Source: Siphonodentalium dalli
Lineage: Eukaryota; Mollusca; Scaphopoda; Gadilida; Siphonodentaliidae
Direction: 5' to 3'
DNA: 64,000 nucleotides
NCBI GenBank assembly: GCA_032622095.1
Contig: CP136068.1
Span: 119,027,509 to 119,091,508 of the forward strand
The notes under the pieces were generated by a model. That model was given only the letters and a program-made list of their open reading frames with translations, was not told the origin of the DNA and did not search any database. Both the position numbers and the translations under genes were made by a program. This document shows, one piece after another, positions 1 to 64,000 of this stretch (position 1 is the first letter of the stretch; each line of letters starts with the position of its first letter).

Positions 1-233
1 TGTCATTTGCAGAATGAGGTTCCCAGAGGGTGAATTTAGTGATGCTACCCCGCATAGCGGGCTAGCATCACCAAATTCACCCTCTGGGAACCTCATTCTG
101 CTGAGGTGTAAGCAGAATGAGGTCCCCAGAGGGTGAATTTGGTGATGCTTGCCCGCTATGCGGGGTAGCATCACTAAATTCACCCTCTGGGGACCTCATT
201 CTGCAAATGACAGACACCCTATTTCAAGGCTTG
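1..233. repeat. Double-hairpin fold-back element, copy 1 (left end cut by window)
   Basis: The whole segment is an inverted repeat: TGTCATTTGCAGAATGAGG at the left is mirrored near position 212. Each half is itself a hairpin (about 1-101 and 110-203) around a GC-rich loop with CCCGCATAGCGGG or its reverse, so the element is a palindrome of palindromes. Comparison with the copies at 7779-8209 and 13171-13425 shows the terminal repeat should extend outward to CAAGCCTTGAAATAG; the right side of that is present here (217-233) and the left side lies outside the window. No coding capacity. It is a non-autonomous fold-back/MITE-like element; superfamily not assigned. Confidence 0.85.
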
Positions 234-432
234 ACTATCGGCGTTACATCAATCCCATAATGGCATACAGGATGGAATTACCCATTGGTTTTCGGCAGTG
301 ACCGTGTTAATAACTATTTGCACATTCTTCTGGGCCAATATATTCACTATGAGAATGGTTGATTCATCAGGGATGAAGTCAGATGTTATTTATGCAAGAT
401 TGTCCAACTCCAAATTCAAACAGCACCACTCC

Positions 433-509
433 CTCCCCCCCCCCCCCGCTTTGAAACTGACCAAAGTCCCAAGGAATGTGTAACCCCCTCCCCCCCCCCC
501 CCCCCCCCA
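433..509. repeat. Two poly-C tracts
   Basis: Runs of about 13 and 25 cytosines (435-447 and 484-508) separated by non-repetitive sequence. Simple low-complexity DNA; run lengths are the part of this region most likely to be wrong in an assembly. Confidence 0.9.
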
Positions 510-3500
510 GAAAGGGAAGAAATATCTATTTCCTGATGGAATAGAAAATTAAAACTGAGGGGGATATCGCAATAATGCATTTAACAGGCTAACCCATGTG
601 CAAACAAAGACAATAAGGAAAAAACAGCCTTATAAGGGACATGAAGAAAAAACCAGAGGCAAAGGCCGCAGATTATAAAAGCGACCCCTATAAAAACAAT
701 AGAACACTCCCAAAGCCAATTCTTGAGGGGGACAGTGTACTAGAAGGCGATCTAGCCCGATGAAAAAAACGGCTGCAAGCTAAAAAATCCATGGTATGCC
801 ATTGGCTGTAAGGATTGAAATATCATGGACCGATAATCTTTACATCTTTACTAATGACCGGGAAGAGATTCTCGCCGAAATAGTTGATTGCACCAACCCT
901 GTAAGATAGCTAGAAGTCGAATGGATAGAATTCTACATATAGTGAACCAAACATGTAATTAGGAACAAAAGGAAAGTTTGTAGGAAACCTAGAGTCCCTT
1001 TGATGACAGAGCACACTACAATGCTGTTGTCGGAAAGCACCAGAAGATCAAATGTGCCAAGATGACCCACTACTGGAGTTTCAAATAGGGTCGTGTAGTA
1101 TTAGCGTTTACTAAAAAGAAAATGGTAATTTATATATGGATGTTATTGAAAACTATTTTTCTTTTGAAAAAGAGAACGTGAAAACACATTTAAAATGAGA
1201 GATAGAAAACGTTCCGTTTACCGTATAACCAGGAAGTGAAGGAATAGTCTATTCGTGGAATGACCTCATTGGCATGTGTCCCGTCGATTAAGTTCCTGCC
1301 TTTCCGGATTACTGCCGTGATTACCAATGGAGACCCCAATGCGTGGCCATTAGCTCGCGCATACAAACAATTACGGAACAATCGTAATGAACCATTGAAT
1401 ACGCGAACAAGAGAATCCTGATGAATCATTGAACATTATGGACCATGAGTAGTCATTCACAATTTATTGGTCTAAATGAAGCCCCAAAATACAACCGTCG
1501 CTGTCAATGTGTCTCATGTCATTGATAAGAAGATAAGAGAATGGGACGAGAATAAATCAGAAAAAGACTACTTCGAATCAACTGTCCACGAAAGTATTCA
1601 ACAAGTGGTTGTAAGCCTTGAGATTCAGTGAGATCACCAAAACTATTCTCGTAATGATTCTCGCAAAACTTTTCAAAGTTCAGTGCTGTATGATTAACTT
1701 GATTCAGCATTCGATTCTCACAAAAATAAATGCATTTGGAGCCTGGCGTTGATTTGTTTCGCGGTTTCAATAAGGCTTTCCATTCCCCACATGACGATAT
1801 TTAATGTTGAAATACTGGTCAGCTCCAAAGTGAAACCCAACTGAGAAATCATAGGAAACCTGCACCATGATGGTGGCACCAGTCCAAAACCAGCAGAAAC
1901 AGATGGAAGGTTGGATTAGTAAAATACAGACACCCAGGCGCAGTGCGCCCCCAACCATTCGTGCTCTTCAGGCTGACCCCCGACAGGTCGATGGTTCAAG
2001 GTACCCCTTCTGGGACGGATGGGCTGCCCCTCCGATTGCACCTTGTTCTTGAGATAACCATCGCCCGAAGCGTGAATCTAGTGGGCAGATCATAAGATCT
2101 GGCATCCTACACCCAATGCTAGTGAATATCTCGCACATGGGGAAGCATCTGCCAAGGACCTTCTTCAGTCTGTATGAAGTGTGCACAACGTTATTAATAT
2201 GTTGCCCCATATACGCAACATTATCCTGTCAGTGGCGATCTCAGAGGTCAGCAATGGACCTTACTTTGTATATTGAATGAGTCCACTATGCGTACCAAGC
2301 ACTATCAGGAAAAACAAAACCATTGTGTACCGACAACAGTGCCAATACGAAGAATTACATATTAGAACCAAAGGCCGATATCACAGAGTTCTGATGCGTT
2401 GTGTCGCCCATTAAGCCCGAGCGGAATGGCTGATATAGACCTCACTTCAACTGCTGAGACCATGTCACAAAATCATGTAATTAAATCCAATATTCGTCCC
2501 AACAGGCTGATCACGGATAACGTCCTGATTATGAGAATGTACACTGCATTGAGTAATGTGAATCGGGATGAGTGGAAATCAGTTGCGTTCTGAAGATGAG
2601 CATATGTCTAGTACATGTATGTATAATGAACTCATATATTTATTATGAACTACGAAACTGAATATTAGAATTGAATGCAACCTGCAAATAAAAATATGCG
2701 GATGCACCCTCGTAAATTATATAACCCACATGTACCATATTTACAAGATATTTTCTATACCTATATATGGGTATTTTTCAGCCATAGGTGGTATTAAAAT
2801 CAATATTATAAACGGTCGCGATTCATATAGTGACCCAGTGTATCATTACCGCCCTTAGTGATATGCCTGACCTATCATCCAACGATTATTCCTGAAAACT
2901 ATCGACACTCTAATCCCGCAATGACCATGACCTCGCAGGAGCTGGATGGCAAATTGAAAGAAGCAACAACCTATAAAACAAGGAGTTGAACTCTGCAACC
3001 TGAACCATAAAACTTTGGAATACTTCTCAGCTGGTCCGATCCCATGGCGCCAAGTTTGCAATCCGATGGCATAACCACTCGGCAACGGCGACGCTTGTCT
3101 GCATCAGAGGACCCCCGAACAACTATCTGAGCTATCGTTTTGTAATATTGAGCGCATGTACATGTATGGGTGACCCCAAAGGAATGTCCAAAGCCTTTTC
3201 ACCTCGGGGTGGAGCTACAGCTCGTCCCGATCCCGATCTCCATCCGTCCAAACTGGCGATGGGTTGTTAGTAGGGGCAGTATCGGAAACATGCCTCCTAC
3301 TCGAACGGCATCGGGGAACAAATTCTTGTGCATTGGGATTCAAACCCGAAGGTACTGGCTGCTGTTGACCAGAAGGCGGCCAGTAACTGGAATTCCAGGA
3401 CCACGGACATGGAGTGGGCCAACAAGGAGGAAGCAGGGACCGAAGACATATAGGATTATAATAGGGACAGGGTGTTCTCACCCCCAGCAGTGCTGACCCC

Positions 3501-3690
3501 GAGATGATGACTTGTAGCGATGGACGGCGTGGTTCAAATGTTAGATTTGAAGCCACGGCCGTACCTGGGCACGCCAACTTGCCAACGGTCGACCCGAGGG
3601 AGCAGATTGACGTCGTAGCACACCGGGTCTTACATCATGTAACAGTCCTTGTCCTGAGAACGTATTTACTCTCAGGTGCCAAATAATAGT
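510..3690. other. Decayed, unassigned segment with scattered coding-like stretches
   Basis: Higher in GC than its surroundings, with several short open stretches on both strands (for example 1190-1429 minus, 1867-2052 plus, 1968-2210 minus, 2399-2593 plus, 2855-3085 minus) but no continuous frame and no domain I can recognise. A decayed retroelement is my best guess, mainly because of the proline-rich minus-strand stretch at 3215-3577; I see no reverse transcriptase YxDD, integrase or LTR pair to prove it. A 12-bp inverted repeat (CTCAGGTGCC core, 3670 and 3810) lies just beyond its right side. Confidence 0.3.
3215..3577 (-). pseudogene. Proline-rich ORF with a PAM2-like motif, possible retroelement remnant
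   Basis: An open minus-strand stretch of about 120 codons without an obvious ATG. It reads as a Pro/Trp/Cys-rich segment followed by LNPNAQEFVPR and an Arg/Ser-rich tail, ending at a TAG. The LNPNAxEFVP core matches the PAM2 peptide by which Ataxin-2, PAIP2 and similar proteins bind the MLLE domain of poly(A)-binding protein; that family knowledge is established, but its meaning here is inference. No neighbouring frame supplies a recognisable domain, and the plus strand is also open here, so the reading could be chance. Confidence 0.3.
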
Positions 3691-5541
3691 GTCAGCATGA
3701 TTATTAATTGTGGAGAAAACTCCGAACGATCACTATTATTTGGAATTGAGACATAGAGTGAAATTGCCATCACTATTATCTCAGCCTAAATCTAGGCCAT
3801 CACGATCATCGGGCACCTGAGAGCAGTGTGATTGCACTGTCAACACCAGTCAAGTCTGTTTGACAATTGCTAACAATCAAAAATACACCTGTTGTTTTGT
3901 GTTATGTTGATAAGCAACTTGGCTGTGGCGACTACCCGCAATAAGCGAATCAATTGTGTCTGTCCAATAACCTTGGTTTGCACAAAATCAATTTTTAACA
4001 CAATATTATTATTATCAAGTTGAAAAATTAATAAAAAATTATCAAGTTGAAAAAAATTTTAACAAGTGCAAATTTACACTCGGGATTTACAATCTTATTT
4101 CACAAGAGTTAAATACTGCTTCCGTTAGTGGTACACCAGACTACTACTGTCATAGTCTAAATAAATATTGCAGCTACACAGCCGTCAAACGGCCGAAAGT
4201 AAGTCACCTAATTTCGTGATATCGTTATTGTACAAACCGCTAGCACGTGGTATTCTTCCGACCATAGAATTAAGCGTACAAGTATGCAATATATTCTTGC
4301 TATAAAGCAACGATGAGCATCTTTTGTCGTCTTTTGTCATATCCAAACGTGCATCTATTATTCCACCTTCCGGCGACAAACATTATTATAGATGCCATGT
4401 TTTATCAGCTGTTTTTCTGCCTTCCAGCGAGTTAAAAATATGGAAAACAACATTTCTGTAAAAAAAACGAGTTTTTCCATCCGTAACTGAAGAAGCCGAT
4501 TACAAAAATATTAAAACGCTAAAGAAACGCGATTATGCTCGCGCTGTCTTTGTGCCAATTGCATACATATCAATAATAATAATCAAAGGACATAATGTTT
4601 TTTGTACAATACAAAAAACTGTCAACACTTAGCTTCGATTTTCAGGAGATGTCCCTGCTAGTCAAACTAGAAAAAGAGTTTTATGGGATCGGAGATCATG
4701 TGGCCAGGATATTACAGGACGTCATGAACTTGATAAAATGTACCATAGAATTTTCGTACCGTTTTCAACTCAGGGGTTTGTTAACCCTTTCTAGTTAATT
4801 TGGGAATATACCATATAGTTCAGTGGGCAAGATGACTTTGACGGAGATATTATTTTTTATTTGGTCTATTAGTAAGCATTTAATAGTGTACCAACCAACA
4901 CCAATGAAAGAAATTACTACAAGATGAGAGAGAAGCAATTAAACTCAGCCATGGCTACAAAGCAATTCAACCTTAAAATCGCCACGACTAGACGCATGCA
5001 CGACTGCAGTTGGGATTAGACCCTAAAACAGAAACTGACCTCTCAGACGTGTGGACTCCTCGCCTGTTGTAGTAAAGTAGCCATGTTCTATGTCCTTTAA
5101 TATGAGTAGTTTCTCATATGTTTGGTTCTGGAGAACCCAGTCTGGTTGTGACTTATTATGTCGAGTCTATAAGGTTAAATAAACACATCACTGCAGAATT
5201 CTAATTTTTGCATAACCTATTTTTCATTCCACTGATTAGAGCTTAGGTTACCCATGGTTTAGGAATATGTTCGGATAACCAATAAGTTTAATAGCTAAAG
5301 ACTTTATTACATGATTCGACACTTATTCCATTCATCAAACCCACTCTATAATTACGATATACAATGGTCATTGTATAACATGAAATAGTGCCAGGTTTAC
5401 CCAAATGTATTATTGTTGTGCAAACGTGACTTTTTACTTCTGGCTTATCGTCTGTTTAAATTCTGTATGCTATGTATGCTAAATCGATGTTTGTGATTAT
5501 TGATGATTTAGTATGACTTTTGCATGGGCAAAAAATGCATA
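3691..5541. other. Gene-poor AT-rich stretch
   Basis: AT-rich DNA with A/T runs around 4000-4075. A 64-codon minus-strand ORF (4185-4379) and a 67-codon plus-strand ORF (4595-4798) are present but match nothing I know and have no splice or regulatory context. I see no exon of the acid phosphatase gene here although the gene should continue in this direction. Confidence 0.5.
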
Positions 5542-5754
5542 CAGTAATGCTCTAATTAATCGACCTCTTAACGACGGCAGAATTATGGGTAACTTTTCAG
5601 GATTTAGTCGGAAATATGGCTTGTTGCCATTCATCGGAAAGCTCTCGTCGAGAGCTTTCCGATGAATGGCAACAAGCCATATTTCCGACTAAATCCTGAA
5701 AAGTTACCCATAATTCTGCCGTCGTTAAGAGGTCGATTAATTAGAGCATTACTG
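5542..5754. mobile_element. TA-flanked palindromic MITE (mariner-like), copy 1
   Basis: Near-perfect palindrome of 213 bp: CAGTAATGCTCTAATTAATC at the left is mirrored by the right end GCATTACTG, with a tiny loop at the AGCTCTCGTCGAGAGCT centre (about 5647). The flanks are TA on both sides (5540-5541, 5755-5756), the target duplication of Tc1/mariner-type elements. No ORF of its own. Other copies in this window: 8303-8508, 8976-9159, 9759-9921, 18902-19114 and 19222-19332. Confidence 0.88.
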
Positions 5755-5845
5755 TAGTTCTGTAAAACGTCGTTGCCGGCCTTAGTAAACGTAATGTCAC
5801 AGACCTTATAGAAGCCGCTGTTAGTTTCATGTTCCATTTATTGAC
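5755..5845. other. Short unassigned spacer between MITEs
   Basis: The minus strand reads openly here (GFYKVCDITFTKAGND is in frame) with a moderately coding-like composition, but there is no splice context and no recognised family. Kept only as a note. Confidence 0.15.
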
Positions 5846-6346
5846 TTAACCCTTTCAGTGCCAGGTCCTATTTTTTTGTATCAACCCATATACATGTACC
5901 CTGTGCCAATGCATTCTCTTATATATGCGAGTCGACCATAGGTTGCCTCGCATATATAAGAGAATGCATTGGCCTAACAATTTTTCATCATTTGTTATTA
6001 TTTGTTACAATTTTTACAATTTTAATAATTGTTTCTTATATTATTTAACAGACTTTTTTGTAGGTTTAGTGCCAGGGAATCTTACGTTTTTTATGGGCAT
6101 CAAAATTATTACTATGAATACTTGGTAATAGTTTTGAGTTATAACATGTCCCTAAGGTTTTATCTAGTTTGTTTTTAAATTTATTTGCTATAGCATGCTT
6201 AAGCATACCCAAAAACATTCAACCCAAAAAAAATCTATAAAAAAAAAAAAAAAAAATTTTTTTTTTTTTTTTTTTTTTTTTGGGCCCGATTTTACAGACC
6301 GTAAATTAGGGCCGATGAGATCGTCCCCTGGCACTGAAAGGGTTAA
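5846..6346. mobile_element. piggyBac-like MITE (TTAACCCTTTCAGTGCC), copy 1
   Basis: Begins TTAACCCTTTCAGTGCCAGG and ends with the inverse (GGCACTGAAAGGGTTAA). TTAA at both edges plus CCC-starting TIRs is the signature of piggyBac-type transposition. The interior holds a separate hairpin (about 5905-5973, GCCAATGCATTCTCTTATAT arms) that also occurs in the other TTAA family of this window, and a long A/T-run tract at 6235-6282. No transposase. Confidence 0.8.
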
Positions 6347-6389
6347 GTATGTTTTACTGAGGTTTTAGATCAAGTAATAAATAATAATC

Positions 6390-6567
6390 TACAACACATC
6401 CCTCGTTTATAGAGAAATTTACAAAACTTTTCATGTAAATTAGGTCTGTGCCGAGAAACTCGTCCAGTAAATTACATGTAGGTCTGGGCCAAGCCTTTGG
6501 AGAGGTTCAGACCTAATTTACTGGACGAGTTTTGTAAATATTTCTATAAACTTGGGATGAGTTGTAA
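6390..6567. repeat. Imperfect inverted repeat, fold-back MITE
   Basis: Left arm ACAACACATCCCTCGTTTAT matches the inverse of the right arm ending ATGAGTTGTAA; the arms meet around a loop near 6480-6500, with the shared ACTCGTCCAGTAAATT stem. No target duplication could be fixed and only one copy is seen. Confidence 0.6.
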
Positions 6568-6593
6568 ATCCTCTCTATATAAACTGTTGTAAG

Positions 6594-7625
6594 TTAATCC
6601 TTCCATGACTGGAGCTTCCTGAAATATTTAAAGAACCCTATGCAGGGTTCGCGCTGCCACTTGCCAATGGCAAAAAATATTTTCATTTGGCAAAAAATAT
6701 TTTCATTTGGCAAAAATTTTGGCAAGTGAGTTTTTAATTATGGGATGTGAACTATCTAGTCAAAACACATCATCAAAGTGGGTTATTCATTATGTGTGCC
6801 GAATTACAGACAATAATATGGGAAACCAAAACAAGAAATATATCAATTAATTTATATGTAGCGCAGTCAGCAGTGTTATGTCAACAGTTTTCACAAAACG
6901 GTAATCCCATCTTTCTGTTATAATCCAACTTTCATCAAACAGCTAATCGACCGTGGTTAAAATGTGAGTCTGAAAAAAGCGATGTTCTGTAAATATTTCA
7001 TTGAGGCTGTTGTAAGTACTATCTAAAATGATCTCATTGTAGATAACCCAAAAGGTAATTATGAGTTTGTTTTAACAGTTAATCCTCTCTCTGTCCGTTT
7101 GGATTATGGACGCATGTAGTCATTGTAACAATGCAAAGTAATGGCGACATTATATAGCACGTATTTATGATGTCAGCATTATCGAGTATAAGAGAATAGT
7201 TTAATCAGCCGAATGCGGATGACAACAGATTAATTTATGGCTCATTGATTTCATCAGTAATAGAAGGCGAAATAATATGTATGCTTGATGACTGTGTAGG
7301 CAGATGTCGCTTAGATATTTATTGCTATTTTTTATATTTATTAATATCACTAACTTGCTTTTAAAGTAGCTCATTTTACCTGTGTATGTGGTTAGTTTTT
7401 ACAGTATATAACAAAGATAAAAACACGATAATTTCCCCAATTATACGTGCAATTAAATTTGGCAAATATTCTTTTAATTTGGCAAAAAAATAATTTCATT
7501 TGGCAAAAGAAAATTCTCGTCCAGCACCAACCCTGACCCTATGCGAAACTTTCATATCTAAGAGAATGCGATGGCACAGGATCTTCAATGCTGCACCAAC
7601 GCAGCTCTCGTCATGAAAGGTTTAA
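6594..7625. mobile_element. piggyBac-like MITE of the 'GGAGC(T/A)GC' family, split by a hAT MITE
   Basis: Outer edges are TTAATCCTTCCATGACTGG (6594) and the inverse ending CATGAAAGGTTTAA (7625), the same terminal repeat as the elements at 16940-17195 and 51760-52203. Removing 6643-7543 rejoins a normal, degenerate member of that family (including CTAAGAGAATGCGATGGCAC). This is therefore a nested insertion: the TTAA element is older, the hAT element younger. Confidence 0.75.
6643..7535. mobile_element. hAT-type MITE (CAGGGTTCGCGCTG) with perfect 8-bp TSD
   Basis: 893-bp element with termini CAGGGTTCGCGCTGCCAC and the inverse ...GTCCAGCACCAACCCTG. It is flanked by identical ACCCTATG on both sides (6635-6642 and 7536-7543); CAGGG TIRs with an 8-bp duplication are diagnostic of the hAT superfamily. 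Subterminal regions repeat CATTTGGCAAAA several times in the same orientation, probably transposase-binding repeats. No transposase ORF, so non-autonomous. Relatives: 15355-15929 and 56104-56559. Confidence 0.9.
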
Positions 7626-7778
7626 TTACTGGATATTTTCCTCTCCAAACTGAAAATTATGCGTAAGATGCAGGGTCAATTTCAAAAAAAAAAAAATTCA
7701 TAGTAACATAGCTGTAAGTAAACAGAGTAATGATAAAGATGAGGGTTTTTGCTTTATTGGAATTTACAATCATATGGC

Positions 7779-8209
7779 CAAGTCTGGATATAGTGTGTCT
7801 GAAATTTGCAGAATGAGGTCCCCAGAGGGTGAATTTAGTTATGATACCCCACACAGCGGGCTAGCATACCAGATTTACACTCTGGGGACTCCATTCTGCT
7901 TAGGCCTCATCTTCTGGAAAGTAACTATAGTCTCAAATTAACATTGTTTTTGTTACTTTTTCTCTTCTGTTCAATTTCTACATCCCCTAATTTCACAGAA
8001 GATAAATTGCATAATCGAGGTGCATAACAGGTAAACATGACTAACATCAACTGGGGAACTTCAATCTGATCCTAGGTCTCCCATAGCAGTCAAGGCCTAA
8101 GTAGAACGAGGTTCCCAGAGGGTGTATTTGGTGACGCTGGGTATCATTACTAAATTCACCCACTGGGAACCTCATTCTGCCAATGTCGGATGCACTATTT
8201 CCATGCTTG
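7779..8209. repeat. Double-hairpin fold-back element, copy 2 (diverged)
   Basis: Both half-hairpins of the family at 1-233 are present (about 7806-7898 and 8101-8180) but are pushed apart by some 200 bp of unrelated sequence, and the terminal CCAAGTCTGGATATAGTG / CACTATTTCCATGCTTG repeats are degenerate. Arms contain GAATGAGGTCCCCAGAGGG. Older than copies 1 and 3. Confidence 0.75.
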
Positions 8210-8302
8210 CATATAGCGCTATAGCTCATATCACAATGTTGTCAGTTTTATTTCTGGAGAAAATAAAGTAAATTTTGTCCGAAAATCAGTCCACTGCTAG
8301 TA

Positions 8303-8508
8303 CAGTAATGCCCTAAGTAATCGACCCCTTAACCACAGTAGAATTATGGGTAACTTGTCAGTAGTTAGTCGGAAATATGGCTTGTTGCCATTCATCAGAA
8401 ACTGAGAGCTTTCCGATGAATGGCAACAAGCCATATTTCCGACTAAATCCTGAAAAGTTAACCATAATTCTGCTGTGGTTAAGGGGTCGATTACTTGGGG
8501 CATTACTG
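8303..8508. mobile_element. TA-flanked palindromic MITE (mariner-like), copy 2
   Basis: 206-bp palindrome CAGTAATGCCCTAAGTAATC ... GCATTACTG with TA on each side. Same sequence family as 5542-5754, arms about equally conserved. Confidence 0.85.
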
Positions 8509-8639
8509 TATAAAAGCATTTACCCCCCAATAAGCGACTGACAAATTAACCCAGAAATATAAATCAGTGTAATCTCCCTTTACGTTGATAACAAATCCAT
8601 GTCTGTCAGGAATCAAACTAGTATTGACAATTCTGACAA

Positions 8640-8973
8640 GCCAGGGACCAGCCTAGAGGGTGACTTGGGAGACAGGGACCAGCCTAGAGGGTGACTTGGG
8701 AGACATCTCCCCATATATAAGAGAATGGATTGGCCTAACAAAATTATTTTTTAACATTTTTTACCATTTTTTCTTACATTCTTTAACAATTTTATAATTT
8801 TTTCTTACATTTTTTTACATTTTTTATAATATTTTTCTACATTCTTTGACAATTTTATCATTTTTAATATGTGTTAAGCCAATGCATTCTCTTATATATG
8901 CGAGGTGACCTATGGTCTATTCGCATATATAAGAGAATGCATTGTCACAGGGCCGTTCTGTTGGTTAAAGGGT
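8640..8973. repeat. 28-30-bp tandem duplication and TTAA-family hairpin cassette
   Basis: CAGGGACCAGCCTAGAGGGT...GGGAGA is present twice in tandem (about 8641-8703). It is followed by a T-rich tract and a hairpin (about 8878-8943) with arms GCCAATGCATTCTCTTATAT / inverse, the cassette found inside the piggyBac-like MITEs. The right side runs into GGGTTAA at 8969-8975, consistent with a degenerate TTAA element. Confidence 0.6.
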
Positions 8974-8975
8974 TA

Positions 8976-9159
8976 AACATAGCAGAATTATGGGTAACTA
9001 TTCAGGATTTAGTTGGAAATATGTCTTGTTGCCATTCATCGGAAAGCTCTCGGGGAGAGCTTTCCGATGAATGGCAACAAGCCATATTTCTGACTAAATC
9101 CTGAAAAGTTGCCCATAATTCTGCTGTGTTTAAGGAGTCGATTACTTAGGGCATTACTG
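8976..9159. mobile_element. TA-family palindromic MITE, copy 3, left end missing
   Basis: Contains both inner arms and the intact right end GCATTACTG, but the left terminal 25-30 bp are replaced by the GGGTTAA end of the preceding TTAA element. The following bases (9160-9266) are shared with 19115-19221, so this copy is part of a larger duplicated block. Confidence 0.75.
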
Positions 9160-9266
9160 TATATACCAGTACGCAAATTTTAACACAGCATATTTGAAGT
9201 GTATTTACTGATTATAATGGAGTACTTAATCAGTATCATGGCATTATAATTGGGCTGTTGTATTGC
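9160..9266. repeat. Segment shared with 19115-19221
   Basis: About 105 bp downstream of the MITE, including CAGCATATTTGAAGTGTATT and GGGCTGTTGTATTG, is nearly identical to the sequence after the MITE copy at 18902-19114, although it is not part of the MITE itself. Confidence 0.8.
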
Positions 9267-9456
9267 ATAATACTTATTAGAACACAGAAAGATGATGTTA
9301 GAGATAAAATTGAACTTCAGCCTTTACGACTTCTCCTGGAAACAGTCCATTTCTCACTAATAATGTAATAGGGAGAAGTGCCTTCTCCCAATCTCAATAA
9401 TTACTCTAGACTGGTCCCTGTGAACAGCTTATGATGGTATAATGCACTATGTAAGA

Positions 9457-9624
9457 TTAACCCTTTCAGTGCCAAGTCCGATTTTTGTATCAACCCATAT
9501 TTACTTGATCATTTTTCAAATTTAATGATTAAAATAATGTGATACATTGATGGAAAGAGCTCTTAAAAATTATCAAGGAAATATGGGTTGATACAAAAAT
9601 CGGACTTGGCACTGAAAGGGTTAA
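9457..9624. mobile_element. piggyBac-like MITE (TTAACCCTTTCAGTGCC), copy 2
   Basis: 168-bp palindrome with TTAA at both ends; arms contain GTATCAACCCATATTT. It lies 28 bp beyond the 5' splice site of acid phosphatase exon 6, inside the following intron. Confidence 0.85.
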
Positions 9625-9652
9625 GGTAGATATTTATAAATTGATTAATTAC

Positions 9653-9739
9653 CTCACAGAAGATGGGATCAATCACATTTAGAACACTTTCCAGTTCTGC
9701 CGGAACTCCTGCATGTTTCGAGATATATTGTATCAGGTC
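9653..9739 (-). CDS. Acid phosphatase coding exon 6 (residues 181-209)
   Basis: 29 codons, [17 protein letters not shown]... ending DPIFCE, the segment preceding the central catalytic-core helices in the family. Acceptor CTCCAG at 9740-9745, donor GTAATT at 9647-9652. A mariner-like MITE starts only 17 bp upstream of the acceptor AG (9759), so the branch-point region of intron 5 is probably MITE-derived. Confidence 0.9.
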
Positions 9740-12700
9740 CTGGAGATATAAGAATGTACAGTAATGCCCTAAATAATCGACTCCTTAACCACATAATAAT
9801 TATGGGTAATTTTTCAGGATTTAGTCAGAAATATGGCAACAAGCCATATTTCCGACTAAATCCTGAAAAATTACCCATAATTCTGCTGTGGTTTAGGAGT
9901 CGATTATTTAGGGCATTACTGAATACCCTCAGGGATGGGGTAATCGTATTCTGTATTTGTAAGGCAAACATAAATTAACTGCTAGATTTACATCCAACGT
10001 TTTCAGAAAAATGGGGTGGGTGGGCGAATTTTATTTTTTATATTTTATTTTTCCTAACATAAATGGTCAAGGACGGTTCTAGATATTGAAGCAGTATCTT
10101 ATCCTATATAATACAAGGTGATTTAGATTGCATAATTTGATCAAAATAGACTGATTAACTGGTCATTGAATTGTAATTTAATGATTAATGCATAAGAAAA
10201 AAGTTTACATTTAAAAAGATCCATATAATAAACAAATTGAGGGGACTAAAAATAGGGTCTGGAGGGGATGTAAATCTAACAATTTTTTAGATTGGCCTAA
10301 TGATTATAAATTGTGAAGTATTTGTATTGTATTTGTAATCAAGAATTCTAGAAGCCAAAGTATTGTATTTGTAATCAAGAGTATTTTCAATTAATTTTTG
10401 ATTACTTCTTGTCAAAGTATTCTAGACTATTTTTGAAGAAAGTTGAGATAAAGCATGTCCTACTATAGCATCTATTTGAATGGGGCCAATGGATCGCAAT
10501 TACCCTGTTACCTGCCACATTCACACGAAAATAACAAAATCCTATTATTAGCCTATAAATCAAGTCTCAATTTTTTCAAATAATTCAAAAATCTTTAAAG
10601 GCCCACTTAATTTTCAATTCACCGATTATTTTTGTGTCTTGATATACGGTTTTAATAACAATCTATGCCATAAAATCTGATTAAAATACTTTAATGCATC
10701 ACCATGTGGAACGTCTGGGTCTCAGAAGGTGCCCATAGAGTAATAAAAATAGCTGAAATCATAAAATCATTTCCCTCGTTATGACTCCCAGATTGCAACA
10801 GAATTCAAACTACAGTTTATTTTAAATCTATAAATATATAGAATTATCTTACAATATAGCTATATTTCATCAAATACACGCGAAAACGCCTAGGCGGTTT
10901 CCGATCTTGTATCCTGGATGGCAACAAGGATATCTTCGATGGCAACAGCTGGTGCACGTGCGTTTCGACAACTGGCTTGTTTTCAAAACAAAACGTCTAA
11001 ATAACCAACTAAAAGTCGTAAAATAATATACTCGTGTGCTACGAATGTAAAATAATCAATAATTAGTTCAATAAAGTTGACAAAATGTGGAGACAGGGCC
11101 CTAAAAGCTCAAAATAACCACCCAAAAATGTTTGGAAATCGAAAAAGGAACGAAGTTTACACATTGTTTACAGCGCGCACGAATACGGACTATTTTGACA
11201 ATTTCTATTTTAGCGAAGTAGGGAATTCCCCGTAATTCAGTACGGTCTTGATCAAAAGCTACTGAACGCATTTTTATTCGATAAAATACAGAAGGGAAAA
11301 TCAAATTAATTTTATCTTATGTTAAGGATATAAAACAGAATACTTACGAAAAGTCTGTGATTTATTGCATTTCCTCTAAATGGGTTATTTTAGTGCGAGT
11401 CAGAACTCGATTGTCGAAGTGTCGGAAACTAGAAAGTTCAAAATTCACCAAAACTCTGAATGGACAGTCATCTCCGGCAATGCCTCTCGCCAACACTATC
11501 ACTATCCAAGGAGATTGCACCATAACATAATACAATTATCCTGTTAAAAGTGACAATTATGTCGAACATATGAAACGAAAATATCGTCGCCTCTTCATTG
11601 AATCGGATTCCAGCCAAAGTGAATTTGAATAGTGACGTGAATTTCTCAGAATTTGACTTATCACAACGTCGCGTGCTGAGAATTGTGTACGTTGTGTGTT
11701 GCGCGTAATAAAATAGTTCCTGTTTTAAATTGAGTTTTATTGCATTTTTATGGGACGAATTGTAAGATAAATTGGTTATCATCACCCTGTGTGTTTCCGA
11801 GATCCGTATTCAAGTCTCGCTGCCTTCTCTGGGCTGTCTATCGACTCGTCCTACGGACTCGTCGATAGACTGCCCAGAGAAGGCAGCTCGACTTGAATAC
11901 GGATCTCAGAAACACACATGGTGGTGATAACCTATATTTATTCCCCTTCCATTGAAAATAATATACTTTGTGTAGAAACTTTAACACTAAACAGTTATCT
12001 TTATCTCAACAATATCAACATGTTCACAGTTTATTACATCAAATAAGTTGAAAATACAATGTTTTGTAGCTTCCTCTTTCAAATGGTAATACAATATGGC
12101 ATATATTTTATATAGTGTTATCTTGGGGTTCGAAATTAAGTGTTTAAAACACTTTTGAGTGAAATATGTGTAACACTAGATGTTTCGTTGTTATTTTTTT
12201 TGTTTGAGTAATTGAAATGTTCTTTGAAAAAGAGTTTCATAGGAATTTTGTGCGGTCAGGAAAAAAATAGAGCATATTTAATAAACTATACATCTTACCA
12301 AATATGGAGGTCATCATATTTTATTTTTGCTGAATTTACTACCTACCACACAGTGATCTAATGCTATTATTGTCATAGACCATATGCCATGAATCTCTAA
12401 TATTCTGATGGGGAACTTTGAAACATTGAAGAACAATGCAGGTAAGGTAACATATTTCTTAGTTAATATCTGTTCCTTAACCCTTTCAGTGCCAAGTCCG
12501 ATTTTTGTATCAACCCATATTTCCTTGATAATTTTTCAAATTTATTGATTATAATAATGTGATACATTGATTTTTGTATCAACCCATATTTCCTTGATCA
12601 TTTTTCAAATTTATTGATTATAATAATGTGATACATTGATGGAAATAGCTCTTAGAGCTCTTTCCATCAAAGTATCACATTATTATAATCAATAAATTTG

Positions 12701-15700
12701 AAAAATGATCAAGGAAATATGGGTTGATACAAAAATTGGACTTGGCACTGAAAGGGTTAATAACGCATTTCACAGTATGTGAAGATCATAACTCAAGATT
12801 GCATCATTTAGATGGCTTTTGTGAGCTGCTTTGGCTCTGCATTGCTTACAGTCATGAAATTTCCCCTCAGGAATAAAGTCACTGTTTATTGCAAAAATGA
12901 CTCCAAAAAACTTTTAAAAGTTCCCAGGTTTTGAACATATGAACTCCATGGATGTAGCCAGAGTATAAATCATGGAATGATCTACCACACATTGTTGTCA
13001 TACCTTGTATTTTTCAGCAGTTTCTCTGTAGACCTGTGTTTGGTTGACATTCTGTTTTAGCTCTCCAAGGCGAGGGCAGTCTCCATGGCCCATTAACTAT
13101 AATAATATTAAATAAATCTTACTTGGGCCAAATAAATAAATATTCTGTGTTCTCAGGCACCTCCCTCTCTCAAGCCTGAAAATAGTGTGTCTGTCATTTG
13201 CAGAATGAGGTCCCCAGAGGGAGAATTTAGTGATGCTACCCCACATAGCGGGCTAGCATCACCAAATTCACCCTCTGGGGACCTAATTCTGCTTAAACCT
13301 CAGCAGAATGAGGTCCCCAGAGGGTGAACTTGGTGATGCTAGCCCGCTAAGCAGGGTAGCATCACTAAATTTACCCTCTGGGCGACCTCATTCTGCAAAT
13401 GACAGACACACTATATCAAGGCTTGCCCTCTCTTTTTATGGTTTCTGGAGAATGTATTCCAGATTTTGAGAAAAAATAAAAATAAATAACCTACCTTCCT
13501 CATTTCAAAATTGATATCTAATTGCCCGAGAACACAGATATTTTATTTTAATGGCCTTCGGCTCCTACACATATAGGGTTTACAGTTGAATATATTCTTG
13601 AATCGAGTAAGGGGTGATATTCAAGAATCGAATTGAATAGGTGCATGAGCCAAACCTGGGAATCAAAAACCCAGTTTCAGCGAACATGTGCAACATAATA
13701 CCTGGGTAATTTAGTGCTCAAAACCATGAGATAAAGACAAATTCAGTAGTATTACTGTGCAAAATGCTAGGAGTAAACTCTCCATATTTTTAATATATAT
13801 CTCATATATATTTTGAAGACCTCTGTTTGTCTGTTTGTTTGTCTGTCATTTATACAAATCTACGATTCTCGACCGATCGGGACGAAACTTGGTACGTGTG
13901 TGTAGTTTGACCAGGCGGTGGACGTTGTCGTATTGGCGAGCCCGTGCGGCGCCCGCTTCGCGCATGCGCAGACGAGATCTCGGAAACGGGTGGAGCTATC
14001 GACTTGAAATTTGCTATGTGAATGTACCTTGCCCCGGATACGAATTTTATCGGGTCGCCGAGCCCGTGCGACGCCAGCTTCGCGCATGCGCAGACGAGAT
14101 CTCGGAAACGGGTGGAGCTATCGACTTGAAATTTGCTATGTGAATGTATCTTGCCCCGGATACGAATTTTATCGGGTCGCCGAGCCCGTGCAACGCCAGC
14201 TTCGCGCATGCGCAGACCAGATCTCGGAAACGGGTAGAGCTATCGATTTGAAATTTGGTTTTTGAATAGCCCGGGCAACATCGGGCTCATCGGCTAGTCT
14301 ACTATATATTTTGAAACTTCCTTATATATGTATATATATGTGTGTGTATCCTTTATAGACACGAAAACGGCTCGACCGATTGAGCCCAAACTTGCTATCT
14401 AAGTGTAAAAAGCCACGATAAGTGCCATCGCACCGCTTCTGAGAACGTCCTAGCACTCCTTCACCCTTGTTAAAGAGCGTTTATATACACAAGTATAAAT
14501 ACGGCTCAATCGACCGTCTCGGAAACTGGGGATATCAAGACGAAATTTCCTACTTAGGGCTTCCAAGGGACGGGGGAGATTTTCGTCGGGTCAGTTTGTC
14601 CGCCTGAGGTGACCTTCACCTTGAAACAGGTACCCACAAATGACCTTGGGCGATATCTCGGTCGTCAGCAGTGACATCGACGTGAAATTTTTTATGTATG
14701 GTCAACTCGGGACGGGGAATATTTTTGTCGGGTTATATGATGCTGTCGGCGTGCCTGTACGGGGTTACCTTGAAAAACAAAAATTAATGGATCGACCAAA
14801 GCCATGGGACCAATCCCGCCAGTGGCGGGCTAATCTGCTAGTTATTTATAAAACTTCAATTTTAAATAAGTCACTCTTATTCCAGTATTTACTATAGTAC
14901 ACTTTGCTATTACTTCTTCCTATAATGTTACGTCTCACGTGATCACTGTCATTAGACTTTCTAAAGTCTCTCGAAAATGAAAAATTCTTATAACTTTCCA
15001 TGTCACAAAAATCAGCCATAATTAAATCATATTTTGATGGAATGTTGTTGATCAACAAATAGCCATTGCAGCAAACATGGTAGATGCCAAATTCAAGCTG
15101 ATAATTAATTCTGTGACAATTCCACTTTAATAAGCTTAAGCTGTTTAGTCAGAGATTTAATGAAAAACAGCTGTATAAATCAATGGATTAATATGGGAAC
15201 TATATTTTTCTATGGTGGCCAGTGAAGTAAGACTGACAGAGATCAGTGCAATGATTAAAGGTGATTACGAGAACTTTTATTGTTGAAATGGTGAATTTCT
15301 TTTCAAGCGCATACAAAATAAAGTGTCAATGACACTGTAGTTAAACTTGGAGAGCAGGGTTCATGCTGCCACTTTCCAAATTTGCCAATGGCAAAAATAA
15401 TTCTCATTTGGCAAAAAATATTTTCATTTGGCAAAAGTTTTGGCAAGTCACTTATTAATTCATCAAGAAATTTGAAAAATATTGGTCAATCAATACCACT
15501 CATTTCAGGAAACTCTTTTATAAGGTTTAGGAAAAGTTAACACCTCTATTAAGATGCAGTTAATCTCATAGCATTAGTACCGGTGGTTGGAGGGATTACT
15601 ATTATTTAGTGTGGTGGGATGTTTACATAGCTAATCATCCTGTGATATGCCCCTCTGATGCAGCAGAGTACCATTGTACTGTTTGGAGACTGGCTTATTG

Positions 15701-18700
15701 TTGTATGATAAACCACAACCGAGATGCGAGTATAACTAATCATTAACTAACTGCTTTTCTATCGATATCAAAAGTTGTCCAAACCGCATGTGTTGAAACA
15801 TAAGACGTGAGGTTGTCGAAAATGATACTATCAGGATAGCATTTGGCAAATGCTAAAATAATTTGGCAAAAAATATTTCATTTGGCAAATTATTTGGCAA
15901 AAGTAAATTTCGGTCCAGCGCTGACCGTGTTGGAGATGACAAACATCACAGTTAATGGAGCGATCAGGAATGCAGAACGTAAAAATGTAAAGTTAAAAAA
16001 TCCAAGATGGCTGCTAGCAGCCATGTTTTTCATCCAAATTTGTTTAAATTCCATTGCTCCCAATATCCTCCCATCTAGAAGTGATCTTAAACATTAAGGA
16101 ATGTCAGAAAAAATTGATGGCTTCATTCTAGATGTCAAACAGAAGATCCATATGAAGTTTGGTGATGATCCGATGAGAGATGTGTCCTGTAGGGTGTGCA
16201 TGTAAATTTTCAAAATATTTCACCTGATAAATGTGGGCCATTGGGTATGCTGATGGATTCAAATGTGAATGTAACAAATTTCAGAAAAAATTGATGGGTC
16301 CCATCTAGAGGTCACCCCAAAGATCCATATGAAGTTTGGTGATGATCGGATGAAAGATGTGACCTGTATGGTGTTCTAAAGGTAAGTGTTCATGTACGCA
16401 TAGACTGATGGACAACAGATACCAACACATGGCAATAGTTCAAACTTTACTTTTGTCAAGTTGAGCTAAAAATGAAAATCTAATGATTTTGAGTAGATAC
16501 CAAAAATGATCTCATTCGTGACCAAGGCAACTGTTTATTCTCACTCGTGGCAAGCCGCTAGTGAAAATAAAATTTGTCTTGGTCAGTCATAAGAACATTT
16601 TTGGTTTCACCTCAAAAACACTAGATATTCTCTATTTATAAACTTACATAGTCGTGAGCAGCCTCTGATGTGTGCACGGGTATCGGTTGCCATGGAATGT
16701 CGGGATTCAATTTGTCGTCATCTGCTGGAGGATAAAGGCCTGCGAGGTTTGACTGAGCACTCATTAAGGTTCTATCATAATCTGTGCTTCGAACATGTAT
16801 CTGTAATCATAAACATATTGATTCGAAATGAAGAAGGCAGCTTTATAAATTCTATGTTGCTTACTTGTTTACTTGTTATGTTAGTTAGCCTAAGTTTCGG
16901 TTCCTCACATTCATATCAGACAAATGATGCTTAATATCCTTAACCCTTTAATGACAGGAGCTGCGCTGGTGCAGCAAGATCCTGGGCCATGCATTCTCTT
17001 ATATATGCAAATCTCCAAAAGGGAGCTTTGCATATATATGAGAATGCACTGGCTTATGGTTAAGGTAAATATTGTTAGGCCAATGTATTCTCTTATATAT
17101 GCAAAGCTCCCTATGGGAGATTCGCATATATAAGAGAATGCATTGGAACAGGGTTTTCGCAAAATTTCAAAAGGCTCCAGTCATGGAAGGGTTAATAAAT
17201 TGTGAGATATTGTTCACAAACATATAACTGCTTTGTGTAAATTATAATTCATCAATTTAGTCTATGTCTACACATCATCATGTTATTTCGATAGTAACGG
17301 TAGTATGTAAACAATAAAGGTATTCGAGGTATGAAATTGGGCAATAATATTAATAAAAGCTGGCTTGATCAATTTCATTTTCATTTTAAGTCCAAAACGA
17401 ACTTCTACAGATTTACACCAAACAGTGAAATCTGATACAATCTAAGTTTTACGAATGAATTAAGTGCAATTGTTATATGAATATGTAATGTATAGATATG
17501 AACAATGACTTCATAGTATTTAGATGTAGTAATAATGGATTTCAAGTAACGGTAATAATACAGTAGTTATAAATTTTATCTTAGAAAATAACATAATTTT
17601 GACAAATAAAAATAATAATTTGTAAGTCCCATGCACCTAAGCATGATATAGACATTGACCATGTAAGCCAGTGCATTCACATATGTATGCGAGTTTCCCT
17701 ATGGGAGACTCGCATATATAAGAGAATGCACTGGCACAGGATCTGTAATGCTGCAAAGGATTAAGAAACATCAGATAGACTCACATCCTTCAAGTTGTAT
17801 TTAGGGTTAAGGAAGCCATTATATCTTCTCCGGAGATATTGTCCATGTTGATAATGCTGCATCATACCAACCTGTAAAAAATATAACATGTTCCTGAATA
17901 GAACCAGTAAAGTCTGGAAATTAGTACAACGGGTTATCATTTGCTTGACTATATCATCTCAAGATTTTCCATGCACATAGAAATCAAAATTGATAGCTTC
18001 ACTGCAATTCTTGACATCCAGTTCATTGTCAACAAAAAGCTTTATGGCTGTAACAGCAAACATGGTTCGTTGAGTAACACAAAAGTAGGGTAAAAGAAAT
18101 GTGCCCTTTTCAGTAGCTTTTTGTAAAAACTTCAATGTTCCTACTTTTTGTCAGGTAATACAGGTAGTGAATGAAAACAAGTCATGTATGACAATTCCAT
18201 ATATGAATGCTGTGGGTTTCATTTCACTAGTTAACACGTGGCTTATTACAACTCGCGTTTGGTGATTTCCATTCATTTGGTAAGAGTTTTGTCTGTGTAA
18301 ACATCGAGGGAGTTTGCCATTGAGTTAATAATTCAAACTCTAGAGATATCTTCGTACATATGTAAGGTAGACTATGAATGTAAAATGGGTGGTTGGATGT
18401 AGCTGATATCCAGTTATAATACGGGTTGATCTCGCGATTATCTGGTTACAAAAAATTTTCAACCGTTTCAGCGCTACATTATGGGTGTCCAAATACAATA
18501 ACCTAGTACAGTATATACAGCAGGTCCAAAATTGACCAGGATCAACTCCTAATTTAGGTCGCTTGCACTAAGAGTGTTCTATGAGGGTAGTGCTAACCTT
18601 TGTCAGCTGACCAAAACCTTCTGGCCAGCTTGATTCATTGTTCTTGTCAGTAGGATAAACATGAGTTGCAGATCGGTCGCCATGACGATAGACCTAATGA

Positions 18701-21700
18701 GAAAAGAAAAGTACAATATTATAATTTATTTGACCTTTTCTGGTTGCTCTCTACAATAATATAGACAAGAAATATATTACATGCATATGTGAAAGTGTGG
18801 ATATATATCGCATCGTTTTGCTGTATGATGGATCAGTACAAACTTAAGTCTGGTACATGTAATGGCTCACAGGCTCAAATAGCTCAATGAATGATGGCAT
18901 ACAGTAATGGTCTAATTAATCGACTCCTTAACCACAGCAGAATTATGGGTAACTTTTCAGGATTTAGACGGAAATATGGCTTGTTGCCATTCATCGGAAA
19001 GCTCTCAGGGAGAGCTTTCCGATGAATGGCAACAAGCCATATTTCTGACTAAATCCTGAAAAGTTACCCATAATTCTGCTGTGTTTAAGGAGTCGATTAC
19101 TTAGGACATTACTGAATATATCAGTATGCAAATTTTAACACAGCATATTTGAAGTGTATTTACTGATTATAATGGAGTACTTAATCAGTATCATGGCATT
19201 ATAATTGGGCTGTTGTATTGTATCGGGGAAAACTTTCCTATGAATGGCAACAAGCCATATTTCCGACTAAATCCTGAAAAGTTACCCATAATTCTGCTGT
19301 GATTAAGGAGTCGATTAATTAGAGCATTACTGTATGTGTGTGGTGAAGGGCTCAAGGCCTAAAAATATAAACCAAATAATCTATTTTTTCTGAATAAAAG
19401 TTGCCGACAACACATCTCCCAAAAAAGATGGTGTGACGGACACATGAACAGATGGACGGATGGCTGTCATGACTGACATGACAGACATAGACAATTTCTA
19501 TTGTCCCCATAACATTTATTTTTCGAGGGACAATTATATGCATGTTGTAGATTTCTGGATCCAAAATATCAGACAAACAAATGACTCAGTTTCAAATCTG
19601 AAGGACGGCGCAACCTAAAATAATGTTCACTGACCAAAATTTGGCAGGTTTGAAGGTTTATGGGTATCAGATCCCTCTAATAACAAGACAGTCAAAGACT
19701 GTGGGGTCGCTCACCAGACTGCAAAGATTGATAAGACTGGGACTCTGGAGACCACAACAGTCAAAACTTTTCATAATCACTTTAAAAGAATTAGATCTAA
19801 ACAGGATATGTGACTAGAGAGGCTTCATGTATATAGATCGGTGAATATCCACCTTGAAATTACCAACTGTACACTACTGATCACCCCCCTCCTCCATCTC
19901 AAGAAGTCCCCTCCCGACCGGGCTGCAGACTCCCAAGTCTTAGGTTGGAATTTCACAACCGACATATCAAACTTTCTAAATTGTTGGAAATTTCCAATCT
20001 CACAAGCGCCTTTTTATAAAACCATTTAGACATGTTTAAAGCCCAATTAGCCATGGACCCAAGAACACTATATGTATATCAGATTAATCAGTCAGGTATT
20101 TCCAAGGTAGATGTTTTAATGAATTTTGTATTTTAATGACTTTATTAGACACAAAAGTCTTAAGTCCCCATAGCCCCGTCATTTCTTAACGGGTTGACCT
20201 CATGTTAACAAATCTGAATCTCAGTCACTAAAGGATCCTCCATACTATATGTAAGCTAAATAGTCCAACCACTCTTGAGAAGACATTTTAAGTATTACTA
20301 TAGAGACATACAGTTATGTCCCTGGTCTCACCCTATTTAACCTGGTGACCCCATCTGAATAAATTTGAATCCCAGAATCCAAAGAACCCTTCATACTAAA
20401 TATCAGTAAAATAAACCTGATGGTCCGTGTGAAGGAAGCATATTAAGAGGAAAACTGTCCTTTGCTTGGCCCCTATTTGCCCAGGTGACCCCATTTGAAC
20501 AAATCTGAACTACAGTCACCAAAGGACCCTTCATACCAAATATGAACCCATTCAACCTGATGGTACACGAGAAGTCGTTTTTAAGAATTAATATGGAGGG
20601 CAAGAGTTATGCCCCTTGACAGAGTGACCTCATTTGAACAAATATGAATGTGAGTCACCTAGGGAACATCCACACGAATATGAACCCATTCAGTCTTATG
20701 ATCTAGAAAAGATGTTCAAAGAATTGTTGACAGATGGATGGATGGACAGACAGATAACAGGTGACAGATGAGAAGTGATGACTATAGCCTATAGCTTCGT
20801 CTCAGGTGAGCTTCAAAATTACATTTCATTGAACAAATCTGTCAATCACCCCCCATTTGACAGAGTGACCTCATTTGAACAAATATGAATGTGAGTCACC
20901 TAGGGAACATCCACACGAATATGAACCCATTCAGTCTTATGATCTAGAAAAGATGTTCAAAGAATTGTTGACAGATGGATGGACGGACAGACAGATAACA
21001 GATGACAGATGAGAAGTGATGACTATAGCCTATAGCTTCGTCTCAGGTGAGCTTCAAAATTACATTTCATTGAACAAATCTGTCAATCACCACCCCCCCC
21101 CCCCCAACACTGTGGGGACATCCCTGCTAGAATATGACATACATGATTTATTTGAATGCCTGACTACATTAGCTTAAAAAAATTCCCATAACCTTGAAAG
21201 CCAGGATGAACTAGGCAGAGATAACATGGTATGGTACAGCGTGGTGTGGCAGGGACAGGAGGTGGGGTGGGGGAGGGTGGGTGGGGTCAAAGGTCAAAAT
21301 GCAAAAAGGTAATTTTTTTTTAGAAGTTATGTCCCTGGCTCTGCCACTATTTGACTCATTGACCCCATTTGAACAAACCTAAACCCCAATCACCCAAGGT
21401 CCCTCAATACCAAATATAAGCTAAATCGGCCCAATATTTTTTGAGAAGAAGTCATTCTAAGAATTACTATGAGTTATGGCACTGGTTTCTCAACTAATTG
21501 ATCGGGTGACCTCCATTTGAACAAATTTGAACACCAGTCACCCAAGGACCCTCCATACCAAATATTAGCTAAATCGGCCCAATGGTTCTGGACAAGAAGT
21601 CGTTGTAAGAATTACTATGAAGGAATAGAGTTATGGCCCTGGTTTCGCAACTATTTGACCCAGTGACCTCATTTGAACAAATCTGAATGAGAGTCACCTA

Positions 21701-22598
21701 GGGAACATCCACACCAAATATGAACCAATTCGGTCTTACAGTTCCAGAGGAGAAGATGTTCAAAGAATGTTGACGGATGGACGGACGGCTCGACGGATGG
21801 ACGGACGAGGAGTGATGACTATAGCTCCACCGGAGACTTCGTCTCAGGTGAGCTAAAAACTGTAGGAGGAATTGATTACACCAATATAATACAAAGTGCA
21901 TAGTAACTAAATATGTTGCACATCTTCAATGTGTCGAGAAAGAGTCAATAACTCTAAAATAAAAAACATAAAACATTTCTATGTCGAAAAATGGCAATAA
22001 CTCCGCCAAAATGACTGACTGAATTCAAAATCGCAGGTTTCCATGCTGGTTTCCATCTGTGCAAAGTTAAAAAAAAAATTGACTGGAAAATGGCGAAATA
22101 CAGGCTTGGACAAAAGATGCGTCCCAGGATGTACAATTCTGTCTAAAACGGGCAATAAATCTGCCAAAATGACTCTGACTGAACTCAAAATCATATGCGA
22201 AGTTTAAAAAAAATTGACTAGAAAATGATGTATCACAGGCTTGGACATAAGATGCATCCCAGGATGTATGATTCTATGTTGAAAAAAGGCAATAACTCTG
22301 CCAAAATGATTTTGACCGAACTCAAAATCGCAGGTGCGCAGATTCCCATGCTGGTTGATATATGTGCCAATTTTTAAAACATTGATCAGAAAATGGTTCT
22401 GGATGCACACAAGGACGGATGGGGGTCATTACAATAGTCCTCCGACAGAAAGTCGGGGGACAATTATCAAAATAATATATCACTCACCAGGTGGACAAGC
22501 CTCAGTGTGGAAAGGTTGGCTTTAGAAAGCTGAGTTTCAGCATAACTTAAGACAACATATACCACAAAAATGACAACAATATTCCCGACATCTGCCAT
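9653..22598 (-). CDS. Histidine acid phosphatase, 5' half (six coding exons), gene continues left of window
   Basis: Secreted or lysosomal phosphomonoesterase of the histidine acid phosphatase family (prostatic/lysosomal acid phosphatase group), hydrolysing phosphate esters through a phospho-histidine intermediate. Six exons joined on the minus strand give 209 codons; every intron is phase 0 with GT-AG ends. Residues 1-20 form a signal peptide (hydrophobic [11 protein letters not shown], then SYA|ET). Residues 33-47 read [15 protein letters not shown] with nucleophile His41 and phosphate-binding Arg40/Arg44; [12 protein letters not shown] at 102-113 holds the third conserved arginine (Arg102). 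GDCPRL (154-159) and DPIFCE (204-209) match conserved cysteine positions. The family is usually about 380-420 residues, so the C-terminal half with the HD motif is missing; I found no such exon between 1 and 9652. Introns are packed with mobile elements. Confidence 0.93.
9759..9921. mobile_element. TA-family palindromic MITE, copy 4, beside a splice acceptor
   Basis: 163-bp palindrome CAGTAATGCCCTAAATAATC ... GCATTACTG, preceded by TA. It is shorter than the others because the loop-proximal ATTCATCGGAAAGC section of both arms is deleted. It sits at the 3' end of acid phosphatase intron 5. Confidence 0.85.
9922..11773. other. Intron 5 interior without recognised element
   Basis: AT-rich. A TAAAGGCCCACTTAATTTTC phrase at about 10598-10617 resembles a repeat I have seen in bivalve DNA. 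The 105-codon minus-strand ORF at 11468-11785 has no recognisable domain and overlaps the palindrome that follows, so I do not call it a gene. Confidence 0.4.
11774..11931. repeat. Palindromic MITE-like hairpin
   Basis: Arms GGTTATCATCACCCTGTGTG and the inverse enclose a second strong stem (GCCTTCTCTGGGCTGTCTAT) with the apex at GACTCGTCCTACGGACTCGTC near 11848. About 158 bp and nearly perfect; a single copy in this window. Confidence 0.8.
12477..12760. mobile_element. piggyBac-like MITE (TTAACCCTTTCAGTGCC), copy 3, with arm duplication
   Basis: TTAA-flanked palindrome like 25841-26055, but the left arm contains a roughly 70-bp tandem duplication (TTTTTGTATCAACCCATATT occurs twice, at about 12501 and 12572). 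Arms meet at GAGCTC near 12652. Confidence 0.85.
13004..13096 (-). CDS. Acid phosphatase coding exon 5 (residues 150-180)
   Basis: 31 codons beginning [13 protein letters not shown] and ending AEKYK. Acceptor TTATAG upstream, donor GTATGA downstream. Corresponds to the NCPRF/DCPRL segment of mammalian prostatic acid phosphatase. Confidence 0.92.
13171..13425. repeat. Double-hairpin fold-back element, copy 3 (complete)
   Basis: Complete copy: CAAGCCTGAAAATAGTGTG at the left, the inverse CACTATATCAAGGCTTG at the right, and two half-hairpins (about 13201-13292 and 13303-13396) joined by a short spacer. Lies in acid phosphatase intron 4, 75 bp from exon 5. Confidence 0.88.
13800..14297 (+). mobile_element. 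Non-autonomous Helitron, upstream of a tandem pair
   Basis: 5' end A|TCTCATATATATTTTG; 3' end has a hairpin (AGCCCG...CGGGCT, 14268-14287) followed after six bases by CTAG|T, the Helitron terminus (TC start, hairpin, CTRR end, insertion between A and T). No TIR and no Rep/helicase ORF. The interior is three 122-bp tandem units plus a TTTGTCTG-rich left part and a GACCGATCGGGACGAAACTT phrase. Confidence 0.8.
13936..14245 (+). repeat. 122-bp tandem repeat inside Helitron
   Basis: GAGCCCGTG...CGCTTCGCGCATGCGCAGAC recurs at about 13941, 14063 and 14185 with period 122. Third copy incomplete. The overlapping long ORFs on both strands are translations of this array, not genes. Confidence 0.88.
14298..14841 (+). 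mobile_element. Second non-autonomous Helitron, head-to-tail with the first
   Basis: Starts TCTACTATATATTTTG directly after the CTAG of the previous element. Ends with a CCCGCC-AGT-GGCGGG hairpin (14815-14829) then CTAATCTG and CTAG|T at 14838-14842. The left ends of both elements are related. Arrangement fits insertion of the first Helitron exactly at the A|TC junction of the second. Confidence 0.8.
15325..16480 (+). repeat. Dispersed bivalve-type repeat (AGTGTCAATGACACTGTAG family) interrupted by a hAT MITE
   Basis: Begins AAGTGTCAATGACACTGTAG and resumes after the MITE with TTAATGGAGCGATCAGGAAT. Then come ATCCAAGATGGCTGCTAGCA and two units with ATGAAGTTTGGTGATGATC (about 16152 and 16330), ending near AGTTGAGCTAAAAATG. 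The uninterrupted equivalent is at 39480-40375. No protein-coding role seen. Confidence 0.75.
15355..15929. mobile_element. hAT-type MITE, copy 2
   Basis: 575 bp, CAGGGTTCATGCTGCC ... CCAGCGCTGACCGTG, with TTGGAGAG/TTGGAGAT flanks (15347-15354, 15930-15937), an 8-bp target duplication with one mismatch. Subterminal CATTTGGCAAAA repeats as in 6643-7535. The uninterrupted host repeat at 39480 shows what the site looked like before. Confidence 0.85.
16648..16800 (-). CDS. Acid phosphatase coding exon 4 (residues 99-149)
   Basis: 51 codons, [18 protein letters not shown]... [14 protein letters not shown]...HDY. RSTDxDRT is the second signature of histidine acid phosphatases (Arg102 contacts phosphate). 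Acceptor TTACAG, donor GTAAGT. Confidence 0.95.
16940..17195. mobile_element. piggyBac-like MITE of the GGAGCTGCGCTGG family
   Basis: TTAA-flanked; left TTAACCCTTTAATGACAGG, right the inverse ending CATGGAAGGGTTAA. Carries two hairpin cassettes (about 16989-17052 and 17079-17145) of the ATGCATTCTCTTATATATGC type. Intron 3 of the acid phosphatase gene. Confidence 0.82.
17665..17763. mobile_element. Partial piggyBac-like MITE: hairpin cassette and right half
   Basis: One cassette (AGCCAGTGCATTCACATATG ... inverse) plus GGCACAGGATCTGTAATGCT and a degenerate AAAGGATTAA end. The left end is missing. It lies 22 bp downstream of the exon 3 splice donor region. Confidence 0.7.
17785..17871 (-). CDS. 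Acid phosphatase coding exon 3 (residues 70-98)
   Basis: 29 codons, [20 protein letters not shown]... ending NLKD; the GM.QHY.LG.YLR.RY helix is highly conserved in the family. Acceptor TTACAG, donor GTGAGT. Confidence 0.95.
18598..18693 (-). CDS. Acid phosphatase coding exon 2 with catalytic RHGDR (residues 38-69)
   Basis: 32 codons starting [20 protein letters not shown] and ending GFGQLTK. The RHGxR motif supplies nucleophile His41. Family members commonly have Pro after RHGDR(T/S); here the residue is Ala46. Acceptor CATTAG, donor GTTAGC. Confidence 0.96.
18902..19114. mobile_element. TA-family palindromic MITE, copy 5
   Basis: 213-bp palindrome CAGTAATGGTCTAATTAATC ... ACATTACTG, apex AGCTCTCAGGGAGAGCT near 19008, TA on its left side. 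Intron 1 of the phosphatase gene. Confidence 0.85.
19115..19332. repeat. Shared 105-bp segment followed by half a TA-family MITE
   Basis: 19115-19221 duplicates 9160-9266. Directly joined is the right half only of another TA-family MITE (19222-19332, ending GCATTACTG|TA), fused at TATTG. Confidence 0.75.
20160..21865. repeat. Array of about eight 140-160-bp bivalve-type repeat units
   Basis: Units carry ACCCCATTTGAACAAATCTG, a 'cagtcacc(c)aaggaccctccataccaaatat' block and a 'gaagtcgttgtaagaattactatg' block. They start near 20190, 20345, 20485, 20627, 20868, 21360, 21508 and 21666. The array ends with GACGGACG-type runs and CTTCGTCTCAGGTGAGCTAA, the end I associate with a common bivalve dispersed repeat. 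Units 20618-20858 and 20859-21091 are an almost identical 241-bp tandem duplication. Confidence 0.75.
21985..22465. repeat. Three diverged 130-150-bp repeat units
   Basis: Each contains AATGGCAATAACTCCGCCAA-like and TTCAAAATCGCAGGTTTCCA-like blocks (about 21985, 22140 and 22285). The last ends with CCTCCGACAGAAAGTCGGGG, a terminal hairpin, 23 bp from acid phosphatase exon 1. Related in style to 37560-37970. Confidence 0.7.
22488..22598 (-). CDS. Acid phosphatase coding exon 1 with signal peptide (residues 1-37)
   Basis: 37 codons [20 protein letters not shown]... ending LRLVHL, donor GTGAGT. The start was chosen because the ATG precedes a complete signal peptide and the reading then joins exon 2 in frame as LRLVHLVYRHGDR. 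A four-codon upstream ORF starts 23 bases upstream (ATGGCGATTTGA). Confidence 0.92.
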
Positions 22599-22680
22599 AT
22601 TGACTGGTCTTCAAATCGCCATAGCTACAGTTCATCACATGTAGTGTTCTGCAGAAAATTACCTCTCCGTTATAAGCTAC
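22599..22680 (-). other. Probable 5' UTR part of acid phosphatase exon 1
   Basis: A GTATTTTTCAG acceptor-like sequence ends at 22681, so the exon may start at 22680 and an upstream non-coding exon may exist. Inference from the splice-site-like sequence only. Confidence 0.45.
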
Positions 22681-22699
22681 CTGAAAAATACAAAAACAT

Positions 22700-23860
22700 A
22701 AAGTAGTTCGTTTCTCAGGATTTTTTTTAAATGATGAGGGAGATGCTAGCTATATACCATACTTCTTTGTACTACTTAAATGACTATTCACTTTTGATAG
22801 GGAGGAGTAACAAGTCCTAAGGTTTAATATATGACAATGGTTTTCTTATTTGATCTTACACTAATCTTCACTATTAAAGTCTTCATGCAAGCTAAATTGT
22901 CTTCAAATGTATAATGAAGACCAAATTGTCAGCATAATCCATCGTCCAAAGAGGGACAGTAATATAAACAAATATACCATTACTTTCACTCTCTTTACTT
23001 CAAGCTTTCGGCCCAATCTGGACCTTCATCAGGAAAAATCAATCGGTCTTCCTGATTTGCTATGAAAATCATTTTGAAGTTCTAAATTCAACTTTTGGAA
23101 AACTAAGTGAAAATGGAAGATTAATTTTGGAGACTAACTGAGGTAGAGGGGTCAGGTTATTACGAATCGGGCGACAGGTTAGATTGGCGCAAGGCCAGTC
23201 TAATTCGGTAACAACAGTTTAAGTTTCTACATCATATAAGTACCCCCACAAATATTTAGCTATGTTCTAGTTAATTATAAGCCAAATTTGATCAACCTGT
23301 CCCATTATGTCGCATCGATGCTATAATGCTCTATATCCTTTCTTTTTTTTGTGGGAAACTCAATTTGAAAATTTGACCATCTGGTTTTTGTATATGTCTG
23401 CTTTATTTTCAAATTATGCTGTTTTCATTTTATCCTTGGAAAACGAAAAACTAAAATGTTTATATAGTCATGCTTTAAATGTCAGTATCATTCATGTAAT
23501 TCGTTGACATGTGTTTGGAGATTGAACAATTTGGCTTTTTTTGTAAGCGCTAAAGTGTTTTTTAGGTTTTTAAATCATTCCAAAGTATAAAACTTGCACA
23601 TTATGTCATTTTCTGTGCTATTTTAACAAAATAATTCAGCTAAAATTAAGATTTCATATATACATGTAACAGTACGAAAGCTCTATTTCCAGCCAGGTAT
23701 ATTGACAGCCATTAGTTCCCATTACTTGCTCGAGAACATTATAGCACTGAAATTTTTGTGATCACGTGTTACAAAATAAATCAATTAATTGTCCAAAGTG
23801 GAGATAAAACAATAGAACACTGACATAAAAACGAATTGAACGGTACCGTTATCTCATTTT
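22700..23860. other. Upstream flank of the phosphatase gene
   Basis: AT-rich, with no repeat or exon I recognise. A promoter should lie here or further right, but no convincing TATA or CpG-rich block is visible. Confidence 0.4.
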
Positions 23861-23884
23861 CCCACCAAAATTGATAAATACATT

Positions 23885-25130
23885 TTAGCACCGAGGCCAC
23901 GATTAGCTAGCATAACTAGATATTAGCTAAGAATATTCATTAGTAAAGTCCTGTGTAAAGGAAATGAGCATTAGCTACTATTTAGCCATTCCAAAAATGT
24001 TAATTAGGCTAGAATAGTTAGCTACATGTAGCTCTCTCATTTACATATCCGCAGCTAACAATTAGCTACTTTCAGCAAAGTTCTAGCTATCTAATTTACA
24101 TATGTGCAGCTAACAATAAGCTACTTACTAGCTAAGTTTTAGCCATCTCATTAACATACTGTCATATGTGTAGCTAACAATTAGTTACTTTCTAGTTAAT
24201 ACTGAGTATGTTTTTAGCTAATATTTATAAAGGATCTATTCATATTTTAGTTATATTCTAGATTATGACTAGTATCTAGCTAATATTTAGCTAGATCTAG
24301 TCATAGCTAACATTTAGCTATAAATATACTTAGAGAAAATACAAAGCGAAATTTCAGTGAAATTCAGATTTCCCCAAAATAACACCAAAAGACAAGCCTT
24401 TGGAATGAAATGGTAGACAGTGGTCCTGAAGGTCATTCTTGGAAATGGTAAAATAATTGTTAAAATAATATCAGAAATAAAAATACAGCCAAATTCTATG
24501 AGTCAATTAGAAAACATTAAGGCCACACAATCAATAACTTACCTGAAGATTGTGATAAAACATGGATTAAATTCAGTGCAACAGTTGATTCAAAATATCT
24601 GCCATAGACAACAGTGACGCCTGCATAGTCACATGACTCTGCCATGTGACCTAGTCATGTGATAGTATTAACTAGAAAGTACCTAATTGTTAGCAGTACA
24701 AATCTACTGAGTATAATTTAGCTGATATTTAGCTTGATCTAGTCATAGATGAAATTTGTATTCAAAGCTGAATAAAATTAGCTAATTTTTTTAGCTAGGC
24801 GTCATTTCAATGAATTGTGTCAGTGTTAAATTAGCTTAGTTCTAGCACAGTATATTTTAATCAAGTTGAATTAGCTAATTTCTAGCAAGGTGTTATTTTT
24901 ATCAAGTAAATTTAGCTACTTTCTAACCTGCTGGAGTCGTTTTGTGACAAGCTTTGATTATTAAGCTAAAATACAACTAATATATTAGCTATGTTTTAGC
25001 ATATGTCTTAGCTAAGCTGTAGTTATACTAGATTACACTAAAGTATTAGCTAGGTTTTAGTATGTTTATTAGCTAATATCTAGTGTAGCTCCAAGCATTA
25101 GCATAGCTGCATTTTGATAGAGCTAAAATC
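23885..25130. repeat. TAGCTAA/TTAGCTA-rich degenerate repeat block
   Basis: The hexamers TAGCTA/TTAGCT recur dozens of times in 23885-24320 and 24660-25130, with a less dense middle. Around 24000-24200 a period of roughly 60-70 bp is visible (TTTACATAT..GCAGCTAACAATTAGCTACTT three times). GTGATAGTATTAACTAGAAA-TACCTAATTGTTAGC (24660) is the inverse of CTAACAATTAGTTACTTTCTAGTTAATAC (24173), while other parts repeat directly, so both orientations are mixed. Confidence 0.7.
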
Positions 25131-25840
25131 ACATTTTAATAATAGATTTGATTTCCATATCAATTGCTTAGCAAATGAAAATTTCTATATAGTCATTGGT
25201 TCTGCGACTCACATGTCTGGTTATTCAAGTGCACTCAATGTCTCTTAATTAATTAATAGACTGGCTCCTGGTCCTAAACTGCACAAATCTGAAAATGTAG
25301 TAAACTGATCCCACCAGGCTAATTGAATCGATGCTTAATTTTGGAAGACTTGGTGAAGTTAAAGCTTAATATTTTGCTTGTGTACACATAGGGATGCAGC
25401 TAAATTGGTCTTTATTCCATTGTTTGCAGCACTAAATTTCCCAGGTTCACAAAACTGGTATAGTTACTAGGATCACTGAAAATGGTATTTTGATACTTTA
25501 ATAGGTGACATTGGTTATTTATTCGACATTTTGACACATATATTACATATGTTATCTCCCCCAACCCAACCTACTAGTACCCAAACAGGAGGCCCATGAT
25601 CGGCAGATGTTTAACACATACCTTCAGCTGTACTGACTCGACCAGTGATCTAGAACTGAATATATGCCTGTACACATAAAGTGGAGATGATTGGAAAGAT
25701 ATCTTTGGGGCCTGATGGCTGTGACTTGTATATGCTTTACAATGGTTCATTTTTATATATAAATAATGGTGATATATTAGTAACAGTAACGGGACTAACA
25801 TTTACTAGATGCTAAATTGCTTGCAATTATATACTTTAAT

Positions 25841-26055
25841 TTAACCCTTTCAGTGCCAAGTCCGATTTTTGTATCAACCCATATTTCCTTGATCATTTTT
25901 CAAATTTATTGATTATAATAATGTGATACATTGATGGAAAGAGCTCTAAGAGCTCTTTCCATCAATGTATCACATTATTATAATCAATAAATTTGAAAAA
26001 TGATCAAGGAAATATGGGTTGATACAAAAATCGGACTTGGCACTGAAAGATTTAA
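25841..26055. mobile_element. piggyBac-like MITE (TTAACCCTTTCAGTGCC), copy 4, near-perfect
   Basis: 215-bp almost perfect palindrome with apex AGAGCTCTAAGAGCTCT near 25947. Left TTAACCCTTTCAGTGCCAAG, right the inverse with GATTTAA. Best-preserved copy of the family, probably the youngest. Confidence 0.88.
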
Positions 26056-27949
26056 GAGGTACATCATTTAATTGTAAATTAAAGTGCGAAAACTAGGAGT
26101 TCTTGAAAATAATTTTCCCAAGCTAAGAGCAGTTTTGTTATGGTGAAGTTATTTTAAAATAGCCAAAAGTTTTCCAATGAGGAGTCCAGTTCCCGTAACT
26201 GATGACCTGACAGTTATTGCACCTTGAAATGAAATTCTAGAAGAAGCTTTACTTATTGCATGCAAAATCAATGAAATGAAGACACTTCCCTTAGTGAGTG
26301 ATGAATAGCTTGGCACATAGTGATGACCCAGTGTTATATTGCTAAAAATTATAGTGAGGAAATGGACGATTCATTGCAAAGCGATGACCAATGTGGAACA
26401 CGTCGCGGGGGAGAGCATGAGAGGGTGGTATCCCCCCTCTCGCAGGTGGGGGGTCTGGGAAATTTTTTTAAAAAGTGCAGCAAAGGAGGCATTTCCTCAC
26501 ATTTCCCAATCATATAATCTACAAAAAATCTATCATAATTTCTCTTCAAAATGGTCTGTTTTACATGCAAAATGGTCTGTATATAGAGAATTGGCAATAT
26601 TCATAATTTAGTCAAGAAAAAAACAACAATATTTTCGACGTACATTCGGCGGAAAGTAACAATGAGTCCTTGGTGATGCACAAGGAGTAATTTTGCCACA
26701 TGTTTTAAATGACATGTATACAATAGAAGAGAGGTCACTCAATAGTCTGATCTAAGGCCATGTTAAAAATATCTCCGCTTCCCCTGACTCTACTCATTGT
26801 CAAGAATGATCACTCTCACCTACCTGATAATTGTGACATCAGGTAATTTGCAGGTAATCACGATTATTTATTTTGAGGCAAAAGGGAGCGTCGACACCAA
26901 GCCAATCATGATAAAAACGCAGTTCAAACAGTTGTTTTGAACATGTTACCGCAAGAATTTCACAACAGAATCATTATAAAAAAAGACAGTGGCCTTTGAC
27001 CCTGTTTACTCTTGTGACAAAGGGTTATCAAAGGGTTCAACTTTGAATAATGTGACTCTATATACATTTAATTCTCACCCGAAACTAAGGCCAATTTGAG
27101 AAGGATCAACTGTTCTTTGGCATGGCAAATTACACTTGGTATAACCTCACTTTATATATGGGCTGACCACAGCCTTTATTCAGCATGGCAATTATGTCAT
27201 CTGCTGTGTTGTGTCTATACTCCAGAGGTCGATTAAATTTCAAAATTCCAATATGGAAACATGTAGTACTGTGAATTACCACTTTGGTAGACAAGATGAT
27301 GACATTCATTTAAAGTGGTAGCTCGTTTTTAATGTGCATTTTCCATGTTTGTCATGTTGCATAAAACGGAACAGCTAGAGAGAATAATATATAACTTTAT
27401 TATTTTCAAGAACTTGTTACGTCAAAATATAAATCATATCCCCCACTCCCAGAAGACCGAACTTGTTATCCTACTCTCAAGATGTTATCCTACTTTCAGC
27501 ACTGCGTCATTCGGTACCCTTGCACGTTATTTTAACAGAAATTGCTGGTGATGTTGTAGCTTTGAGAATGTATAGGTCTAATTAACCATGTGTTTCATTG
27601 TGGTTTGGTTTGAACAAACTGGTATAGAAAATATAATATTAAACACAACAGTCAACTCTTATGAGTACATACTCATGAGTTTTCTCCTCTCGTGAGATGC
27701 GAGGATTATTTTCACATGGCTAGCATCTTCGTAAAAAATAATCATCTGCATCTCACTTGATGAGAAAAACCATACGCTACTCAGAAGTTCAGAACAGTTA
27801 ACTATTCTCTATATATTCAGCTAGGATAACTGATATCAACTATTGCAGCTGAATTTTCACATTTCCCAGACCTGATTATTAATTTATTGGGAAAGGCTAT
27901 TCTGCCACAAAAATTATGTCAGCAAAATTGTACTTAATCAATTACATCA
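26056..27949. other. Unassigned interval
   Basis: Mixed AT-rich DNA. Short ORFs around 26320-26611 overlap one another on both strands and look like chance. Nothing recognised as exon or named repeat. Confidence 0.4.
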
Positions 27950-29131
27950 CACAGATAGCATGACAATGTTGGGCCAATGTTGGCACGGTTGGCATTAGGT
28001 TTGGTTGGGTTGACCTTGTTGGCCCTTGGTTGGCCCAACTATTGGAATTATAACATTGTCATGGGCCAACACGAACATGCCAACAGAATTAACTGCAGCA
28101 AATTGGTTGGGTTGATGTCGTTGCCCCTTGGTTGGCCCAACGTATTCCTCCCAACTGTTAGAATTAAAATGTTGGCCCAATAGGAACATGCCAATGGAAT
28201 TTACTGCAGCATGTGCACATTGGTTCGGTTTACATTGTTGGCCCTTGGTCGACCCCAAGGAATTCCTCCCATGGAACAGTTGGAATTATTTTATGTTGAC
28301 CCAATGATGGGCCAACGCGAACAGCTGCATGGCAGTCCAATTATATATATAGCGTACATGTGATACATCTCAACGGGCATGAGATATATATTTATCAACT
28401 ATGTCAGTACTTTATGTTTCGCAAACACATGTGCAATCATTGCAGACACTGTATATGCAACGCTATGCCTTAAAATACACTGGATTGTGTTGGTTGGTAT
28501 ATCGTTGGCCCAATGTTGTAATGCCAACGTAAATAACGTAGCAAGGTCTGATGTCAAACTGTACATGCGTGCACAACAGATCAGGTGTCTGCTTTTCTTA
28601 TGGCGCGCTGTGTTCTGGTGTCCATTCAGTGTTGCTGCTAATATTGATTTTAGCAAATAGAGGATTCAATTACTTTAATTTTGAATTCAAGGATTTGTTC
28701 GATGCCACCATCAGTCGTCATGTCGCTATCCACGGTAAGTTAAAGTTTGTGAGAAACTACTTTTTTTGTGTAAATTAATTCATTATTTTTCTGATATTTT
28801 TCTCAGAATCACAAAGTTCTGAATGTTTGCATGATGGCGTACAAATAAGTTATTGCAGAGAATACTTATATAACTGACATACATGTATAGTAGTTTCTCA
28901 CTAACTCGTCTCAGATAGTGACATGGTGGCTGATGGTGGTATCTGAAGTATGAACGGATTATTGGATGCCAAAAAAAACAACAAGCCAAAATAGCATTCC
29001 CCTAGCGTTATGCTAATTAAACAATTGAGTTTGAGGTTCCAACGTTGTCCCTCCGTTGGGCCAACGTTATACCAATCAATTGGTTTATATATAGTTTCCA
29101 ATGTTATCCCTCCGATGTGCCAACATTATGG

Positions 29132-29605
29132 CGATCATGGGTAACTTTTATTATGTTTGTAAAACATATTAAAAGATTTAATTTTCTGGGATTAACTATT
29201 CATCATCTATATTTGCCTTCACTCTTGAAAATTTCTTTCCTGATTCATTGGATCGCTCGATCAATAGTCCGTGGACTATCTTTTAATAGCAACAATCTTT
29301 GAATTCGTTAATTTGTTCTACAAATAAAGTAATTATGCCATGATCTTGGCTGTTTAACATGCCTTCACCTATAAATGTCTTCGTATCCCAATAAATAATT
29401 AATATGACCTAATTCATTCTTCGTTCATGTGCCACAACACGCATGCCACACAATAACCTTCAATTAATTTCCACGCATTGAGTTGTTCTCTTCCTTACCA
29501 TTGGTCGACATGCAGAAGTGTTTATTTCATATTTGAATTGACTTTTACAACCGACCGATCGAAACTCAGTTTGATGTATCGATAACTTTATTTTTTATTT
29601 TACAA
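29132..29605 (+). repeat. Long direct repeat, copy 1 (partner 36225-36680)
   Basis: About 450 bp matching 36225-36680 with few differences, including ATCGCTCGATCAATAGTCCG and TTCCACGCATTGAGTTGTTC. This copy has a 24-bp insertion near 29150. The repeats do not start TG / end CA and I see no primer site, so an LTR pair is not supported. Confidence 0.85.
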
Positions 29606-29683
29606 TGGTTTTAACTGAATTTATCATCTTGAAACATTAATGTACAATATCTGATCGAGTTTATTCGACACTGGATCCAACTA

Positions 29684-30820
29684 CCGTATTATCGCGGGTA
29701 TAAGACCAGGGGGGCCTAGGGAATAAATAGCTTGAAAAGGCATGGGTGGTCTTATACCCCAGAAAAAATTGAGTATTTCGGATGTCATCACCTGGACTGG
29801 CGAAAATATGGCGTTGACCGATGGATGAGTAAGTATATTTAGCGTAAGTATATCGAACATATCTCATTTCTGCATTTCGAGGTATACGTAAACGTAACTT
29901 TACCAGAAAGCTGGGATTTCCCCACATTTAGTTTCGGTTTCGCACGTGGTCGATACAGAATTAACGTTGAATTGGAAATCTTAATACACAGAAAATATGC
30001 ACAGAAACGAACAGTCAAAATAACACATGTGATACATAACACAGTATAAGAATATATATAGGCCTAGATACGTATGTAAAACTTTGTCTAGATAAATTAT
30101 TTGGGAATTACAATGGGGATTTATATTCCGGTAAACGGATTCCTGCATTCCGTAAAATATTTAGTTTCTGTTGACATTAAAACAAGAATGTTGTTCTTCA
30201 TATGTCAATCAATGGAAAGTGGGCGTTAAATTTAACTGAGAAATCCAATCGCTATTCAGAATGAGAAAACAATACAGCTTATGCGGTTACATAACTTACA
30301 TTGTGTACATCAATGCATGAAAGGTGTTATATTGATTTATGGTAGGCTTTACTCATGGTAAATTTATGACATTGAATAATTAATTAGGGGAACAAAACAA
30401 ATTTTAACGGCATGTTGTTTCTTAATTTGGGCCGATTTACCCTTGGATAGGGGTTTGAGTTTATCGTAATCGCGCTCCCAAGATCGAATCTGCTTCCGTG
30501 AAATTCCCCATTCACGTTCGGTTTTGGAGAAATTCCTGCCATTATCGCGAAACCACTCGATCACAGTCACTTTCACAGCAATTGTGTAAGATTTACGTTG
30601 TAGAGGAATTGTGAACAAATAAAGAACTGAAGATCTGGGGTTAGTTTCTCAGTATTTATACCGATCATATGTTTTGATTGAAACCCACATTGCACATATG
30701 AACTTGGCTTACAGCGGAATGGGGTTATGGTTAGGGCTAGGGAGGGGGTGGTCTTATACCCATGAAAACTTACTTCTAGAGAAAATACTGGGGTGGTCTT
30801 ATGCCCGAAACATTATCTCC
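29684..30820. mobile_element. Internally deleted pogo-like element
   Basis: Left end CCGTATTATCGCGGGTATAA preceded by TA; right end is a degenerate inverse (GGTCTTATGCCCGAAACATT). Extra GGTGGTCTTATACCC copies lie inside each end (29745, 30740). It contains the minus-strand Brinker-type HTH fragment at 30364-30618 and no DDE domain. Confidence 0.65.
30364..30618 (-). pseudogene. Brinker-type/psq HTH fragment of a pogo-family transposase
   Basis: RKSYTIAVKVTVIEWFRDNG followed by FSKTEREWGISRKQIRSWER is the three-helix DNA-binding domain (BrkDBD/CENP-B-like) at the N terminus of POGK-like and other pogo-clade transposases. It stops after about 84 codons and is not followed by a DDE_1 catalytic domain, so it is a remnant. 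Its position between pogo-like TIRs supports the assignment. Confidence 0.65.
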
Positions 30821-31248
30821 TCTGACGACGCACAACTGTTTGAATACAATTCAATCTCGATTCACATCATTGATCCTGCATGTACGTTGATCTTACCAAA
30901 CTAACAGTGAGCGTGATTATTTTCAATGAACATGGAAGAGGTGCTCGTGCTACAGTTTTATGCCTTATAGCCGCCAACCTTCTTAGGAGGAGAGATAGGT
31001 TCATATACCTATATGACATTAAATTTTTTCTGACAATGTGTCATAGTCTGTGGGACTTGACCCGTCATGATCATCTGACTTGCATTGTTTCCAATAATAT
31101 ATATATATATATATGCTGTCTTGTTTTAATTGGCTAAACTAAAAGCCGTGCAAATACAATGTCTTAGATTATATATTTTTATTATTACCCAAATTGCTGT
31201 GTCTGTCGCGCTTGTAACTCGTTATATCGAATCATGTAATACATATAG

Positions 31249-31389
31249 AATACACCCATAGTAGCCGAGAATAAAAAAATTCACCACGAGTGGTATTGTG
31301 GTTTTAACAACGAGCCTTTGGCGAGTGGTTAAAACCACAATTCCATGAGTGGTGAAAATTTGTTATTCTCGGCTACTATGGGTGTATTT
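31249..31389. repeat. Palindromic MITE-like hairpin
   Basis: 141-bp inverted repeat AATACACCCATAGTAGCCGA ... inverse, with the inner stem ACCACGAGTGGT...GGTTTTAAC and apex near 31317. No copy elsewhere in the window. Confidence 0.82.
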
Positions 31390-33540
31390 TGTTTATACCA
31401 TAATTATTATTCATTGGTCGCTTTGTAAATGTATCTACTTGTATTGCTACTCTGTTGATGACTTAAAATGTATGCGCACCGAGTGACCCAAATATTTTAA
31501 GCTATCAGGAATGTGGGTCACGCGTAGCAATACATACTTCTAGGAAATTCGGTGATCCGCCACTTTCTAGGGCATCAGTCAGCTGATATGAATACACATT
31601 CAGATTTCCCTCATTGCAGATAACATTAACAATCTACGTTGTTGTAAAAGTGTAAGCCGTCGTTCGCTTTAAACACGGAAGGCAGACGAATTTAACACGT
31701 GTGTCTGTTTGTTTACATTTTTAACAGCTGTCGCCGATCTAGATAAAACGTGTACTTTGTCGGTACAGCTATCATAAAACATCATTAAACTAACTTTAAT
31801 TGACAAGTACACACTTTATATGGAATTGGATATTATATATCTCTGTGTTCAGACAACTTATCGCATTTCAGAGTGTTTTGAGTCGGAAAAATTGTGTATT
31901 TACTTCGCGAAGCGGGCGTGACGAAAACTTGGGTTAAATTTCGACAGCGAGGCCGCCAGAGGTCAACTGCCGCGTCGTTCTACTGTGGGTATAAATGCTT
32001 AACCCATAAAGTGCCATTGAAACATTCACACAACAGTAGAAATTTATACCAATAGTAGGAATCTTTAGACCCGCAGTAGGGTGTAAAGATGAAATAATTT
32101 ACAAAATAGGTGTTATATACACAATAGCATAGCCAATTATGGTATAAAAATATATATACGATACTGATTAGCTTCTTATGTGTGCGTTTTAAATAATATT
32201 GGTGTGTGTATATACTGCATTTACAGTGTATTTATATTTCATATCAATTTGACTCCTTGCATGGTATTGACAAATTGTTATGTCTAAATAAGTGCTGATA
32301 TCAGTGGAAGTGTTCTCCACGGCAAGTATATATGCGATACATATATAACAATATATGTGTATTAATTTTCGAGTCTGGTTGATACCGCAAGAGTGATGGC
32401 TATTTTTAATTTTACACACACATGAAATATATGGATATTCATTTTCGAATCAAGTCTATAACGCGAGTGATGACTATATTTTAATTTTACATACAAAAGT
32501 CCTATTTTAATGGATAGACAGTTTTTGTTTGTATTATATATATGTTGGTATTACACGTGTATAATATTTAGCAGTGTGAATTCCAATTGATCAATATTCG
32601 TACTTTATATGTACCACAAATGATGATTATTTTTTAATTGATATACACAAAAAAAACATATTTCACTGCATTTACATCAGTTTCTGTTGGTATTTTAAAT
32701 TAGAAATGTATACAGTATCTTGATATTATATGTGTTTTATATTTAGCATCAGGTTGTAGCCAATCGATCAATATTAGCATTTTATATGTACAATGTCGAT
32801 CTACATAATAATAATAATAATGTCGGTCATATATTAAGTGTAATATGCTCAGAATGATAAAAACATTTTCACTTGTACACATTATGGTTCATATACTTTC
32901 CTAACTGTTACTCGGAATGTTATTGAAGTTATATTGCGCATTTGTTTGTGTATGTGTACATATTTAAACATGGATTCATTGATGCCGGTTAATTTCGAAT
33001 AATTATAAATTTCTAAGTAATTTTTTAGAATAGAACAGAATAAACTTTGCTACTTTGGCCTTACACTATCAAGTTGCATTTCACATGATCTCATTTCTGG
33101 TCGCGATTTCGACAATTGATACAGCACATACATAATTGGTCTACATGCAATGTGGATTTCGCTCATAAAGATGTACTTTTAAAAATATTATTTTGCCACC
33201 ATTTAGTTTGCATATATTATAAAATATGCTTGCTGCAAACAATTTGTTTTTATATGTAAAAATAAGCTCTATAATTTTACCATCTTGTTTTAGTGCACAA
33301 TTAATACATTATATTACGTTTCGAATTTTGTAACGACTTGGTCCTCTCGCCTTTGTAGCCGCCACAAGTGGTCTTGAATAGGTTACCATCGAACATATAT
33401 ACGACCTTCCGTGGGAAACATTAGCGAGTCTACTTTGTCACTTTGAATCGACTTTGTTGCTGGATTTGAATAAGCTAATTGTCTCAGTGCCTGATGCCAT
33501 TTGAGGCAAGTGCCTGATGACATTTTGAGCTGAATTCGAA
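31390..33540. other. AT-rich interior of the 27950-37135 unit
   Basis: No exon or ORF of note. Contains duplicated CAATATTCGTACTTTATATG / CAATATTAGCATTTTATATG phrases (32590, 32771) and a TAA trinucleotide run at 32806-32821. Confidence 0.4.
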
Positions 33541-33544
33541 ACCA

Positions 33545-34065
33545 CGCATATAACAATTTCAACGCCCTACGGGCAATTTTGATTCCACTCGGGCAAATTT
33601 GATGTTCTTACGGACTATTGACGCCCTCCGGGCAATTTTGATGTCTTTTTGGCAAAATCAACGACATACGATGAATTTTGATGCCATTCGGGCAAATTTT
33701 ATGTCCTACGGACTATTGACGCCCTCCGGGCAATTTTGATGCCTTTTGGCAAAATCGACGACATACGGTGAATTTTGATGCCATTCGGGCAAATTTGATA
33801 TCCTACAGACTATGCCCTCCAGGCAGTTTTGATGCCATTCTGGCAATTTTGATGCCATTTGGGCAACTTTGATGCCTTTCTCGGGCAATTTGACACCATT
33901 GGTGTAATTTTGACACCATTCGGAAAATTTCGACACCATTCAGAAAATTTTGACGCCAATTCAGGCAATTTTTACACGATTTGGACAATTTCGACTCCAT
34001 TCAGACAATTATGACAACATTCGCGCAGTTTTTACGCTATTCAAATTTTGAAACATTCTGGATTT
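33545..34065. repeat. Degenerate 20-21-bp minisatellite with higher-order pattern
   Basis: Unit approximately TTTTGATGCCATTCGGGCAA, over 20 copies. A block containing CTACGGACTATTGACGCCCT and CAAAATCGACGACATACGGT repeats at about 33610 and 33705, showing a higher-order period near 100 bp. The minus-strand reading (LPEWHQN repeated) arises because many units are 21 bp; it has no independent support as protein. Confidence 0.85.
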
Positions 34066-35120
34066 CACGCATTCAAATAATTTTCATGTCATTTCGCCAC
34101 AACTTTGATATTATTTCAATATTGAAATATTTTTTGACAGAATTCATTTGAGGTTATTTGGAGAGCTAATTTAAGGTATGCCATTTGGCACCTTTTATAT
34201 AGTCTTTTATACATGTGACACGTTAGATATCCATTGTCATACAGAGTATAGACTAGTTATTAACCATACAACTCAATGTCTATAAGTGTGCATGTAGTCA
34301 CGAATTTAACGACTCATAAGTTTTATGTTGAAATGTTATAATTATGGCATTTTCAACACTTAAAAGAGATCACATATTCGACAGCACTATATATCAGGAT
34401 ATTCCATTTTGATTTAAATTTTATCGGATTCTGATATCCGAGACATGTGGCTCCAGGTCTAATTTACATCAATAATTCGAAAGTCTTGTACGAAATATTG
34501 AATTCGACATTTTAACTTGAGCCTTTAGCCTACTTTCGTACACAACGCCACTTCGTGCTATACCTTTTACATCATGAACGTTGTCTATATAAATAAGATC
34601 CTATATGACTTCTATATATCAACATTTAAATGGTTGTTTTCTCAAGTTCCATTAGTTGCATGTTATATATAACACGTTATTTGAATAATTTAGTAATTAT
34701 CTTCTGGGAAGACATTATAATTACGATAAAGGTCGTTTTATAGTTGAAATGAATTGTCAGAAGTCACTTTTGTCAAGAAACAATTTGTTGAAAATGTTTT
34801 AGATCAACCATTTATAGTAATCAATTTATGAGCAGAGTTATAGATGGTTCACTTGACTTAAAAAATTTATAACTTTAACGTGACTAGTTAAATATAGCTG
34901 TGTTGACAACATACAAGTATGCATACATTTATTGATATAATATGCTGGTTTAAATGTTGGATTATCCAGTACAATGATATTTCCATTTCCCCATGTTTTT
35001 TCCCACTCATGAAATTGATGTATACACTCATCATAGAGTTTGCTGCATTATAACTACATGTAAGTAGTTTCAGTAATATTAGTTATTACCTAATATTTCA
35101 ATCCGGGGGGGGGGGGTATT
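34066..35120. other. Unassigned AT-rich interval
   Basis: No coding, RNA or repeat feature recognised. Confidence 0.4.
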
Positions 35121-35130
35121 GTAGTTGGGT

Positions 35131-35525
35131 ATGGTGTTGGTAATACATGTGTGATCGGGGATGACTTACCCAGAGGTGGGTTAGCTTCCCTTGTTTAGTC
35201 ACCCTGGGCCGGAAATTCCTTGCGATGAGCTTGGGGGGTCTATTCTGAGATGTTCACACATTTATTTCTGTCACTACGATTCCACAATTATTATTGTGTA
35301 ATTATTTGTATGTACATGTAGTTCGGTATGGTGTTGGTAATACATGTGTGATCGGGGATGACTTACCCACAGAGGTGGGTTTGCTTCCCTTGTTTAGTCA
35401 CCCTGGGCCTGCCTGGGCCGGAAATTCCTTGCGAGGAGACTTGGGGGGTCTATTCTGAGATGTTCACACATTTATTTCTGTCACTACAATTCTACAATTA
35501 TTATTGTGTAAATATTTGTATATAA
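35131..35525 (+). repeat. 197-bp tandem duplication
   Basis: ATGGTGTTGGTAATACATGT starts at 35131 and again at 35328; the copies share GATGACTTACCCA, TTTAGTCACCCTGGGCC and TATTCTGAGATGTTCACACA with small indels. Preceded by a G run (35105-35116). Confidence 0.9.
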
Positions 35526-35934
35526 TTGAGAAATTGCTAATATATATATAACGAAGAATAACTACCGGTACAAAAATTATCACATCAGTAATCATATTTT
35601 CACCATCGCAACCAAAATATGTTTTAGAAATCACCTGTATCTATACATACATCTGGTAAATAGGTGTGCCTTTGTCATGCTGAGTATATATATTCTGGTT
35701 GAGATATTATTATTGTTATAATTTAGTTTATATCTTGGCTTTGCTATATATTAACAGAGCTTACTTGAGACACACGCATGTTGTATACATAATCATGACG
35801 GGACTGTAAGGTTGGCATACATGTATACACAATTAAGACATCTCTTTTGTATAATAACCACTGCATGGACTATACGGAGAGCATATGTACAACTGAGACT
35901 TCTCTTTCTTTATTTTTGGCCGACTTCGGTTTGG

Positions 35935-36955
35935 CCTGTTTAGCCAAAAATTTAATATAAATTGAATGGTATACATGTACATGTATATGTTATACTTTTC
36001 CAATTCTCTTCTATTATTGTATACTTTGAAATATTGATACTATTTACTGTAAACCAATTAACTGAAAAATAATAGTACATGTATTGAGATTTTGTAATAA
36101 TTTATAATTATTAATATGTTATATAAACATGTGTATATTGGGGAGCTAGTAGTTACCCTCCCCAATATATTTCGGCAAATAAAAAAAAATATATAAATCT
36201 ATCACATTGAAAGAGTTCTCCATTGGGAAAATTGGTAACTTTTAAGATTTAATTTTCTCGGAGTAACTATTCATCATCTATATTTGACTTCACTCTTAAA
36301 AAAATTTGTTTCCTAATTCATTGGATCGCTCGATCAATAGTCCGTGGACTATCTTTTAATAGCAACAATATTTGAATTTGTTCTACAAATAAAGAAATTA
36401 TGCCATGATCTTGGCTGTTTAACATGCCTTCGCCTATAAATGTCTTTGTATCCCAATAAATAATTAATATGGCCTAATTCATTCTTCATTCATGCACCAC
36501 AACAGTGACAACATGCATGCCACACAATAGCCTTCAATTAATTTCCACGCATTGAGTTGTTCTCTTCCTTACCATTGGTCGACATGCAGACGCGTTTATT
36601 TCATATTTGAATTGACTTTTACTACCAACCGATCGAAACTCAGTTCGACGTACATGTATCGATAACTTTATTTTTCCCCGCCCACCCCATATAACTTAGG
36701 ATTTTAATCCAATTATTTCTCTCCTAATAGATACTACAGGGCCCTGTTTAGCCAAAAATGTAATATAAATTGAATGGTATACATGTACATGTTATACTTT
36801 TCCTATTCTCTTCTATTATTGTATTCTCATACTTTGAAATATAATATGTGTATATTGGTGAGCTAGTAGTTACGCTCCCCAATATATTTCGGCAAATAAA
36901 TATATATAAATCTATCACATTGAAAGAGTTCTCCATTGGAAAAATTTGGTCTCGT
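35935..36955 (+). repeat. A-B-A' duplication block
   Basis: Block A (35935-36240: TTTAGCCAAAAATTTAATAT ... CACATTGAAAGAGTTCTCCA) recurs as A' at 36747-36955. Between them lies the 450-bp block B (36225-36680), which also occurs at 29132-29605. Confidence 0.85.
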
Positions 36956-37160
36956 TATCAACATTGGCCCAATGTTGGGCCAACGGTCTGTATGTCATCC
37001 AACATTGGGACAACGTTGGCCCAATGTTGACCGGGTGAGCAAAATTATGTTGGCCTAATGTCGGTTGCCACTGTTGGCCCAACCATTCAGAGGTGGTAGT
37101 GCCAACGTTGGCCCAACCATGTCATGCTATCTGGGTATAGCATGCAAAGTCGGTAAACAT

Positions 37161-37382
37161 GGCGTCATCTCCATCAGATGTGTTGTCCGTAACAGATTCT
37201 TTTGACTCTCCTATGGCAGTTTTGATGCCGTTGCAAAACTGAAACGCATATACCAAATATTGGAACGCGACAGCAAGAAAGAAAGAATGTTAAGCACCAT
37301 GTTTCCAAACCGACAATCGAAAGAAGGGTTAATTATGTGTTACAGTATGCATAAAATTAACAAGTGCACCGCTGGGCGGAGG
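37161..37382 (+). pseudogene. Unidentified coding-like fragment with one frameshift
   Basis: ATG in good context (AAACATGGCG) opens MASSPSDVLSVTDSF; after a frame change near 37212 the reading continues with SFDAVAKLKRIYQILERDSK and about 35 more codons to a TAA. A GAG|GTAACG donor-like site sits at its end. Charged, coiled-coil-like composition. No family recognised; could be a broken first exon or a chance reading. Confidence 0.3.
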
Positions 37383-37559
37383 TAACGCCCCCGACTGTAC
37401 AATCAGAGAGGATTTATCTTATTTTTGTGCAAATACTTATTAAATGGCACTTTGTAAAGTGATGTTATTCATGAGTATTTAGTATAAAAATGCCACATGT
37501 TGTTCTATATTAGCTTAAAATTTGGTCTGGTGCCACAAAAATAGAAGGAAAACTGAATT

Positions 37560-37970
37560 TTCTAAAAACAAAACTGAATTTTTTAAGTCGAAAAAGGGTC
37601 ATAACTCTCACAAAAATTATCCGATTGAACTGAAATTTTACCTTGACCTGTATTACGATATTGGTAATACATAAAAAAACGGGTTTTGCAAATAAACAAT
37701 CCAAAATCAAGTTATCATCTGGAAACAAAAAAAAGTAACAGAAAACCTGAATTTTCTAAGTCCAAAAAGGGGCGTAACTCTGGAAAAAATGGGCGGACGA
37801 AACCACGGCTATGGGGAAATCTTGTCCCCCCGGCTGGTCTATTGGCATACCAAAGATCAACTGAATTGAGTTAGCGAAACCAATGTTATGAGTTGAAACG
37901 TTCATACGGACGGACGGACGGAGGGCTCCACTATATACCCCCAAATCTCCATCGGAGATCGGGGGCATAA
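37560..37970 (+). repeat. Dispersed two-unit repeat with terminal hairpin
   Basis: Two units share TCGAAAAAGGGTCATAACTC / TCCAAAAAGGGGCGTAACTC (37577, 37751). The repeat ends with GGACGGACGGACGG and the hairpin CCCCAAATCTCCATCGGAGA...GGGG. The same general plan as the repeats before exon 1 of the phosphatase gene. Confidence 0.7.
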
Positions 37971-38059
37971 TAAAGCATTCGATAGTTATAGTCTTTCCAT
38001 GTCGGAGAGATACAACCACGAGATGCATGACTTTTTTCACACAATTTTTTTTTGCGGCA

Positions 38060-38210
38060 GATTAGAGAAACAGGCTATTCTGCTGCTAGCTGCAGAATAA
38101 TGGGATTATATTTTATCTTATTGTGCAGCTAGAGTAGCAGCATAATAGCCATATCATTGGCATTAGGCTGTTCTGCCGCTAGCGGTAGAATAATATTCGG
38201 ACCTTATATT
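38060..38210. repeat. Paired small hairpins
   Basis: CAGGCTATTCTGCTGCTAGC and TTAGGCTGTTCTGCCGCTAG repeats flank an inverse copy (GCTAGAGTAGCAGCATAATA). Confidence 0.5.
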
Positions 38211-38287
38211 AATGTGGCTAGGCCTAGCCTCGGCCTAATTTACATGTATTATCATTTTTGATAAACTCCTGTCCTGATTCCTGTGCG

Positions 38288-38942
38288 GCAATCTCACACG
38301 ACTTCCCTGTCGAGAAAATTTGGGGCTGAAGTTTGTTAGAATGTACCGCCCTACTCCCCCAAGCCCGGGCACACACCCTGCCAAGTTTATTTCCTATATA
38401 AGTTTTCTTGAAATATGTCTCTGTGGTGTGATTCTTTTGGTGTGCCCGTTATTTAGTAAAGGTGATTTTTTACTAAATAACGTACTGGTATGTTAGAGTT
38501 ATATTTCTTTGAAAAACTAACATTGGGCGACGACGGGGAAGTTGTATACATGTATATTAGTCCGTAAACCTGATGTTAATTATCAGAGCAAAGCGTCTAG
38601 CTCTGTTTGAATAGTTGGGTCCACCAACTAATATTGATATTGCCTCCTGTGCTTTGTCTTTCGGCAATCTCATACGACTTCCCCATCAAGAAAATTTTGG
38701 GCTGAAGTTTGTTAGAATGTACCGCCCACCTACCCCAGCCCACCCACCCTGCCAAGTTGATTTCCTATAATATTCTTGAAATGTGTCTCTCTGTGGTGAC
38801 ACTGATTCTTTCGGTATGTCCGTTATTTAGTAAAGGTCATTTTTTACTAAGTAAATAACGGGTATGTTTGAGTTAGATTTCTTTGAAAAACTCAAAACAT
38901 TGGGCGACAAATTTTCTCGACAGGGAAGTCATATGATATTGC
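38288..38942. mobile_element. 655-bp element with 34-bp TIRs and internal duplication
   Basis: GCAATCTCACACGACTTCCC at the left matches the inverse of the right end (GGGAAGTCATATGATATTGC), extending through CGAGAAAATTT. Inside, about 250 bp is duplicated in direct orientation (38290-38540, 38670-38915), each half with its own TTATTTAGTAAA...TTTACTAAATAA hairpin. No ORF. Confidence 0.65.
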
Positions 38943-39479
38943 CATTTCAAAGTGGGTGTAGGCCTATAGGTCCCAATTCGAAATTTCATCAAATTCATGA
39001 TTTAACTTAAGCGACATGTTAGTCGAAAATCTACGGGATACTAAAGATATCCCTTCAATTTTGGACTAGCGAAGTTACTTTGGCCCGCAGGGGTAACTTT
39101 GGCCAAAAAACTAAAAAGTGTTCTCAAACCGTGATACAATTAACAGTATACTCCAATTCTGAGAGTACACATCTTATTAACTTTATTCCAGTATTTATTT
39201 ACCAAGAAAAATGTTTTCTGAAGAAATTTGAGACAAAATGGATTCCAGGTAAGCTAAAATTCTAGATGTAATCAAGTATTTCATAAGCGCTAAAAATAGA
39301 ACCTTCCCAAAATCCTTATGGTGGGGTCCTAAGACACAAGGCTGGGGGGGGGGGGGATGGGGTCCCGAGGCAAGATCGTTTTTTTTCAAATCCAAATTAT
39401 TCACATTTTATTACTTCTGAGCATTGTTATGACATTAACAGCTGCATAAAGATTTGCACCAAAAAAAAATCACCAATGA

Positions 39480-40375
39480 AAGTGTCAATGACACTGTAGC
39501 TCAACTTGGAAAGGGAATAATTTAATGTGTTACTGTCGATGGAGTGATTAGGAATGTGGAAAGTTGAATGTCTAATACTAGTTTATCAACATGAAGAGAT
39601 ATATATATACATGTATATAAAAGTTAAATCTAAGATGGTTGCTGGCGGCTATGTTTTCCAACAATTCAAAAACATTTGATAGCTTTAGTCATGCAAAGAG
39701 TAGAATCCAAGATGACCACTGGCAGCCATGTTTTAATGCCGAATAACCCCAAAATGACTCGTTCCCATCTACATGTCAATGTCAAAAGTCAAGACAAATT
39801 TCATAATGATCCGACCAAAGGTACGACCTGTAGCCCATTTATACCAAAGGATTTAGTCATGCAAAGAGTAAAATCCAAGATGGCTGCTGGCAGCCATGTT
39901 TTTGGCCGAATGACCCCAAAATTACTCGTTCCCATCTACATGTCAATATTAACATCCATGACAAATTTCATGATGATCAGATGAACAGTACGACATGTAG
40001 CCCGTGCTAATGGATTGAATTTTGAAATCGTTCCCATCTACATTCCAATTTCAACAGCCATGACAAATTTTATGATGATCAGACTAAAGGTACGACCTGT
40101 AGCCCGTGCTAAAGGATTTAGTCATAAAAAGAGTAAAATCTAAGATGGCTGCCGGCGGCCATGTTTTTTTGGCCGAATGACCCCAAAATTACTCGTTCCC
40201 ATCTACATGTCAATATTAACATCCATGACAAATTTCATAATAATCGGACCAAAGGTATGAACTGTAGCCCGTGCTAAAGGAAATTGTTGACGAATCACGC
40301 ACACACATACCCGGTACACACATACACGACGGATACCAAGCCATGGCAATAGCTCAAAAGTAAAGTTGAGGCCAA
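39480..40375 (+). repeat. Dispersed bivalve-type repeat, uninterrupted copy
   Basis: Starts AGTGTCAATGACACTGTAGC and continues with four units of CCAAGATGGCTGCTGGCAGC plus CTCGTTCCCATCTACATGTC (about 39700, 39870, 40025, 40140), ending near AAAGTTGAGGCC. Gives the empty-site comparison for the hAT insertion at 15355. The 102-codon plus-strand ORF inside is a translation of the repeat. Confidence 0.75.
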
Positions 40376-40388
40376 AAAGAAAAATACG

Positions 40389-42075
40389 TTTGTTTCCGCT
40401 AACCCGACCGACCCTATTTTAAACCGCCGACCCTAAACTTTTTATTGCCATTGCAAAAAACAAAAAAAATTGGACCAAAAAAAAACAAACAAACAAAAAT
40501 TTTGATTTCAAATTTTTTTTTTTTTTAATTTAGGTCCCAATTCATATCATAACAAGATGCAAAACATTTATATATTTATATATATTGACATAAGAAATTT
40601 AAGTTTACAAAAAGATTTAAGTTTAACAGTTGGAATCATACTGTAAAGTATGTTTGGCTTTATCTAGCTTTCATCTGTGAAAACTTCAAATAATTTGAGT
40701 TCAGGTACGGTATGTTATCATTCAGCGTTCAGACTTCAGTATTTCAATCAATTACACAGCACAGGAACATTAACAATTTGATCAAATCAACCTGGTTATC
40801 AAGTGGGATCTCATAATACCAAATGAAAAATTAACATAGAGATTAGTACCATATATAGTCATTACTACCTTAATACATGTACATTGTTTCTGTACTACAT
40901 GTACATGTAGGATTTCTGTATTACATGTACATGTAGTATATTATGTACGGTATGTGTCTCACTTGAATTTTATAAAATAGCCTATTTATGAATTAGAGTG
41001 ATGATGGCAAGTCTAATTTCAAACAGGATAAGGCTTCCGATAAGCATAATCCAAAGAACCAAAAGATATCTGACAATAACTTATAAGCATTTCCAATCCA
41101 TACATACAGAGAAGGATCCAGGGCTGTTTTGATACCTGTCACAGGTTTGGGCGCCCAAACTCTGGAGACCCAAATGTCCCCAAATTCCAAGTGGATAGTA
41201 TTTATTCAAGTTGGATTTTCAATATTTTCAAGGAATTTTTCTATAATTCAACAACATGTAATGCAAATCATCAATCTGCAGATGATAGTGTCTATTATAT
41301 AGAGCGTTTATTTGCACAATCAAGTGTCCAGTACAGAATATTTTAACATCCCAATTTATATAGGGACATCCCCAAATACAGAACAGGTGTCCCCAAAAAA
41401 TCTATGGATTCTTCCCTGCATACATATATAAAAAGTTCCAAAGTTATGCTTGAGAAACTTGATAAAATTTACCTCTCTGTAAAATTCAAAATACTGACTC
41501 AAAGAGCCTTAGATTAGCTCTAAATGCAATGGATTTTTAAAAGTTTTCTAGGGGAAGAACCCCCACCATCATCAGGGGGTCACCCTTCTCAAACATTCAT
41601 CCGATCAGGCCTTCAGGTTATGCCTTCGGCATATCATTGCCCAAAAACAGGTGTCGCCAAAAAATACCTAGATCCTTCACTGAATGCGGAGAAGGTGGTG
41701 TTGTGAAGCCATCCTTAAGATATCGGTACAAGACGGTCACTCCAATATGTGAACAGTGCAGTGGTGCTGGACTGACTCCAGTTGTCGCCAGACCATATAG
41801 GAAATATTAGCCATTATTAGGATTATCAAAGACTATCTTAGTATATAGACTAGTATATATGTAAATATTAAAGCATATGTAAGATTGAATTGGAGTTTCT
41901 AGTTCCTCTGTCATCTGGGTTTACCTGATTGGGGCTAAGAAGTGCATAGTTTGGGTTATTGACAAGTATTATACAGTTATTTTTAAAGATACTGAAAAAA
42001 AAAAAGTTAACAACAAAAAAAAAGTTAAGCCTACCTACCTACCCTAATTTTTTTTAGCTCGTTAGCGGAAACAAA
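40389..42075. mobile_element. 1.7-kb element bounded by TTTGTTTCCGCTAAC inverted ends
   Basis: A perfect 15-bp inverse at 40389-40403 and 42061-42075, each followed inward by A/T-rich tracts and ACC(G)ACCCTA-type sequence. Interior includes TACATGTACATGTAG microsatellites (about 40865-40945) and repeat-like CTGGATCC/CAGATCCTTC phrases; no transposase. Confidence 0.6.
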
Positions 42076-42491
42076 GGTATTATTTTTTTAGGCCTGAGCT
42101 AAAAATGGCTGGATGAGTATTCTGAGGTCGGGAAAATGATTTTTCAGCGTATATATTTTTTTATGACTGACCCAATCCCCCCGCCCCTGCGTTCATAGGC
42201 TTTTTTCGAATAGTCGCTTTGTCCATGTTTCTGAGAATATCTTTGAGATTAGCTGAAATTTGCATAATTTGCGTAATTGTTTTGCTTCATGTACTTTGCT
42301 ATTAAACTGATTAAAATTTCAAAATGAAGGGAGGGGGGATTGTTTAGATCTTACAAGAATAGCAGGAATACTGATTACTGTAGTGAAGTGGCAAACATGC
42401 AAGTAACATAAATTGTCACTCTGTGAAATATTTCCAACAACAACGTCATGGCGTGTTGACTTCACAACTTTTATTATTTTAGCAGTTAACC

Positions 42492-42872
42492 ATACCCCGC
42501 TGGACAAAACAAGTGTCCATTGGCAGCGCGGTGTATTTGCCGTTCGGCCGCAGTGTCAGAGTTTGTAACTGCAGTTGAGCACCGCAGCCGAACGGCAAGT
42601 ACACTGCGGCCAAACAGCAAGTTCATTGCGACCGAAAGGCAACTACCCTCGTGGTCGAATGGCATGTACACCGTGGTCAGATTTCTGGTTTGTATTGTCT
42701 TTTTTTAGATTGATGAAAGTACACCGTGGCAACTACACCATGCCGAATGGCAATTACACCGCGGCCCAACTGTAGTTAGCCGGTGGAGCCGCGGTGTAGT
42801 TGCATTTCGGCCGCGGTGGCAAAGCTAACCACACCGCAGTTAAGTGGACACTTGTTTTGTCCAGCAGGGTAT
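42492..42872. mobile_element. 381-bp TIR element with internal CGGCCGC/GCGGTGTA repeats
   Basis: ATACCCCGCTGGACAAAACA...GTGTCCA and its inverse form 29-bp TIRs. The interior is a GC-richer patchwork of CCGTTCGGCCGCAGTGT and CACCGCGGC repeats in both orientations. No ORF with support. Non-autonomous; superfamily unknown. Confidence 0.75.
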
Positions 42873-44650
42873 TTGATTAATGCAGACCTTTCTAAGGTCG
42901 TATTATGCATCTAACATGCATCATTGTAATTCTGTCCATGATCCATCTAGAAGGGTACGGTAATGGTATGTGTTGTTTGGTACATGCATACAAACACATA
43001 AGCGGTGATGCTGTAATGTTATCACTTTTTTATTTCAGGATTCTTCTCAATGCAATCATGACACGGATCTATCGCAGAACACCTGCGCTCGCCGATACCA
43101 AGATTACACATCTGAGAGTTTGAGCAAGGCCCTTGAATGTATAAACAGTGGTGTGATGTCGCAGAGGGAGGCAGCTGCCTCCTTCCACATACCCAGGAGT
43201 ACACTAAAAAACAAACTCAGCAAGATGCACAGTAACAATGTCGGCAGGCCGGGTGTGTTAACCATAGATGAAGAAAAGACAGTTGTTGATCATATTATCG
43301 CTATGAACGATTACGGATTCCCGCTTGACAGCTATGATTTGAGGGTATGTGTGAAATACTTTCTGGACAGGAAAGGAACGACTAAGCCAAGATTTCAACA
43401 AAACTTTCCTGGTAAGGAATGGTGCTTTTCATTTCTAAGACGAAACAGATCCCTAACTAACAGATTCTCATCAAACATCAAGAAATAAAGAGCAGCCATA
43501 TCGCCAGAAACAATAAAAGGGTACATCAGCAATCTCGAAGTTGAGTTAGAAAATGTGGAACCTCATAATATCTACAATTACGATGAGACTAACCTGACTG
43601 ATGATCCCGGAAATAAGAAGATTATCACAAAAAGGGGCTGTACATGTAAATACCCCCAACACGTGCTTAATACCGGTACTTCGAAAGCCAGTATCTCCTT
43701 AATGTACTGTGGATCTACTGAAGGAGGGTTGCTACCACAACATGGACATACGGTGGACGTACCACCTGGGACGCGTTACAGTAGGTCAAAATCAGGTTGG
43801 TTTGATTGTACTTCATTCGAAGATTGGTTTTTCACCATCGCGCTCTACCACATATGAAGAAGAAGGCTGGAAAGAAAGTGATGCTTGGTGACAATTTATC
43901 ATCTGTACATTTTGGCGGTGTTACGACACTGTCAAAATGGCTAATGAGTGTGGGATATTACTTGGGGGGCCAAAAACATATTGGTATCATTTACATATAT
44001 ATATAGGGTGGGGGAGACATGCAAACACATCAAAACATTGGGTTTGCCGTAAGGTTACATTATTGTGAAATGCACGGACAGCAATTCACTCCCAATAATG
44101 TTTGTTAGGGATGACCTAAATATGTTGTTTATCCATTCATCCATCGGCATATATTTGCTGCTACCAGGTAGCCGATTGGACGCTTACCGCGTGACGGAGA
44201 AAATGTATACGTGCACGCTTCAATTCGACCATTTCTGTTTTAACCGCTTAGGGCTAGTCCAACAAGCTTAGGGCAACGGGAACACATGTGCTGAGAATGA
44301 CATAGCATTTGTTTGCCTTCCGCCAAATAACACCCACCTGACCCAGCCACTGGACATTGCTTTTTTCCGGGCCATGAAGATAAAATGGAGATTGTTATTG
44401 ACTGCATGCATGATTGGAAGAAGCGGGGAAAAGTTGGCAAGCGCTTTTACCAAGGATATGTTATTCCCATCACAGCTGACGAAACTGCATGATGCAATCT
44501 TTGATAATGTTTCCGAGAATATTAAGTCCGGTTTCAGGAAAGTTGGGATTTGGCCAATTTATAACAAGTGTAGCGGTCGCGTTGTAAAATATATAGAAGG
44601 CCGATTAATCAACAGCTCCAACGGAGCATGCTTCTTTGGTCCAGTGGTTA

Positions 44651-44742
44651 AGACGCCTTGTCTCGTCACCGAAGTTAAGCAATGTCGAACCCGGTTAGTA
44701 CTTGGAACGGTGACCGGTGGCCTGAGATTTCGGGTGCTGCTA
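44651..44742 (+). ncRNA. 5S rRNA-derived segment within the TRIM 5' LTR
   Basis: Reads like animal 5S rRNA from about residue 30 to the 3' end: TCTCGTC, GAAGTTAAGCAATGTCG, CGGTTAGTACTTGGA, GTGACCGG..GGCCTGAG, CGGGTGCTG. The positions of the internal pol III control regions (A box, intermediate element, C box) are covered, each with substitutions. The 5' third of 5S is missing or too diverged, so this is not a functional 5S rRNA gene. It could still act as a pol III promoter for the TRIM; that is inference. Confidence 0.85.
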
Positions 44743-44785
44743 ACTTTCGGTGCGACTCCCGCATTCCACCCTTCTCCCGTTACAC

Positions 44786-44803
44786 TGGGGGCTCGTCCAG
44801 TCA
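44786..44803 (+). promoter_or_regulatory. Primer-binding site resembling tRNA-Pro 3' end
   Basis: TGGGGGCTCGTCC matches the complement of the tRNA-Pro 3' end over 13 bases and then diverges; it lies one base after the LTR end, the expected spacing. Confidence 0.75.
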
Positions 44804-45419
44804 TCAGAGTCTGTGTCATGGTGCGACCGCTCTGAGAGAGGAACTTGGGTGAGGATCACTTGGTGGTGAACCTCAAAACGAGGAAGGGAGGAATGTAGCG
44901 GTGCTGCTAACTCCCGCATTCCACCCTTCTCCCGTTACACAAGAATGAAATTCTAGATCGACTTCCCGACTGAAAAGAAAGAAGTTAAACATCGAACCAG
45001 GAAAAAGTGTGTCCGATTTCATGATAATTTACATGCATATGATGAATTGACATCTTTAAACCTAGTGAAAATTTTATTACCGTCTCGTAAATTTATAGTG
45101 CGATATTGTCCCAACAGAAATACACCTCTGTCCTCTGCCAGGACTTGGGCTGTAACACGAAGAAGAAGAAGCGACACAAACTACCACATCACGTGATCGT
45201 GGAATGGGGGGCAGAACCGAAACCGAAACTAAAGTAATTAATGAGCACCTTCCTGCTTCCTGGTTACAAGTTTCAAGCGATCAAAAAAATTGCTGATTTA
45301 ATAACGTGAGTATACTTTCAGTTATGTTTAAATTTGTGCCATTTATAGTCTATAATGTGGATGATCTTAAGAGAAGTGTCAAACTGCAAAATTTGACGGA
45401 TTATGAAACATAAATTTCG

Positions 45420-45653
45420 GGGAATTCCCCCCGGCAGCACTCGCAGGGACTTCGAGATCGGCTGCAGCTTTTGTCACAGCCGATATCGGAAATAGGTCTG
45501 CGCATGTCCATATCCGAGGAATCTCGAACGACAATGGCCGCGGCTCCAGCCGCAACGAATGCCAACTAAGTCTTTCAGTGACGAACGACATGAATTCCCT
45601 GTAATTTAATCATCGAATTTGAGGATCTAGTCTCATAAACTATATACATGTAG
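45420..45653. other. GC-richer segment with similarity to 49130-49240
   Basis: Contains GACTTCGAGATCGGCTGCAGC, whose inverse occurs at 49219-49240. The minus-strand 70-codon ORF (45379-45591) is unrecognised. It may belong to the outer part of the inverted repeat 45654-48853. Confidence 0.35.
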
Positions 45654-46144
45654 GCACACGGCACAATCGTTTTGAGTCTTGACGATTATAAATGCGACCA
45701 ATTTCACGATTCTGCGCTTGACAACATGCACGGTGCTTCATAAAGGCCTACGGCAGTTTAGCGATTCTGCGACCGTATTAATTTATAAATACGTGATATT
45801 TTATGACAAGCCTATAGAGTAGACTTTGCAGGTCGACCCGCCAGGTTGACTCACGGATCAAATCGGGATCATCAGATCAAACCGAGAACCGATCGCAAAA
45901 AGTCATTAACGGTGCGAAAATTAACATTCAACGTAGGCTAAGCTTTGATAAGCATAAATGTAGGATTTGTCAAATTCGTCTAGGCTACCTCAGTTGACGC
46001 AATATTCGATTAAACTCGACACAGAAATGCAGTTAACAATGTCCCAACAATGCCATATATTACCACCCCACTAGCACATATATATTCAATGCCTCCTTTC
46101 AAACAGGATGTTTTACAGATGCAATGAAAACGGCACGTGTCATC

Positions 46145-46272
46145 CACAGGCGCTTGGAATTTGGTCAAAACCCCTCTTTTATTGGCGGAATCACCACCGG
46201 GGACCATATCCCGGGTGGTGGTTCGGCCAATAAAAGAGGGGTTTTGACCAAATTCCAAGCGCCTAGCTGTGG
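46145..46272. repeat. Palindromic MITE-like hairpin inside inverted-repeat arm
   Basis: GGCGCTTGGAATTTGGTCAA ... inverse, apex CCGGGGACCATATCCCGG near 46203. About 125 bp, near-perfect. Absent from the corresponding place in the right arm, so it inserted after the arms formed. Confidence 0.82.
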
Positions 46273-46830
46273 TATAATTATGTTATTATTTGTCTATTGA
46301 CAATTTGTCTATTGACAATTGTATGTGTTGAATGAATAAATAACTAAAAAAAACTCAACTCTACTATTTGGCAACGCCCGGGTTCGCGACCATGACAACG
46401 ACGATTGTGCGACTCGTTGAACGGTAATTTTCATTTGTATATGATGTATCTGACTCTGATCGGGCAACTTATAGTTCTGCTTGTAAGCCCATGTATATGT
46501 TGTATCAATAATTTTAGGCACCGTGCCTTCGTTGTAATGAACGTATCATGGATCCAATGCAGTGCTTTGTATATAGGACTATACTGATCCCCACATGTGC
46601 ATGATGCCATAGAGGCCAAGTCACATAAGATCGAGATGTCCACCTGTCACCAACCAAGCATTCTGACATTTGAACATGTCCAAATGTTTTTTTCTATATA
46701 TTGTTGATATTAGATCGTTATAATTGTTATTACCGGGAATTTGTTGAAAATAACGTACAGTAGGCCTACCCCTTTAACGTAAGCATTTTAACAATTAAAG
46801 GTACTCAATCCGATAAATTTAACTCCTCTC

Positions 46831-47190
46831 AATTACTATTTCAATGGCTTCGGGGGTCAAAAATATTTGATTCGAGTCGAGAAAGTCACCCATCAAAGCT
46901 CAGATTTGTTAGATATCGATTTTAGAAATCTATTATTTTCCATTATCGGGAATACTTTCTGGCCCAGATCTCAGTTAAAATTGCGTTATTATTACCACTT
47001 GATTTTAGAGTTATCCATCCTTGTCTGTTTGAATAGAGTTTTGGTGTACACATCTCGAGCAGGAAACGAAATTGACGGCAATTATTAGTACTCATCTCGA
47101 GAACATAAGAATTTTCAAAAATCAATATCTAATAACTCTGAGCTTTGTTTGATGGGTTCCTCGACTCGAATCAAATATTTTTTACCATCC
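46831..47190. repeat. Inverted-repeat element (CAAATATTTGATTCGAGTCG family), copy 1
   Basis: Arms 46854-46940 and 47108-47187 are inverse (AAAATATTTGATTCGAGTCG; ATCAAAGCTCAGA) with a 165-bp non-repetitive middle. A diverged relative is at 52229-52350. Confidence 0.7.
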
Positions 47191-48424
47191 AGTTAATTAA
47201 GTTATGTTATATATATGATTTAATTTTTTTTAAGTTAGGACTGACAAGTGATCAGTACGTTACTAAACACAACTTATTTAACTGAATGGTCAGTTTACAC
47301 AGCCCAACTACATGGGTGACCATTAATCACATTGTTTGCGAGACTGTGTGTTTTCTTTGCGAAAAGGATCTGTCCTCTTTGAATTTTGATTTTGTTTTGA
47401 TTGGACGTATATTTTTCTAACGGTCATCTCTGCGTTCTGATTGGTCAAATAGTAATGTCGGGTTTTATGCAGAAGAAATTAGGAAATTATTTATTTGGTT
47501 TTGTGATTATTTGCATTAATTCTAATTCTAGTTAACAAATTATAGCGTTCTGTATTGCTATTTTACTACAACCAATTTTAATAAAATGCCATATATAGCC
47601 TCAACAACTCCAAAAAAAATTATTATTTTAAATTTCCATCGGATCGGTATTGGTGTATATTTAAATGAGATATTGAGTAGGATGGTGGATACTATATTAT
47701 TCGTTGTCCCATTTTATTATTGTGAATTATTTATGAGTATATACTTAATTAGTATTCTCGATCAGTATTGATATCAATTTAATTTAAGTTGTAAACAATC
47801 TTCAATCGGTGTATACATGTACATACATGTATATATATGTTTTATACCATTGCTTGTGCTTCATTGTTTTGTGCTGTCGTTTACATATTATGTTATAAAC
47901 GTTTTGTTGCATGTTTTGATATTCAATAAACTATGAAAAATATCAAATTCTCCTATCTAACGCATCCATGCCCACTCACCTATACTGATGAATCGAGAAA
48001 TCTGATAATCCTCTTATTTTCTGCTCCAAAAGTCACATAAATCAATGCAAAAATAGAATCAGTTATCCTCCAATTAATATCTGTCCACGAAGCCAGTAAG
48101 ATAATCCTCTTACTTTCTGGATCAGAAATCACGTAATTTTAGTTAGGCTTCATCCTCTAAGTATCACTAAGCAAACAAACCCATCAGATTTCGGAAATTA
48201 ATTATATAAAACAATTTGCAAAGTAACATATAACATGATCATTTAGTGGTATCAATCCATTTTATCTGTCAATTAATCATGTAGACCTAATATATATATT
48301 GCATTACTGCGGGGCCTACGCGAATTGAGTGACCTACGGAGACCTACGCAAATCTAGGGACCTATATACTGAATAACGCAGTACCAGGACATGTCTTTAC
48401 CGTTATTTAGACCCTTTTTGTGAA
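47191..48424. other. AT-rich spacer within the inverted repeat
   Basis: No gene recognised. TAAGATAATCCTCTTACTTT / TGATAATCCTCTTATTTTCT phrases repeat near 48003 and 48096. Confidence 0.4.
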
Positions 48425-49794
48425 AATCGCCCATATACAAAGCAGTGCATTGAATCCATGATACGTTCATTACAACGAAGGCACCTTATTGATGCAACAG
48501 TTTTTTTCGACTCGGACTGCCAATAAACTCGACATAGCATCTTAGATGCGTACCCCTTGTTTTTTTTGTATTGATCTCACCCCCGTATGTAATCCGTGAG
48601 ACAACCGGGTGGACCTGCAAAGTCTACTCTATATACAATGAAAACAAGAAGAGGCCCACTTTTGTCGTGCCAATTCAGTAAAAAGCCCCTTTATCTAAGT
48701 TTGTCATAAAATATCACGTATAGGCCTATAGGCCTACATGTATATATAATAAGGTCGTAGAATCGTTAAACTGCCGTATAGCGCCGTGGTTAATTGTCAA
48801 GCCGCAGAATCGTAAAATTGGTCGCATAATCATCAAAACGATTGTGCCGTGTGGTAGGGTTACCTGTTGATCGGACCAATGCTGTAAGCCTATATTTTAT
48901 ACTTTAAGAGCATCAATAAACATTTTATTTTGGCCTTTCCATATAAAAAACAACATCGAATTAAGTATAAACTCCACCTTTCCAATTTTAAATAGTTTCA
49001 TAAAATTAGATAGATACATGTAGGTGTTTTCGTAAAACAACCATCGAACCCAAAGGTAAAAATCTACATGTATCAACCCAACATAATTCAATGTTTTCAT
49101 GCATTCATTGTCCGCATGACGATTGTGCGGGAACTCGCAACCAGGATTTGGTGGAAACGTGACGTCACATATCCTGGTCATCCGTAACTTCGAGGTCCTA
49201 TCTCCGGTTGCAACCAGCTGCAGCCGATCTCGAAGTCACTCACTCATTGGCTGGGTAGACGTATTTGGCCATACAGTAGAATCCGTCCGAGAATTTCGGT
49301 CAAATTTTTCGGACAATTCGACCCATGCGCGAAACCGGAAAAAGACGACTGAGGTTACTATGGAGAAATTATAAACAACTCAATATGTTGTGAATTCGTG
49401 ATCGGGCGGTATCGCGATAACATATTGATTATAAAATATTTATAAATAAACATTAAATTAATTCAGTTGTGTGAATATGTCAACAAAATAATATTTGGGG
49501 AAACTAAAGAACCATAGTCTGAATTAGTTGGAAATTTGATCATCATTTCAATGATTTTCATGCCAAAAAACAAATGGAAAATATGGAATTCGATATTCGT
49601 TAAATGTAAATGACGCATTAATGCAGTGATTGTTTCAGTGTTTGCCAAAAGTTACCCTTTGATTTGAATATAGCTTACTGTCACAACAGACCCTATCCAA
49701 ATGAATAGTAGAATCTGGTGTGTTCACTGAAACTGAAAATCACTGTTCATGCCATTAAATTAGTAATTTTGGGACTTGTTTATCTGTCATTTGT

Positions 49795-51585
49795 GCTTAA
49801 GACTTAAGTTAAGTGCAAATATTTATGCTTAAGCGCAAACCATTTGCGCTTAAGAACAAAATAGATCATATTTACCGCAAATGATTTGAGCTTAAGCGCA
49901 AATAAAAATTCATATGCACTGCATGATCCCCCTGAATTAATTTTAAATGCTACAGGCCTGAATACATCATTCAATATGGGAGGCCCTTTTTATGGGAGGC
50001 CCTTTTCACATGTATTATTTATTTGCGCTTAAGCGCAAATATTTGCGCTTAAGGGTAAATCATTTGCGCTTAAGCTCAAATCATTTGCGCTTAAGCGCAA
50101 ATATGTGTCTATCAATTTATTTGCGCTTAAGCGCAAATACCTAACACTCCCTTACTTCCCTCTGATTGTGAATGATTGAGTCCATCTCATAGTATATTAT
50201 CATGGGCCCATAGTAGTAGCCCCATACAGACTCGAAAGTTCCATTTGCATATCAGAATCTCTGTCCCTGGTGTCCCAAGAATTGGTGCCTCACTCCCAGA
50301 GCTCTAGTATATTTTATTAAAGGGACATCTCCTGCACAGATATATACCATTTCCATGGCCATAAATAGGGAAGTAGGGGTTACTGGGGGCTTGCTTCCCT
50401 CATATGGTGTACTTATTGACTTGAAATAGGGGGAAAACCCCCTATTTTCATATTATCAGCATCCCTGCCCCCAAGAATTTGTGTCTCCATCCCAGAGATC
50501 TAGTATATTTTATAAAAGAGACATATCCTGCACAGATCTATACCATTTCCATGGTCATAAAAGGTATCTAGGGGTTACTGGGGATTGCTTCCCTCCTATG
50601 GTGGGCCTATATAGACTTGAGTGATGTGTTTAGGCCTGTGCCATTTAAAATTAATTCAGGGGGATCAATGCATATTAATTTTTATTTGCGCTTAAGCGCA
50701 AATGATTTGCACTTAGGCGCAATTATGATCTATTTGCGCTTAATCACAAATGATATGCGCTTAAGCGTAAATGATTTGGGCTTAAGCGCAAATGATAGAG
50801 GTTATTTGTGCTTAAGCGCAAATATTTGCGCTTGAGCGTAAATAAACATTAAATGTGAAAAGGGCCTCCCATAATTCAAGTCTATATAGGCCCACCATAA
50901 AGCAAAAATAAATAATAATATGTGAAAAGGGCCTCTCATATCTGTAAACATTTTTATTTTTAAAAATCTGGACCCGGCCCTTGTGACTTAGTGTCATAGT
51001 GCCCAGCTAAAAGTGCAATACTGGCAAAGGGCCTAGTGCCTAGTAGTGGGTGGGGGGTCTCAAAAAGAGATACACACGCATGTTTAAATTGTTATTTCAA
51101 TATTCTCATTTGAATAACATCGCAATAGATGCTGTAGAATCAATGTGATAATTATAACACTGTCAGTGTAGTATTCAGGGACCTATGGGATGCCAAGTTC
51201 ACAATTAATTTTAATGGCTAATTACGCTTAAGTGTAATGCCATTACACACAAGCGAGGCATAAATTAACCCATTATGCTTAAGCATAATGCTATTAGTAT
51301 TACGCTCAAGCATTATGTTATTATATGCTTAAGTCAAATTCACTTTTAATAATTATTTGCGCTTTAGCAATATTATTTGTACTTAAGCGCAAATATTTGT
51401 GCTTGAGCGCAATGTTTTTTCGCTAAACGTAAATAATTGTTCTAATATAAGCACAAATAATTGTGCTTACGTGCAAATAATTATTAAAAATTAATTTGGC
51501 CTCCCATATAAGCTTAATTCAATTTCCATAATACGTTTAAGCGAAATGGAATATATGACTCTTAAGCGTAATTAGCTATTAAATG
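49795..51585. repeat. Island of ATTTGCGCTTAAGCGCAAAT palindromes
   Basis: The 20-bp perfect palindrome occurs at 50021-50040, 50083-50102, 50119-50138 and 50684-50703. Some twenty further one- to four-mismatch versions (TTTGAGCTTAAGCGCAAATA, ATTTGTGCTTAAGCGCAAAT and so on) lie in four clusters: 49795-49915, 50021-50140, 50680-50845 and 51220-51585. In the last cluster the core drifts to AC/ATGCTTAAGCATAAT. Spacing is irregular. GTGAAAAGGGCCTCCCAT or its inverse brackets the clusters (49978, 50858, 50921, 51495, 51590). Confidence 0.88.
50205..50605 (+). repeat. 196-bp tandem duplication inside the palindrome island
   Basis: CTAGTATATTTTATTAAAGG / CTAGTATATTTTATAAAAGA (50304, 50500) and surrounding sequence (CCCAAGAATT, GCACAGAT, ATTTCCATGG, GGGGTTACTGGGG) repeat with period 196. 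Confidence 0.85.
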
Positions 51586-51759
51586 TGAATTTGGCCTCCC
51601 ATAGGGACACGGTGACCGGAGGGTGGGTATTTTTGTCTGGATTAAGTTACCCCCCCCCCCTAACTTTGACGAAAATCTTCAGTAGTTGGAAATTTCATGC
51701 CTAACAAAATATTAGATGGAAATTTCGGATGATCAATTCTTTTAACTTAATTAACTTAC

Positions 51760-52203
51760 TTAACCCTTTCATGATGGGAGCTGCGCTGGTGCAGCATTAA
51801 AGATCATGTGCCAGTGCATTCTCTTATATATGTGAGTCTCCCATAGGGAGCCGCATATATAGGAGAATGCACTGGCGTACAAGGTCAAGGTAAATATTGT
51901 TAAGTGTTCTCAAGAACTAGCAAATATAAGACATAATATAAAGACATTAACAATTCAACATTAGAGAAAAGGATTTGGCAGTAAGCCAAAGGTATATATA
52001 TTGTATCATGGTTTGATTGCGTCTCAATGATGAATTGCCTGTTACGCAAGTAAATATTGTTAGGCCAATGTATTCTCTTATAAGTTATATATGCGAGGCT
52101 CCCTATGGGAGACTCGCATAGGCCTACATGGCCCTATTAAAACGAATGCACAGGCACAGGTTTTTCACAAAATTTCAGGAAGCTCCAATCATGGAAGGGT
52201 TAA
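51760..52203. mobile_element. piggyBac-like MITE of the GGAGCTGCGCTGG family, long copy
   Basis: TTAA-flanked, left TTAACCCTTTCATGATGGGA, right the inverse ...CATGGAAGGGTTAA. Two hairpin cassettes (51809-51874, 52064-52155) separated by about 190 bp of sequence absent from the 16940 copy. Confidence 0.82.
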
Positions 52204-52228
52204 AGATGCATAATACGATTAAGCACCC

Positions 52229-52350
52229 CTCAATTACTATTTATTTGGATTGGGGGTAAAAAATATTTTATTCGAGGTGAGGAACTCACATATAAGGTGA
52301 GAGTTATCAGATATCGATTTTTGAAATCTATTATTTTTCACCATCAAGAA
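52229..52350. repeat. Inverted-repeat element copy 2, one arm, diverged
   Basis: CAATTACTATTTATTTGGAT ... AAAATATTTTATTCGAGGTG ... GATATCGATTTTTGAAATCT parallels the left arm at 46838-46935. Confidence 0.65.
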
Positions 52351-52639
52351 TTATTAGGGGCCCAGTAAGCAGTCGACGAACCGACGGTCTTGGACCAAAT
52401 TGCGGATGAAGATGGATAACTCAAAAATCAATAGGCTTTCTGTTGACAATAAGGCCAAATTTCGTTGAATAACATGTTGATAAATAACATGTTTCAGGCA
52501 ATTTTATACTATAGTTGACAGAGCCATATAGCCAGCCATATGGCTACAGTGGCAAGTCAGGACTAAATTAACAATGACTAATATTTGCCCATGACCAGTT
52601 ATGCAGACATGGAATATATGCTACATCCTTGCTTTTTGG

Positions 52640-53400
52640 TTCATGTAGTCCCCATGCCTGCTTATTCCGTCTGGTCATGTATATGTGTTATATTTATCTA
52701 TTTTAAAAGCAAATAGGTTGGTGATAACATGGAAAAAACTAATTCTTTGCCATTTAATTCTGAAAAATAATTCTAATATTTACCCAATAGCTAATGGGGC
52801 ATGGAATACAGCCATGCTTTTTGTTCTTGGGCTCACCTTATCAGATAATGCCACACGGGCATGTTCGATTGCTTGATGTTCACATTAAAACCAAATATGT
52901 TGATGATAACATGAAAAAGCTCAGTTTTCGCCTCTAAATTTTGGAGAAAAATGACTTATACATGTATTGGCCTGATAACATGAAAATGCTAAATTTTCAC
53001 TTCTAAATTTCAGGGAAATGACCCAATAGCGATCTAGTGAGGTATGATATACTCTGCATATCATATCATTCTGTTTCAGCATGTGTGAGTGACTTATATT
53101 TACTTTTAAAGTAAATGTGTTGATGAAAACATGAAAAAGCTAAATTTTCTTCACTAAAATTTTGGGGAAAATGACTGGTATTGAACCAACATCCAGCTGG
53201 TGAGGCTTATAAGACAGCCTTGCTTTTTGCTGTAGAATTCCTCAGATTAGTTCATTTTATTGTGGCATGTTTGGGTTCTTTATATTCAATTTGAAATCAA
53301 ATGTGATAACAATACATGAAAAAGCTCAATTTTACAACTAAAGTTTAATAAGGGTGAAAATACTGACATTGACCAATAACCATTTAGTTAGTGAGGCAAG
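52640..53400 (+). repeat. Four diverged units of roughly 190-230 bp
   Basis: Each unit has AACATGAAAAAGCTAAATTT, a TTTGGGGAAAATGAC-like block and GGCATGTT(T/C)G. Units start near 52715, 52885, 53120 and 53295. Non-coding; phrases with premature stops in all frames. Confidence 0.65.
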
Positions 53401-53626
53401 AACTATTTTTTCCATATTATATTAAGGACATAGTGCAATAGAAAGAACCCCAAAAATGAACATCAAGTGCAATTTGAACACCAATCAGATGGTTTATACT
53501 AAGAATATTTTTTTGGCAAGAATCATCGCAGAACTTTCAAAATATATCTGATAGGTACATGTACATGTATACAAGGCTACCAGCTCCACTACTTCAGGAT
53601 GGTTGGTTACTAGTCAGGCTTAAAAA

Positions 53627-54375
53627 TAATATTTCCGGTAACCCACCTACCCCTAATTCAGACCTCTGCCCCTACCAATTTCAGTATACCACCCCCCCTG
53701 AAAAATAAAATAATGTACTAATCACAAAGCTATACTAGTACTTTCTTATCTCATAATTTTATCTCTGTTAAATTAAGTGCCAAATTCAACATATTTCTTT
53801 CACTTTTTACATCTTATACACCCTGATATACATAATAGACCACATATTTTCTATTATATTTGTTGAGCTTGAAATAGTTTTTAGATCCCGTTATTTTTGG
53901 ATTAAACCTGGTTAAATTTTAATGTATAAATTAATGGGCTATAGGTTCTATAGTAACCAATTAGGCCAAAACAAATATACCCGTGTTTCTGGTGACATGC
54001 AAGAAAAAAAAATAGGGGTGGGGGTAGCTTTTCATTTTATTTTTTTTAATTTGCTCAAAATAAATATGAATACCCCCCAGACTGCTTATCCTTGTTTTTA
54101 ATGTACTATACAATAATAAAACTAAGTACGTAATATTAGAATATAGTGTAATTTATTGTTTTATTGAATAAAACATGAAAAATAGGATTGATTCGGCTGT
54201 GACCTAATTGAAGTGTGGTATAATTTGCGCTTCACGCGATGTGTCTGTTTTACATGGAAATGAATCGGATAACATGGAAAATAAAATCGGATGCGTACTA
54301 ATTTTGCAAAATCAATAAAATGAAAATGGTCGGCAGTGCTGGAATAGGGGTGGGCGGGGTCTCTAGAAACACAGG
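53627..54375. mobile_element. Possible degenerate TIR element
   Basis: CCGGTAACCCACCTACCCCT at the left and AATAGGGGTGGGCGGGGTCT at the right are approximate inverses, with another AATAGGGGTGGGGG at 54012. Similar in style to the ends of 40389-42075 but not provable by eye. Confidence 0.35.
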
Positions 54376-54379
54376 TCTT

Positions 54380-55238
54380 TATTATTTTGGCCTTGTTAAA
54401 AAATCAAATATCTGCTAAATATGAACCCATTGTGGGCTTATCCCAGTTGTGTCCTGGCAGGCTGGCCATCTGGAAAGAAACAAGCGAACTACAAAATAAC
54501 TATCCTTTCCAATAAATGTCCATACAGTGTTATAGTCTTGTATTAGAAATGATTGGCAGTTGACCAATTACCAAACATGATTTAGTGTAACACAGACAGG
54601 CTACATGTATGATGTATGTAAATAATTATATACATATATTTGTTGAATAATGGTCTGGAAACAATGTTGCCCAATATAAATAATAATATAGATGACAGTA
54701 AATTGAGTGAATTAGATGCAGAATTGTCTATAATTTATTTGATGGCTAATCAAAATAAATTAGTGTCCATGCACCTTGGTTGTAAGGATATTATATCTTT
54801 ATATATGAAATGGCAATATTGTTGCAAAAACCAATGCTGTTACAAAATTGCCAAGGTGAAATCAGTTTTGCCAAGTCCGATTTCTTCCAGCTAGGCAAAC
54901 ATATTGCCCATACTGACATAGACATCTTTTTCTCAATTCCCAGGGCTGCATATTAACGAGGTTTGCCAGAACTGATACTGATAGATTGAACGACAATTTT
55001 GACGAGTCATTGGGTGCGATAATATAAATAATTAGATAATAATATATATTTTTGTTTTCAAATAATTTTTATTGAATCTAAATCTGAAACTGAAACTAAA
55101 TTGTTATTTTGCATCTGTATCTTAACGTCCAAGTCAGGTGGCCAGTAATTTTGCACTGTTTTATGAACATTTGTCACTTGTAACTTTTGACTTGAACTTG
55201 AAGTTTTGTGAGGCAGAGGTTGAGCAACTTGAGCCTCG
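54380..55238. other. Unassigned interval
   Basis: An 84-codon plus-strand ORF (54640-54894) is Asn/Ile-rich and has no recognised motif. Otherwise nothing. Confidence 0.35.
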
Positions 55239-55344
55239 TTGAAGCTGGTTAGTCCATTGTCGGCGTTGAATATACTAGAAGAAATGTTTTCTTGGTCCCT
55301 GTTCAGCTATCACACTCACAAACTGACACAGCCACAGTCCCACA

Positions 55345-55575
55345 ATGGCCAGATCTGTAAAAGCAGATTTGGTGCCAAATGTCAAACTTGGCCCAAAACG
55401 GGCAAAAGGCAAAAGCCTTGAAGTTGAAGTTGAAAGGGCAAAACCGGCGAAGACAAAATACCGCCAATTCACTTGCTATTTTCCGGCGATTCATTTTTTA
55501 TTTCTCATATCGGAACGGATTAAAACAGTCAACAGTTGGTTCGTCCTACATCAAGCACAATCAAGCTGCGAATAA
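55345..55575 (+). CDS. Small basic hypothetical ORF near the right end of the 6.5-kb element
   Basis: 76 codons, ATG in good context (CACAATGGCC). The first 45 residues are Lys/Arg-rich (MARSVKADLVPNVKLGPKRA) followed by a hydrophobic segment (YFPAIHFLFLISE). Homology unknown. It lies about 160 bp from the TIR of the 49253-55738 element and could be an element gene, a captured exon or chance. Confidence 0.25.
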   Translation: MARSVKADLVPNVKLGPKRAKGKSLEVEVERAKPAKTKYRQFTCYFPAIHFLFLISERIKTVNSWFVLHQAQSSCE

Positions 55576-55989
55576 TATACAAAACAAGCAATTATAGAAT
55601 GAGAAAACGTCGAAAAGAACACAAATCTGAACTTTTAAAACCGGAAGTTACAAAGCAAGGGGCGATAATTACAGCGAGCCGAAAAAGTTGACCGAAATTC
55701 TCGGACGGATTCTACTGTATGGCCAAATACGTCTACCCATTGGCTGGGGTCTCCATTATTGTTACTCACCGTTCGCTTAATGTTCGGCAAGTATTCTATA
55801 AATTAGTCAGAACACTGAGGCACTACTGTTCCACTGCAATATTAAGTACCTAATATATGCTGGAACATTAGTGCTAGTGTTCCCAGGGCAGCCTAATATT
55901 CGGTATTTAAAGTGTAACTTCCCACACTGGCCAGTACGGCAGTAGATACTGCATGAAACCGGCGGTACATTTTTCCTGCATGCACTAGG

Positions 55990-56100
55990 CATTTTGTAAC
56001 ACCGTTACAAATGTTACAAGTGTTACGAAATGCATATTCTTGGCATCTAGCTTACTTCATATGATCTCTGAGATACCAGAGATACTAAAGTTACAAAGTT
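55990..56100. repeat. TTACAA-rich fragment related to the 57.8-61.8 kb satellite
   Basis: ACCGTTACAAATGTTACAAG and CTGAGATACCAGAGATACTA resemble the core of the satellite; an isolated outlying piece 1.7 kb before the array. Confidence 0.6.
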
Positions 56101-56103
56101 ACA

Positions 56104-56559
56104 AATTTGCCAATGGCATAAATAATTCACATTTGGCAAAAAATATTTTCATTTGGCAAAAGTTTTGGCAAGTCACTTTTTAATTCCTCAAGAAAGTTGA
56201 AAAATATTGGTCAATCATTTTATATTAGTTGTGTTTTATAAGGTGTAGAAAAAGTCAACACCTCTATTAAGATACAGTTAATCTCATAGCATTAGTACCG
56301 ATGGTTGGAGGGATTACTAGTATTTAGTGTGGTGCGTATTGATATATGATACACCACAATAGAGATGCGAGTATAACTAATTGTTAACTAACTGCTTTTA
56401 TATCGATATCAAAAGTCGTTCAAACCACTAGTGCGTAAAATAAGACCTAAGGTTGCAGAAAATGATACTGTCAGGGATAGCATTTGGCAAATGCTATAAT
56501 AATTTGGCAAAAAATATTTTCATTTGGCAAAAGTAAATTTTGGTCCAGCGCGAACCCTG
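56104..56559. mobile_element. hAT-type MITE, copy 3, left end truncated
   Basis: Matches 15355-15929 from AATTTGCCAATGGC to the right end CCAGCGCGAACCCTG. The terminal CAGGGTTC at the left is missing and replaced by TTACAA-rich sequence. Confidence 0.8.
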
Positions 56560-56689
56560 GTAACAAATGCCCTGAAGTAGTAGTTTACTTCCTATGAGCT
56601 TGGTGTTACTTTTAAATGGGTGCTGTTGACATTTATTAGAACATTAACATAAATGCAAAATTTAAATTGAAACATTTTAAAATGTTGGT

Positions 56690-57300
56690 ATGCAATAAGG
56701 ACACACATGGCAAAATTGGATGTCAAAATCTGGGTTGGCATACAAAAATGGATAATAGGCATTGTATATGAAAAATATATGGCAAAAATGGCAATATCAG
56801 AGCAAAAATTATCAATAATTTCAATTATCTTAAAAAATAGCAAAAATGGACATTTAATCAGGCAAAAATAATTTATGCAAGGTAAACAGAATCAATTACA
56901 TCAAAATTGGACAAAATATAGGATAATTAAACAATTGACAGCAAAATAGGACATAATATATCAAAATTTTGGCAAAAATGGACAAAAATGCAGCAAATTA
57001 TCAAAAATGGACAATATTCTCAAAAATTGGCAATTAATTATATAGCAAGTTATCCAGGTGAATCAATAATAGCAATATTATTATAATGGGCAATATCAAT
57101 GCAAAATTGGACAAAAATATGGATATTTATCAAAAATATACGAAAAATCTATCAAAAATGGAATTTAATGCAAAATATGGCAATAATTTGACATGGAATA
57201 TAAATTAATTGGCAATATTAGTTATCAATACATTTAATAGCAAAAATGGCATAAAAAACGGACAAATATTTATTTTGGACAAAAATGGCAAACAAAAATA
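56690..57300. repeat. Degenerate GGCAAAAATGGACAAAAAT minisatellite
   Basis: Some 600 bp in which (G)GCAAAAATGG, GGACAAAAAT and ATCAAAAATGG recur every 15-25 bp with irregular spacing. Strong strand asymmetry (A and G on the plus strand). Confidence 0.75.
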
Positions 57301-57329
57301 ATCATAAAAATTACATTTATATGGTTGTC

Positions 57330-57816
57330 ACTACCTTTAATCAACACCGCAGCCAACAATTCAGCTTGACGCTGTTTTTATCGTCTTACGAAGTTGAATC
57401 GCGCGCCACATGAGTTGACCAAAATGGCTACCCCGCCGTTCGTTTTGAAGCGAACACGCCATTTGTAGTAAAGTTGTAAATGGATATTATTGAACAAGGA
57501 ATGCACTTACATAAATTTAATATCACGAACATGTCAACATCATTTATAACGAATCATCATAAGTCAGTGTTAATATATCGAATTGAAGAGTTGCTATTAA
57601 GTTCAAGTTGTTCTTGTCGTGGATCGAGTGTTTCTGTCATCATCATCGGGGATCTCTGTGATGTTTCCCGGAATTGGCCGAATCATATACGTTGATTGGC
57701 TGTCCCACAGTTGTTTACTGGGGTCAAATGTGACGCACTTTGACCGCCTTCAGACCAGGTCAAACGGTGTTTATTTTATAGTCCACAACGTAAAATTACA
57801 ATACCCAAATTCACTA
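57330..57816. other. Less AT-rich gap before the satellite
   Basis: A 14-codon ORF MATPPFVLKRTRHL (57424) with a good start context, and overlapping unsupported ORFs (57480-57822). No family recognised. Confidence 0.3.
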
Positions 57817-58399
57817 CAGTAGCGACATGTTACATAACTTACAACGCGTTACAATTTAGTGTTACATTATTTCTGAGATACCAAAGAGACCGCTCATAGG
57901 CAGGTGTTACAAGTGTTACAAATGTTACAAATGATTTCAAGTCCCAGTAGAAAACCGCAGCCTATTTTATTTCTACCGTGTTCAGTGTAGCGACATGTTA
58001 CAACGCGTTACAAGTGTTACATTATTTCTGAGATACCAAAGAGACCGCTCGTAGACAGGTGTTACAAGTGTTACAAATGATTTAAAATCCCAGTAGAAAA
58101 CCGCAGCCAATTTTATTTCTACCGTGTTCAGTGTGGCGACATGTTACCCAAGGTATGGATTTCCCATTCTTGTCGTTTACGCCTCAGAGGCCAAAATGTC
58201 GATTTTTTTACCCCCATCGGGCGATGTTTCTCTTCCCCAACGTTTCGCCTGTTGGGTTACAACGCGTTACAAGTGTTACATTATTTCTGAGATACCAAAG
58301 AGACCGCTCGTAGACGGGTTTTACAAATGTTACAAATGATTTAAAGTCCCAGTAGAAAACCGCAGCCTATTTTATTTCTACCGTGTTCAGTGTAGCGAC

Positions 58400-59717
58400 T
58401 AGTCCAAGTCTTCTCGTACTAAAACTAGCTAAGATTTTGGGATGGAGAGATGCTAGTGTTTAGTCCGAGAACGCGCGCATAGCCTTCTTATGACACTAGT
58501 TAAGCGTTAATGACCCGCTCAAATAAAACCACAATTATATGAAATAAAATATCACAATTGCGACAATAAAAGATATTTTCCGCAGAAGACATGCTATTTG
58601 ATCTGAACCCCACATCAGTTGTGAATTGAAAGCGGTAATTTAATGCGAAAAGAGACATTTACTGCAATGTTTACAAATTTTTAAAAGTATGCGAACTCAG
58701 TTGACCTCGCGAACTGTGTTCGGCATTTTCCGTTGAAAATATTCCGTAGATTTTCGACTGACAACGCAAATTACGATGAATTCTCCATTGTAATCGTAAT
58801 TATGTGTGTCAATAAATAAAAAATAAATAGATTAATTAAACATTGAAGATATAAATGTAATACATTAAATAAATTACGGGGAATTACAACCCTCTCAAAG
58901 TTTAAAACAGTGTAAACACAACGAACATTAGAATAAATAATATGGTGCTACATTTCCCACATTTGGTGAACTTCAGCGAAATTAAGATATATACTAAGCG
59001 AACAGAGCAATATACTGCTCTTGTTAAGCACACAAAAAATCAAACAAAATTTGTATAAATTTTTAACCTTAAGTTTGAAAAGTCCCACTAAAACGGAAGA
59101 ACTATATTTCGAAACTGTGTGATTCGGTTCTCCGATTATTTTATCAACACAAAAGTCAAAATGCACATGGATGAAAATCACACGCATGGCAAGTCAGACA
59201 CAAGAGTTCTAATTTGCTCCAATTTTGACAAGTTGCTTACGAAAATTGTCAACAAAACTACCTTTCTGATCCTCCATTATGTCATTAAGTTTTTAGTGCG
59301 GGAATTGTTCTCAAAGCACATTGGAAACTGGACTTTGCGGCGATCGGTTTTCACCATTTTGTTCGGAAAACCCCGCGCTATATATATAAACGGAAACTAG
59401 AATACTCAGAACAAACACCGGACAATGCCGAAGTTCTTCGGAACCTGAGTTCGGCTTTCAGTTAAGTAAACAAACAGAAAAAACAACGATGTTTGTGGCA
59501 ATCAAACGGAATATTCTATGTGTAATTTAACATTAAAGTATATAGCATCATGTATTGCTTTGTTAGGTAAATCGAGTAAAATACACCACAGATTCCCGCC
59601 ACAGATCCTGGGCGTAACTCGTGTCATAAGAAGGCTATGCGCGCTTTCTCGGACTAAACACTAGCATCTCTCCATCCCAAAATCTTAGCTAGTTTTAGTA
59701 CGAGAAGACTTGGACTA
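58400..59717. mobile_element. Mutator-like element (non-autonomous), 107-bp TIRs, 9-bp TSD
   Basis: TAGTCCAAGTCTTCTCGTAC ... CCTTCTTATGACAC at the left is the inverse of the right end with about three mismatches over 107 bp. TGTAGCGAC flanks both sides (58391-58399, 59718-59726), a perfect 9-bp duplication of satellite sequence. Long TIRs with 9-bp duplication are typical of MULEs. Interior is AT-rich; the 93-codon ORF at 59119-59400 lacks a MULE transposase motif. GCGCTATATATATAAACGG (about 59377) is TATA-like near the right TIR. Confidence 0.88.
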
Positions 59718-59963
59718 TGTAGCGACATGTTACAACGCGTTACAAGTGTTACATTATTTCTGAGATACCAAAGAGACCACTCGTAGACAGGTGTTACAAG
59801 TGTTACAAATGTTACAAAAGATTTAAAGTCCCAGTAGGAAACCGCAGCCTATTTTATTTCTACCGTGTTCAGTGTAGCGACATGTTACAACGCGTTACAA
59901 GTGTTACATTATGTCTGAGATACCAAAGAGATCGCTCGTAGACGGGTGTTACAAGTGTTACAA

Positions 59964-60841
59964 CAGGGTTTCCGCCAGGCCGGCTGGGGGTCCGTCGCCC
60001 GTACCCATTCCCCCTGCCGACCTTTGCCATGAAATCCCGCTCATACACAAATAAATGACGTTATTAAAAACTTATTCAGTCTTGTCTGTCTCGGCAGGCT
60101 ATATATGATATCTAGCCTTAATTATTCATCATTATTCCAAATTGTATAAAACAAGTGTATAGTTTGAGGCTTGAGGAAACACACAAATATCGTATCATTT
60201 ATAGTAATATAAAATGGCGACTTGGCTTATTGTCCGCCCGGGCTGGCTTAGATAATCATTCCGATGTGACGTCATCCAGTAGAAATTTGCAGACACGTGC
60301 AGTTACTAGTAACTGTGTCACAATAGAGATAATCAAAGCTATTATACCACAGTCATTGAATATCATGCACGTGTCCACAATTATTAGTCAGGTCAAGGAC
60401 GCCCAATGTTTTGCTGCTCTTTTGCAGTTGAATTATCAGATACTAATACATATAATTTGATATAAATGTGTGAGACAGGGAATGAAATAAAGACACACAG
60501 ACACAGTGAGAATGGGTTTGTTTATTTCTTTTTTTTATATCGGATTTATTATCTTTTTAGATTTAGTTTGCGCCGGCATTTTGTCTTGTTGCTTACCTGT
60601 GATCGCCGTCTGTTTCTCAAAATCCTGATGAAAATTGCCCCTCATGACATACCGATCCATAAGTCGCAGGAAGTTTTTAATAAGGGAAATTAGGTTAGAA
60701 AGTTGCGACTTATATATACACCGGCCGGTATGGTAAATGGCGAAAATTACAGATAAATGGGTCTTCATATATTTAATTATTTACTGGTTTCCCCCCATAG
60801 CAGCTACCGGACCCATTCCCCCGACCCCTAGCGAAACCCTG
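59964..60841. mobile_element. 878-bp TIR element (CAGGGTTTC) with GTTACAA TSD
   Basis: Left CAGGGTTTCCGCCAGGCCGG, right the inverse ...CCCCTAGCGAAACCCTG, with an inner shared ACCCATTCCCCC block. GTTACAA lies on both sides (59957-59963, 60842-60848); because the host satellite repeats this word, the duplication could be 7 or 8 bp. CAGGG ends suggest hAT. The 101-codon ORF at 60155-60460 has no recognised domain. Confidence 0.75.
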
Positions 60842-61762
60842 GTTACAAGTGTTACAAATGTTACAAATGATTTAAAGTCCCAGTAGAAAACCGCAGCCTA
60901 TTTTATTTCTACCGTGTTCAGTGTAGCGACATGTTACAACGCGTTACAAGTGTTACATTATTTCTGAGATACCAAAGAGACCGCTCGTAGAGAGGTGTTA
61001 CAAGTGTTACAAATGATTTAAAGTCCCAGTAGAAAACCGCAGCCTTTTTATTTCTACCGTGTTCAGTGTAGCGACATGTTACAACACGTTACAAGTGTTA
61101 CATTATTTCTGAGATACCAAAGAGACCGCTCGTAGACAGGTGTTACAAGTGTTACAAATGATTTAAAGTCCCAGTAGAAAACCGCAGCCTATTTTATTTC
61201 TACCGTGTTCAGTGTAGCGACATGTTACCCAAGGTATGGATTTCCCATTCTCGTCGTTTACGCCTCAGAGGCCAAAATGTCGATTTTTTTACCCCCATCG
61301 GGCGATGTTTCTCTTCCCCAACGTTTCGCCTGTTGGGTTACAACGCGTTACAAGTGTTACATTATTTCTGAGATACCAAAGAGACCGCTCGTAGACGGGT
61401 GTTACAAATGTTACAAATGATTTAAAGTCCCAGTAGAAAACCGCAGCCTATTTTATTTCTACCGTGTTCAGTGTAGCGACATGTTACAACGCGTTACAAG
61501 CGTTACATTATTTCTGAGATACCAAAGAGACCGCTCATAGACAGGTGTTACAAGTGTTACAAATGTTACAAATGATTTAAAGTCCCAGTAGAAAACCGCA
61601 GCCTATTTTATTTCTACCGTGTTCAGTGTAGCGACATGTTACAACGCGTTACAAGTGTTACTTTATTTCTGAGATACCAAAGAGACCGCTCGTAGACGGG
61701 TGTTACAAGTGTTACAAATGTTACAAATGATTTAAAGTCCCAGTAGAAATTTTAAACCGCAG

Positions 61763-62700
61763 TGACGAATGGTGGTCTGGTGCATGTATAATAAACCATT
61801 TCTCATTTCTGACAGTATACCATTCCATGCATAAGGTTACTAGTATATGGTCACACTGAATCAATTGAATGTATCCTTTATCTTTAGTTGGACACTGGTT
61901 TTGGATGCAGGATTTACCCTTCACAGCCACTAATTAAAGTACTGCAGCCTTTGAAATTGACATTTTCTTCTATATGCATTGGTTTAGAATTGCATGAGAT
62001 TCTATATTGGCTTCAGGCATTGCCTTTTTTTGCAGACACCCCCTGCCTGCACCATTATTTAATATTGAGGACATTTGACACAGAATAGCTGGCTGTAAGA
62101 TAATATAATGTCCAAAGCTTCATAAACTAGATCAAGGTGATGAATATTTTTTATCAAAATTAGGGGGGGGGGGGTGACACCCCAATCCCCCTGTCACCAA
62201 GTCCCTGCCAACATTTAAAAAAAGTGTTATTAAAATGGTGCAGTGAGGTGGTGGCTTTGTGCATTTTGCATACCTCATATAAATTGCCCTAATCCCAGGT
62301 ACTACTTGGGGAGGGTGTGACCCTCTCCCTATATAATACCTCTTCGGCCATTAAAATAATATATCTGTGTTCTCACTTCTCAGGCAATTAGATTTCAATA
62401 TTTATATCAGAAAGACTGTTTATTGTTATTTTTCCTCAAAATCTGGAAAACAAACTCCAAAAATAGTTTTTTCTTTGTTCAATCCAATATTTTTAACAGA
62501 AAATATTTTTAGAAATGTTTGACTAAGATTTTTAAAAGAGAATTTCACTGACGAGGGATTGTGCTTAAGTGAAATTCAAAACTTTTAAATTATCGCTCCT
62601 TCTGCCAGGTAGATACATAGAAATTACATTTTTAGTCGATAATAAGATGTATGTGAGTTCTTGAGGAAAAACATGAAAGTGGAAAAGTAGCATTCAGAAA
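61763..62700. other. Unassigned, with a poly-G run
   Basis: A G run at 62163-62173 and CACCCCAATCCCCCTGTCAC following. No exon recognised. Confidence 0.4.
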
Positions 62701-62744
62701 ATCTGGGAAATGTTCATATATTGGCTCTATCCGTGTGTCCGTCA

Positions 62745-62826
62745 ACAATTTCCTTTGGCGCGGTCTAATATTTATGAAATTTGTCATGAATGTTGACATT
62801 GACATGTAGATGGGAACGAGTCATTT
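62745..62826 (-). repeat. Fragment of the ATCTACATGTC dispersed repeat, inverted
   Basis: ATGAAATTTGTCATGAATGT and TTGACATGTAGATGGGAACG are the inverse of phrases in the units of 39480-40375. Confidence 0.7.
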
Positions 62827-62827
62827 T

Positions 62828-62920
62828 TAGAGCTGAAACGGTTGACCCATTCTTCTAACCGGTTAACCATCGGGGTTAACCGGATTTCAACCGGTTAACC
62901 GCTAAATTTCTAGCGGACTT
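62828..62920. repeat. GGTTAACC-rich end, possible hAT terminus
   Basis: TAGAGCTGAAACGGTTGACC followed by repeated AACCGGTTAACC. The TAGAGCTG(A/C)AACG start resembles the ends of some animal hAT elements; no partner end found. Confidence 0.3.
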
Positions 62921-64000
62921 CTCTCACACTAATTATGTCGACATTATGCCATGCTCCAGGGACAAACCTAGGTGAGAAGTAGTAGCTGAAATAAAGACCT
63001 TATTCACGGCATTTAACGATATTCAAAAACACGCATTCACTGTTCTTTTGCTGGCTCTCGTGAGTCGTGATGGGGAATGAGCAAGTGAAATTTGTGAATG
63101 GCAGGGGAGATCGCTTATTTGCCGTGATCAGCATATGTTTGGGCATTTGTAAAACGAGTAAAATAGTATGGGTATTGGTAAAACGAGTAACAAAACTATA
63201 TATTAAAGATCTGTAATATATCATTATCATCATTGGTATATCCTCCAATGCATTATATATAAAGACAAGAAAGTAATAACTAGAGAACAAAAAGGAAGGT
63301 CAGTTAGGTCAGACTCGCAGTCCTATTCAGTATTCGAGCTATTCGTCGGTATCGTGATAGCGGACACTAGTGTTGGGAGGTTATATAATTTACGTTTCGG
63401 TTTCGGTTTCGGTTTTAACTTTTAGTATGCAATCACTTAACATATAGCAATTACTGCCAAATTGAGTGTTAATTAGTCCCACAGGCACAACCAGTTACAG
63501 AGTAGCATGGAGCATCAATTAAATTTCCTTGATAAAAGGGAAGATTATTGAAGAAGTTTTGGGTTGCTTCAACTACGATGTCTGTTTGGTCACTCAATTG
63601 AATTGATCATATTAAATCACAACAGGGAGGAAGAACGGGAAGAGTGAAGACATTGTGCAGCTGATCTCAATCTTCAAACTTTGTCGACTTACATAGTTTT
63701 TATAAACCCCACTGTAAAACAGTTTTATATATAGTATGTCGTGGTGTGATTCCAATTTGAATCCATGTTGCTTCGTGCAGTATTAACTATTAAGTTACGA
63801 AAGCACGCATTGCCACACAACGCCACTTTTACGTTGTCACTTCCTTGGGTACATTCAGACTTGATACACAGTGACTGCACACGTGCTTTTGTCGGAAGAA
63901 AACTTCAAAGGGTCGGAATTGATTGAAGGTCGCCGACACTTCCAGACAGTTCGAGAATTGCTACTAAGTATCTGATATTACTGCGTGTACCAATTAATGC
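62921..64000. other. Right end of window, nothing assigned
   Basis: A GTTTCGGTTTCGGTTTCGGT run at 63390-63414. The 96-codon minus-strand ORF (63000-63290) has no recognisable features. Confidence 0.4.

Follow-up and report, generated by a model that had tools for sequence, protein, structure and literature searches.

A miniature LTR retrotransposon family with 5S rRNA-derived sequence in its LTR in the scaphopod Siphonodentalium dalli

Introduction

Ajax is a family of two nemerteans, and its LTR carries the promoter part of the 5S rRNA gene (box A, IE, and box C). It is described as 421–434 bp long, with 5-bp target-site duplications and a tRNA-Leu primer binding site (PBS; Kojima, 2024; PMC10886601). 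The same paper describes Helenus, the tRNA-bearing LTR TRIMs of bivalves and other animals. Helenus has 4-bp duplications in animals, and in bivalves its PBS types include tRNA-Pro, solo LTRs occur, and a Gypsy helper was proposed (PMC10886601). Cassandra of plants is 565–860 bp long, and its transcription by pol III was reported (PMC10853983; PMC10886601). For biv-TRIM, found in bivalves (Sci Rep 2019; PMC6934838), no canonical PBS could be identified, and neither "5S rRNA" nor "polymerase III" appears in the main text of that paper.

The family described here pairs the cargo of Ajax with the duplication length of Helenus and a PBS type known from bivalve Helenus. Like Ajax, it is a short TRIM with only the 5S promoter part in its LTR, from which a pol III promoter is inferred; it is set apart from Ajax by description, being about 535 bp long with 4-bp duplications and a tRNA-Pro-like PBS (PMC10886601). 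It resembles Helenus in its 4-bp duplications, in tRNA-Pro being among the PBS types, and in its solo LTRs. However, box B of Helenus has GGTTC, whereas GGTGC is found here, the tRNA likeness is weak, and 5S is the clear component (PMC10886601). The likeness to Cassandra lies in 5S-derived LTR sequence that tracks the host 5S promoter within a non-autonomous LTR retrotransposon; in contrast, the present family is shorter and belongs to an animal, and its transcription by pol III is a prediction (PMC10853983; PMC10886601). With biv-TRIM it has in common that it is a TRIM in an invertebrate (PMC6934838).

The initial annotation of this DNA, aware of no 5S-bearing TRIM in bivalves, took the element for an independent animal counterpart of plant Cassandra; its claim to novelty is overtaken by Ajax (5S) and Helenus (tRNA), both already published (PMC10886601). 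No further 5S-bearing animal LTR element was found in the open-licence literature screened by title and abstract opening. The small-RNA-gene promoter sequence in the LTR by which TRIMp3 (TRIMs with a pol III promoter) is recognized is present (5S nt 34–92 or more). The family is probably a new lineage and not a new principle, and it is set apart from the published families by description.

Results

Anatomy of the Window Copy

The window is the whole stretch of DNA that was analysed (64,000 nucleotides). Every feature of the anatomy claimed initially, namely the ends, the 5′ LTR, the PBS-like site, the purine tract, and CAAG on both sides, was located in it. The features, all on the plus strand, are as follows.

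44565..44568, +, left target-site duplication CAAG
44569..44939, +, TRIM, window copy (371 bp: 5′ LTR, interior, and 3′ LTR remnant)
44569..44784, +, 5′ LTR, 216 bp, with ends TGTAGCGG...GTTACA
44569..44605, +, conserved U3 block; TATA-like stretch at about 44585–44596
44637..44647, +, A-box-like TGGTCCAGTGG, tRNA-type by comparison with the consensus, suggestive only and not kept in subfamily IV
44657..44747, +, segment derived from 5S rRNA, aligning with host 5S genes from nt 34 to about nt 121
44749..44759, +, B-box-like GGTGCGACTCC, differing from the consensus GGTTCGANTCC by one mismatch
44785..44893, +, internal region, 109 bp
44786..44798, +, PBS-like 13-mer TGGGGGCTCGTCC, putative primer binding site
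44880..44893, +, polypurine tract GAGGAAGGGAGGAA
44894..44939, +, 3′ LTR, 46 bp, internally deleted (made up of TGTAGCGG, TGCTGCTAACT, and the 27 bp that end the 5′ LTR)
44940..44943, +, right target-site duplication CAAG

The 13-mer TGGGGGCTCGTCC is presumably complementary to the 3′ end of tRNA-Pro. The 5S segment of the LTR is taken to contain the 5S A box, the IE, and the first half of the C box.

The two LTRs of the 371-bp element differ in length, the 5′ LTR having 216 bp and the 3′ LTR being only a 46-bp remnant. The TGCTGCTAACT in this remnant is the tail of the 5S-like part, so the 3′ LTR most likely once had 5S and then lost it. Because the promoter part is gone from its 3′ LTR, the window copy itself is likely dead as a template. 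3′ LTRs that lacked the promoter part and kept both ends were seen at 44894–44939 of the window and in L047 and L118, which suggests that internal deletion of one LTR is a recurrent event.

Broken DNA-transposon-like frames occupied 43009–44835 of the window, and the TRIM was situated at their 3′ part, beside and inside a frame. The DDE_1 match of the disrupted transposase frame was weak, at 20.7 bits for a cut-off of 22; upstream lay a Psq-type helix-turn-helix (32.9 bits; cut-off 20.4). The only frame of at least 150 aa entering the TRIM came from this disrupted transposase. Elsewhere in the window (60845–61749), repeats of 145 bp and of 155 bp formed two tandem arrays, which had 97% matches and were rich in GTTACAA words.

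The Family in the Host Genome

The initial annotation had proposed collecting full copies and solo LTRs with 44569–44784 as a query, and LTR pairs and single LTRs were recovered genome-wide. The search of the 2.23-Gb host genome gave 83 matches, from the 40 scored of 1,329 first-look candidates, and the first batch consisted of 40 stretches, two of them overlapping. Intact copies were about 535 bp long, with an LTR of 213 bp in most first-batch copies and an interior of 108–112 bp. The batch contained 31 LTR pairs, two of which overlap in the L048 tandem, and their LTR divergence was 0.0–4.7%, against 0 to 8.4% for the whole family. Target duplications of 4 bp flanked 24 of the 31 pairs, one pair had 5 bp, and six had none by exact match; the 4-bp sites were counted as 20 distinct ones because four locus pairs had common flanks and are probably segmental duplicates. 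The PBS 13-mer was exact in 34 of the 40 stretches, and a purine run of at least 9 preceded the LTR start in 37. L048 was a three-LTR tandem (LTR-interior-LTR-interior-LTR) with TAGT outside.

The LTR motif adjoining 5S was found at 148 places with at most 2 mismatches (reversed control 0). Of the 44 further loci chosen among the matches listed for it, 31 were treated as single LTRs, with 4-bp duplications in 23 and 5-bp duplications in two (L075 and L060). Eight of those 23 had one flank in common (L062, L063, L073, L091, L093, L096, L097, and L102), and a second common-flank group of single LTRs comprised L139, L145, L146, L148, L151, and L153; such common flanks indicate that the solo LTR seems to have moved about inside another dispersed repeat. 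A 22-base part of the U3 block occurred at 1,247 places with at most 2 mismatches (control 0). A 42-base pattern of the 5S core occurred at 1,643 places with at most 3 mismatches, 5S gene arrays counted in (reversed control 0). Among stretches fetched at exact core matches, leaving out C5:196489192 and the 5S gene arrays, 30 of 32 contained family LTRs; 4-bp duplications flanked six of eight pairs, all of subfamily IV, and nine of 18 single LTRs of several subfamilies. One exact-pattern scan of viral_contigs found no copy outside the host genome.

Some LTRs were split by intervening sequence, of ~0.9 kb in L079, ~2.7 kb in L105, and ~5.4 kb between L065 and L104. The breaks in L079 and L105 showed LTR overlaps of 10 and 5 positions, as later insertions would leave.

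With a length below 1000 bp, two LTRs, PBS, polypurine tract, 4-bp duplications, and no mobilisation protein, the family is a TRIM. A 5S-derived SINE (SINE3) or a 5S pseudogene without LTR nature would share the 5S segment and the short length. However, the paired LTRs, the PBS, the purine tract, the fixed 4-bp duplications, the solo LTRs, and the L048 tandem all speak against that origin, which we regard as highly improbable. 5S-like sequence without an LTR was met in only two of the 32 core-fetched stretches, and these two (L111 and L122) look like 5S genes or strays; the outcome that the initial annotation had named as pointing to a 5S-derived SINE was not seen.

5S as a Family Trait

The 5S core was present in 61 of 62 first-batch LTR rows, and 5S together with the LTR in all 44 further motif loci. 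This alignment of 62 LTRs was built without L014, L020, L028, L033, L035, L036, L042, and the third L048 LTR. Also outside it were two deleted 3′ LTRs (window and L047) and truncated LTRs from loci L037, L038, L040, and L045. A sample chosen by U3 only, that is, 20 consecutive exact places on one chromosome not fetched before, gave a 5S match in 17 of 20, or 16 of 20 at a stricter alignment score (L155 shortened). Of the misses, L140 and L157 are cut off shortly behind U3, and in L154 the 5S is interrupted. A full-length LTR lacking 5S was never met at the loci examined; the 5S-less LTRs (window 3′, L047, and L118) were internally deleted. The 5S segment is therefore a family trait, since related copies also have it. 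The same counts exclude a single-copy accident, the outcome named initially as a chance insertion, and it did not occur.

The window LTR aligned to a human 5S gene with a local score of 57, and three other copies aligned to the same gene with 72–73; the score of dinucleotide shuffles (2000 per LTR) never exceeded 32. This bears out the claim of about 90 bp of 5S-like sequence in the 5′ LTR. A search with RF00001 identified host 5S genes in 47 scored matches, all above the cut-off. In alignment to the host gene, four LTRs compared with ten host 5S genes matched from 5S nt 34 (to about nt 121 in the window LTR), and in the LTR of L046 the segment for nt 44–92 was identical to the host gene. By Rfam, 5S scored 18.3 bits in the window and 21.1–21.9 bits in L010 and L048, against a gathering score of 38; at that threshold the window part had no match, and with E up to 1 the 5S match was missing in L017, L039, and L046 of the five loci submitted. 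The score is low probably because 5S is present only in part.

Two other candidates were set aside. An Rfam match to mir-2954 (21.8 bits against 96) was taken as chance, and a decayed 5′ half of 5S was not supported for the LTR part upstream of 5S (shuffle fractions 0.12–0.52 for nt 1–43 and 0.10–0.20 for nt 1–33).

The host 5S genes themselves (L049–L058) were of at least three types, ~193-bp arrays, ~1.36-kb arrays, and scattered copies, with places at C2:200.18–200.35 Mb, C9:133.5–133.6 Mb, and C6:231.75–231.85 Mb.

Subfamilies and Their Conserved Blocks

Subfamily IV was seen via the core-pattern loci and is about 80% like subfamily I. Its LTR divergence was 3.8–8.4% in seven usable pairs (that of L107 was left out), two of its six pairs with 4-bp duplications had the same flanks, and its purine tract was interrupted and ended in GGGGGAGTAG. 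Figures for I and IV refer to majority bases, and the subsets chosen were 12 5′ LTRs (I), 12 loci (IV), five loci (III), and three loci (II), with the subfamily III locus L070 absent from the alignment.

Between I and IV, 5S nt 44–92 agreed at 50/50 positions, a value that may look too intact because most IV rows came from the exact 5S-core search, which favours intact cores; with four IV LTRs free of that selection, two of them with the same flanks (L129 and L130), it was 49/50. The U3 block agreed at 34/34 and LTR positions 165–190 at 26/26, and the remaining parts were less alike: 27/51 at LTR positions 35–85, 5/9 at 5S nt 34–43, 14/20 at positions 145–164, and 14/23 at positions 191–213. 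Subfamily III matched I at 50/50 over 5S nt 44–92 and at 6/20 over positions 145–164, and subfamily II matched I at 49/50 over 5S nt 44–92. In I and II the C box was followed by an additional 3 bases, the C box of II also had a further base inserted, and in III the C box diverged past GACC. The LTR of L149 was a mosaic with the frame and ends of subfamily IV and an I-like middle. Recombination between subfamilies thus seems to occur, and shared blocks may therefore partly reflect exchange and not selection.

These patterns could also come from an LTR of the ordinary pol II type whose U3 is TATA-like. Its 5S would then be a hitch-hiker that became fixed in the founder and has persisted through common descent and recombination. 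The 34-bp U3 block is kept as well as the 5S core, the L149 mosaic is at hand, and the C box is changed in I–III, all of which would suit such an LTR. However, positions 35–85 and 191–213 changed freely while 5S nt 44–92 stayed unchanged between I and IV, and the part retained is the one that holds the pol III control regions. We consider the hitch-hiker explanation unlikely. The pattern over 5S nt 44–92 supports a working promoter core, short of proof.

tRNA-Like Boxes around the 5S Core

The sequences flanking 5S resemble tRNA-type A and B boxes, a likeness that is suggestive only. They might form a composite pol III promoter in which A and B boxes derived from a tRNA, as in Helenus, surround the 5S core. 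The A-box-like TGGTCCAGTGG was exact in 58 of 62 rows and the B-box-like GGTGCGACTCC was present in 45 of 61. The pre-5S sequence of subfamilies I–III was like tRNA 5′ halves, with uncorrected shuffle fractions of 0.002–0.014 for the five best of 12 human tRNAs. The PBS type and the 4-bp duplication also match bivalve Helenus (PMC10886601). Nevertheless, no tRNA was found by ARAGORN in the window or by Rfam in the window part and five loci, the tRNA likeness of subfamily IV was not significant (0.08–0.29), and the B box is mismatched at its core T and degraded in III. The family was kept out of Helenus because the likeness is weak, there is none in IV, and neither program found a tRNA. A composite promoter of this kind is possible, and we rate it as rather doubtful.

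Discussion

The reading we prefer is that of a non-coding miniature LTR family whose RNA is probably made by pol III, with the 5S core as a promoter lying within the 5′ LTR. 5S-type pol III factors would recognize the A box, IE, and C box of the 5S part, and transcription would start near LTR position 50–56, where 5S nt 1 would map (position 53, about 44624 in the window). The TATA-like U3 block lies ~30 bp upstream of the predicted start; the AT-rich stretches of the host 5S genes are nearer, at roughly -22 to -13, and do not coincide with the TATA-like stretch of the LTR. Pol III would not stop early, because TTTT on the sense strand was absent from eight of nine copies checked, and the RNA would read through into the 3′ LTR. 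Reverse transcription would then be primed by tRNA-Pro. An autonomous element, probably a Gypsy like the helper proposed for animal Helenus, would provide in trans the proteins for reverse transcription and integration.

Several points count against pol III transcription. In the same eight copies without TTTT, the RNA would have no evident stop signal. The likeness to 5S covers only part of the gene and stays below the Rfam gathering score, and 5S nt 34–43 are poorly kept. The TATA-like U3 block would suit pol II equally.

A bolder proposal is that LTR retrotransposons have here captured a 5S promoter independently for the third time, and that the capture took the form of a hybrid of TATA-like U3, tRNA-type A box, host-matched 5S A/IE/C core, and B box. 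If the tRNA-type A box is genuine, the start that it predicts would be close to the one set by 5S. We think this hybrid improbable; if it were true, an LTR lineage would have traded pol II for pol III promoters of two kinds, stacked on each other.

As the duplication length and the primer are unlike those of Ajax, the capture of 5S by LTR elements would be recurrent and not a matter of two oddities. The subfamilies, with a common 5S nt 44–92 and largely diverged flanks, form a natural experiment on which 5S promoter bases are indispensable to an LTR, and also on whether such elements track the 5S of their host, as has been reported of Cassandra.
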